Shown here: positions 1-41,578 of the stretch, piece after piece | Layout of the letters: the number at the start of each line of letters is the position of its first letter | Position numbering within the stretch: position 1 is the first letter of the stretch | NCBI GenBank assembly: GCA_026391945.1 | Contig: JAPLDA010000095.1 | Location: forward strand, 1 to 41,578 | From: Bacteroidota bacterium | Lineage (GTDB): Bacteria > Bacteroidota > Bacteroidia > AKYH767-A > 2013-40CM-41-45 | Length of the DNA stretch: 41,578 bases | Reading direction: 5' to 3' | The notes under the pieces: model-generated | Told to the model about the DNA's origin: nothing | Database searches by the model: none | Seen by the model: the letters and a program-made list of their open reading frames with translations, nothing else | Program-made: the position numbers and the translations under genes

Positions 1-449
<449 letters not shown>

Positions 450-573
450 TATCGGATAGATTTTTGAAAATATTTATTGTGTTTTCTTTCTCTAAATGTC
501 TTTTATGGACAATGGAAAAAATTTCAGGAAGTAAATCTGAAAATTTTAAATTCCAAAATCCTTAATGATTTTT

Positions 574-683
574 ATGGTGACTTTAGCGTTGGTGTCCACC
601 TCTTCCCATTCCGAACAGAGTAGTTAAGCCCAACAGCGCAGATGGTACTTCCGTAACTGGTGGGAGAGTATGTCGTTGCCGTA
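574..683 (+). rRNA. rrf: 5S ribosomal RNA
   Basis: The core CCACCTCTTCCCATTCCGAACAG is at 597-619, followed by AGTTAAGCCC and GATGGTACT and the 3' GGGAGAGTATGTCGTTGCC. The 5' GGTGAC (576-581) pairs with the 3' GTTGCC to close helix I. Length is about 110 nt, normal for 5S. It lies ~125 nt downstream of the 23S end and just upstream of a strong terminator. The ends are accurate to a few nucleotides. Confidence 0.95.
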
Positions 684-690
684 AATTATA

Positions 691-722
691 AAACCTCAAT
701 CAGAAATGGTTGAGGTTTTTTT
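691..722 (+). terminator. Intrinsic terminator of the rRNA operon
   Basis: AAACCTCAA (691-699) and TTGAGGTTT (710-718) form a 9-bp perfect stem around a 10-nt loop, followed by a run of T. It starts 8 nt after the 5S gene and ends the rRNA operon. Confidence 0.9.
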
Positions 723-972
723 ATTTTCAAAAAATCCGGTAGAACCCCTAATTCCAATCAGCCAAAGCAGAGGCAGAATAAAAATCAAGCGGAAATTGTA
801 AGTTTTTTTGATTACTTTTTGATAATATGCCAGGAACTTTGTTCTTTCAGCAAGTGGAAATAAACCGAACTTCTGCTATCCAATTCTAGATTTGAGTTTT
901 TTAAACGTGACGCCTAAACTCATTGTTACCGGTGTTTTTTCTTTTATACATTTAGACACCTGTTTGCACCAA
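723..972. other. Intergenic region without recognisable gene
   Basis: AT-rich spacer between the rRNA terminator and the next gene. I see no tRNA cloverleaf and no convincing coding frame. The only open frames overlap the downstream gene on the opposite strand. Confidence 0.6.
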
Positions 973-980
973 TACTTTTG
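973..980 (+). promoter_or_regulatory. Bacteroidota -7 box (TACTTTTG)
   Basis: TACTTTTG fits the TAnnTTTG consensus of the Bacteroidota primary sigma factor and lies 24 nt upstream of the ATG at 1005. No good -33 TTG is present at the ideal spacing. The box overlaps the possible TTG start at 978, which argues for the ATG at 1005. Confidence 0.5.
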
Positions 981-1004
981 TCTAAAAAATTTCAGAGAAA
1001 AATA

Positions 1005-3320
1005 ATGAGAACGTATAGTCAAAACAAGAAACTTTTTCTGAAGAGGATTGTTATTATTATTTGCGTTCTTCTCACCATTGCTTTCAGTATTAAGAACCTG
1101 CGCGAACCGGATCTTTGGTGGCAGATCCGTACCGGAGAATGGATTCTTCAAAATCATGCGGTGCCACACACCGATTGTTTTTCCTGTACATTTTATGGTA
1201 CCGAATGGATCAACATCAAATGGGGTTTTGAAGTAGTCGCTGCCATCATTGCCAGAGCTTCCGGACCTGAATCCATTTTTATTTTACAGGCATTGGTGAG
1301 TTGCCTGTTGGTTTTTTTTTTATGGAAAGTCACCAAAGTTTTTCGCCTTCTTTATTTTCTCAAAGATCCGAACCCGAATGAATATTTGCATCTTTCATTC
1401 TTTATTTCATTTATCATTTCCATCGTAGCCATGGAATACAGAATGAATGGCCGTCCTGAAATGATGAGTCATTTATTCACCATCGTATTTTTGTTCCTCT
1501 TGACCAGCAATCGTTTGAAGACATCGAAACAGATTTATTTGCTGATTCCTCTTCAATTACTATGGGCAAACCTGCATGAAGCATTCGGAACCGGGCTCGT
1601 TATGATATTCACATTTGCCATGGCTGCATGGATTGAACAATGGATGGTAAAAAGAAAAATACTGGAAACGAAAAAACAAAACCCGGTGCAATTATCGCTG
1701 CTTGCTCTATGCGCAGCAGGAGTGGTCCTGATAAATCCAAACGGTATTAATTTGCTCACCAGGCCAATACATATTCTCAGCCAGGTTTATCAGAATAAAT
1801 ATACAACCGAATTACTTTCTTTTTTAGATCATGAGTATTGGCAAAAAGAAGCCTATGTAGCATTGTGTATTTTTATTATTGTCCTGTGTGGACTGTTGAT
1901 AGGCAACCGGCAGCATGCCAGGAACCGGATTGGATTCCTGTTTGAAAAATTCGGACTGGCTTATTTTATTCTGTTGGCTGCATTTCTTTATCTTTCTCTT
2001 ATTGCCTACCGAAACATCATTTTTATGATCATCCTTTTGTTTCCTGTTTTTGTCATTACAGTTGAACGAGTACTTCAGTGGATCAGCCGGAAAACTGAAG
2101 GGAAAATTTCCTTCTCTTCTGTTTATTCTGTTGCAGCGGTTTTTATTTCCGGTAGTGTACTTTATGTTCTGGTTATATCCAATACCTATTACAAATGGAC
2201 CAATAGTCGTAACCGTTTCGGGTTGGAGATTCTCAGTCTTGATGTGCCATCCGGTGCAGCATCCTATATTTCAACACATGGCCTGCAGAAGAAAAAATGT
2301 TTTTCCGATTACCTCACTTCTTCGTACCTGTTATGGAAACTTCAACCTGACTTTAAAACATTTATTGATTTACGCGACCTTGATATTTTTCCTCCTGAAT
2401 TTTTTTCTCGTTTTACCCGTGCAAGAGGTTCTCCGCAGGTATTTCGTGAGTTGGACAGCACCTATCATTTCGATTACGCCGTTGTTTATCAGCCGGAATA
2501 TCCGGCACTTCATCGTTACTTATACAATGATTCATTATTTGCATTGACCTACGTGGATGCCGTGGCTGCCGTATATGAAAAAACTGATACGTTTACCCGG
2601 AGCGATATATTCTCATCCTCATCTCCACTTCCTGTTTCAAAATTTTCGTTGACTTTTAACAGAATCCTGAACCCGTTTTATTCACCATTTAATTATGATC
2701 ATGTAAATTATGATGGCATCGCTGCCTCTTACTACATTTCAGTTCTTCACTATGATATCGCTGAACAACGCGCGCTTCGTATCCTTGAAAACAAGGATGA
2801 ACGTTATAAGGGAATGGAACTGTTGGGAGAGGTATACCTGAATAAATCCATGCATGAACCAGATTCTTCCAGGAAGGTTCAGTTACAGGAAGCTGCGCTT
2901 GAAAAATTTATCCGGTCACAACAGATGTACCCGGAATTTGCTCCGGCCTATACCGGTGCCGGATTGATTTATTTTCAACAAAAAAAATTCAAAACTGCTG
3001 CCGATCATTTTGAGAAGAGCCTCCGGTACGATGGCAACAACAGTAAAACGCTTTCTGCCTGTGCCAATTCTTACCTGGCCCTTTCAGAAAAATCAGATTC
3101 ACATTCAACTGACTTCCTGGGAAAAGCACTATCCTGTTTTTTGCACGCAGAAGAACTCACCGGTGGTGATGCCATGATTGAACTGAACATTGGCCTTGTT
3201 GCCTTTCGGCTTCATGACAAAAACTTTTCAAAGGAATATCTTCATAAGGCCATTGACAGCGGCTTGCTTAATCAGGCAGATCAGCAGAGGGCGAATCAAT
3301 GCCTTCAAAGCATGGAGTAA
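1005..3320 (+). CDS. Multi-spanning membrane protein (GT-C glycosyltransferase-like) with C-terminal TPR repeats
   Basis: A 771-residue protein from the ATG at 1005. The frame is open back to a TTG at 978, but that codon sits inside a promoter box. The N-terminal ~400 residues carry about ten hydrophobic segments. Straight after the first segment comes an acidic/aromatic EPDLWWQIRTGEW motif (D36), like the first-loop acidic motif of GT-C glycosyltransferases. A soluble middle part (about 410-580) is followed by helical repeats from about 590 to the end with TPR-type signatures (AYTGAGLIYFQQKKFKTAADHF). Similar GT-C/TPR proteins of unknown substrate occur in Bacteroidota. The transferase role is inferred and no substrate can be named. 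It is convergent with the next gene. Confidence 0.85.
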   Translation: MRTYSQNKKLFLKRIVIIICVLLTIAFSIKNLREPDLWWQIRTGEWILQNHAVPHTDCFSCTFYGTEWINIKWGFEVVAAIIARASGPESIFILQALVSCLLVFFLWKVTKVFRLLYFLKDPNPNEYLHLSFFISFIISIVAMEYRMNGRPEMMSHLFTIVFLFLLTSNRLKTSKQIYLLIPLQLLWANLHEAFGTGLVMIFTFAMAAWIEQWMVKRKILETKKQNPVQLSLLALCAAGVVLINPNGINLLTRPIHILSQVYQNKYTTELLSFLDHEYWQKEAYVALCIFIIVLCGLLIGNRQHARNRIGFLFEKFGLAYFILLAAFLYLSLIAYRNIIFMIILLFPVFVITVERVLQWISRKTEGKISFSSVYSVAAVFISGSVLYVLVISNTYYKWTNSRNRFGLEILSLDVPSGAASYISTHGLQKKKCFSDYLTSSYLLWKLQPDFKTFIDLRDLDIFPPEFFSRFTRARGSPQVFRELDSTYHFDYAVVYQPEYPALHRYLYNDSLFALTYVDAVAAVYEKTDTFTRSDIFSSSSPLPVSKFSLTFNRILNPFYSPFNYDHVNYDGIAASYYISVLHYDIAEQRALRILENKDERYKGMELLGEVYLNKSMHEPDSSRKVQLQEAALEKFIRSQQMYPEFAPAYTGAGLIYFQQKKFKTAADHFEKSLRYDGNNSKTLSACANSYLALSEKSDSHSTDFLGKALSCFLHAEELTGGDAMIELNIGLVAFRLHDKNFSKEYLHKAIDSGLLNQADQQRANQCLQSME

Positions 3321-3339
3321 TGGTTGACTTCCAGCCCTA

Positions 3340-4086
3340 TCACCGTTCCCTGTAATAATCGTGAAGTTCACTGAAGAGTTTATACTTCTGCTTGATGTAA
3401 ACCATGAACTCATACTGTGTCGAACGTTTCATGAATGATTCCGACACGCTGCAAAAATCAATGAAACGGTCGAAGTCATCATTACTGAGCAGGATGATTT
3501 CATCCGCCACAAATCTTGAAAGCAGCTCTTTCAATAAATTTCTTCTTTTGTCTGCATTCACAATTTCTGCATTATGCCTCTTCAACCGTTCATGCCGGCT
3601 GAACTCCTGGTATAAAAATGTGATCGGGCTTTCAAGTGCATTGATTCCACTTAGTTCATAATCACTTTTTCGATAACCCAGTTTTTGAATATCCTTTTCA
3701 ATTGATTCCAGATCGCGAGGCGCGAATATCTTTACTTCCTTCAGCTGCACGACCAGTTTTTTTAATTTCAGAGAGACAGAATAGTCACTTTTAAGCAGGG
3801 AATCTTTGAAGCAAATTTTTTTAAATGCATATCCGGTTGAAGCAATCAGTAAAGTATCTTTCTTCATGATCATCATAGAAAAACTGCCGTCAGCTTTGCC
3901 AAAACTGCCTTGCTGTGTCGACAGATTAACGACCATCAGGTCTTCCAGTTGCCCCGTAGGGTTATCCAGGTCTGCAACTTTTCCTTGCACATGAATCCGT
4001 ACAGAATCATTCGTATTCTGTCCGTAAACTGATGAGCAACCAACAACAAAATATAGCGAAATAAGAAAGAGGGGGTGAATTTTCAT
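3340..4086 (-). CDS. Exported carboxypeptidase-regulatory-like domain protein
   Basis: About 248 residues from the ATG at 4086. A longer frame reaches 4122 but would start upstream of the TACATTTG promoter box at 4105-4112. The N-terminus is a signal sequence (MKIHPLFLISLYFVVGC), with VVGC as a possible lipobox and SVYGQ as an alternative signal peptidase I site. Residues ~30-110 read as a carboxypeptidase-D-regulatory-like (CarbopepD_reg) beta-sandwich: VQGKVADLDNP, a surface-loop strand, GSFSM, DTLLIASTGY, then QLKEVKIFAPR. The same module opens many TonB-dependent receptors, but no barrel follows here. The C-terminal half is charged and helical with no recognisable domain. Function unknown, in the periplasm or outer membrane. 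Confidence 0.8.
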   Translation of the reverse strand: MKIHPLFLISLYFVVGCSSVYGQNTNDSVRIHVQGKVADLDNPTGQLEDLMVVNLSTQQGSFGKADGSFSMMIMKKDTLLIASTGYAFKKICFKDSLLKSDYSVSLKLKKLVVQLKEVKIFAPRDLESIEKDIQKLGYRKSDYELSGINALESPITFLYQEFSRHERLKRHNAEIVNADKRRNLLKELLSRFVADEIILLSNDDFDRFIDFCSVSESFMKRSTQYEFMVYIKQKYKLFSELHDYYRER

Positions 4087-4104
4087 TCCGATCAGAGTAG
4101 TTGC

Positions 4105-4112
4105 CAAATGTA
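4105..4112 (-). promoter_or_regulatory. Bacteroidota -7 box (TACATTTG)
   Basis: On the minus strand TACATTTG matches TAnnTTTG and ends 18 nt upstream of the ATG at 4086. It supports that start over the upstream codon at 4122. No clear -33 TTG is visible. Confidence 0.5.
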
Positions 4113-4177
4113 TTGTTTTCATTTATTGAATAACGTTAATTTTTTGTGAAAGCCTTGCCCAAATGCATGTTGGGCTG

Positions 4178-4207
4178 TTGCCCGAATGAAGTAAATTCTT
4201 ATTTTTG
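4178..4207 (+). promoter_or_regulatory. Promoter of efp (TTG-N19-TATTTTTG)
   Basis: TTG at 4178-4180 and TATTTTTG at 4200-4207 are separated by 19 nt, the preferred Bacteroidota spacing. The start codon of efp follows 20 nt downstream. The -33 TTG lies in a small inverted repeat, GGGCtgttGCCC (4172-4183). Confidence 0.75.
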
Positions 4208-4227
4208 CAGTCCTTTAAAATAAAGTT

Positions 4228-4788
4228 ATGGCAAAAATCAATGACGTTAAAAACGGATCTATCCTGAGGTACAATGGCGAACTGGTGCTGGTTACAGAAA
4301 TCATTCACCGGACTCCCGGTAATCTCCGCGCATTTTACCAGGCCAGGATGAAAAACCTGAAGTCTGGGAAAGTGGTCGAAAACCGTTTTCGCGCTGATGA
4401 GGAAGTGGATCTTGCAAGGGTTGAGTATAAAGAGTTGCAATATCTTTATAACGAAGGACAATTCCTGGTGGTGATGGACAATGAATCATTCGAACAAGTA
4501 TATGTACCCGTTGAAATGTTCGGTGAGAATGCAAAACTTTTGAAAGAAGGAATGATCGTGAAAGTTGCTTTTGAAAGCGACCAACCGTTGCTCGCCGAAG
4601 CTCCGACATTTGTTGAACTTGAAGTGACCTATACGGAACCCGGCCTTCGCGGAGATACGGCCACCAATACGTTGAAGCATGCGACCACCGAAACCGGTGC
4701 GATTGTGAATGTTCCTCTCTTTGTGAACACCGGTGAAGTCATTAAGATTGATACCCGCGACTGGAGTTATGTCGGAAAGGTGAAATAG
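4228..4788 (+). CDS. efp: Translation elongation factor P
   Basis: A 186-residue protein, the usual EF-P length, with three beta-barrel domains: KOW-like N-terminal domain (1-65), central OB domain (66-130) and C-terminal OB domain (131-186, ending in TRDWSYVGKVK). EF-P binds between the ribosomal E and P sites and relieves stalling at consecutive prolines. The loop that reaches the peptidyl-transferase centre reads TPGNLRAF (29-36). N32 therefore occupies the position of the lysine modified by EpmA/EpmB (PGKGQAF) in E. coli, or of the arginine rhamnosylated by EarP. The loop resembles the Chlorobi type. The gene has its own promoter and no modification enzyme gene is nearby. Confidence 0.97.
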   Translation: MAKINDVKNGSILRYNGELVLVTEIIHRTPGNLRAFYQARMKNLKSGKVVENRFRADEEVDLARVEYKELQYLYNEGQFLVVMDNESFEQVYVPVEMFGENAKLLKEGMIVKVAFESDQPLLAEAPTFVELEVTYTEPGLRGDTATNTLKHATTETGAIVNVPLFVNTGEVIKIDTRDWSYVGKVK

Positions 4789-4904
4789 TTTTTTTTCTGC
4801 TGTGTGTTTGCCGTTAACTTTCTTTGGTTGTCAGCGTTACAATAGTTCATCAACTCCTGGGTTGGGCATTATTTAAAGAACGGAAGTAAAAAATATTTTC
4901 CCGG

Positions 4905-5330
4905 ATGAAAAAGCAGCGCAAACCGGAAACTTTTATTCGTCAGCCCAATTATCCGGGCGGAAAAAAATCATTGGATGAATTTATCAGGCAGAACCTTCGA
5001 TACCCGCAGGAAGCCATGGATCATAAAGTGGAAGGAACCGTTTCCGTTGAATTCGATATTGATGTATTTGGTGAGGTATCTGAAGTGAGGATCAAACACG
5101 GGCTTGGATATGGCTGTGATGAAGAAGCTGTACGTTTGGTTAAGTTACTCAAGTTTGAAAAAAAGCGATACCAGGGATTGAGGGTCACGTTTCATAAAAC
5201 CATTCATGTTCATTTTCGGTTGTCAACGGCCTCGCTCCCGCAGCAGCAGTTTGCATACGAGTATAAAGAAAAAAAGAAAGCGGGAGATCCCCCGTCATAT
5301 TCCTATACCATTCAGACCGGGAATGAATGA
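4905..5330 (+). CDS. Solitary TonB C-terminal domain protein
   Basis: A 141-residue protein. Residues ~10-105 match the TonB C-terminal fold: YPGGKKSLDEFIRQNLRYPQEA, EGTVSVEFDIDVFGEV, a GCDEEAVRLVKL helix and the final strand FHKTIHVHFRL. In TonB this domain contacts the TonB box of outer-membrane receptors. This protein has neither the N-terminal membrane anchor nor a signal peptide or proline-rich linker, so it appears cytoplasmic unless exported some other way. The C-terminal ~35 residues are polar and lysine-rich. It lies 24 nt upstream of the pectate-lyase-like gene on the same strand, so co-transcription is possible. Role unknown. Confidence 0.85.
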   Translation: MKKQRKPETFIRQPNYPGGKKSLDEFIRQNLRYPQEAMDHKVEGTVSVEFDIDVFGEVSEVRIKHGLGYGCDEEAVRLVKLLKFEKKRYQGLRVTFHKTIHVHFRLSTASLPQQQFAYEYKEKKKAGDPPSYSYTIQTGNE

Positions 5331-5354
5331 TCAGGGTATTCCACTAAATTATTA

Positions 5355-7151
5355 ATGAGTAAACACACGCTGTTCTTAGGTTTGGTTCTGTTGGCTTCGG
5401 GGATTTATGCCCAGGTCATTCCGTCGTCAAGAACTGTTGACTGGACTCATGCAGGACACGAAGGAATAATTCCGGATTCGGCTACATTCATTGATGTCGG
5501 TAGTTTTGGCGCAATTGGAGATGGTGTGACGGATAATCACCAGTACATCGCGAATGCAATTAATTCATTGAACGGAAACAGAGGCATTATTTATTTTCCA
5601 TCGGGAAATTACCTGGTAGCATTAACACTTTATTTACCTGACAGCGTTATACTCCGTGGTGCATCGTCAGACTCCACTCATCTTATTTTTAATTTTTCCG
5701 GAACGAGTGGTAACTGTATTCAGGTTTCCGGCTCAACTGGTTTTTCATTTACCGATGTAACTTCAGGTTTTCAGAAAGGCAGTAATTTTATTACGGTTTC
5801 AGATACCACCGGCTTCTCAAATGGTGGCTTTGCCGAAATTCGCGAAGACAATGGATACTGGGATACCCATCCTGTTTTTTGGGCTGATTATTCCGTCGGC
5901 CAGGTTGTCCATATACAAACCATTTCGGGCGACACACTTTTTTTTAGTCAGCCGCTTCGAATCAGTTTCGATTCATCTCTTCATGTACAGGTGAGAAAAT
6001 TCGTTCCGGCCCGTGAAGCCGGAATTGAATGCATGAATATTTCAAGGAGCGACAGCGTATCCTCCGGTTTGTGTATCGGAATTTATTTTGATCATGCGTA
6101 CAATTGCTGGGTGCGCGGGGTTGAAAGCAGTCGCAGTGTCGGAAGCCATCTGGAAGCCGATGCTTCTTCCCATCTTGAAATAACAGGGAATTATTTTCAC
6201 CACTCTTTTGCTTATGATGGTGTTTCGACGCATGGATATGGCATCACCCTGTTCAATCATACCGGCGATTGTAAAATAGAAGATAACATCATGCGGCATT
6301 TACGTCATTCGTTTTCTTTACAATGTGGCGCCAATGGAAATGTGATCGCATATAATTATTCTTCAGATCCCAATCGTTCAGAATTCCCTTCAAACTTCGG
6401 GGCGGATATTTCTTTGCATGGCCATTACCCGTTTGCCAATCTCTTCGAAGGAAATATCGTTCAGAATATTTTGGTTGATTCTACCTGGGGGCCTTCAGGA
6501 CCTTTCAACACTTTTTTCAGGAACCGGGCTGAGTTGTATGGCATCATGATGTCGGGCGGAATGAGGACATCCGATTCCATGAATTTTGCAGGCAACGAAA
6601 TTACAGGTACAGGTCCCTTCCAGGGGAATTATATTCTTGCAGGCGCAGATCACTTTGAATATGGAAACAATGTGCTTGGGGTGATTGCACCTGCCGGAAC
6701 AACCACCTTGAATGATACTTCTTATTTCGTTGTTTCCAATCAGGGTTCCTGGTACCAGGCTGCTTCCTTTCCAACTGTTGGTGAACCAGTTTTATTCGGG
6801 AGCGGAAGCATTCCAGCGAAAGACCGGTTCCTGTCTGGAGGCGGGTTCACCGTTTGTTCGGGCCGGCAAATTCAAACGAATGTAATCGAAGGAAACAAAA
6901 TTGATTTTGAATTGTTTCCCAACCCGGTGACCAGTGAACTGAGTATCCGGGCTTCTGTGTTTTCTGGACAGGGGATGCTGCTGGAGATATTTTCCTTCGA
7001 AGGCGGAAAAATATTTGAAAAAAATTTCAAAAAATATTCCTTGCATGACATCGCCACGATCAATGTTTCATTTCTTTCCAGGGGAATTTATATTCTCAAA
7101 ATAAGTGATGATGAAAAAAATATCAGAATAAAAAAATTGGTGAAAGGATAA
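5355..7151 (+). CDS. Secreted pectate-lyase-like right-handed beta-helix protein with T9SS type A sorting domain
   Basis: A 598-residue protein with a signal peptide (MSKHTLFLGLVLLASGIYAQ). Residues ~45-110 carry the opening signature of the Pectate_lyase_3/glycosyl hydrolase 28-like superfamily (DVGSFGAIGDGVTDNHQYI, GIIYFPSGNY). Parallel beta-helix rungs follow with repeated N/D-rich turns to about 440. The last ~80 residues form a T9SS type A sorting domain (FELFPNPVTSELSI, SRGIYILKISDDEKNIRIKKLV). The protein should cross the inner membrane by Sec and be secreted or surface-attached by T9SS. Polysaccharide binding or cleavage is the usual role of the fold, but I cannot identify catalytic residues. 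Its TAA directly abuts the stop codon of the convergent next gene. Confidence 0.88.
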   Translation: MSKHTLFLGLVLLASGIYAQVIPSSRTVDWTHAGHEGIIPDSATFIDVGSFGAIGDGVTDNHQYIANAINSLNGNRGIIYFPSGNYLVALTLYLPDSVILRGASSDSTHLIFNFSGTSGNCIQVSGSTGFSFTDVTSGFQKGSNFITVSDTTGFSNGGFAEIREDNGYWDTHPVFWADYSVGQVVHIQTISGDTLFFSQPLRISFDSSLHVQVRKFVPAREAGIECMNISRSDSVSSGLCIGIYFDHAYNCWVRGVESSRSVGSHLEADASSHLEITGNYFHHSFAYDGVSTHGYGITLFNHTGDCKIEDNIMRHLRHSFSLQCGANGNVIAYNYSSDPNRSEFPSNFGADISLHGHYPFANLFEGNIVQNILVDSTWGPSGPFNTFFRNRAELYGIMMSGGMRTSDSMNFAGNEITGTGPFQGNYILAGADHFEYGNNVLGVIAPAGTTTLNDTSYFVVSNQGSWYQAASFPTVGEPVLFGSGSIPAKDRFLSGGGFTVCSGRQIQTNVIEGNKIDFELFPNPVTSELSIRASVFSGQGMLLEIFSFEGGKIFEKNFKKYSLHDIATINVSFLSRGIYILKISDDEKNIRIKKLVKG

Positions 7152-7778
7152 TTACTTTTCTTTTTTTTTGAAAGTCGTCCTGAAAATAATGTCCCAGAAT
7201 TTGCTGCTCACCCCATAGCCAAGGTTCATGTTCTGGTAATGATGCAGCATGTGATGATGTTTGATCTCAAGCCAGAACTTACTCCTGAAATTAAAATGAT
7301 GGATGGCATAGTGAGTCATGTCATAGAACAGGTACCCCGAAATAAATCCTGCAAAGAACGGCGCTGACCGTTGTTCGCCTAAGAGGTAATAAAAAAGAAA
7401 ATAAAACATCGTGGCAAGCGGAATGCTTACCGTGGGTACCATCACAAGGCGTTTGCTGTCGTTGGGATAATCGTGATGTACACCATGAAAGATGAAATGA
7501 ATTCGTGCGCCTGTTTTTCCGCGCGGCTGCCAGTGAAAGACAAACCGGTGGAGGAGGTACTCGGTCAGTGTCCATGCGCAGATTCCTGAAATGAAAAAAA
7601 ATATTACCGATGGGATACCTGTTCCGAAAATGAACACAGCCTTGTGAAGAAAGTAAACAACGACCGGGATGAAGAGGAACAGCGGAACGGTGAAATGAAT
7701 GTGAGACAATGTTTCAAGAAAATCATTTTTAAACATCCTGACAGTCTCGTCTTTGTTGGAAACAAAATTTTTTGCCAT
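7152..7778 (-). CDS. Fatty acid 2-hydroxylase-type (sterol desaturase superfamily) membrane protein
   Basis: A 208-residue protein with about four membrane segments and the histidine clusters of di-iron membrane hydroxylases: HRFVFHW (~77), HFIFHGVHHDYPND (~93), HYAIHHF (~156) and KHHHMLHH (~173). The spacing and the HGVHHDYPNDSKRLVM block match FA2H/Scs7-type fatty acid 2-hydroxylases rather than carotenoid hydroxylases. The expected reaction is O2-dependent alpha-hydroxylation of fatty acyl chains at the cytoplasmic membrane, in keeping with hydroxylated sphingolipids or ornithine lipids of Bacteroidota. The substrate is inferred. It lacks the N-terminal cytochrome b5 domain of the eukaryotic enzymes. 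Confidence 0.88.
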   Translation of the reverse strand: MAKNFVSNKDETVRMFKNDFLETLSHIHFTVPLFLFIPVVVYFLHKAVFIFGTGIPSVIFFFISGICAWTLTEYLLHRFVFHWQPRGKTGARIHFIFHGVHHDYPNDSKRLVMVPTVSIPLATMFYFLFYYLLGEQRSAPFFAGFISGYLFYDMTHYAIHHFNFRSKFWLEIKHHHMLHHYQNMNLGYGVSSKFWDIIFRTTFKKKEK

Positions 7779-7814
7779 GACTCATCAAATTTTGCACGAC
7801 AAAAATAAAAAAAA

Positions 7815-10800
7815 TTACCTGATCAAAGTAACTCCGCCGGTCAAAACTGTTTTTTCAAACGCCTGGTTATTAAGTTCTATTCGGTAAAAGTATGTTCCTC
7901 CCGGCGCCTGTTCTTTCCCACCTTTAATGGTTCCGTTCCATGAATGGATGGGTCCGCCGGAAAATATTTCATTTCCCCACCGGTCGTAGATGGTCATGCT
8001 GTATTTCTCAAGCCCTGACCCCATGGGAGAAAATACATCATTCTTTCCATCGTTATTCGGAGTAAATGAATTGGGAATGTAAATGGCAACATCCTCTTTA
8101 ACCACGATGATGAATGTGAAAGTATCCACACATCCCGCGGCATTCATTACCTGGAGAGAGCCATTGTATGAACCTGCTGCAAGAAATGAATGAACCGGGT
8201 TTTTTTCGGTGCTTGTATCACCGTCACCAAAATTCCAAATCCATCCTGTAGCATCCGTTGATAAATCAGTAAACGATACCTGCGGCTGAAGAGCAGATGG
8301 ATTTTTTGGAAGGTAGTTGCAAAGCGCAGTTGGTGAAGGAAGCACGGTGACGAGCACCGATGCCATGACGGGGGAAGTGATGCAGGCATCGGTTGCGGAG
8401 ACTACATAATTGGTGGTAGTAGAAGGAAAAACTGTGATGGTATCTCCATGACCGCCTCCATTGTTCCAGGAATAATCATAAGGGCCACCCAGTCCGCCCA
8501 AAGCTTGTGCATGAAGAACTACCGTTTCATCGCGGCAAACGGATACCGGGTCTCCGGCAGTCAGCTGGATGGGAGGAAAAGTATGAATGGCAATTGAATT
8601 CGATACGGCAGTTGTTGTTGTTAAACAGGTTTCATCTGAAATCATGATGAGCCTGATGATGTCTCCGCCAGATAAATTGGAAGAAGTGAATACAGGGTTG
8701 TTGACGCCATTGCTAATTCCATTCACCTGCCATTGGTAAGCAGGATTGCTTCCGCCATGAATAATGTTTGAATTGAAAATAGCCATAGCGCCGGGACAAA
8801 TCGTATCATTGGGTGTAACAAGAATAGAAACTGATGGCGTTGAAAGCGATGTGACCGTAATGATTACAGCATTCGAACCCACAGTTGATGGAACAGCACA
8901 AATTTCATTTGAAGTCAGTGTGACATCAACAACAGCGGCATTCGTTGGATTGGTTATAGTAAAAACAGAAGCGTTGGGTCCGGTAAGAATTCCATTTACA
9001 TGCCATTGATAAACCGGTGAAGTTCCCTCATGAGCCACAACAGAAGTAAACTGAATGCTGTCGCCGGAACAAATGGTGTCGTTGGGAACAGCCTGTATGC
9101 TTACAGTTGGTGTCACAGACGGATCAATAAAAAGTTGGATGGAATCGGATGCGCTGGCAGGATTCACGCACGACAGATCGGAAGTCATCGTTACCTGAAT
9201 GACATCTCCGTTTGTCAATGAAGAAAATGAAATTGTATCTGAAAAAGCACCAGCAATTGGTGTTCCGTTTACAAACCATTGATACAACGGAACGGAACCT
9301 CCATGAACAGGAATTGCTGTCGACAGAATAGGTGTTCCCGCACAAATGCTGTCGGATGGATTGATGATTAACGAAACGGATGGAGTGGCATTTGGTATCA
9401 CGCTGATAACCGACCACGATGAAGCGGAAGCTGGAGATGCACAGGAAAATGCTGATACCATCGTTACACTTACTGAATCCATGGTATTCAAAGAGGAAGA
9501 TGAAAAAGAATTTCCATTACCGGAAGCGATGCCATTCACATACCATGTGTAAGAAGGAGGACTGCCGCCATTAACGGGAACGGGAGTGAATTGTGTGTTG
9601 GTTCCGGAACATATCGTATCATTCGGAAAAACCTGGATACTGACCGAAGGAATCGCACTTGAAATAACATTGGCAAGAACAGTATCTGAAACGATGGCTG
9701 TTGTTGCGCAACCGGAATTAGAGGTCATGATCACCTTTACGATATCACCATTCACAAGAGTGGAAACTGAAAATGTATCGCTGTTTGTTCCTATGTTCAT
9801 TCCGTTTATTTGCCATTGATAGGATGGAGTGGTTCCGCCTGATACAGGATTCGCAGTGAATACAATCGTATTGCCTGAGCAAAACGGAGCGGTTGTATTT
9901 GACGTGATGCTGACAGTTGGTGTCACGCTTGCATTCACAGGCACAATGACCTGGGCATTCGCTGTTGCTGCACTTAGGCATTGCAGATTTGAAGTCATGA
10001 CCACGCTCACAACAGAAGGGGTGTTCAAAATCACTGAGAACGTATCGCTGTTGGTTCCGGCATTTACGCCATTCACCTGCCATTGATAGGATGGAGATGT
10101 TCCGCCGTTCACAGGAACCGCAGTGAATAAAACGGAAGTCCCGGCACAGGCCGCTCCGGCTGGCGCAGCACTTAACGCAACAGAAGGATTTACAAAATTA
10201 TTGATCGTCACATTTTGCTGAGAAGAGAAAAGACAGGCTCCGCTTGCATAATTGAGTGTGACAGGGAAAGTTCCCTGCAACGGGTACTGGACAACGGTAA
10301 GCGGAGTATCGTTGACAACAGGGTTACCCGAACCTGGAATTTGCCAGTCGTAATTTGCAGCAGCACCGGCACCAAGCCCCGTGATGGAAACATTTTGTCC
10401 CGCACAGGCAGGGTTCGGGCTGATCGTGAAACCCGGGTTGTTGTTTGGAATGACGAAAACGGTTGCTGTGTCTATCGTCGCTTGTCCGCAGGCATCGGTA
10501 ACCCTGATCTGATAATCCGTTGTTACAGCAGGTGAAACAAAAATGGTATCGTTGTTCGATCCGGATGGTGTCCATGAATAAGTGAAAGGAGCTACACCGT
10601 ATTGCGAAGTCACCACCAGGTTAGCGCTGTCACCTTCACAAATCTGCTGGTTGGGACTGAGGGATGCGATCTGCACTGTTTGTCCCATGATGATGACCGA
10701 CCATGCTGATGCAGCCGCAATACAGGCGGAATTGCATCCGGCTGTTGCATCGTTATTGCACCGGTAAAAATTCATATTGAAATTCATGATGTATGGAAGG

Positions 10801-12074
10801 CATTGAGGTGTAGAAAGACAGGGAAGAAAATCAAAAAACATGGACACATTGCTTAGCGTGCAGATTCCTGAACCTGCCACGTTACAGGAATGTACTCCTG
10901 CTGCCGGGCTCCTGCAGCTTCCGTAATCAATGCTGACGCCGCCGTCGGGCCACATGCACAATCCCTGGGCGAGGTATTGAAAATCAAATTTGATATCGGT
11001 GATCGTGCAGTTTGCCGGTGTGTTAAAGAAAAGTGGGTACGAGCATCCGCTTGTCCAGCAAGTTGCATTGTACTGTGAACCTGTGATGGATGCCTGTCCA
11101 AGATTGCCTGAAGTAGCCACCATGGGATCAATGACAACGGGATAAATGGTGCCCGGATCATTGAGCCAGCTCACCGGGATGTAGGTCAGCAACTGATCCT
11201 TTTGTATTTCGCTTCCCGCCCTGATGGTATGCCTTTGTTCTGCACCATCGAATGCCACGCACGGATAGATGCGGAAGTATTCATTGGACTGATCGGTTAC
11301 TGCTATTTCTCCGAGGAGTTTTCCGAAATCATCTTTGTTTGTTTCATCGGGATTAAAAGCCAGGCCCGGCGGCAACATCATCTCTTGTTTCATGACCAGC
11401 CAGTTGCCGCGAAGCTGGAGTCGGTTCCTGATGATAAAATTTGTTTTCAGTTTTCCTTCCATCACAATCATTTCAAGATCAATTCCGGGATAGAAGTCTT
11501 TGATGAGTACGCCGTCATCGCCGGCTGAATAATGGCTCCAGTCGGGTGTTCCGAGAGATGTGACGGATCCGCTTTGATCCTGTTCAAAAAGTTCAGGGTT
11601 TTTATTGAAACGAAATTCATTTCCCATGCAGGTGATGGAAGAGTATTTCCCGGGAAGGTTGATGACAACCGGTGAAGACTGGTTGCGTGCTTCAAATATT
11701 CCGGCAGTACCGGGCTGCAAACGGTAATTGATTTCCTTCCAGAACCCGGATGAATCTTTGTAATTGATTGCGCCATACGATTGCTGTTTATAAAACATTT
11801 TTCCATGGCTTTTCTTATCAATGAAATACCTGTTGGTTGCGTCACGGTGATCAAGCAATTCCATGCAATCTTCACAGGGAGGATGGTACGGAAGGATTCC
11901 ATACTCAGGATGTTTTTGAAGTGCTGCTGGAGTCAACGAATCAACCCATGCATCACGGTTTTGTTTCCGTGATGTGAATGAAACGAAATTGTATTGATCT
12001 TCATACGGAATTCCTCCGGCAAAAAGAGCAGAAGCGATGACGGAGAAAAAAAGAATGAATAAATTTTTTTTCAT
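7815..12074 (-). CDS. Giant Ig/PKD-repeat surface protein with gliding-motility-type CHU_C (T9SS type B) domain
   Basis: About 1,419 residues from the ATG at 12074. The frame extends to 12101, but that codon lies beside the -7 box at 12103-12110. A signal peptide (KKNLFILFFSVIASALFAGG) is followed by a ~300-residue N-terminal region ending TIYPVVIDPMV and a cysteine-rich section. Then come an Ig-like domain, six ~88-residue Ig-like repeats (core TPSVSI...NDTICSG...YQWxVNG...VTMTS), another Ig-like domain and a PKD domain (SFTDLSTDATGWIWNFGDG). The final ~90 residues are CHU_C: YIPNSFTPNNDGKNDVF, YDRWGNEIF, PGGTYFYRIELN. T9SS should deliver it to the surface, where an adhesin-like role is likely. 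Ligand unknown. It has its own good promoter. Confidence 0.9.
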   Translation of the reverse strand: MKKNLFILFFSVIASALFAGGIPYEDQYNFVSFTSRKQNRDAWVDSLTPAALQKHPEYGILPYHPPCEDCMELLDHRDATNRYFIDKKSHGKMFYKQQSYGAINYKDSSGFWKEINYRLQPGTAGIFEARNQSSPVVINLPGKYSSITCMGNEFRFNKNPELFEQDQSGSVTSLGTPDWSHYSAGDDGVLIKDFYPGIDLEMIVMEGKLKTNFIIRNRLQLRGNWLVMKQEMMLPPGLAFNPDETNKDDFGKLLGEIAVTDQSNEYFRIYPCVAFDGAEQRHTIRAGSEIQKDQLLTYIPVSWLNDPGTIYPVVIDPMVATSGNLGQASITGSQYNATCWTSGCSYPLFFNTPANCTITDIKFDFQYLAQGLCMWPDGGVSIDYGSCRSPAAGVHSCNVAGSGICTLSNVSMFFDFLPCLSTPQCLPYIMNFNMNFYRCNNDATAGCNSACIAAASAWSVIIMGQTVQIASLSPNQQICEGDSANLVVTSQYGVAPFTYSWTPSGSNNDTIFVSPAVTTDYQIRVTDACGQATIDTATVFVIPNNNPGFTISPNPACAGQNVSITGLGAGAAANYDWQIPGSGNPVVNDTPLTVVQYPLQGTFPVTLNYASGACLFSSQQNVTINNFVNPSVALSAAPAGAACAGTSVLFTAVPVNGGTSPSYQWQVNGVNAGTNSDTFSVILNTPSVVSVVMTSNLQCLSAATANAQVIVPVNASVTPTVSITSNTTAPFCSGNTIVFTANPVSGGTTPSYQWQINGMNIGTNSDTFSVSTLVNGDIVKVIMTSNSGCATTAIVSDTVLANVISSAIPSVSIQVFPNDTICSGTNTQFTPVPVNGGSPPSYTWYVNGIASGNGNSFSSSSLNTMDSVSVTMVSAFSCASPASASSWSVISVIPNATPSVSLIINPSDSICAGTPILSTAIPVHGGSVPLYQWFVNGTPIAGAFSDTISFSSLTNGDVIQVTMTSDLSCVNPASASDSIQLFIDPSVTPTVSIQAVPNDTICSGDSIQFTSVVAHEGTSPVYQWHVNGILTGPNASVFTITNPTNAAVVDVTLTSNEICAVPSTVGSNAVIITVTSLSTPSVSILVTPNDTICPGAMAIFNSNIIHGGSNPAYQWQVNGISNGVNNPVFTSSNLSGGDIIRLIMISDETCLTTTTAVSNSIAIHTFPPIQLTAGDPVSVCRDETVVLHAQALGGLGGPYDYSWNNGGGHGDTITVFPSTTTNYVVSATDACITSPVMASVLVTVLPSPTALCNYLPKNPSALQPQVSFTDLSTDATGWIWNFGDGDTSTEKNPVHSFLAAGSYNGSLQVMNAAGCVDTFTFIIVVKEDVAIYIPNSFTPNNDGKNDVFSPMGSGLEKYSMTIYDRWGNEIFSGGPIHSWNGTIKGGKEQAPGGTYFYRIELNNQAFEKTVLTGGVTLIR
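8580..10195 (-). repeat. Six tandem Ig-like repeats inside the CHU_C protein
   Basis: Six degenerate units of roughly 88 codons encode the pattern TPSVSI / NDTICSG / GGxxPxYQWxVNG / VxVTMTSxxxC. Each unit has a Cys after the T-I-C motif and a second Cys near its end, suggesting one disulfide per module. DNA identity between units is modest, so the array looks old. Confidence 0.8.
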
Positions 12075-12102
12075 GGCAAGGAAACCCGAACAGGCTCCCA
12101 TG

Positions 12103-12133
12103 CAAATTTACCTTAAAGGCGGACACCGGGCAA
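12103..12133 (-). promoter_or_regulatory. Promoter of the CHU_C gene (TTG-N20-TAAATTTG)
   Basis: On the minus strand TTG (12131-12133) and TAAATTTG (12103-12110) are 20 nt apart, a good Bacteroidota promoter. Transcription would start near 12097, downstream of the 5'-most start codon of the frame and upstream of the ATG at 12074. Confidence 0.7.
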
Positions 12134-12278
12134 GCGTAATTTGAATACCGGAATGTTGAATTGATGTCAAATTCATTTGAAGCCCTAATTTCATATTCTC
12201 AAAACTGCAAAATAAAATTGCCTAGTGGTGGAAGGAATTACCCAATAACAAAAAGGCCATCACTATACAAAGATGAAC

Positions 12279-13757
12279 TCACTGGCTTAAAAAAGTTCTG
12301 GTCTTTGCAATGTCTTCAAATAAAATTCTGTCTTCAGCAACAAACTTTACCTGTTTGCGATATTGTTTCATGAAACTTTCAATCGCAGGAGAACTTTTTG
12401 CAGGCCTTCTGAAATCAAGTGCCTGTGCGGCTGTCATCAGTTCAATTGACAAAATGGTTTCCAGGTTTTTAACCACGCGGAAAACTTTTGTTGCTGCATT
12501 GGCGCCCATGCTCACATGATCTTCCTGCCCGTTGGATGAAACAATGCTGTCGACGGAAGCCGGCGAACAAAGCTGTTTGTTCTGGCTTGCTACGGATGCG
12601 GCTGTGTACTGAGGAATCATAAACCCACTGTTGAGGCCGGGTTTGGAAACAAGAAACGGAGGCAACCCTCTCTGTCCGGAAATGAGCTGGTAGGTTCTTC
12701 GCTCAGAAATACTTCCCAACTCACTCAAAGCAATCGCAAGGAAATCCAGTGCAAGGGCGAGAGGTTGTCCGTGAAAATTTCCTCCGCTGAGAATGATGTT
12801 TTCTTTCGGGAAGATCGTCGGGTTATCCGTAACAGAATTAATTTCCGTTTCAAAAATCATTGCAGCATAGCGAATGGCATCGTACGAAGCGCCGTGAACC
12901 TGCGGTATGCAACGGAATGAATACGGATCCTGCACATGTTCTTTTTTCCGGCTGATGATTTTACTTCCTTTCAATATTCCCCGGATGTGTTCGGCTACCT
13001 GCACCTGGCCGTCATGTTTCCGGATACCATGCAACAGGTGATTGAAAGGTTCGATTCTTCCGTCGAAAGCATCAATGGATATGGCAGAAATAAAATCCGC
13101 CAGCCGCGACAGGCGGAAACTTTCCAGTACACACCACGTTCCGTATGCACTCATGAATTGCGTACCGTTGAGCAAAGCAAGGCCTTCTTTTGATTGCAGG
13201 TGGAGTGGGTCCCATCCAAGTTTCTTCAATACATTTTTTGCAGATTGCTTTTTTCCCTGGTACAAAACTTCTCCTTCACCAATGAGTGGAAGCGAAAGAT
13301 GGGCGAGGGGAGACAAATCACCGGAAGCACCAAGAGAACCCTGCTGGTACACCACGGGTAAAATATCGTTGTTGTAAAAAGCGATGAGACGTTCAACGGT
13401 ACTGACGGCCACTCCTGAATGACCATAGCTTAATCCCTGGATCTTCAGCAGCAACATCAACCTTACAAGTTCGCGTGGAACTTCTTCTCCTGTTCCGCAG
13501 GCATGGCTCATGACCAGGTTATGCTGAAGTTTTTCAAGATCATTTTTGGAAACCGTCTGGTTGTACAGGGCGCCGAATCCGGTATTGATCCCGTAGATCT
13601 GTTCTTTGCTTTCTTTTATTTTTTTGTCAAGATAGTTTCGGCAGTTGCTGATTTTTTTTCTTGCCTGAACAGAAAGAGAAAGTTTTTTCCCCCCGGAAAG
13701 AATGGATTCGATCACTTCGAAAGTCAGCGGTGCTGCGGAAATGGAATGTGTTGCCAT
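12279..13757 (-). CDS. hutH: Histidine ammonia-lyase
   Basis: A 492-residue member of the MIO-containing aromatic amino acid lyases, converting L-histidine to trans-urocanate and ammonia, the first step of histidine use. The self-cyclising Ala-Ser-Gly is at 144-146 in GSLGASGDLSPLAH. The Ser-His pair (84-85, LVMSHACGTG) is typical of histidine-selective enzymes rather than phenylalanine lyases. The C-terminal QEDHVSMG block retains the active-site glutamate of HAL. FMIPQYTAAS is also present. No hutU, hutI or hutG is in the window. The gene begins 3 nt after the hisS stop, so the two are probably co-transcribed. Confidence 0.94.
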   Translation of the reverse strand: MATHSISAAPLTFEVIESILSGGKKLSLSVQARKKISNCRNYLDKKIKESKEQIYGINTGFGALYNQTVSKNDLEKLQHNLVMSHACGTGEEVPRELVRLMLLLKIQGLSYGHSGVAVSTVERLIAFYNNDILPVVYQQGSLGASGDLSPLAHLSLPLIGEGEVLYQGKKQSAKNVLKKLGWDPLHLQSKEGLALLNGTQFMSAYGTWCVLESFRLSRLADFISAISIDAFDGRIEPFNHLLHGIRKHDGQVQVAEHIRGILKGSKIISRKKEHVQDPYSFRCIPQVHGASYDAIRYAAMIFETEINSVTDNPTIFPKENIILSGGNFHGQPLALALDFLAIALSELGSISERRTYQLISGQRGLPPFLVSKPGLNSGFMIPQYTAASVASQNKQLCSPASVDSIVSSNGQEDHVSMGANAATKVFRVVKNLETILSIELMTAAQALDFRRPAKSSPAIESFMKQYRKQVKFVAEDRILFEDIAKTRTFLSQ

Positions 13758-13760
13758 AAG

Positions 13761-15128
13761 TTATTTTAATAGGTGAAGCAATTCATCCATGGTCACTTTG
13801 CTTTGTTCACCGGTTCCCATGGTACGCACCGTGATTTCCCCGGATTTTATTTCTTCGGAACCAATCAGCGCAACGTACGGGATTTTTTTTGCATCGGCAT
13901 ACGCCATTTGCTTTTTCATTTTCACTGCATCAGGAAATAACTCGGCGTTGATGCCATCGTCCCTGAGGTGCCTGACTAATTTCAAACAGTGATTTGCTTC
14001 CGCTTCTCCGAAATTCACAAATAAAATTTTTGTTGATACGCTGCTGAAATCAGGAAAGCCGTTGATCTCTTCCAGCACATCATAAATCCGGTCGGCGCCA
14101 AATGAAATTCCGACACCGCTCACATTTGGTAAGCCGAAAATTCCTGTGAGGTCATCGTAACGTCCGCCGCCGCAGATGCTGCTGGTGAAGGTTGAACGTT
14201 TGTCGTTTACTTTTACTTCGATGATGGCGCCCGTGTAGTAATTCAATCCCCGAGCCAGGGAAAGATCAAGTTCCAGGTTTTGAATTTTGAGTTCCGGGTT
14301 CAAAGCAAAAATCGTTTCAATTTCTTCGATTCCTTTTTTACCGGTTTCAGAAGATGAAAGATGGTTTTTCAAAATCCCCAGCATCTCCTTGTGATCTCCT
14401 TTCACTTTCAAAACTTCTTCAATCCAACCGATAGAAGCAGACGAAAACCCTTTCCCGGCTAATTCTTCTTTTACTTTTTCAATTCCGATTTTATCCAGTT
14501 TATCAATGGCAACAGTGAGATCGATGATCTTGTCTTTTGCCCCGGCAACTTCTGCAAGACCAGCGAGGATTTTCCTGTTGTTGATTTTGATGGTGACGTC
14601 AATCTGCAGTTGTGAAAAAACATCATCGATAATCTGTATCAACTCCAGTTCATTCAGCAGTGAATCACTACCAATCACATCCACATCACATTGGTAAAAT
14701 TCGCGGTACCTTCCTTTCTGCGGGCGATCGGCTCTCCACACCGGCTGAATCTGAAATCTCTTGAATGGAAAAGTTATTTCATTCTGGTGTTGTACGACAT
14801 ATCGCGCAAACGGAACGGTGAGGTCGTATCGTAATCCTTTCTCCGCAATATCGGAAATCCGAAATCCAAAATCCGAAATTTTTTCATCAGCATGTTTCTC
14901 TTTTATTCCCCCGAATGGGTCACCGGAATTAATGATTCTGAAAAGTAGTTTATCTCCTTCTTCACCGTATTTGCCTTCGAGCGTGGAAAGATTTTCCATC
15001 GAAGGCGTTTCGATCTGCTGAAAACCATAACGCTGAAAAACATTTCTGACCGTGTCAAAAATAAAATTTCTCCTCACCATTTCACCGGGAGAAAAATCAC
15101 GCGTGCCTTTGGGTATGGATGGTTTCAT
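13761..15128 (-). CDS. hisS: Histidyl-tRNA synthetase
   Basis: A 455-residue class II aminoacyl-tRNA synthetase that charges tRNA-His in the cytoplasm. The N-terminus [15 protein letters not shown] carries the first HisRS block, motif 2 is [17 protein letters not shown], the histidine-specific [10 protein letters not shown] and GGGRYDDL follow, and the C-terminal ~90 residues are the anticodon-binding domain ([10 protein letters not shown]...). The loop before [12 protein letters not shown] contains an extra [13 protein letters not shown] segment encoded by a 7-bp tandem repeat at 14851-14878. HisRS proteins vary in length at this loop, so function should be kept. hutH follows immediately. 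Confidence 0.97.
14851..14878. repeat. In-frame 7-bp tandem repeat inside hisS
   Basis: Four heptamers in a row on the plus strand: TCGGAAA, TCCGAAA, TCCAAAA, TCCGAAA. Read on the coding strand they give the FGFRIS-type peptide in a variable surface loop of HisRS. Confidence 0.8.
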
Positions 15129-15133
15129 AAATG

Positions 15134-15157
15134 ATTGAATATTGAATATTGAAAATT
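15134..15157. repeat. 7-bp tandem repeat upstream of hisS, with a distal inverted copy
   Basis: ATTGAAT, ATTGAAT, ATTGAAA and a partial ATT lie 6 nt upstream of the hisS start. About 30 nt further on, ATTTTCAAT near 15189-15197 is complementary to the ATTGAAAAT end of the array, so a 9-bp stem is possible. Confidence 0.65.
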
Positions 15158-15205
15158 ACAATCTGTATCTGCTTACCATTCAATCTTCGATTTTCAATGA
15201 ATAAA

Positions 15206-16882
15206 TTACCTGACGAGATGTCTGTACTTTATCCTGTGCGGAGTCACATCACCGAGCCGTAGTTTTTTATTTTCTTCGTATTCGCTGAAATTGCCGTCAA
15301 AGAAATACACCTGTGAGTCGCCTTCGAAAGCAAGGATGTGAGTCGCGATGCGATCGAGGAACCAGCGGTCGTGGGAAATGACCACAGCGCAGCCGGCAAA
15401 ATTTTCCAGCGCTTCTTCCAGCGCACGAAGGGTGTTTACATCAATGTCGTTGGTCGGCTCATCCAGCAGCAGCACATTCGCTCCCTGTTTCAGGGTGATG
15501 GCAAGATGGGCGCGGTTTCTCTCTCCGCCTGAAAGGACTTCCAGTTTTTTACTCTGATCAGTACCGTTGAAATTAAATTTTGAAACGTAGGCACGGGAGT
15601 TAATCGGTCTTCCGTTTACCATCATCGTATCCGTTCCGCCGGAAATAATTTCATACACCGTTTTCCCGGGAACCAGGTCATCGTGTGTCTGGTCGACGTA
15701 CCCTATTTTTACAGTATCCCCGACCTTGAATTCTCCGCTGTCAGGTTTTTCAAGTCCCATGATCATTTTGAAAAGAGTTGTCTTCCCTGCACCGTTCGGG
15801 CCGATCACTCCGACGATTCCTGCAGGAGGCAAAGAGAAACTGAGGTTTTCAAAAAGTAATTTGTCACCATAAGCTTTCGAAATGTTGTTGGCTTCAATCA
15901 CCACACCTCCCAGTCTTGGTCCTGGGGGAATGAAGAGTTCGAGTTTATCCTCACGTTCTTTCACATCTTCACTCATCATTTTATCATAAGCAGAAATACG
16001 TGCTTTTGATTTTGCATGGCGGCCTTTCGGGCTCATGCGAACCCATTCCAACTCGCGTTGCAACGTTTTCTGACGTTTGCTCTCTGTTTTTTCTTCCTGT
16101 GAAAGGCGATTTGATTTTTGTTCGAGCCACGAAGAATAATTTCCTTTCCATGGAATTCCTTCGCCACGGTCAAGTTCAAGGATCCAACCGGCGACATTGT
16201 CGAGGAAGTAACGATCGTGTGTCACTGCGATCACCGTTCCGCTGTATTGCTGCAAATGTTGTTCAAGCCACAACACCGATTCGGCATCGAGGTGATTGGT
16301 GGGCTCATCAAGCAACAGAATATCCGGCTCCTGCAACAGCAGCCTGCACAAAGCCAGTCGTCTTTTTTCTCCACCGGAAAGGTTGGCCACTATGGCATCA
16401 CCTTCCGGACAACGGAGTGCATCCATGGCAATGTCGAGTTTGGTATCGAGTTCCCAGCCATGATGCGCTTCAATTTCATCCTGCACTTTACCCTGCCGCT
16501 CGATGAGTTTATTCATCTCCTCATCGCTCATCGGTTCTCCGAACTTGTTATTGATCTCTTCGTATTCTTTCAACAGGTTCACCACGTTCTGGCAACCTTC
16601 CATCACAATTTCTTTTGCAGTTTTCGCCGGATCGAGGTCAGGTTCCTGCGATAAATATCCAACCGAATAACCCGGGGAAAAAACGACTTCACCGTTGAAT
16701 GATTTTTCAATTCCTGCGATGATTTTGAGGAGCGTAGACTTTCCAGCGCCATTGAGACCGAGAATACCAATTTTCGCCCCGTAGTAGAAGGAAAGGTAGA
16801 TGTCTTTCAATACCTGTTTTTGAGGAGGGTAGATCTTGCTCACGCCCACCATGCTGAAAATTATTTTTTTATCGTCTGCCAT
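15206..16882 (-). CDS. ettA: Energy-dependent translational throttle protein EttA (ABC-F ATPase)
   Basis: A 558-residue protein (E. coli EttA is 555) with two ABC domains and no membrane segment. Domain 1 has Walker A GLNGAGKST (~41), signature LSGGEKRRLALCRLLL and Walker B LLLDEPTNHLD. Domain 2 has Walker A GPNGAGKTT (~359), LSGGERNRAHLA and LLLDEPTNDID. The interdomain linker is rich in Lys/Arg/Glu and contains the KGRHAKSKARISAYD block typical of EttA. EttA binds the ribosomal E site and gates entry into elongation according to ATP/ADP ratio. It is divergent from the subtilase gene, with a TACTTTTG box at 16911-16918. Confidence 0.95.
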   Translation of the reverse strand: MADDKKIIFSMVGVSKIYPPQKQVLKDIYLSFYYGAKIGILGLNGAGKSTLLKIIAGIEKSFNGEVVFSPGYSVGYLSQEPDLDPAKTAKEIVMEGCQNVVNLLKEYEEINNKFGEPMSDEEMNKLIERQGKVQDEIEAHHGWELDTKLDIAMDALRCPEGDAIVANLSGGEKRRLALCRLLLQEPDILLLDEPTNHLDAESVLWLEQHLQQYSGTVIAVTHDRYFLDNVAGWILELDRGEGIPWKGNYSSWLEQKSNRLSQEEKTESKRQKTLQRELEWVRMSPKGRHAKSKARISAYDKMMSEDVKEREDKLELFIPPGPRLGGVVIEANNISKAYGDKLLFENLSFSLPPAGIVGVIGPNGAGKTTLFKMIMGLEKPDSGEFKVGDTVKIGYVDQTHDDLVPGKTVYEIISGGTDTMMVNGRPINSRAYVSKFNFNGTDQSKKLEVLSGGERNRAHLAITLKQGANVLLLDEPTNDIDVNTLRALEEALENFAGCAVVISHDRWFLDRIATHILAFEGDSQVYFFDGNFSEYEENKKLRLGDVTPHRIKYRHLVR

Positions 16883-16910
16883 TTTACTGTTTTCTTTTTG
16901 AGTTTGCCTG

Positions 16911-16918
16911 CAAAAGTA
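16911..16918 (-). promoter_or_regulatory. Bacteroidota -7 box of ettA (TACTTTTG)
   Basis: TACTTTTG on the minus strand lies 28 nt upstream of the ettA ATG, inside the 235-nt divergent intergenic region. The nearest TTG upstream gives a 24-nt spacer, longer than ideal. Confidence 0.5.
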
Positions 16919-17117
16919 AGGATGCCATCAGCCGGAAATCGTCAACCGGTTCCATATTCATTTTGCGGATGCGAATGTCGTTAAAAATGTTCAATTAGTC
17001 AGCATAGAATCAATGATTTTGCTGCGTTGAAAACTTTTCCTGAACGCAACAAAAGAGGCCGGTTTTAAGTATCACTTTTGAATCATTAAAACATTCCGGA
17101 ATTCAAACCATTCGCTC

Positions 17118-18893
17118 ATGAAACGAATCATCACTTTATTGTTTTCAGTCACTATTTTTTCTGCATGGACTTTCGCTCAACCGGCTTCCAAATTTAATTT
17201 TTCATTGGCACTGAAACTGAAAAATGAAAATATTCAGAACAGTGAAATAGCGGTTTTTGTACAGGGAGATGTGAATGCGATCAGGGAAAAGACTGCAGAA
17301 CTTGGCGGAGTGTTTAAATATTCAGCCGGCAACATTGCCGCCATCCGTTTGCCGCTGAATAAAGTAAAATCATTGTCGAACCTGGCATCGGTTACGAGAA
17401 TTGAAAATTACGATCTGAAATTGCAGCCGATGAACGACCAGGTGATCATTCATAATCATGCATGGGAAGTGCAGCAGGGATTCAACCTGCCGCAGGGATA
17501 TGACGGTAGCCATGTGGTCATAGGAATCATCGATGAAGGTATTGATTTCACTCATCCTGATTTCAGGAATGCCAACGGAACAACGCGTATTAAATATGTA
17601 TGGGACCAGACGTACGGCCCGACGGCCATGTCGCCGCAGCCATACGGTTATGGAAGAGAGTGGAAGGGAAGTCAGATTGATACTACCGTGATGCATCATG
17701 ATGGGTCATCCAGTCATGGTTCGCATGTGGCGGGGATTGCAGCCGGCAACGGTTTAGCCCTGAACAACTACAAAGGAATTGCACCGAATGCCGACATCAT
17801 TGTGGTGAAGATGAACCTGAATGTTCCGGATAACAACTTCCTGACTTCACTGGTGGATGCTGTCAGGTATGTTTTTGAAAAAGCAGATTCACTGAATGAG
17901 CCGGCTTCCATCAACGTAAGCCTTGGAACTTATTTCGGATCTCACGATGGAAGGGATATCCAGACGATCATGATTGATACGTTGATCTCCGGTCATGCCG
18001 GAAGGTCGCTAACTTGTGCAGCAGGCAATGCCGGAAGTGCACCGATACACATCGGGTACAACGTGACCAGTGATACCTCTTTCACCTGGCTGATTGCACC
18101 GTATTCTCCATCAACGAACAACCAGGTTTATGTGGAGTTGTGGGGCGACAGTGCCAACTTTACAAATGTTCAGTTTGCTATGGGAATTGACCGCGTTCAG
18201 CCTGCAATCACTTCGCTTGCCGGAATTCCTTTCAGTACGATACAAACGAATCTTGGAATTCAGAATACCTATACGCTTTATTCAGGATCGAACAGGCTTG
18301 GCATTGTTGAAACTCAGGGTGAATATCTTCACGGCGCATACACGATGGCTTTCCTCATCACGCCTGATTCAGCAACATCGGTTTATCGCTGGAGACTGAT
18401 GACGAAGGGAAGCGGCCATCTCGACGGATGGAGTTTAGATATGGTTGCCGATAACCTTCCTGATTCTTCGGTATATCCTTCCATCGTCCATTACAAAAGG
18501 CCTGACCTGGATCAGAACATTGCAAGCAGTTTCACCTGCAGCGACAAGGTGATTACGGTGGGCAGTTACGTGAACCGGAACAGTTATTCGAATTCCATTT
18601 TTGCGCAAACCATCGATACCACCCTCGTGCCGGGCAAGCTGTCTGCATTTTCAAGTCATGGCCCTACTCGTGATGGAAGAATAAAACCCCGCCCTTGCTG
18701 CGGTGGAACCTTTGAAAGTAGCCGCCGGGAAAAAACATTTCAGGAGCAGCGGCACGTCCATGTCATCGCCCGTAGTTGCCGGAATTGCGGCGTTGTATCT
18801 TCAACGGTATCCGAATGCAACGTATGCCGATGTGAAGAATGCAATTCTTGCCTGTGCCGACCAGGATGCATTTACTGGTTCTTCTTTGCCTGA
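17118..18893 (+). CDS. Secreted subtilisin-like S8 protease, N-terminal part (frameshifted after ~523 codons)
   Basis: A signal peptide (MKRIITLLFSVTIFSAWTFAQ) is followed by an inhibitor-like propeptide (~25-105) and an S8 domain. Two triad residues are visible: D139 in VIGIIDEGID and H200 in HGSHVAGIAAG; the AGNAGS oxyanion region follows. The frame is normal through FSSHGPTRDGRIKP and then reads an unrelated cysteine-rich tail (CCGG..., CNVCRCEECNSCLC) to a stop at 18893. The missing catalytic Ser block lies in another frame just downstream (18703-19233). As read, this product lacks the nucleophile and sorting domain. An extra base in the C run at 18687-18690 explains it, either a real mutation or an assembly error. 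The N-terminal ~523 residues are securely identified. Confidence 0.85.
   Translation: MKRIITLLFSVTIFSAWTFAQPASKFNFSLALKLKNENIQNSEIAVFVQGDVNAIREKTAELGGVFKYSAGNIAAIRLPLNKVKSLSNLASVTRIENYDLKLQPMNDQVIIHNHAWEVQQGFNLPQGYDGSHVVIGIIDEGIDFTHPDFRNANGTTRIKYVWDQTYGPTAMSPQPYGYGREWKGSQIDTTVMHHDGSSSHGSHVAGIAAGNGLALNNYKGIAPNADIIVVKMNLNVPDNNFLTSLVDAVRYVFEKADSLNEPASINVSLGTYFGSHDGRDIQTIMIDTLISGHAGRSLTCAAGNAGSAPIHIGYNVTSDTSFTWLIAPYSPSTNNQVYVELWGDSANFTNVQFAMGIDRVQPAITSLAGIPFSTIQTNLGIQNTYTLYSGSNRLGIVETQGEYLHGAYTMAFLITPDSATSVYRWRLMTKGSGHLDGWSLDMVADNLPDSSVYPSIVHYKRPDLDQNIASSFTCSDKVITVGSYVNRNSYSNSIFAQTIDTTLVPGKLSAFSSHGPTRDGRIKPRPCCGGTFESSRREKTFQEQRHVHVIARSCRNCGVVSSTVSECNVCRCEECNSCLCRPGCIYWFFFA
18687..18690 (+). other. 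Putative single-base frameshift site in the S8 protease gene
   Basis: The sequence ATAAAACCCCGCCC contains A4 and C4 runs. With one C removed the frame continues as IKPALAAVEPLKVAAGKKHF and joins the GTSMSSP catalytic block. Subtilases usually read RIKPDLAAPG here, so the repaired protein fits the family. Confidence 0.75.
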
Positions 18894-19233
18894 TAATTCC
18901 TGGGGACATGGAAAAGTGAATGCGTATGCCGTCATCCACGGATGTTTGATTGGCATTGATGAAGTGGAAGGATTATCTGTTGAGTTAACGAATTACCCGA
19001 ATCCATTCAGTGAGTTCACGACAATCCGTTACAACCTTTCTGCTCTGGCTGACCATCAAAAAGCGGAGCTGAAGATCACGGATCTGCTGGGTAAGGAAGT
19101 GATGAAATCCCCGTTGCTGGCTGCCTCCGGCGAGATTGCATTTTCCAAAAACAAACTCGTTCAGGGAATTTATTTTTATTCCATCGTAGTTGACGGGAAA
19201 CTACTCAAAACAAATAAGCTGGTTGTTTTATAA
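18703..19233 (+). CDS. S8 protease C-terminal part with catalytic Ser and T9SS type A sorting domain
   Basis: This frame carries the continuation of the protease: the catalytic block SSGTSMSSPVVAGIAALYLQ, the terminal helix and DNSWGHGKVNAYAVI. It then gives an 80-residue T9SS type A sorting domain (LTNYPNPFSEFTTIRYNL, LTDLLGKEV-like strand, VQGIYFYSIVVDGKLLKTNKLVVL). It overlaps the out-of-frame tail of the upstream part by 191 nt. The nominal start is a GTG inside the gene, and no independent start signal is seen, so it is best read as the second half of one ~705-residue protein. Secretion is expected only if the full-length frame is restored. Confidence 0.82.
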   Translation: MEPLKVAAGKKHFRSSGTSMSSPVVAGIAALYLQRYPNATYADVKNAILACADQDAFTGSSLPDNSWGHGKVNAYAVIHGCLIGIDEVEGLSVELTNYPNPFSEFTTIRYNLSALADHQKAELKITDLLGKEVMKSPLLAASGEIAFSKNKLVQGIYFYSIVVDGKLLKTNKLVVL

Positions 19234-19287
19234 ATTCATTCTTCCCGGTTTGTTTTTTTAGAATAATTTAGCGGCAGAAATTTCACA

Positions 19288-20169
19288 TTGTCTTCCGCCG
19301 TGATCCGAGAAGTTAAAAAATATTTTTCATTAGTCACCTTTTCGCATACCATCTTTGCGTTGCCCTTTGCGGTGATTGGATTTTTTCTTGGCATCAGGCA
19401 AATACAGTTTCAATGGGATTTACTTTTGTTTGTGAAAGTGATTCTCTGCATGGTGTTCGCGCGAACGTCAGCCATGGCTTTTAACCGGTATGCCGACCGG
19501 TTTATTGATCACCTGAATGAGCGCACTCAGAAAAGGGAAATTCCGTCCGGAACGATTTCTTCAAAAGCGGCCCTTGGCCTGGTGATTCTGAGTTCTGTGA
19601 TGTTTATGCTGATCGCTTATACCATCAACCGGTTGTGTTTTTATTTGTCGCCGGTTGCCTTGCTCGTCATACTCGGTTATTCCTACACCAAACGGTTTAC
19701 GTGGCTTTGTCATGTGATTCTTGGCATCGGCCTTTCGCTTGCACCGATAGGAGCATACCTGGCCGTGACGGGTAAATTTGATATGCTGCCATTGTATTTT
19801 TCGTTTGCTGTGATTTGCTGGGTGAGTGGGTTCGACATCATTTATTCGTTGCAGGATGAGGAATTCGATAAGAGCAACCGGCTGCATTCCATCCCTTCTT
19901 TCCTCGGCAAATCAAAAGCATTGCAACTCTCATCCATCCTCCATACAGGTTCTGCTGTATTCATTGTTATAGCCGGAACTTCTGCCGGCTTCGGCATTGT
20001 TTACTGGATGGGTGCTGTTCTTTTTACTTCACTGCTGGTTTACCAGCATACACTGGTAAAAGCGAATGACCTCAGCAAAGTGAACCGCGCTTTTTTTACC
20101 ACGAATGGAATGGCAAGCATCCTGTTTGCCTGTTTTGTGGTTGCAGAATTGTTCCTGAACAGGCCATAA
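19288..20169 (+). CDS. UbiA-family prenyltransferase, 4-hydroxybenzoate polyprenyltransferase/MqnP-like
   Basis: A 293-residue protein with about eight or nine membrane helices. The first aspartate-rich motif is NRYADRFIDHLNERTQKREIPSG (from N66), the form seen in MqnP/4-hydroxybenzoate octaprenyltransferase-like members, and the second is YSLQDEEFDKSNRLHSIP (~185-202). Together they bind Mg-diphosphate of the polyprenyl donor. In Bacteroidota these enzymes act in menaquinone synthesis (futalosine pathway), but no other mqn gene is present to confirm it. There is no ATG near the N-terminus: the start is TTG at 19288 or GTG at 19300. A strong terminator follows the stop codon. Confidence 0.88.
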   Translation: MSSAVIREVKKYFSLVTFSHTIFALPFAVIGFFLGIRQIQFQWDLLLFVKVILCMVFARTSAMAFNRYADRFIDHLNERTQKREIPSGTISSKAALGLVILSSVMFMLIAYTINRLCFYLSPVALLVILGYSYTKRFTWLCHVILGIGLSLAPIGAYLAVTGKFDMLPLYFSFAVICWVSGFDIIYSLQDEEFDKSNRLHSIPSFLGKSKALQLSSILHTGSAVFIVIAGTSAGFGIVYWMGAVLFTSLLVYQHTLVKANDLSKVNRAFFTTNGMASILFACFVVAELFLNRP

Positions 20170-20206
20170 AAAAAAGTTCCTCCGAAAAACAGAGGAACTT
20201 TTTTAT
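20168..20206. terminator. Bidirectional intrinsic terminator
   Basis: AAAAAAGTTCCTC (20170-20182) pairs with GAGGAACTTTTTT (20192-20204), a 13-bp stem with A and T tracts on both sides. It overlaps the stop codon of the prenyltransferase gene and lies 17 nt from the end of the convergent lipoprotein gene, so it can serve both. Confidence 0.9.
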
Positions 20207-20222
20207 AAACAGGAAAAGCAAA

Positions 20223-20816
20223 TTATTTTTTTGATTTTTCTTTCGGAGTGCTGGTGGTTGACGTCATGGATTTTGACATTTCATCATAAGCAGTCATCGT
20301 TTTGTCGTAGGATTCTTTTGCTGTGTTGTAAGCAGTATTCCAGCCGTCCACTTTTTGCTGAGCATCGGTCATTTTGGTTTTCCAGTCAGCAAGTCCTTTC
20401 ACTGCATCTTCAGAAGAGACTTCGCCTTTCACCACTTTGCCCTGCCACTCAGTGTAAGCTTTTGTATTCGCATCCCATGAAGTCCTGAATGTATTCCAGT
20501 CGTTCATCATGGTTTCGAAGTTTGCAGAATTTGTATTGGCAGTGGTACTCATCTCCTGCATTTTTGTTTTCATCGCTGCATCTTTCGAAGTTGACATGGT
20601 GTTCATCATCTCCGTTTGTTTAGCGGCAAATTCTTTTGCATGCTGAGCAGACTCAGTTAACTGCTTGCTCCAGTTAGAAGCTTTTTCGCCTAAGGCCGAC
20701 CAGTCGGTACCAAACTGGTTGATGTCAGCGATGGTTTTTTCATCCACTTTTTTGTTGCAGGCGGCCAATGTCATGGCACCGGCTACGACAAGCGCTAAGA
20801 TTACTTTCGTTTTCAT
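20223..20816 (-). CDS. Predicted alpha-helical lipoprotein
   Basis: A 197-residue protein. MKTKVILALVVAGAMTLAAC is a lipoprotein signal with lipobox LAAC (Cys20). The mature part is almost entirely helical, rich in Lys, Thr, Ala, Met and Trp, with recurrent W-x-x-x-A/T spacing (DWSALGEKASNWSKQL, MMNDWNTFRTSWDANTKAY). This suggests an antiparallel coiled-coil bundle. It ends in a Ser/Thr/Lys tail. Location is the inner or outer membrane, facing the periplasm. I do not recognise the family and no partner is evident. A TAATTTTG promoter box lies 46 nt upstream. Confidence 0.82.
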   Translation of the reverse strand: MKTKVILALVVAGAMTLAACNKKVDEKTIADINQFGTDWSALGEKASNWSKQLTESAQHAKEFAAKQTEMMNTMSTSKDAAMKTKMQEMSTTANTNSANFETMMNDWNTFRTSWDANTKAYTEWQGKVVKGEVSSEDAVKGLADWKTKMTDAQQKVDGWNTAYNTAKESYDKTMTAYDEMSKSMTSTTSTPKEKSKK

Positions 20817-20862
20817 TGTGTTGGTTTTTGGTTTAGAATGATTTTTAGTTGGAATAACGAGC

Positions 20863-20870
20863 CAAAATTA
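20863..20870 (-). promoter_or_regulatory. Bacteroidota -7 box (TAATTTTG) of the lipoprotein gene
   Basis: TAATTTTG on the minus strand fits TAnnTTTG. A TTG at 20894-20896 gives a 23-nt spacer, at the long end of the accepted range. Confidence 0.5.
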
Positions 20871-20899
20871 GAATGAATGCTTTCCCGGATGATCAACCC

Positions 20900-20916
20900 G
20901 TCAATATGTTATTGAC
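20900..20916. repeat. Perfect 7-bp inverted repeat GTCAATA-tgt-TATTGAC
   Basis: It lies between the UPF0316 gene end (20927) and the lipoprotein promoter. It could be an operator or a weak transcript end. No T tract follows on the minus strand, so it is not a normal intrinsic terminator. Confidence 0.5.
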
Positions 20917-20926
20917 AATCGCTGGT

Positions 20927-21532
20927 TCATTTCTCTTTCAGGTCGGGAAAAATGTTGCGGATGTAATTGAGGGTTCCTGAGGATGCTGCATTCGGGAAAA
21001 CGCCCTGGCTGGCCACTTTTACGTCTTCAATCGAATAAAAGGCGTTCGGGTTGGTGTCATGAATCAATCTTCTTACATATTCGAGGTCTCTTCTCTTGAT
21101 GATGGTGAAAATAATTTTGACCGGTCCTTTGGCACCATGCCCGTCCATGATCGTCACCCCGAAATTCGCCCGCTGAAGCATATCAATCAACGGTTGTGCG
21201 TCCTGGTTGATGATGATGCGGAGCACCTGCATGCCGATGGCCAGTCTTTTTTCAACAAACAGTCCGACGTATGTACCCATGGCAAAGCCACCGGCGAAAG
21301 CGATGAAGCAAAGCGGGTTCTCGAGATGCTGCATGATCTGCCGCATCGAAATAAGCCAGATGGAGACTTCAAAGAAACCCAGTATCGGAACGACATTCCG
21401 CATTCCTTTCGAGATGAAAACATTTCTTAAGGTTCCAAGAGTAACGTCACTCATCCGTGCGATGAAAATCAGGAGAGGAAGAATAACCCATCGGAAGATT
21501 TCCGAGTCAAGAAAGTTTGCGGAGGCTGTCAT
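20927..21532 (-). CDS. UPF0316 membrane protein (DUF5698/DUF2179)
   Basis: A 201-residue protein. Residues ~10-95 hold three membrane helices with the UPF0316 signature IARMSDVTLGTLRNVFISKG and FFEVSIWLISMRQIM. The C-terminal soluble part (~100-170) is a DUF2179-like domain: VLRIIINQDAQPLIDMLQ, GVTIMDGHGAKGPVKIIFTIIKRRDL. DUF2179 is a small ligand-binding fold, and the family is otherwise uncharacterised. The start codon overlaps the sirtuin stop by 4 nt (ATGA), so it is translationally coupled to that gene. Confidence 0.9.
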   Translation of the reverse strand: MTASANFLDSEIFRWVILPLLIFIARMSDVTLGTLRNVFISKGMRNVVPILGFFEVSIWLISMRQIMQHLENPLCFIAFAGGFAMGTYVGLFVEKRLAIGMQVLRIIINQDAQPLIDMLQRANFGVTIMDGHGAKGPVKIIFTIIKRRDLEYVRRLIHDTNPNAFYSIEDVKVASQGVFPNAASSGTLNYIRNIFPDLKEK

Positions 21533-22218
21533 GGTGTGTTTTTCATTAATTTGTTTACAAGTTGCGGAACTCCTGTCCCGGCTTTTTTACGGACGATGGT
21601 GAATTCACCCGGTACATAAGTTGGTGCGTTCGGATCAACCAGGTATTTTTCGGAATCATGCTTTGTGTAATCGATCAGTCCTGCCGCAGGATATACCTGT
21701 AACGAAGTTCCGATCACAATGAAGATGTCGGCAGCGGAAATCAAATGTGCTGCAGTTTCAAGTTCAGGAACCATTTCTCCAAACCAGACAATGTGCGGCC
21801 GGAGCTGGGATCCGCATGCGCATTTTTCCCCTTCATTCAATTCCCATCCTTTGATGTCATAGATGAGCGAAGGGTCAACGCTGCTTCTCGCTTTCCTGAT
21901 TTCCCCGTGCAGGTGGAGGACTTTTTTTGAGCCGGCACGTTCGTGAAGATCGTCTACATTTTGAGTGATGACCTGCACAGCAAATTTTTTTTCCAGTGCC
22001 ACCAGCGCCAGGTGTGCCTCGTTGGGGACGGCTTCCAGCACCTGTTTCCTGCGGAGGTTGTAAAAATCAAGCACCAGCTTCCTGTTGCGCTGCCAGGCTT
22101 GCGGCGTGGCGACATCTTCGACTTTGTAGTTTTCCCACAAACCATCGCTGTCGCGGAATGTTTTCAGTCCGCTTTCGGCGCTGATTCCTGAACCGGTAAA
22201 GACAACTACTTTTTTCAT
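21529..22218 (-). CDS. cobB: Sirtuin, NAD-dependent protein deacylase (class III, CobB-like)
   Basis: A 229-residue Sir2 protein. The Rossmann NAD-binding motif is FTGSGISAESGLKTFRDSDGLW (8-28), TQNVDDLH is at 85-92, and the catalytic base is H104 (LHLHGE). Y53 and R56 (YNLR) form the Y-x-x-R pair of class III sirtuins, which favours succinyl/malonyl-lysine removal. The zinc module looks degenerate: only C133 and C135 (CACG) are present, and the first cysteine pair is missing around RSSVDPS. Similar loss occurs in other Bacteroidota homologues as I recall them. The product is cytoplasmic. It is the first gene of a coupled pair with UPF0316. Confidence 0.92.
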   Translation of the reverse strand: MKKVVVFTGSGISAESGLKTFRDSDGLWENYKVEDVATPQAWQRNRKLVLDFYNLRRKQVLEAVPNEAHLALVALEKKFAVQVITQNVDDLHERAGSKKVLHLHGEIRKARSSVDPSLIYDIKGWELNEGEKCACGSQLRPHIVWFGEMVPELETAAHLISAADIFIVIGTSLQVYPAAGLIDYTKHDSEKYLVDPNAPTYVPGEFTIVRKKAGTGVPQLVNKLMKNTP

Positions 22219-22335
22219 TTCTTATTTCTGCAAGGTAAAGTTCAGGGAAAAAAAAGGGGATGATCGAAAAGAGAGGTAAAATTATCAACAGGGTGAATGG
22301 AAGATTTTTTTTTCAATACCAATAAAAAAACAGGA

Positions 22336-23301
22336 TTACTGAATGATCCAGTTGCCTGTGAATTTAAACCCATTCAAAAAATCTTTGATGTTCATCCGGT
22401 TCCTGCCGGCTACCTGCAACTCATCAATGAAAACACATCCGTCTTTCACAAAAAATTTCAGGTATGATTTGTTATCGGATTCAATGATTCCCGGTTTGTT
22501 TTCATGCCGCGCAATTTCTGTATGCACCTTGAAAATTTTTGCGACCAGCGAAAACCCGTTGTCATTGTAGATCTCTGTAAAGGCCGCGGGGTACGGGCAC
22601 AAGCCCCTCACGAGGTTGGCCACTTCTGTTGTTGATTTATGAAGGTCGATTTTGGTGTTGGTCTTGTTCAGTTTAGGAGCCGGCTTCAACTCACCCTCAA
22701 CCGCTACGTTTTCCTGTTCAGTGAGTTTGTAATTTTTTTTCGAAATGGCTTTCACCGTTTTCAGGACAAGCGCCGCGCCGGTTTTCATCAGCCTATCGTG
22801 CAGTTCTCCGGCTGTTTCGGTTTCTTCAATGGCGACTTTTTCATGGAGGATAATCCTGCCGGTATCAATTTCATGCTGGAGAAAAAAGGTGGTGACACCT
22901 GTTTCTTTTTCTCCGTTGATGATGGCCCAGTTGATAGGAGCAGCGCCCCTGTATTGAGGAAGGAGCGAAGCGTGCAGGTTGAAGGTTCCGTGTTTCGGCA
23001 TGTTCCACACCACTTCCGGCATCATCCTGAATGCCACCACCACCTGGAGATCAGCATGGATACTCCTCAGTTCACGGATGAAATGTTCATCTTTCAGGTT
23101 GACAGGCTGAAGAACTTTTATTCCGTTTTCAACAGCGTAATCCTTCACGGGCGAGGTGATGATCTTTTGTCCGCGGCCAGCCGGTTTATCCGGAACCGTT
23201 ACCACTGCTGCAATGTGGAACCCGTTCTTCACCAGGATGTCCAGGGAAGGAATGGCAAATTCAGGTGTGCCGTAAAAAATAATATTCAATGAAGCGGCCA
23301 T
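22336..23301 (-). CDS. fmt: Methionyl-tRNA formyltransferase
   Basis: A 321-residue protein that transfers a formyl group from 10-formyl-THF to Met-tRNA(fMet). The N-terminal formyltransferase domain begins IIFYGTPEFAIPSL. The catalytic set N108, H110 and D146 is intact in TFNLHASLLPQYRGAAPINWAI and HEIDTG. The C-terminal domain (~205-321) includes the GLCPYPAAFT block and the tRNA-binding barrel. The usual partner def is not adjacent. A good promoter lies upstream (23349-23377), so it need not depend on the MATE gene. Confidence 0.96.
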   Translation of the reverse strand: MAASLNIIFYGTPEFAIPSLDILVKNGFHIAAVVTVPDKPAGRGQKIITSPVKDYAVENGIKVLQPVNLKDEHFIRELRSIHADLQVVVAFRMMPEVVWNMPKHGTFNLHASLLPQYRGAAPINWAIINGEKETGVTTFFLQHEIDTGRIILHEKVAIEETETAGELHDRLMKTGAALVLKTVKAISKKNYKLTEQENVAVEGELKPAPKLNKTNTKIDLHKSTTEVANLVRGLCPYPAAFTEIYNDNGFSLVAKIFKVHTEIARHENKPGIIESDNKSYLKFFVKDGCVFIDELQVAGRNRMNIKDFLNGFKFTGNWIIQ

Positions 23302-23348
23302 TTACACGGTAGAAATAATGTTGTCAATATAAATAAAATCTTTGCTGA

Positions 23349-23377
23349 CAAATATACCGTTGTAATTATTTATACAA
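23349..23377 (-). promoter_or_regulatory. Promoter of fmt (TTG-N18-TATATTTG)
   Basis: On the minus strand TTG (23375-23377) and TATATTTG (23349-23356) are 18 nt apart, and the fmt ATG is 48 nt downstream. It overlaps a weak inverted repeat GTTGTA...TACAAC. Confidence 0.7.
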
Positions 23378-23393
23378 CACCGGCATTGTGGAT

Positions 23394-24725
23394 TCAAATG
23401 TTAATTTTATTCCAGCGGCCGCTGCGTAAATAAAGATAACAGACCGCGCCGGTGAAAATCCAGTAGATGGCCTCTGCAAGCCATGCTGTTTCAAGCGATC
23501 CGTGGAAAGTAAATACAGCCGCATAAATATAGGCCATGTATATAATGATGGCGGCGATTTCAATGAGAAGTGCTGTTCGGGTGGCGCCGGTTCCGCTCAC
23601 CGAAAAAATGCAGATGATGGCCACTGAGAAAAAGATCATGGCAAGGTTCACGGTCCGCAATACGCCCAGGCTGTCGTCGATCAGTTGCCTGTCTTTTGTA
23701 AAAAGTCCTAATAATTCCCTTGGAAAAAGCAGGTTGATGGCAATCATGAAAAGAGTTACCAGCACGGCGATGCCGAGAATTTTATTCAGCAGTGGAATCA
23801 CCTCGCTGTTTTTTTTCTGCCCGATCAGGTTGCTCACCATGCTGTTGGCTGCCACTGAAAATCCCCAGATGGGAGTCATGCTCACCATGTAAGCAGCGCG
23901 TCCGAGGTTGGAAATAGCCAACGCATGCTGTCCCATTTTTTCAATGAACACAAAAAAGATGAACCAGGCTCCCATCGATATCAGGTTTTGCAAAACGAGC
24001 GGCGCTGAGAGTGTGAGGATTTTTCTTACTTCACTGAAATCAAATTTCGAAAAACGGAAAAGCTGAAATTTCCGGATGTCTTTTTTTGCTGCCGTGTAAA
24101 CAAAAAGATAAATGAGTGCGATCCACTCGGAAATACTGGACGCAAGGCCTGCGCCGGCAATACCCATTTCAGGAAAACCATGCTTGCCGAAAATAAGCAA
24201 CCACCCGAGAACGATATTGATGATGGCCATGATGGCGGAGTAGATTCCGTACACTTTCGGAACCGCTATGCCGACATAGAAGGAGCGAAAGACGGTGCCG
24301 CACATCAAAGCCACCAATCCGTAAGCCCGGTACTTCAGAAACAGGCTGACTGCATTTCTTGTGGTGTCATCGCTGATGATTATTTTGAGTAATGCAGGGG
24401 AGAGGATTTCAACAAACGCGAAAAGAAAGATTCCAAGCGAAACCAGTATCAGGAAGCTATGATCAAAAATTTCACCGATGGCGTTTTCGTTTTTTTCTCC
24501 GGCTCTTCTTGCAATCAGAATTTGTGCACCGACTCCAATCGCCACACCGATCATGGCAAGCACGAAATAAAAAATTCCTCCGAGTCCTGCAGCGCCCAGT
24601 TCGGTTTCGCCGACACGCCCGAGAAAAATCGTATCGGTCACATTCAGAATCGTGATGGAAATACTTCCCAGCACCACCGGGTAAGCGATGCGGAGAATGT
24701 CTTTATAGGATGCCTGTACCTGCAT
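23394..24725 (-). CDS. MATE family multidrug/cation antiporter
   Basis: A 443-residue protein with twelve predicted membrane helices in two homologous halves, the normal MATE size. The first half has VLGSISITILNVTDTIFLGR and ELGAAGLGG. The second half has PLVLQNLISMGAWFIFFVFIEKMG followed by AAYMVSMTPIWGFSVAANSMVSNLIGQ. It should export organic cations or drugs in exchange for Na+ or H+. The substrate is unknown. It is followed by fmt with its own promoter and preceded by the rlmI-like gene 48 nt away. Confidence 0.92.
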   Translation of the reverse strand: MQVQASYKDILRIAYPVVLGSISITILNVTDTIFLGRVGETELGAAGLGGIFYFVLAMIGVAIGVGAQILIARRAGEKNENAIGEIFDHSFLILVSLGIFLFAFVEILSPALLKIIISDDTTRNAVSLFLKYRAYGLVALMCGTVFRSFYVGIAVPKVYGIYSAIMAIINIVLGWLLIFGKHGFPEMGIAGAGLASSISEWIALIYLFVYTAAKKDIRKFQLFRFSKFDFSEVRKILTLSAPLVLQNLISMGAWFIFFVFIEKMGQHALAISNLGRAAYMVSMTPIWGFSVAANSMVSNLIGQKKNSEVIPLLNKILGIAVLVTLFMIAINLLFPRELLGLFTKDRQLIDDSLGVLRTVNLAMIFFSVAIICIFSVSGTGATRTALLIEIAAIIIYMAYIYAAVFTFHGSLETAWLAEAIYWIFTGAVCYLYLRSGRWNKINI

Positions 24726-24773
24726 GAAGATTCGTCTTATTCAAAGTTCTGAATTCGGATTTTTTTTTTGATC

Positions 24774-25961
24774 TCATTCAACAAAAAGGACGAGTCCTTT
24801 CAGGTATTCGCCTTCCGGGTGGTAGATGCTCACCGGGTGATCAGGAGGCTGAGTGAGTTGATGCAGGATCCTGACATTCCGTTTGGCCTGCAACGCGGCC
24901 ATGAAGACAATTTTCCGGAACAGGTTTTTATCGATGACCTGCGAACAGGAGAACGTAAAAAGAATTCCGTTTTTATTGATTCTCTTCATCGCTTCGTAAT
25001 TCAGGTTCCGGTAACCAATGGTGGCTTTATCAACGGAGCTGAGGTGCTTGGCAAATGCAGGCGGATCCAGCACCATCACATCATAAACTGTTTCAGATTT
25101 TTTAAGAAAACCAAAAACATCTTCCGCATAAAACGCATGACTGACATTGGTAAAATTCAAGGCAACATTTTTCTCCGCCAACTCAGCAGCTTTTTTGGAA
25201 CTGTCGACCGAATGAACCAACTCCGCACCGGCTTTCAGTGAATACAAACTGAAACCGCCGGAATAAGCGAATGTATTGAGAACTTTTTTTCCGGATGAAT
25301 ATGTTCCGAGCAACTTCCGGTTCTCTCTCTGGTCGATGAAGAAACCGGTTTTTTGTCCCGACTCGATGTCAACAAAAAAACGGATACCGTTTTCTGTTAC
25401 CTCAATATTTTTTTCGCTGCCAAACAGGAAGCTGTTTTCTGCTATCGTATTTTCCTGCTTACTCATCGACTCGGCACTTTTATCGTAAACCGCCGTCAGC
25501 CGGTTACGATAAATTTCTTTCAATGCATCGACCAGGAAATTTTTAACACGGTGCATGCCCAGCGTGTGCGTTTGTATGACAGCGGTAGTATCGTAGATGT
25601 CGATGATGAGTCCGGGCAAACCGTCGCCTTCGGCATGAACGAGACGATACACGTTGGTTCCCGGATCATCCGTAAAACCCAATTGCTTTCGGAGGAGATA
25701 TGCTTTTTCAATTTTCTCTTTCCAGAATTCATAATCAGCAGCAGTCTGTGAAAAAGAAAATATCCTCACCTTGATAGAGCCTTCATGATAGTGGCCGGTA
25801 GCGAGGTATTTCTGATCGAAGGAATGAATTTCCACGATATCACCTTCGCTGATGCCGGCATCTGTTTTTTCAACAGCTCCCGAAAAGAGCCATGGGTGCA
25901 TATTCAGCAGCGACCTCTCTTTTCCTTTCTTCAGAATTATTTTTGAAAATGATTTTTGCAT
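24774..25961 (-). CDS. rlmI: Class I SAM-dependent rRNA methyltransferase, RlmI-like
   Basis: A 395-residue protein. An N-terminal PUA domain (~1-80; SLLNMHPWLFSGAVEK, GDIVEIHSFDQKYLATGHYH) is followed by the RlmI-specific linker and a Rossmann methyltransferase domain. The SAM motif is VLNTFAYSGGFSLYSLKAGA and VDSSKKAAELAEKN, and the catalytic motifs are VLDPPAFAK and FSCSQ with a nucleophile-type cysteine. E. coli RlmI makes m5C1962 in 23S rRNA. The same reaction is likely but not proven here. It sits downstream of a 3-methyladenine glycosylase gene on the same strand. Confidence 0.9.
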   Translation of the reverse strand: MQKSFSKIILKKGKERSLLNMHPWLFSGAVEKTDAGISEGDIVEIHSFDQKYLATGHYHEGSIKVRIFSFSQTAADYEFWKEKIEKAYLLRKQLGFTDDPGTNVYRLVHAEGDGLPGLIIDIYDTTAVIQTHTLGMHRVKNFLVDALKEIYRNRLTAVYDKSAESMSKQENTIAENSFLFGSEKNIEVTENGIRFFVDIESGQKTGFFIDQRENRKLLGTYSSGKKVLNTFAYSGGFSLYSLKAGAELVHSVDSSKKAAELAEKNVALNFTNVSHAFYAEDVFGFLKKSETVYDVMVLDPPAFAKHLSSVDKATIGYRNLNYEAMKRINKNGILFTFSCSQVIDKNLFRKIVFMAALQAKRNVRILHQLTQPPDHPVSIYHPEGEYLKGLVLFVE

Positions 25962-26015
25962 CCGTTAAAATTGTGAGTGCAAAGAAAAGATAAAAAAACA
26001 GAAGGAGTTTGAATT

Positions 26016-26597
26016 TTATAAATTCAATACGAAACGATACAACCGTTCAGCATCTTCGCCGGCATAGTCAACTCCAATCCTGGTGCCTGCTTTAATCGAT
26101 GCCGGTTTTGTTACGATGCCTTTGTCTTCGATCCAGATTTCTTTTCCAAGGAGACTTTTTCCTGAATCCGAATAATGTATTCCAAGGGCGGTGGATAAGG
26201 TTCCGGGTCCGGCGGAAAGATTTTTTTTCGGCCCGTTCATCTGCCTCCTCTTCAGCATTTCATCGATCCCGTGAGTTGGCCGAATGGCGCGGATCAGCAC
26301 GGCATGAGGAATGTCTTTTTTATTTGTCACCACGTTAACTAAAGAATGAATGCCGTAACACAAATACACATACGCTGTTCCACCTTCGCGATACATGATT
26401 TCCGTTCTTGTTGTTCTTCTCCCGCCGAAGGCATGTGAAGCACGATCGGTAATTCCTTCGTACGCTTCCGTTTCGGTAATGATTCCGCCGGTGAGTTTGC
26501 CATCAACACGGGTGAAAAGATATTTCCCCAATAATTCTTTTGCTATCAAGACGACATCGTCGCGGGTGTAAAATGAAATGGGGAGCTTCATGGCCAA
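26016..26597 (-). CDS. DNA-3-methyladenine glycosylase (AAG/MPG family)
   Basis: A 193-residue protein of the family's bacterial length. It excises alkylated purines such as 3-methyladenine, starting base excision repair. ETEAYEGITDRASHAFGGRRTTR (from E42) contains the general base E44. TAYVYLCYGIHSLVNVVT holds the tyrosine that intercalates in DNA, and LIRAIRPTHG and GPGTLSTALGI complete the fold. It begins 13 nt after the recQ stop codon, so the two repair genes probably share a transcript. Confidence 0.94.
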   Translation of the reverse strand: MAMKLPISFYTRDDVVLIAKELLGKYLFTRVDGKLTGGIITETEAYEGITDRASHAFGGRRTTRTEIMYREGGTAYVYLCYGIHSLVNVVTNKKDIPHAVLIRAIRPTHGIDEMLKRRQMNGPKKNLSAGPGTLSTALGIHYSDSGKSLLGKEIWIEDKGIVTKPASIKAGTRIGVDYAGEDAERLYRFVLNL

Positions 26598-26610
26598 AAA
26601 TTATTTTCTC

Positions 26611-28521
26611 TCACTCATTCCATTCCAAAAGGTTTCCTTTCACATATTTTATTTTGTCGTTGTCGATGAGCCATTCCACCACTTTCATGGTTTTTTCTTC
26701 ACCAGAATCTTTGATGTGAGGGAGAATTTCGTTCAGTGAAATTTTACCGGATGATAACACGGATTTAATCTGTCCCTGGAGATTGGAAAATTCAAGTTCG
26801 CTCAGCCCGAGCTTATTTCTTTGCAGGCAATAATCACAGCTCCCGCAGCGATGCGAAATGTCTTCACCAAAATAATTCAGCAGCATCATGCTTCTGCATT
26901 TTGTTTTGGAAGTGGCGTAATTCAGCATCGCTTTCATCCGCGTCACAAATCTTTTTTTTCGTTCGGCGAGGTTCTGCCGGTCGATGTGAAGATCACGCAC
27001 ATCCAGTCGTTCTTCCGTGAACACGATCTGCGGAAAATCTTTTGCCGGGAGATAACTGATCACATTCAGCTTGTCGAGTTGATGCAGTTGCTGAATGAAT
27101 TCATCGCGCGTGAACCCGGCACGAACAGCGATTTCATTTTCATTGATGTTCACATAATCATCAAACAATCCGGAGTAAGAACGCAGGATCACTTTGATGA
27201 GATGATCGAACGCCACATTTTTTACCTGGAATTCATACAACCGGTTGTGATCGGTTTTGATATGAATTCTCGGATGCAGATCCACGGATTCAGTCGAGCT
27301 GATGAGTCCCTGCATTTCCAATACCTTGATGCAATTGAAGGCAACAGGAATACTTAAGTTATAGGTTTTGCAGAATGCTGCAATGTCAAAATCAAAACTG
27401 ACTCCTTTGCCTGAACCCACCGGCAACTGGAAATAATTAGCCAGCGCCTGGTATGTTTTCCTGATCTCCGATACGTCAGGAAAATTTAGTTCCGTACGAT
27501 GTTCGATTTCAGCTTTGTCACTTTTGTTATACAGCAAAACGGCATACGCTCTCGCTTCATCACGCCCGCCGCGACCGGCTTCCTGGTAGTAAGCTTCAAG
27601 GCTTTCCGGTAAATCGAGGTGAACCACAAAACGAACATTGCTTTTGTCGATGCCCATGCCGAAAGCATTGGTGGCGGCGATCACCCGTGTTTTACCTTTC
27701 ATCCAGTCGTCCTGGATTTTACTTCGGAGCGACGATGCAAGTCCGGCGTGGTAATAGCCGGCGGAAATATTTTTTTTCAGAAGGAAGTCGGCGACCTCTT
27801 TTGTTTTCTTCCGGTTGCGCACGTACACGATGCCGGTTCCTTCTAGGTTGGAAATGATTTTCACCAGACGTTGTAATTTTCCTTCTTCATGGAGAACGAT
27901 GTAGGAAAGGTTTTTCCGTTCAAAACTTTTTTGAAAAAAATTCTCCGACTTAAACTGAAGTTTTTCCTGGATGTCTTTTCGTACGTCTTCTGTTGCCGTT
28001 GCGGTAAGAGCAAGCACCGGAACATGGCCGAGAAGTTTCCTCGCTTCGGCAATCTGCAGGTACGAAGGCCTGAAATCATATCCCCATTGTGAAATGCAAT
28101 GTGCTTCATCAATGGCCAGCAGGTTGACGTTCATCTTTGGCAACCGTTCAAGGAGTATTTCAGACGTCAATCGCTCAGGAGAGATGTAGAGAAATTTTTC
28201 TTTCCCGTAGATGCAGTTGTCGAATGCAATGTCAATTTCATTCCTGCTCATCCCGGAAATCACAGCGACAGCCGGAATTCCTTTTGACCGGAGATGTTCC
28301 ACCTGGTCTTTCATCAATGCAATCAACGGCGAAACCACGATGCAGATTCCTTCTTTGGCAAGAGCAGGAACCTGGAAGCAAATGGATTTGCCGCCGCCGG
28401 TAGGCATCAGTGCCAGCGTGTCTTTTCCATCGAGGACTGACAGGATGATGTCTTCCTGCAGCGGACGGAAATCACTGTAGCCCCAGTATTTGGTGAGTAT
28501 TTGGCGGATGACGGATTTCAC
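26611..28521 (-). CDS. recQ: ATP-dependent DNA helicase RecQ
   Basis: A 636-residue superfamily 2 3'-5' helicase. It has the RecQ motif 0 (YWGYSDFRPLQEDII), Walker A LMPTGGGKSICFQ, DEAH in AIDEAHCISQWGYDFRPSY, motif III ALTATAT and motif VI EAGRGGRD. A winged-helix RQC-like region follows, and a zinc-type cluster KCRSMMLLNYFGE...RCGSCDYC near 550-575. The last ~50 residues are a helical domain rather than a clear HRDC. It unwinds recombination and replication intermediates. The AAG gene follows. Upstream is a tandem duplication of unrelated small genes. Confidence 0.96.
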   Translation of the reverse strand: MKSVIRQILTKYWGYSDFRPLQEDIILSVLDGKDTLALMPTGGGKSICFQVPALAKEGICIVVSPLIALMKDQVEHLRSKGIPAVAVISGMSRNEIDIAFDNCIYGKEKFLYISPERLTSEILLERLPKMNVNLLAIDEAHCISQWGYDFRPSYLQIAEARKLLGHVPVLALTATATEDVRKDIQEKLQFKSENFFQKSFERKNLSYIVLHEEGKLQRLVKIISNLEGTGIVYVRNRKKTKEVADFLLKKNISAGYYHAGLASSLRSKIQDDWMKGKTRVIAATNAFGMGIDKSNVRFVVHLDLPESLEAYYQEAGRGGRDEARAYAVLLYNKSDKAEIEHRTELNFPDVSEIRKTYQALANYFQLPVGSGKGVSFDFDIAAFCKTYNLSIPVAFNCIKVLEMQGLISSTESVDLHPRIHIKTDHNRLYEFQVKNVAFDHLIKVILRSYSGLFDDYVNINENEIAVRAGFTRDEFIQQLHQLDKLNVISYLPAKDFPQIVFTEERLDVRDLHIDRQNLAERKKRFVTRMKAMLNYATSKTKCRSMMLLNYFGEDISHRCGSCDYCLQRNKLGLSELEFSNLQGQIKSVLSSGKISLNEILPHIKDSGEEKTMKVVEWLIDNDKIKYVKGNLLEWNE

Positions 28522-28637
28522 TGACGGTGAAAATTAGTTTATTTGTTCTTTGAAAATAGTTAAGAACCGGATTGGCCAATGCAAAGTAAAGAAAAATGGT
28601 CAATCTTTTTAGGAAACAATCTTCAGGCATCGTCTCC

Positions 28638-28990
28638 ATTAGAAACCGAACGAGACCATTTTTTTCAGTGACCCGTTGATTTGAAAAAGTACACCAGGAT
28701 CCCTGAAATGACAGCCACCTGCCCGATCCAGAAATAAAACATCCGCATCGTCAGCCGGGCTTCCGACCGGGCGATGTCTTCCCTGGTAGCAAGAACATCT
28801 ATTTTTCTGTCCAATTCTTTTTCCACGATGGGTGAAATGCCTGATTCTATTTTTTCAATTTCCTTCACAATTGTTTTGGCTTCCTTGTCGCCAAAACGTG
28901 TTTTCAATGCTTCAAATAATTCAAGAGTGTTTATCATGTTCGAAAAATTTTAACAAATATAATTCTTTTGTTTATGGAAGTCAACTCTCA
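28638..28990. repeat. Direct repeat copy A (~353 bp) carrying a DUF1640-like gene
   Basis: Nearly identical to 29106-29500 over its whole length except for a 42-bp gap. It includes ~25 bp beyond the stop codon and ~50 bp upstream of the start codon, so the unit contains the gene and its leader. Confidence 0.92.
28665..28937 (-). CDS. Small coiled-coil membrane protein, DUF1640-like (copy A)
   Basis: A 90-residue protein. A short N-terminal helix pair (TLELFEALKTRFGDKEAKTI) is followed by a charged coiled coil (KEIEKIESGISPIVEKELDRK, VLATREDI, SEARLTMR) and one C-terminal membrane helix (FYFWIGQVAVISGILVYFF). The layout resembles the DUF1640/CCDC90 (MCUR1-like) family found in bacteria and mitochondria. 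The bacterial function is not established. It is 14 residues (two heptads) shorter than copy B in the coiled coil. Confidence 0.8.
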   Translation of the reverse strand: MINTLELFEALKTRFGDKEAKTIVKEIEKIESGISPIVEKELDRKIDVLATREDIARSEARLTMRMFYFWIGQVAVISGILVYFFKSTGH

Positions 28991-29105
28991 TATACTCCGT
29001 TAATAGCTTTTCCGGAGGAAAGGGACCTGTCAGCCGAAAAAAATTTGTTTCACGCAGAGACCGCAGGGGAGCAATTCGTTAAACATTTAATTTTTCAGCG
29101 ACCTC

Positions 29106-29500
29106 ATTAGAAACCGAAAGAGACCATTTTTTTCAGTGACCCGTTGATTTGAAAAAGTACACCAGGATCCCCGAGATGACAGCCACCTGCCCGATCCAGA
29201 AATAAAACATCCGCATCGTCAGGCGGGCTTCCGACTGGGCAATTCTTACTTCGAGGTGGACAATGTCTTCCTTTAAGAGTCCAATGTCATCCCTCGTAGC
29301 AAGCACATCTTTTTTTCTGTCCAATTCTTTTTCCACGATGGGTGAAATGCCTGATTCTATTTTCTCAATTTCCTTTACAATTGTTTTGGCTTCTTTGTCG
29401 CCAAAACGTGTTTTCAATGCTTCAAATAATTCAAGAGTGTTTATCATGTTCGAAAAATTTCAACAAATACAATTCTTTTGTTTATGGAAGTCAACTGTCA
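29106..29500. repeat. Direct repeat copy B (~395 bp) carrying a DUF1640-like gene
   Basis: Second unit of the tandem duplication, 42 bp longer than copy A. The 115-nt spacer between the units does not itself repeat. Confidence 0.92.
29133..29447 (-). CDS. Small coiled-coil membrane protein, DUF1640-like (copy B)
   Basis: A 104-residue protein identical to copy A over most of its length, but with 14 extra coiled-coil residues (GLLKEDIVHLEVRI) between DI and the A-x-SEARL segment. The same TM helix ends it (VAVISGILVYFFKSTGH). Its length is closer to what I recall for family members, so copy A is probably the deleted version. Co-transcription with copy A and perhaps recQ is possible, since all read leftwards. 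Confidence 0.8.
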   Translation of the reverse strand: MINTLELFEALKTRFGDKEAKTIVKEIEKIESGISPIVEKELDRKKDVLATRDDIGLLKEDIVHLEVRIAQSEARLTMRMFYFWIGQVAVISGILVYFFKSTGH

Positions 29501-29593
29501 TTTTCTCTGTCACCAATTATTTTTTCAGCGCGTAGGTTTTAGTTGCAATTTCTATCTTCGGCATGCTATCATGGAACGACGATGAAATAATTT

Positions 29594-29601
29594 TACATTT
29601 G
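29594..29601 (+). promoter_or_regulatory. Possible -7 box (TACATTTG) right before the start codon at 29606
   Basis: TACATTTG matches the -7 consensus and ends 4 nt before the ATG. If used, transcription would start at or near the start codon, giving a leaderless message. No TTG lies at ideal spacing upstream. Confidence 0.35.
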
Positions 29602-29605
29602 CTCA

Positions 29606-30847
29606 ATGGATAAAACAACAAGTCAATCCTGGTTTTTATTTATGATCATCGCCATCGGTCTCGTTCTTCGATTGGTATGGACAAGTGATATGGAGTGGAA
29701 GGATGATGAACAGTGGATGTACAACAAAGCTCATGAAGTGGCAGCGACACACCGCTTTCCTGCTGCGGGAATGCGGAGCGGCGGCGGCATTGTGAATCCG
29801 GGAATCAGCGTGGCCGCTTTTGCTGTGGTTGCTTCTTTTACGGATAGTCCTCTTTCGATGAACCGTGTGGTTCAATGGATGAATGTACTTGCAGTGATTG
29901 GTTTTTTATTTTTTGTATTAAAGAAAATCAATTATAAGGAAAGAGAGATTTGGTTACTGGGAATTGCACTTGCCGCGGTGAGTCCGCTGGCAGTTTTGTT
30001 CTCGAGAAAAATATGGGCGCAGGATCTGCTTCCTGTTCTTTCATTGATTATCATCTGGGCAAATGCTTCGAGGAACAAACGTTCCGGTTCGTTTATCTGG
30101 GGACTTGGCGGAGCATTGATCGGGCAGATACACATGAGCGGTTTCTTTTTTGCCGCCGGACTTTTTGTCTTCACCGTTTTGCATGATCATTACAACAAAC
30201 TGAAATTTCACCGGATGTTCTGGATAGCAGGATCCATCATAGGAAGTATTCCGATCATTCCCTGGATTTCATTCATGATGAACAATCCGCAGGTTACGAA
30301 ACAAAGTTTCTGGCACATCTTCCAGTTTAATTTTTACCTATGCTGGTTTTTGGATTCGCAGGGATTGAACATCATGTATTCGATGAGAAAGGAATTCTGG
30401 CAGTTCATCAAAGAGCCAATCGTATCCGGTGTTCCAACGTATCTCATGGCGCTCATTCATTTGTTTCTCGCGGCAGCGGGACTGGTGACGATTGTCGCAC
30501 TGGTGAAGTTTTCAAAAAAGGGAATTCGGTTTCTGAAGGAGAAATCGCCGGCGGGAAAAATATTCCTCCACATCAGCCAGACACGTTTTTATCTTTTTTC
30601 TATTCTGCTTGGACTTGGAATTTTCATGACGCTCAGCGGCACGACGATCTATACGCATTATCTCATTTGTGCATTTCCGTTCTCCTATATTTTTCTTGCA
30701 AAGATTCTTGAACACAGAAAACGGTTGTTGCACGGTGTCATCATCGCACAGTTGATGATTACGATGGCGTTTTTAGTTTATGTTCACAATCACAACGGAA
30801 TTGAAAATGGTGATTATGGAAAAGCATATCACACTCAGGTAAAGTGA
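29606..30847 (+). CDS. Polytopic GT-C-type glycosyltransferase-like membrane protein
   Basis: A 413-residue protein with about ten membrane helices. After the first helix comes an acidic loop EWKDDEQWMYNKAHEVA, equivalent to the catalytic D/E loop of GT-C enzymes (ArnT, PMT and related families). FSRKIWAQDLLPVL and the rest match the general build of dolichyl-phosphate-mannose-type transferases. Such enzymes use polyprenyl-phosphate sugars on the outer face of the inner membrane. Donor and acceptor cannot be named. It is convergent with the next gene, with 8 nt between stop codons and no hairpin seen there. Confidence 0.82.
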   Translation: MDKTTSQSWFLFMIIAIGLVLRLVWTSDMEWKDDEQWMYNKAHEVAATHRFPAAGMRSGGGIVNPGISVAAFAVVASFTDSPLSMNRVVQWMNVLAVIGFLFFVLKKINYKEREIWLLGIALAAVSPLAVLFSRKIWAQDLLPVLSLIIIWANASRNKRSGSFIWGLGGALIGQIHMSGFFFAAGLFVFTVLHDHYNKLKFHRMFWIAGSIIGSIPIIPWISFMMNNPQVTKQSFWHIFQFNFYLCWFLDSQGLNIMYSMRKEFWQFIKEPIVSGVPTYLMALIHLFLAAAGLVTIVALVKFSKKGIRFLKEKSPAGKIFLHISQTRFYLFSILLGLGIFMTLSGTTIYTHYLICAFPFSYIFLAKILEHRKRLLHGVIIAQLMITMAFLVYVHNHNGIENGDYGKAYHTQVK

Positions 30848-30855
30848 TCTGAACG

Positions 30856-32406
30856 TTAATCTTTAAGAATCTTCCTGTGAATTTGTTTGTCTTTCTGATA
30901 AAGTGTTAAATAATACAAACCACTGTTCAGCCTGCTGATGTCCATTTCAAATTTTGATGCAGTAAGGACATCTTTCATTAGAAGTTTTCCGGAAATATCG
31001 TGTAGTTCAAAGTAACCGCCGGGAGTATTGCTTTCAATGGTGATTTTACCTGAAGATGGATTTGGAAATACGATGACATTGTTATCCGGATTATTTTCTT
31101 TGATACCACCGATAATAGCCACACATCCTGAATCTGAAAGAAGCGTAGGAATGTTGACATCAGGATAAATTTGATTCAAAACTCCGCCTGATGTATTCGT
31201 GAATACAGCTGAAGTAGTAATCAAGGTATCCGCTATCGGTGTAACAGTTTGACCGGGGGAAATACAAACCAATGCATTTCCAGTCGAATCCGTTTTAATA
31301 ATTCCCATTTGAGGATTGCTGGTAGATGATGACTTGACTCCGAAAATCGGTCCATTGCCAATGATAAAATATCCCTTGTCTTTTAATTCAATAATATCTA
31401 TAGGATAAAGATATGGACTTTGTGTCCAGAGTACATTCCCGACAGAATCAATTTTAACACAAGAACCTATGCCACTGAGGAAAACATAGCCGTTATCTGA
31501 AGTCTTATGTATTTTCGGTGATGGACAATTCAAACAAATTGAACTCCCTATATTACTATAATTTTTACTCCATAAAATATTTCCCAAAAAATCGGTTTTC
31601 ATTAATACCATGTCGTTTCCTGAATTCAAATAACAGAGAAGACCGTTGGGTACTACTTCTAAATCATTCCCACCGCACACTGTGGGAATAGGAAGGTTGT
31701 ATTTTTTTGACCATGAGACTGTCCCTGCAGGAGATAGTTTGATCAGAAAAGCATTCGCATCAATAGGGGGAAAATTTTCGATGAAACCAATTATTACGTA
31801 CCCGCTGTCAGGAGTTTGTTTTACTGAAAAAGCGGAATTCGCATTGTTGCCGCAGGTAAAAACATGTGCCCATTCAAGGAAGCCTGAGAAATTTATTTTA
31901 GCTACAAAAATTTTAAAGTTTGGCGGACCGCTGATTCCAACATAACCGGTAATGATGTATCCAGAGTCGATTGTCTGCTGAATGGATAAAGCTTCCTGGC
32001 TTCCGCTGAAAGCTATAGCTTTCGACCAAAGTGTATCACCATTGGAATTTACCTTCACGCATAAAATTTCCGTATGTCCGCTGGATGTATTAAAAGTCTT
32101 TCCTGCAAGAACAAAACAAGAATCAGTGGTTGCTATAATGCAGTTAAAGACTTCGTATCCGCTACTCCCTATTTTTTTACTCCATAAATAATTTCCTGCC
32201 GAATCAATTTTCAAAATGAGTCCTTCAGATCCTGTACTTCCGGCTATCACATAACCATTGTCGAATGACTGAACCACACCATACCCATACGTCGCAGCGG
32301 TAGAATCATAGAATACTTTTGAAAAAGTATTTTGTTGCGCCTTCAGAGAAGGAATAACAGTCAATAAAAAATAAATGACCGGGAACAGAATTCGTTTTGT
32401 TTTCAT
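30856..32406 (-). CDS. Secreted repeat protein with T9SS type A sorting domain
   Basis: About 516 residues from the ATG at 32406; a TTG two codons upstream is less likely. A signal peptide (MKTKRILFPVIYFLLTVIPSLKAQ) is followed by ~7 repeats of 45-55 residues built on DNGYVIAGSTG / ILKIDSAGNYLWSKKIG. These are blades of a beta-propeller-like domain common in Bacteroidota secreted proteins. The last 75 residues are a T9SS type A sorting domain (VFPNPSSGKITIES, LNSGLYYLTLYQKDKQIHRKIL). Exported by Sec and T9SS. No enzymatic motif is seen, so the role is unknown. Confidence 0.87.
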   Translation of the reverse strand: MKTKRILFPVIYFLLTVIPSLKAQQNTFSKVFYDSTAATYGYGVVQSFDNGYVIAGSTGSEGLILKIDSAGNYLWSKKIGSSGYEVFNCIIATTDSCFVLAGKTFNTSSGHTEILCVKVNSNGDTLWSKAIAFSGSQEALSIQQTIDSGYIITGYVGISGPPNFKIFVAKINFSGFLEWAHVFTCGNNANSAFSVKQTPDSGYVIIGFIENFPPIDANAFLIKLSPAGTVSWSKKYNLPIPTVCGGNDLEVVPNGLLCYLNSGNDMVLMKTDFLGNILWSKNYSNIGSSICLNCPSPKIHKTSDNGYVFLSGIGSCVKIDSVGNVLWTQSPYLYPIDIIELKDKGYFIIGNGPIFGVKSSSTSNPQMGIIKTDSTGNALVCISPGQTVTPIADTLITTSAVFTNTSGGVLNQIYPDVNIPTLLSDSGCVAIIGGIKENNPDNNVIVFPNPSSGKITIESNTPGGYFELHDISGKLLMKDVLTASKFEMDISRLNSGLYYLTLYQKDKQIHRKILKD

Positions 32407-32481
32407 GAACAAAATAGTTGGAGTGAAAAAATCTTCCGTTATATCCTTCTTGTAAAGATAGCAATGATTTTAAGTATGATG

Positions 32482-32514
32482 AAAAAAAAACAGCCACCGG
32501 AATTCCGATGACTG
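32482..32514 (-). terminator. Intrinsic terminator downstream of clpB
   Basis: On the minus strand CAGTCATCGG (32514-32505) pairs with CCGGTGGCTG (32500-32491) as a 10-bp stem with two G-U pairs and an AATT loop, followed by nine T. It lies 60 nt after the clpB stop and separates clpB from the T9SS gene. Confidence 0.88.
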
Positions 32515-32573
32515 TTCATTTTCTTCCCGTGGCGTCAGGCAGGGACCTGACAGCACATTTTTTTTAAATCCAC

Positions 32574-35189
32574 TTAAACCTCCACCGTCTTCTTCACATT
32601 CTTAAAAACAAACTCATTCTTTTTATCGACATCGAGCTGGATGTGATCTTCCTTGTTTATTTTCCCGGCGAGAATCTGTTTCGATAATTCATTCATGACT
32701 TTTTTCTGCATCACGCGTTTCAATGGCCTTGCACCGAACTGTGGATCAAATCCAAGCTGCGCAAGCCAGTCGATGGCTTTTTCTGTTGCCGTGATTTCAA
32801 TTTCATTTTGCTTCAGCATTTTTTTAAGTTGCCCGAACTGTATCTCGACAATGCCTCTGACTTCCGCCCGTGTCAGCGGCTGGAACATGATGATTTCATC
32901 AATGCGGTTGAGGAATTCCGGGCGAATCGTTTTCTTTAATAACTCAAACACTTTGTTCTTTGTCGAAGCAAGAATTTCATCGGCATTCGTTTCATTCATG
33001 CCTTCCATGTTTTCCTGGATGATGTGCGAACCGATGTTGGAAGTCATGATGATGATCGTATTTTTGAAACTGGCAGTTCGTCCTTTGTTATCCGTTAACC
33101 GTCCATCATCCAGCACTTGCAGGAGAATATTGAAAACATCGGGATGTGCTTTTTCAATTTCATCAAGTAGAATAACAGAGTAGGGGCGACGCCTTACGGC
33201 TTCGGTGAGTTGTCCGCCTTCATCGTAACCGACATAACCGGGAGGTGCGCCAATTAACCGCGAAACGGTATGACGTTCCTGGTATTCACTCATGTCGATG
33301 CGTGTCATCGCATTTTCATCGTTGAATAAAAATTCCGCCAGCGCTTTCGCAAGTTCTGTTTTACCGACGCCGGTGGTGCCAAGAAAAATAAACGAACCGA
33401 TCGGTTTCCTTGCATCCTGAAGCCCGGCGCGGCTTCTGCGTACGGCATCGCTTAACGCAGCGATGGCTTCGTTCTGCCCGATCACTCTTTTGTGAAGTTC
33501 CCCTTCCAGCTTTAAAAGTTTATCACGCTCGCTTTGCAACATTCTCGTTACTGGAATTCCCGTCCACCGTGAAACGACGCCGGCAATGTCTTCCGAATCC
33601 ACTTCTTCTTTGATGAGAGCTGAAGTTCCCTGCATCCCTGAAAGTTGTTTTTCCAGTTTGGCAAGAATGGCTTCCGCTTCTTTGATTCTTCCATAACGGA
33701 TTTCGGCTACCTTGCCGTAATCGCCGGCACGTTCGGCCTGTTCAGCTTCCGTTTTAAAATTCTCAATTCCTTCTTTCGTGTTTTGAATTCCCTGAACGAT
33801 TTTCTTTTCATCTTCCCATTTTGCTTTCAGTTGATTTCTTTCATCGGTGATGTTGGCGATTTCTTCATTCAGTTCTTTTAATTTCTTCTGATCATTTTCA
33901 CGTTTGATGGCTTCCCGTTCAATTTCAAGCTGCATGATTTTGCGTTGTATTTCATCCAGTTCTTCCGGAACGGAATCAATCTCCAGGCGTAACTTGGCTG
34001 CGGCTTCATCAATGAGATCAATGGCTTTGTCGGGAAGGAAACGATCGGTGATGTACCGTTCGCTCAACTCTACTGCAGAAATAATTGCTTCGTCTTTGAT
34101 GCGGACTTTGTGATGCGTTTCGTATCGTTCTTTCAACCCGCGGAGAATGGAGATGGCATCTTCGGTGGAAGGTTCTTCCACCATCACTTTCTGAAAACGT
34201 CTTTCGAGTGCTTTGTCTTTTTCTATATACTTCTGGTATTCGCCGAGCGTGGTGGCGCCGATGGCGCGGAGTTCGCCGCGTGCAAGAGCCGGCTTCAGAA
34301 TGTTCGCAGCATCCATCGCTCCTTCGCCGCCGCTGCCGGCTCCAACCAAGGTGTGAATCTCATCGATGAACAAAACAATATCTCCTTCAGCGCTGATGAC
34401 TTCCCTCACTACTGATTTCAATCGCTCTTCAAACTCACCTTTGTATTTCGCTCCTGCGATGATGGCACTCATGTCGAGCGAAAAAATTCTTTTTGATTTC
34501 AAATTTTCCGGAACATCGCCGTTGATGATGCGATGTGCAAGTCCTTCGGCGATGGCCGTTTTTCCGACTCCCGGTTCACCGATCAGGATCGGGTTGTTCT
34601 TGGTTCGTCTCGAAAGAATCTGGAGCACTCTTCTTATTTCTTCATCGCGGCCGATCACAGGATCCAGTTTGCCGAGACGTGCAAGTTCATTCAGGTTCTT
34701 CGCATATTTATTCAATGAGTTATAATTTTCTTCCGCGCTTTGGCTGGTGACTTTGGCACCTTTTCTTAACTCGGTGATGGCAGCTTTCACATCTTTCTCA
34801 TTGATACCTTCCTCTTTCAGCAATTGTGAAGTTTTATCTTTTCCCAGGATCATTCCCATCAATAAATGTTCGATGGATACGAATTCATCTCCGAAGGAAC
34901 GCATGAATGCAAGAGCCTTCTGGATCACTTTATTCGATTCATCAGAAAGATACTGGTTGGCGCCGCTCACGCGCGGGTAGGAACGGATGATGGTATCCAG
35001 ATTTTTCAGGATGACATCCGGATTCACATTCACCTTTTTCAGAATGAACGGGATGACGTTTTCATCCGCTTCCATGATACCTTTTAAAATGTGCGCAGGT
35101 TCAATGGCTTGTTGCTCAAGCGAAGCAGCAAGCTGTTGCGCTTCCTGGATGGCTTCCTGCGATTTGATGGTGAAGTTGTTGAAGTTCAT
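32574..35189 (-). CDS. clpB: ATP-dependent disaggregase ClpB
   Basis: An 871-residue Hsp100 protein (E. coli ClpB is 857). It has a Clp N-domain (1-145), NBD1 with Walker [10 protein letters not shown] (~204) and Walker [15 protein letters not shown], and the coiled-coil middle domain (~400-540) that contacts DnaK and separates ClpB from ClpA/ClpC. NBD2 has [17 protein letters not shown] (~607) and [15 protein letters not shown]. No ClpP-binding loop is visible. Together with DnaK/DnaJ/GrpE it extracts proteins from aggregates in the cytoplasm. A TACTTTTG box lies 30 nt upstream. I see no CIRCE-type inverted repeat. Confidence 0.97.
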
Positions 35190-35218
35190 AGGTCAGATTT
35201 TTCAATGGGTATCGTTTA

Positions 35219-35226
35219 CAAAAGTA
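35219..35226 (-). promoter_or_regulatory. Bacteroidota -7 box of clpB (TACTTTTG)
   Basis: TACTTTTG on the minus strand, 30 nt upstream of the clpB ATG. No clear TTG at ideal spacing upstream. Confidence 0.5.
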
Positions 35227-35714
35227 TCCGGGATTTTGTTAACGAATTTATGAATGAAATTCCGGAACGGGTAATGATCAGTGTTTCGCTTATTCTATTT
35301 TTTTTTACGGAAGCGGAGCCTCAAAGAAGTTGCCATGCCATCTATCCTGATGAAACCTGATCATTTTGTCTTGCCGGATGAAAATGAAAGGACAATTTGG
35401 CTTTAACTCAGCTATCCAGGACAGGCTTCGTCGATTCATTACCAGCCTTTCTCGGATGAACGGTTAACAAGCAGATCCCTGCTACAGAATAACTACTGGT
35501 AGCCGTACTATTTTCAGTTTGTCATGCATTTAGTATTGTTTACAGAAATTTCGCATAAATAGTATTTTTTCGTAGCATTATTTTTTTATATTTGTCCAAA
35601 GTTGATCCTGAGAAAGTTATGGCTTACCTTGACAAGCCTTATGAATACAGCTCATGATCTGTTTTCCATATTTGTTCCAATAGTTTTTAATCTGATGACA
35701 TAAATCATAACAAC
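35227..35714. other. Divergent intergenic region between clpB and the giant surface-protein gene
   Basis: It holds the upstream part of the clpB promoter and, at 35587-35594, a TATATTTG box for the rightward gene. The ~120-nt leader after that box contains a 12-codon frame with an AGAAAG upstream (35619-35657), too short to call a gene. The remainder shows no hairpin, repeat or coding pattern that I can support. Confidence 0.55.
35587..35594 (+). promoter_or_regulatory. Bacteroidota -7 box (TATATTTG) of the giant surface-protein gene
   Basis: TATATTTG fits TAnnTTTG and would give a leader of about 115 nt before the ATG at 35715. The -33 region is only T-rich (TATTTTTTCG), without a clean TTG. 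Confidence 0.5.
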
Positions 35715-38700
35715 ATGAAACGCTACTTTACAACTACAAACTTCAATAGGATTTTTATTTTCCTGTTCATGTTTTCCATGAATCCTGTTTTGTTGTCCGC
35801 TCAACAACTCCAGATGTCTGACTTTGTTGTATTCGGTGGAAACGGAACTACTCCGGGTTGCACGCAACCTTCTACTCCGGGTCCCGGTGTTCAGATCGGT
35901 AATTCGACAAGCATCAGTGGTTGTGCTGTCGGCAGTTACAAACTGATCAAGTCGACAGGCTCGGTGAAATTCAGCGGTGATATTTACTGTGGCGGAACCG
36001 TTGTGCTTTCCAACAACGATACGATCAGCGGAAAAATAACTTCTGCTAATACTTCTTCTGCAACCGGAACCATTTTAAGTATTGGTTCAGGAGCGAAGAT
36101 AGGAGGAAATGTGGATGTGAACGGAAATGTTGTGGTGACCAGTGGAACGGTTTCGGGAAAAGTAACTCATCCTTCCGGCACTACGTACACCGGACCTGTT
36201 CCTGCCGGTGGCAATGTAACAAGCGCACCAACACTTCCGACGTTACCGGCATTGCCGCCGATCACGACTTTTCCTTCAGTAGGAACCACTAACATAACCG
36301 GTACGCAAACCATCACTCCCGGAGCGTATAAGAGCATCACCCTTACAGGCGGAAAAACTCTTACGTTTAACGGTCCCGGTGTGTATGTTTTTAAATCCAT
36401 CACCAACAGCGGAACGCTCAACAATTTTGTTTTCAATTTTCAGAATACCACTTCCGGAAATTTTTATATTTATGTAATCGGTGATGCGAACCTGAATATT
36501 TCCAGTGCCAGCATGATTAACGGAGGAAGTGCATCACGCATCTATTCCGAAACTCATGGAACAGGTTCGACCTCATCCAACGGAACGTATTCCTGGGTGA
36601 TGGCGAATGGCACAACCGGCGGTACCAATTCAAAATGGCTTGGAACAGTTTGGGCGCCCTATGCGGCGATCAACCTTGGATCTTCCACCGGCGGAACAGA
36701 GTTCATCGGTGCGCTTTGGAGCGGGACACAGGTTAATATACAGTGCGGTGTAAGCATTGTGTGTATGCCTTTTGCTACCTGCACAACGCCCAGTGCAAAT
36801 GCAGGAGCTGATAAACAATTAAACTGTTCTGTTACTTCTTTGCAGTTGAGCGGATCGTCAACAACAACCGGTGCAACGTTTAGCTGGACAACTGCCAATG
36901 GCGGTAACATTACTTCCGGCGGAAGTACAGCAACTCCGACTGTGAATGCTGCAGGAACTTATATTCTCACTGTTACAAGTCCATCGGGTGGATGTACTGC
37001 AAAAGATACAGCCATTGTCACCATCGACAACAGTGTTCCAAATGCCAATGCCGGAGTTGATAAACAATTAAATTGTTCTGTCACTTCTTTGTCATTGAGC
37101 GGTTCATCATCTACTGCTGGCGCAACCTTTAGCTGGGCAGCTTCCAATGGAGGCAACATAACATCTGGTGCAAATACAGCAACACCGACAGTGAATGCCG
37201 CCGGTACGTATATGCTGACTGTCACCAATCCAACCAGTGGCTGCACGGCAAAAGATACAGCCATTGTCACCCTTAATAATAGTACACCGAATGCAAATGC
37301 TGGTTCAAATAAAATATTGACATGTTCTGTCGTATCTGTTTTACTCAGCGGATCACCTTCTGTAGCCGGGGCTACCTATGGATGGACCGCAAGCGGCGGA
37401 GGTCATATTGTTTCAGGAGCAAACAGTCTTTCTCCTCTGGTGGATGCTGCCGGTTCGTATGTATTGACGGTGACCAATCCTTCCAATGGTTGCAGCGCGA
37501 CAAGCAGTGCATCCGTTACATTGAATAATTCTTTACCTGATGTTCATGCAGGAAGCGGAGGACAGATCACCTGTTCAAATCCAAACGTCACACTCAATGG
37601 TTCATCTTCCACTTCCGGTGTTCAGTTTTTATGGACCAGCCAGAACGGAACTTTTGTTTCGGGTGCTCATTCAACTTCTCCTGTTATTGATGGTGAAGGG
37701 ACATTCACATTAACGGTAACGGATCCTTCCAACGGTTGCAGTGTAGCAGATAGTGCATTGGTGACACGGATTCCATGCATCTTCCCGTATTATCCTCCGC
37801 CTCCAGGAGGTAAAGTAGGTGATGTGATCGGTTCGGAATTACATTCACTGTTTTATAATTTCGGAAATGTAGTCGATACCATTGAAAATATTTTCCGCAT
37901 CAGTGACGACAGCGTATGGGTTGAAATTATTTACAACAAAGATCAGTATGCTGCCTTGCTTGCCTTGCTCCAGACACCTGATTATGGTTTAACGGATATC
38001 ATTGATAACGGAAGCGGCAACCTGATCATCACCGGGAAATTTCCGATCAGTCATTTGTTGAAGCTGGATAGTTTACCCAGCCTGATCAATTACGTACGGC
38101 CTGTATTTCCTCCGATTACCGTTGCCGGAATTGCCAATACGGCCGGTGACATTTCAATGAAATCAGATCTTGCAAGGAATGGTTTTAAAGTAAAAGGTGA
38201 TGCCGCAAAGGTTGGCGTTCTTTCAAACAGTTACAATACCATCGCCGGTAACCCGGCACTGACGGATGTTCTGGATGGTGATCTCCCGGGAGCAGGAAAT
38301 CCTGATAACCCGGATCCTGTGAATGTACTGCGTGATTATCCTTATGGAGTTCGTTCCGATGAAGGCCGCGCCATGTTGCAGATCGTACACGATGTGGCGC
38401 CGAATGCCAAACTTGATTTCCGCACCGGCTTCATCAGTGCCGGAGATTTCGCACAGGGAATCCGCCAGTTAAAAGCAGACAACTGCAATGTGATTGTGGA
38501 TGACATCACGTATATCACTGAACCGTTTTTCCAGGATGGTCTTGTTGCAAAAGCAGTAGATGAAGTGACTGCCCAGGGTGTATCGTATTTTTCTGCTGCC
38601 GGTAATTACGGAAATAAATCCTACACCGGAGTTTTTACTCCTGCACCAACTGCTTATGGAATGGCAGGCTTCGCCCATGATTTCGGCGGTGGAGATATTT

Positions 38701-41578
38701 TCCAGAATCTTTCTCTTACACCGGGAACTTATACCATCGTATTGCAATGGCAGGATTCCATTTATTCAATCGGTCAGACACAAACAGGAACGAACAATGA
38801 CCTCGATATTTTCCTGACGTACGACAATGGTAAAACGTTATTCGGGTTCAACAGGAATAACATCGGCGGCGACCCGATGGAAGTGTTGTCATTTGTGGTG
38901 ACTGAAAATACTTCCAGTAACCTCATGATTGTTCGCACTGCAGGTTCAGGCCCGGTTACGTTCAAGTACATTGCTTTCCGCGGAGATCCTGTTATCAACG
39001 AATACAACCAGGGAACATCAACCATTGTAGGTCAGTCGAATTCTGCCGGAGCCATCACCACTGGAGCTGTTCTTTATTCAAACACTCCTCCGTTTGGTGT
39101 CACTCCTCCGACCGTTGCATCTTTCTCTTCCATTGGAGGAACGCCGGTTAATGGAGTGGTGAGAAACAAACCTGACCTCTGTGCTCCGAATGGCGGCAAT
39201 ACCACGGTGAACATGGGCGGGCCGAACATTGATGGTGATGCTTTTCCTAATTTCTTCGGAACTTCAGCGGCGGCGCCACATGCAGCAGGAGTAGCAGCAC
39301 TTCTCATCGACGGGAAGAAAAAATTCTATAACCAGGATTTAACTCCTTCTGAAACACGTTCCATTTTACAGACTACAGCAGTCAATATGTATGCTCCGGG
39401 ATTTGATTTCAATTCAGGTTTCGGATTGGTGGATGCTGATGCAGCGATGAGAACATTCGCCGCGCCAACTCCGGAGATCACCGATTTACTTACTCCTCCG
39501 GGATCCACTCCGGGTACCGTTCAGTTACTCGTGACGGTAAAAGGAAGATACATGACGACTCAATCCAAAATTTTATTCCGCGGAGATGAACTGACTACTA
39601 CGTTTGTGGATGTCAATCATCTTTCAGCTACGGTGCCTGCGTTCAGTGGAAATCCGCCGATCCAGGTATTCACGCCACCGGTTACTCCAAGCGGTGAAGA
39701 CGGTGGGTTATCCAATTCATTGTACTTCTTTGCCCCGGTTAAAAAAGAAGTGCATGTGACAGCCGATAACAAAACAAAAAAATTCGGAGAGAAGATTCCT
39801 GCATTTACTGCAACCGTAACAGTGGACGGACTATCACTGGCAACAGCGGGGCTTACTTTAACGGATCTCGGACTCGATGATCTTGGTTTCCTTTCACCGG
39901 CAACTAGCTTAAGCAATACCGGTTTGTATTTCATCAGGCCGGTCAAGGATACGTCGGCACTTGATGTCAGCTTCAAGGAACTCTATCATTATACATTAAC
40001 GGATGGATTGTTAAGCATTACGAAAATGCCTCTTGTGATCACACCGAAGGATACAACGCTTACCTATGGCGACAAGCTCGGTGATTTCCATTTTAACTAC
40101 GATTATGATCAGACTAATATTGATGTCAGTGATCTTTCTGTTTTCCTGGGCTCACTGGAATCGGCACATACTTCCAACATGTCAAATGCCATTGCATTTG
40201 TAGATGCGAAAGTAGTGACCAATGGAAAAGTGGTGACCAACATTGATCTTCTTAAATTGAATATGCTTGCCAGCGCGAAAGTGGTAACCAACGCGAAAGT
40301 GGTAACCAATGCAAAAGTGGTGACCAACACACTTGTGTTTGATACAACTCTGCTGGTTGAAGTATCTCCGCAATCCATTTTCAATTATGAAAATGACTCC
40401 GCCTCAACAACGCTTGTTAGTCCGCCGGGAGGAGGCCATTCGCGTGCTTTACTGAATGCAAAAGTGGTGACCAATGGCGGAGGACTCGTCAATGCAAAAG
40501 TGGTGACGAATGGTTCACCGCTGGTGAACAGCAACACGGTGAATGACAACAGCAATCAGAACACGGTCATTATTCTTGATGAGGATGACGTAACGGATAC
40601 GTTGAATACGATTACGGAACTTCAGCCGATCAACATGGTAACCGGAATTACATCAGGTAACTGGAACATTGTTCCCGGAGCGATGCTTTCAGAAAATTTC
40701 GAAATCACGTATGGTTTGGGAAACCTTATCATACTGCCTGCTACTCTTACAGTGAAGGCCGATGATAAGAATCCATTGTGCTCAGAGTTGCCGGTGTTCT
40801 CTTCTGTCATTACAGGTTTTCAATACAGCGATTCTGCAAGTACGGTTGATTCGATTGCTCCATCCTACACTGTATTGGATAACTTAAATAATATAGTTAC
40901 CGGTGTTCCTCCTGCAGGTATATACCAGGTTGTTCCTGGAGGATTGCAACAGTTTTCACCGCCGGATTATATAGTGGTTTATGAGAATGGAACGTTGACG
41001 ATGCCATCGTTACTGACTTTGACGGCCACGCCGACTCAGCCTTTGTGCAATGGTGAAACAGGCACAGTGGATCTTGTTGCCGGTGGAGGAACAGGAATTT
41101 ATACTTATGGTGGGGATGCAGTTTCTGGATTGACACAGGGAACCTATAACTACTCGGTGCAGGATGCAAATGGTTGCATCGCAACAGCAACAGCTTTAGT
41201 AGATGCAGCGCCATCCTTACTTGAACTTACTGCCACTCCGACTCAACCGTTGTGTTTCGGTGAAACAGGAACCGTAGCTTTATCAGCACAAGGAGGAACA
41301 GGATCGTATAGCTTTGGCGGAGATCCTGTGCTCAGCCTTGGCGAAGGAACCTATCACTATACCGTTGAAGATGGAAACGGCTGCACGGCGAATGCGACGG
41401 CTTCTGTTTCTGCGGCTCCATCGCTGCTGACTTTATCTGCCACACCATCGCAACCGAAATGTTTCGGCGAAACCGGAAGCGTCGTACTTTCAGCAAGCGG
41501 AGGAACAGGTTTATATACTTACAGCGGTGACAATACTTCTAGCCTTGGATCAGGAACGTATTCTTACACGGTACAGGA
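35715..41578 (+). CDS. Giant multidomain surface protein: beta-helical domain, Ig repeats, subtilase-like domain, MBG domains, SprB repeats (3' end outside window)
   Basis: One frame of 1,954 codons from ATG 35715 without a stop before the window ends. Domains by residue: signal peptide 1-31; beta-solenoid-like region ~35-350, rich in G/S/T/N turns (FNGPGVYVFKSIT, WLGTVWAPYAAINLG); four 83-residue Ig/PKD-like repeats ~360-685; linker; subtilase-fold domain ~830-1245 with AAGN964 and GTS1184AAAPHAAG; an IPT-like domain ~1250-1340; MBG-type domains ~1345-1440, ~1440-1680 and ~1680-1765, the second interrupted by KVVTN repeats (1498-1600); then SprB-like 69-residue repeats from ~1764. The Asp and His triad positions look replaced (N838, E883), so activity is doubtful. 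The sorting domain should lie beyond the edge; T9SS export and adhesion are inferred. I checked the frame at several points along the gene. Confidence 0.9.
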   Translation, partial: MKRYFTTTNFNRIFIFLFMFSMNPVLLSAQQLQMSDFVVFGGNGTTPGCTQPSTPGPGVQIGNSTSISGCAVGSYKLIKSTGSVKFSGDIYCGGTVVLSNNDTISGKITSANTSSATGTILSIGSGAKIGGNVDVNGNVVVTSGTVSGKVTHPSGTTYTGPVPAGGNVTSAPTLPTLPALPPITTFPSVGTTNITGTQTITPGAYKSITLTGGKTLTFNGPGVYVFKSITNSGTLNNFVFNFQNTTSGNFYIYVIGDANLNISSASMINGGSASRIYSETHGTGSTSSNGTYSWVMANGTTGGTNSKWLGTVWAPYAAINLGSSTGGTEFIGALWSGTQVNIQCGVSIVCMPFATCTTPSANAGADKQLNCSVTSLQLSGSSTTTGATFSWTTANGGNITSGGSTATPTVNAAGTYILTVTSPSGGCTAKDTAIVTIDNSVPNANAGVDKQLNCSVTSLSLSGSSSTAGATFSWAASNGGNITSGANTATPTVNAAGTYMLTVTNPTSGCTAKDTAIVTLNNSTPNANAGSNKILTCSVVSVLLSGSPSVAGATYGWTASGGGHIVSGANSLSPLVDAAGSYVLTVTNPSNGCSATSSASVTLNNSLPDVHAGSGGQITCSNPNVTLNGSSSTSGVQFLWTSQNGTFVSGAHSTSPVIDGEGTFTLTVTDPSNGCSVADSALVTRIPCIFPYYPPPPGGKVGDVIGSELHSLFYNFGNVVDTIENIFRISDDSVWVEIIYNKDQYAALLALLQTPDYGLTDIIDNGSGNLIITGKFPISHLLKLDSLPSLINYVRPVFPPITVAGIANTAGDISMKSDLARNGFKVKGDAAKVGVLSNSYNTIAGNPALTDVLDGDLPGAGNPDNPDPVNVLRDYPYGVRSDEGRAMLQIVHDVAPNAKLDFRTGFISAGDFAQGIRQLKADNCNVIVDDITYITEPFFQDGLVAKAVDEVTAQGVSYFSAAGNYGNKSYTGVFTPAPTAYGMAGFAHDFGGGDIFQNLSLTPGTYTIVLQWQDSIYSIGQTQTGTNNDLDIFLTYDNGKTLFGFNRNNIGGDPMEVLSFVVTENTSSNLMIVRTAGSGPVTFKYIAFRGDPVINEYNQGTSTIVGQSNSAGAITTGAVLYSNTPPFGVTPPTVASFSSIGGTPVNGVVRNKPDLCAPNGGNTTVNMGGPNIDGDAFPNFFGTSAAAPHAAGVAALLIDGKKKFYNQDLTPSETRSILQTTAVNMYAPGFDFNSGFGLVDADAAMRTFAAPTPEITDLLTPPGSTPGTVQLLVTVKGRYMTTQSKILFRGDELTTTFVDVNHLSATVPAFSGNPPIQVFTPPVTPSGEDGGLSNSLYFFAPVKKEVHVTADNKTKKFGEKIPAFTATVTVDGLSLATAGLTLTDLGLDDLGFLSPATSLSNTGLYFIRPVKDTSALDVSFKELYHYTLTDGLLSITKMPLVITPKDTTLTYGDKLGDFHFNYDYDQTNIDVSDLSVFLGSLESAHTSNMSNAIAFVDAKVVTNGKVVTNIDLLKLNMLASAKVVTNAKVVTNAKVVTNTLVFDTTLLVEVSPQSIFNYENDSASTTLVSPPGGGHSRALLNAKVVTNGGGLVNAKVVTNGSPLVNSNTVNDNSNQNTVIILDEDDVTDTLNTITELQPINMVTGITSGNWNIVPGAMLSENFEITYGLGNLIILPATLTVKADDKNPLCSELPVFSSVITGFQYSDSASTVDSIAPSYTVLDNLNNIVTGVPPAGIYQVVPGGLQQFSPPDYIVVYENGTLTMPSLLTLTATPTQPLCNGETGTVDLVAGGGTGIYTYGGDAVSGLTQGTYNYSVQDANGCIATATALVDAAPSLLELTATPTQPLCFGETGTVALSAQGGTGSYSFGGDPVLSLGEGTYHYTVEDGNGCTANATASVSAAPSLLTLSATPSQPKCFGETGSVVLSASGGTGLYTYSGDNTSSLGSGTYSYTVQ
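36792..37767 (+). repeat. Four tandem 249-bp repeats (83-residue Ig/PKD-like modules)
   Basis: The codon after NANAG in successive units is at 36810, 37059, 37308 and 37557, exactly 249 bp apart each time. Units 1 and 2 are the most alike (both AGxDKQLNCSVTS...), unit 4 the most diverged. Each unit has a Cys near its start (LNCS) and one near its end (GGC/SGC/NGC). Confidence 0.9.
40206..40512 (+). repeat. KVVTN short repeats inside an MBG-type domain
   Basis: Seven copies of KVVTN: two in tandem at 40206-40241, three perfect 18-bp units AKVVTN in tandem at 40275-40328, and two spaced copies at about 40458-40512. Third-codon-position changes between units show they are not freshly copied. 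Confidence 0.88.
41004..41578 (+). repeat. SprB-like repeats, 207 bp each (at least three, running off the window)
   Basis: Units begin PSLLTLTATPTQPLCNGETG at 41004, 41211 and 41418, spaced exactly 207 bp (69 residues). Each has GGTGxYxYGGD, QGTYxYxVxDxNGC and an A-rich end. The pattern matches the SprB repeat of Bacteroidota gliding and adhesion proteins. The third unit is cut by the window end. Confidence 0.88.

Follow-up and report, generated by a model that had tools for sequence, protein, structure and literature searches.

A giant surface protein of a Bacteroidota bacterium with a genome-specific hexapeptide array and a downstream TPR sensor gene: a candidate ligand–receptor pair

The closest described parallels to the locus analysed here come from quorum sensing in Bacillota. 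The TPR receptors of the Rap/RRNPPA type bind peptides of 5–6 residues in a groove (PMC3601965), several RRNPPA propeptides hold multiple pheromone copies (PMC9765709, PMC11343458), and some of these copies are freed by extracellular proteases (PMC3601965, PMC9765709, PMC10075063, PMC11343458). As in the Rap–Phr pairs, the gene of a candidate ligand precursor adjoins a TPR receptor gene (at 65 loci in this study), and the candidate ligands are likewise 5–6 residues long. However, the RRNPPA receptor is cytoplasmic, whereas the putative receptor found here is predicted to be transmembrane, with a periplasmic TPR domain, and differs also in its cyclase, kinase or phosphatase output; the RRNPPA precursor is a short secreted propeptide (10–100 aa), whereas the precursor candidate described below is a T9SS surface protein of at least about 2900 aa; and the hosts are Gram-negative Bacteroidota rather than Bacillota. 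By analogy, the pair may work like an RRNPPA system, yet it is not a member of that group.

A second parallel is offered by the alpha-factor precursor of yeast, which contains several copies of one signal peptide, uniform within a precursor and different between lineages; release of the peptide is proven, and its receptor is a GPCR. The protein studied here would similarly be a secreted precursor with a multi-copy, lineage-specific word, but, unlike alpha-factor, it contains an embedded protease fold and relies on T9SS, and release of its peptide is presumed rather than proven. Finally, SprB repeats, PKD_6 domains and a Por_Secre_tail are shared with the SprB-repeat and CHU_C/Por_Secre_tail adhesins of Bacteroidota, from which the present family is set apart by a conserved protease–MBG core with its word array and by a linked TPR sensor gene.

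The window, i.e. the whole stretch of DNA analysed (41,578 nucleotides), is the entire contig C40 of a 3.1-Mb genome assembled in 114 contigs. A sequence-only reading made earlier had noticed a frame that stays open to the window edge. This is indeed the case: from the ATG at 35715, on the plus strand, the frame spans 1954 codons without a stop, and it runs off the edge because C40 terminates within an array of SprB repeats. Contig C86 of the same genome starts in an SprB array that matches the end of C40 (92% DNA identity) and continues as an open frame of 916 aa, which includes PKD_6 domains and closes with a T9SS type A tail before a stop codon; this 3' part of the giant gene is locus L005:3–2753, with the gene end at L005:2753. 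The sorting domain on C86 is matched by Por_Secre_tail (PF18962, 51.9 bits) and by TIGR04183 (42.7 bits), and the window gene qualifies as T9SS type A cargo only via the C40–C86 join. A complete paralogue on contig C73 (3850 aa, with the same core) has Por_Secre_tail within one ORF. No overlap was found between the contig ends of C40 and C86, and in an internal copy on C86 the same two sequences lie 2 bases apart; the gap inside the SprB array may be tiny, or it may hide further repeats. The join is supported by the order of features on C86, where the stop codon is followed by the TPR–cyclase gene, as in the relatives. The sequence-only reading had proposed to extend the gene to its stop codon and to search for a T9SS sorting domain, and both were found on the next contig; the stop codon or frameshift within the frame and the known family that it had named as grounds for abandoning its view did not turn up, the family being looked for in the open-access literature. 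The surface location that it had predicted holds up as well, judged from the signal-peptide-like N-terminus and the type A T9SS tail on C86.

The 5' part of this predicted T9SS-type surface protein (35715–41578, plus strand, 1954 aa, continuing on C86) is a succession of modules, all given here in window coordinates and on the plus strand. A signal-peptide-like N-terminus, judged from the translation (MKRYFTTTNFNRIFIFLFMFSMNPVLLSAQ, 35715–35804), is followed by a putative beta-solenoid, ice-binding-like adhesive domain (35805–36785; PF20597, pAdhesive_15, 19.8 bits, below the cut-off of 23.8) and by four Ig-like/PKD-like repeats of ~83 aa each (36786–37778), which give Ig_7 and PKD_6 matches and have a tandem period of 249 bp. 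The conserved family core of ~1010 aa (aa 689–1700, 37779–40814), defined by alignments A1 and A2, comes next. It comprises a segment that is probably a prodomain (37779–38153; conserved core N-terminus, alpha/beta in the AlphaFold model), a subtilase-fold domain (38154–39458), a choice-of-anchor Z (CoaZ) repeating domain (39465–39680; NF058597, 37.8 bits, cut-off 30) and two MBG-like domains. The first of these (39744–40013) was recognized from sequence pattern and beta structure. The second (40026–40748) is split by the word-array insert, and the match of its C-terminal half to the MBG_2 profile remains below the cut-off (17.8 bits, cut-off 25), which is passed by a further MBG domain downstream (40746–41000; best MBG_2 stretch aa 1678–1762). 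An SprB array (41001–41578) runs into the contig end and resumes on C86. For the window protein as a whole, the Pfam scores (cut-offs in brackets) were 56.5 for Peptidase_S8, PF00082 (21.8), 38.5 for Ig_7 (27.3), 33.7 for SprB (28) and 31.8 for MBG_2 (25). The modules listed in the sequence-only reading are real by Pfam profiles, i.e. Peptidase_S8, Ig_7, SprB and MBG_2, with the beta-solenoid as a sub-cut-off match; CoaZ is a further domain, recognized with NCBIfam. The surface fibre that it had envisaged, with a centre for processing or binding, is a possible description, but it misses the conserved core, the private hexapeptide array and the downstream TPR sensor gene; the array (40206–40511) was absent from that account, and the sensor gene lies outside the window, on C86.

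Three other genes of the window were noted: one for a large surface protein of 1428 aa that combines PKD and Ig domains with a CHU_C T9SS tail (7815–12101, minus strand), one for a separate S8 subtilase of 591 aa, by position unrelated to the giant gene (17118–18893, plus strand), and, near the giant gene, one for a 518-aa protein with a Por_Secre_tail sorting domain (30856–32412, minus strand).

The core, with its constant order of prodomain-like segment, Peptidase_S8 (Glu for His), CoaZ domain and two MBG-like domains, is matched across Bacteroidota by at least 557 stretches of one-genome-per-species contigs, a count obtained with an alignment query, while a single-sequence query found none. 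It is present in 16 proteins from 8 of the 11 genomes of the host's family, as full-length or partial copies in ~24 of the 42 genomes of the order, and in 13 of 392 genomes across the phylum, several of them with the protease part only. Outside the core the modules differ among relatives, with pAdhesive or kelch/LamG domains at the N-terminal side and SprB or extra MBG domains near the C-terminus; short relatives begin like the window protein, while long paralogues have kelch, LamG and other domains, and the proteins with word arrays range from roughly 1,400 to 5,100 aa. Shorter proteins matching only the protease part (~300–500 bits) occur in G434, G444, G468 and G475 and in genomes from the wider phylum such as G364, and perhaps represent an ancestral family without word array. 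The sequence-only reading did not know the combination of modules as a described architecture, and no characterized family emerged from the open-access literature, nor did any earlier description of the gene pair, of an MBG/SprB/subtilase architecture or of peptide–TPR signalling in Bacteroidota; none of the sources searched describes the core, the word arrays or the pairing with a receptor gene.

The subtilase-fold domain belongs to Peptidase S8 by profile and by its subtilisin fold, which AlphaFold models with confidence (pLDDT mostly 80–97). Its top PDB fold matches are clostridial Csp subtilases, pseudoproteases among them, and subtilisins also match. With the S8 and sedolisin-like (S53-like) subtilases and the Csp proteases and pseudoproteases it shares the fold, the GTS serine motif and the AGN oxyanion motif; unlike them, it is fused to an MBG word array and a T9SS tail and has an altered catalytic centre, the positions of which were set by motif rather than by superposition. 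All of the 63 sequences compared keep Ser1184 and the oxyanion Asn964, but the position of the catalytic His is occupied by Glu (Glu883) in every one of them, and Asp has been lost from position 838 in 13 of the 63 (Asp in 50, Asn in 12, among which the window protein, and Ser in 1). A canonical Asp-His-Ser subtilase was rejected on these grounds, and a sedolisin (S53) as well, considering that the residue four positions after Glu883 is an invariant Met instead of Asp and that the AGN oxyanion motif keeps its Asn, where a sedolisin has Asp. The non-canonical triad makes protease activity uncertain.

The insert in the second MBG domain contains seven copies of [A/G]KVVTN, namely copies 1 and 2 (AKVVTN GKVVTN, 40206–40241), copies 3 to 5 (three times AKVVTN, 40275–40328, an 18-bp tandem with 87% matches), copy 6 (AKVVTN, 40458–40475) and copy 7 (AKVVTN, 40494–40511), and is not covered by any Pfam model. 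The C73 paralogue has the same seven copies; elsewhere in the genome, no DNA coding for KVVTN and no third protein with this word were found. In 80 of the 89 relatives, some word of five residues is present in four or more exact copies; altogether there are 45 different words, among them RALVN, TALVN, KSIVN (×13), SRAIVN (×17), RPLVN, RGIVS, IPLVN and HAIVN; occasionally the unit is longer, with 8 or 9 residues (e.g. NGQPVAIS, GATSRALVN). The word is RALVN in Cnuella takakiae, KSIIN in Ilyomonas limi and RGIVS in Flavihumibacter stibioxidans. Greatly extended arrays of at least 15 units (e.g. NGIPLVN, NGVPYIN, NGTALVN), interrupted by unrelated segments, were observed at L093, L109, L116 and L178, and in some of these the 6-residue spacing is maintained across the breaks.

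Copies that are identical in amino acids differ in their synonymous codons at 0.90 of what independent draws from the codon usage of each gene would give (7664 differences observed, 8519 expected), with a lower value in the window array (34 observed, 64 expected). This near-independence argues that protein-level selection, and not recent duplication, keeps the copies identical. It is conceivable, but in our opinion quite improbable, that the word is a structural repeat kept uniform by its fold and by gene conversion in an ordinary adhesin-protease, and that the TPR gene is an ordinary operon neighbour sensing something else. Degenerate word-like units (GGGLVN, SPLVN) do suggest a loose template, and the spacers of the insert, too, are more similar within genomes than expected (excess +0.115, ~2 SD), which implies that segmental conversion contributes. 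Such an event is plain in the G004 pair (L036 and L037), where the insert spacers are 79% identical and the protease parts only 44%, and old recombination may have helped to equalize the words. However, the fixation of amino acids while codons are nearly randomized, within genes and mostly also between them, speaks against this reading, and one fold does not need 45 different words; words remain identical where the spacers have drifted to ~50%. On the same codon evidence, recent tandem duplication or gene conversion was rejected as the sole cause. Nor do the models contain a regular repeat structure: the AlphaFold model of the core places identical words in helix, strand and loop alike, while the 17-copy array of a relative is predicted to be unstructured beside a confident MBG body. 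A beta-solenoid or ladder as the cause of identical words was not seen in these two models and was discarded.

When the ORFs flanking the core genes were compared all-versus-all, one recurring neighbour emerged, a TPR sensor gene. It lies directly downstream on the same strand at 65 loci, starting −120 to +500 nt from the stop of the giant gene, and is absent from that position at ~10 loci despite sufficient downstream sequence. In the window's genome it is the ORF L005:2819–4819 on C86, on the strand of the giant gene, with TPR and Guanylate_cyc domains. Of the 61 putative receptors, 48 have a hydrophobic segment at the N-terminus, and in 59 a TM segment separates the TPR repeats from the cytoplasmic output, which is a cyclase in 50, a histidine kinase in 7, a SpoIIE phosphatase in 1 and truncated or unassigned in 3. 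In the Pfam search, made on four examples, the input matched TPR_12 and the cyclase PF00211 (197.7 bits); all three catalytic motifs are found in 50 receptors, which classes these as class III nucleotidyl cyclases. Because the output is exchanged while the TPR input is constant, the TPR domain is the part tied to the giant protein.

The domain order is that of the TPR–cyclase and TPR–histidine kinase sensors of Bacteroidota, weaker homologues of which are common in the order, but the present receptors form a separate group, with strong matches of at least 363 bits against at most 273 bits for all others in the order, a large gap in scores that are biased by training on linked copies. Unlike those other sensors, they also co-occur with the core: in the order, 19 genomes have both, 5 the core only, 1 the receptor only and 17 neither (Fisher 1.5e-6), and in the genome with the receptor only, a truncated ORF with SprB lies upstream of it, at the contig edge. 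The receptor is present in 48 of 49 further core-bearing genomes, the exception having a truncated piece of it at a contig end. There is approximately one receptor per set of core gene family members, and the window's genome has a single strong match. Extra receptors for which no core gene was detected occur in G480:C68 (L180), where the upstream sequence is masked, and in G478:C156 (L179).

In 7 of 11 genomes, the paralogues have a common word although they are only 44–60% identical; the expectation from equally or more similar proteins of other genomes is 0.67. The word codons of such paralogues differ at 0.62–1.06 of the independent expectation. The sharing of words by paralogues and the identity of copies within each protein would also follow if identical words recognized each other inside fibres and from one kin cell to another, e.g. 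through in-register beta stacking, while the TPR gene regulated expression or sensed adhesion without reading the word. The words are beta-prone, and the core is flanked by adhesive and SprB modules. We consider such homotypic pairing quite unlikely nonetheless, as it leaves unexplained both the fixed downstream receptor and the co-variation of word and TPR domain; in addition, AlphaFold gave neither ladder nor solenoid, although such models say little about assemblies.

As to numbers, one receptor tends to go with one word, as in G000, G004, G006, G007, G010, G020 and G034 (exceptions: G037 and partly G019), and two receptors with two words, as in G002, G035, G435, G437, G450 and G481 (exception: G464); the association (Fisher 0.02) refers to a comparison defined post hoc, after the first cases had been seen. 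Words that differ more go with TPR domains that differ more (partial r 0.34, protease and cyclase distance removed), but word distance is correlated neither with cyclase distance (−0.18) nor with protease distance (0.10, p 0.14). With words permuted among close relatives only, p ranged from <0.001 to 0.25, depending on tightness, and on account of this weakening the co-variation is to be taken as support, not proof. Among the TPR columns, none with a charge complementary to the words was detected; in particular, a single acidic column matching basic words was sought and discarded.

The reading that we prefer to all others, and to which we give about an even chance, is drawn from these sequence comparisons: the words would be the specific ligand of the receptor's TPR domain. 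In loops of the second MBG domain, the giant T9SS-exported surface protein would present many identical private words (here KVVTN), and the adjoining gene would encode the cognate receptor, with a periplasmic TPR domain, one TM helix and a cytoplasmic output, here an adenylate cyclase. Binding of the word in the TPR groove would switch the cAMP output or, in some relatives, a histidine kinase or a SpoIIE phosphatase, and the Ser/Glu subtilase-fold domain may help maturation or free the word peptides. Binding and the direction in which the signal runs are inferred, as are the freeing of peptides, their passage into the periplasm and the activity of the protease. This ligand reading is favoured by copies that stay identical although their codons have diverged, by the gene pairing with its interchangeable outputs, by the sharing of words within genomes and their co-variation with the TPR domain, and also by the predicted lack of structure of long arrays. 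Against it stand the exceptions in word and receptor counts (G037, G464 and partly G019), the lack of a complementary-charge TPR column, the non-canonical protease triad, and the difference in location between the words, which end up beyond the outer membrane, and the TPR domain, which is predicted to be periplasmic.

The usual porin limit is such that a 6-mer of ~630 Da is near it, and recognition during transit may be an alternative to entry through porins. A related explanation dispenses with peptide release altogether: the TPR domain would read the array of the unfolded giant protein in the periplasm, en route to T9SS, and tune cAMP to the secretion load. Ligand and TPR domain would then share one compartment, and the gene pairing, the word matching and the similarity of whole inserts within genomes would be accounted for; because it explains neither the many copies nor the fast change of words between lineages, we regard this sensing of cargo as unlikely. 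In its strongest form, the ligand reading would have the words freed and read by the TPR receptor as a cell–cell or self signal of Gram-negative Bacteroidota, lineage-private, of 6–8 residues and in up to 17 copies, i.e. a pherotype; this we propose only tentatively, and with some doubt. The pair of giant protein and TPR sensor is rated, from its sequence features, as a putative new kind of system.

If the words are ligands, Bacteroidota would possess a form of peptide signalling with many private dialects, in which a secreted surface protein works together with a TPR receptor, and genomes would directly reveal dozens of ligand–receptor pairs. A ligand would be gained for a class of TPR–cyclase and TPR–kinase sensors for which, to our knowledge, no signals are known; likewise, a function would be provided for a family of giant surface proteins to which annotation gives no other name than 'S8 peptidase', 'MBG' or 'SprB repeat'. 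Signalling apart, the evolutionary pattern of genome-specific arrays in which the amino acids are fixed and the codons free is unusual and calls for an explanation.
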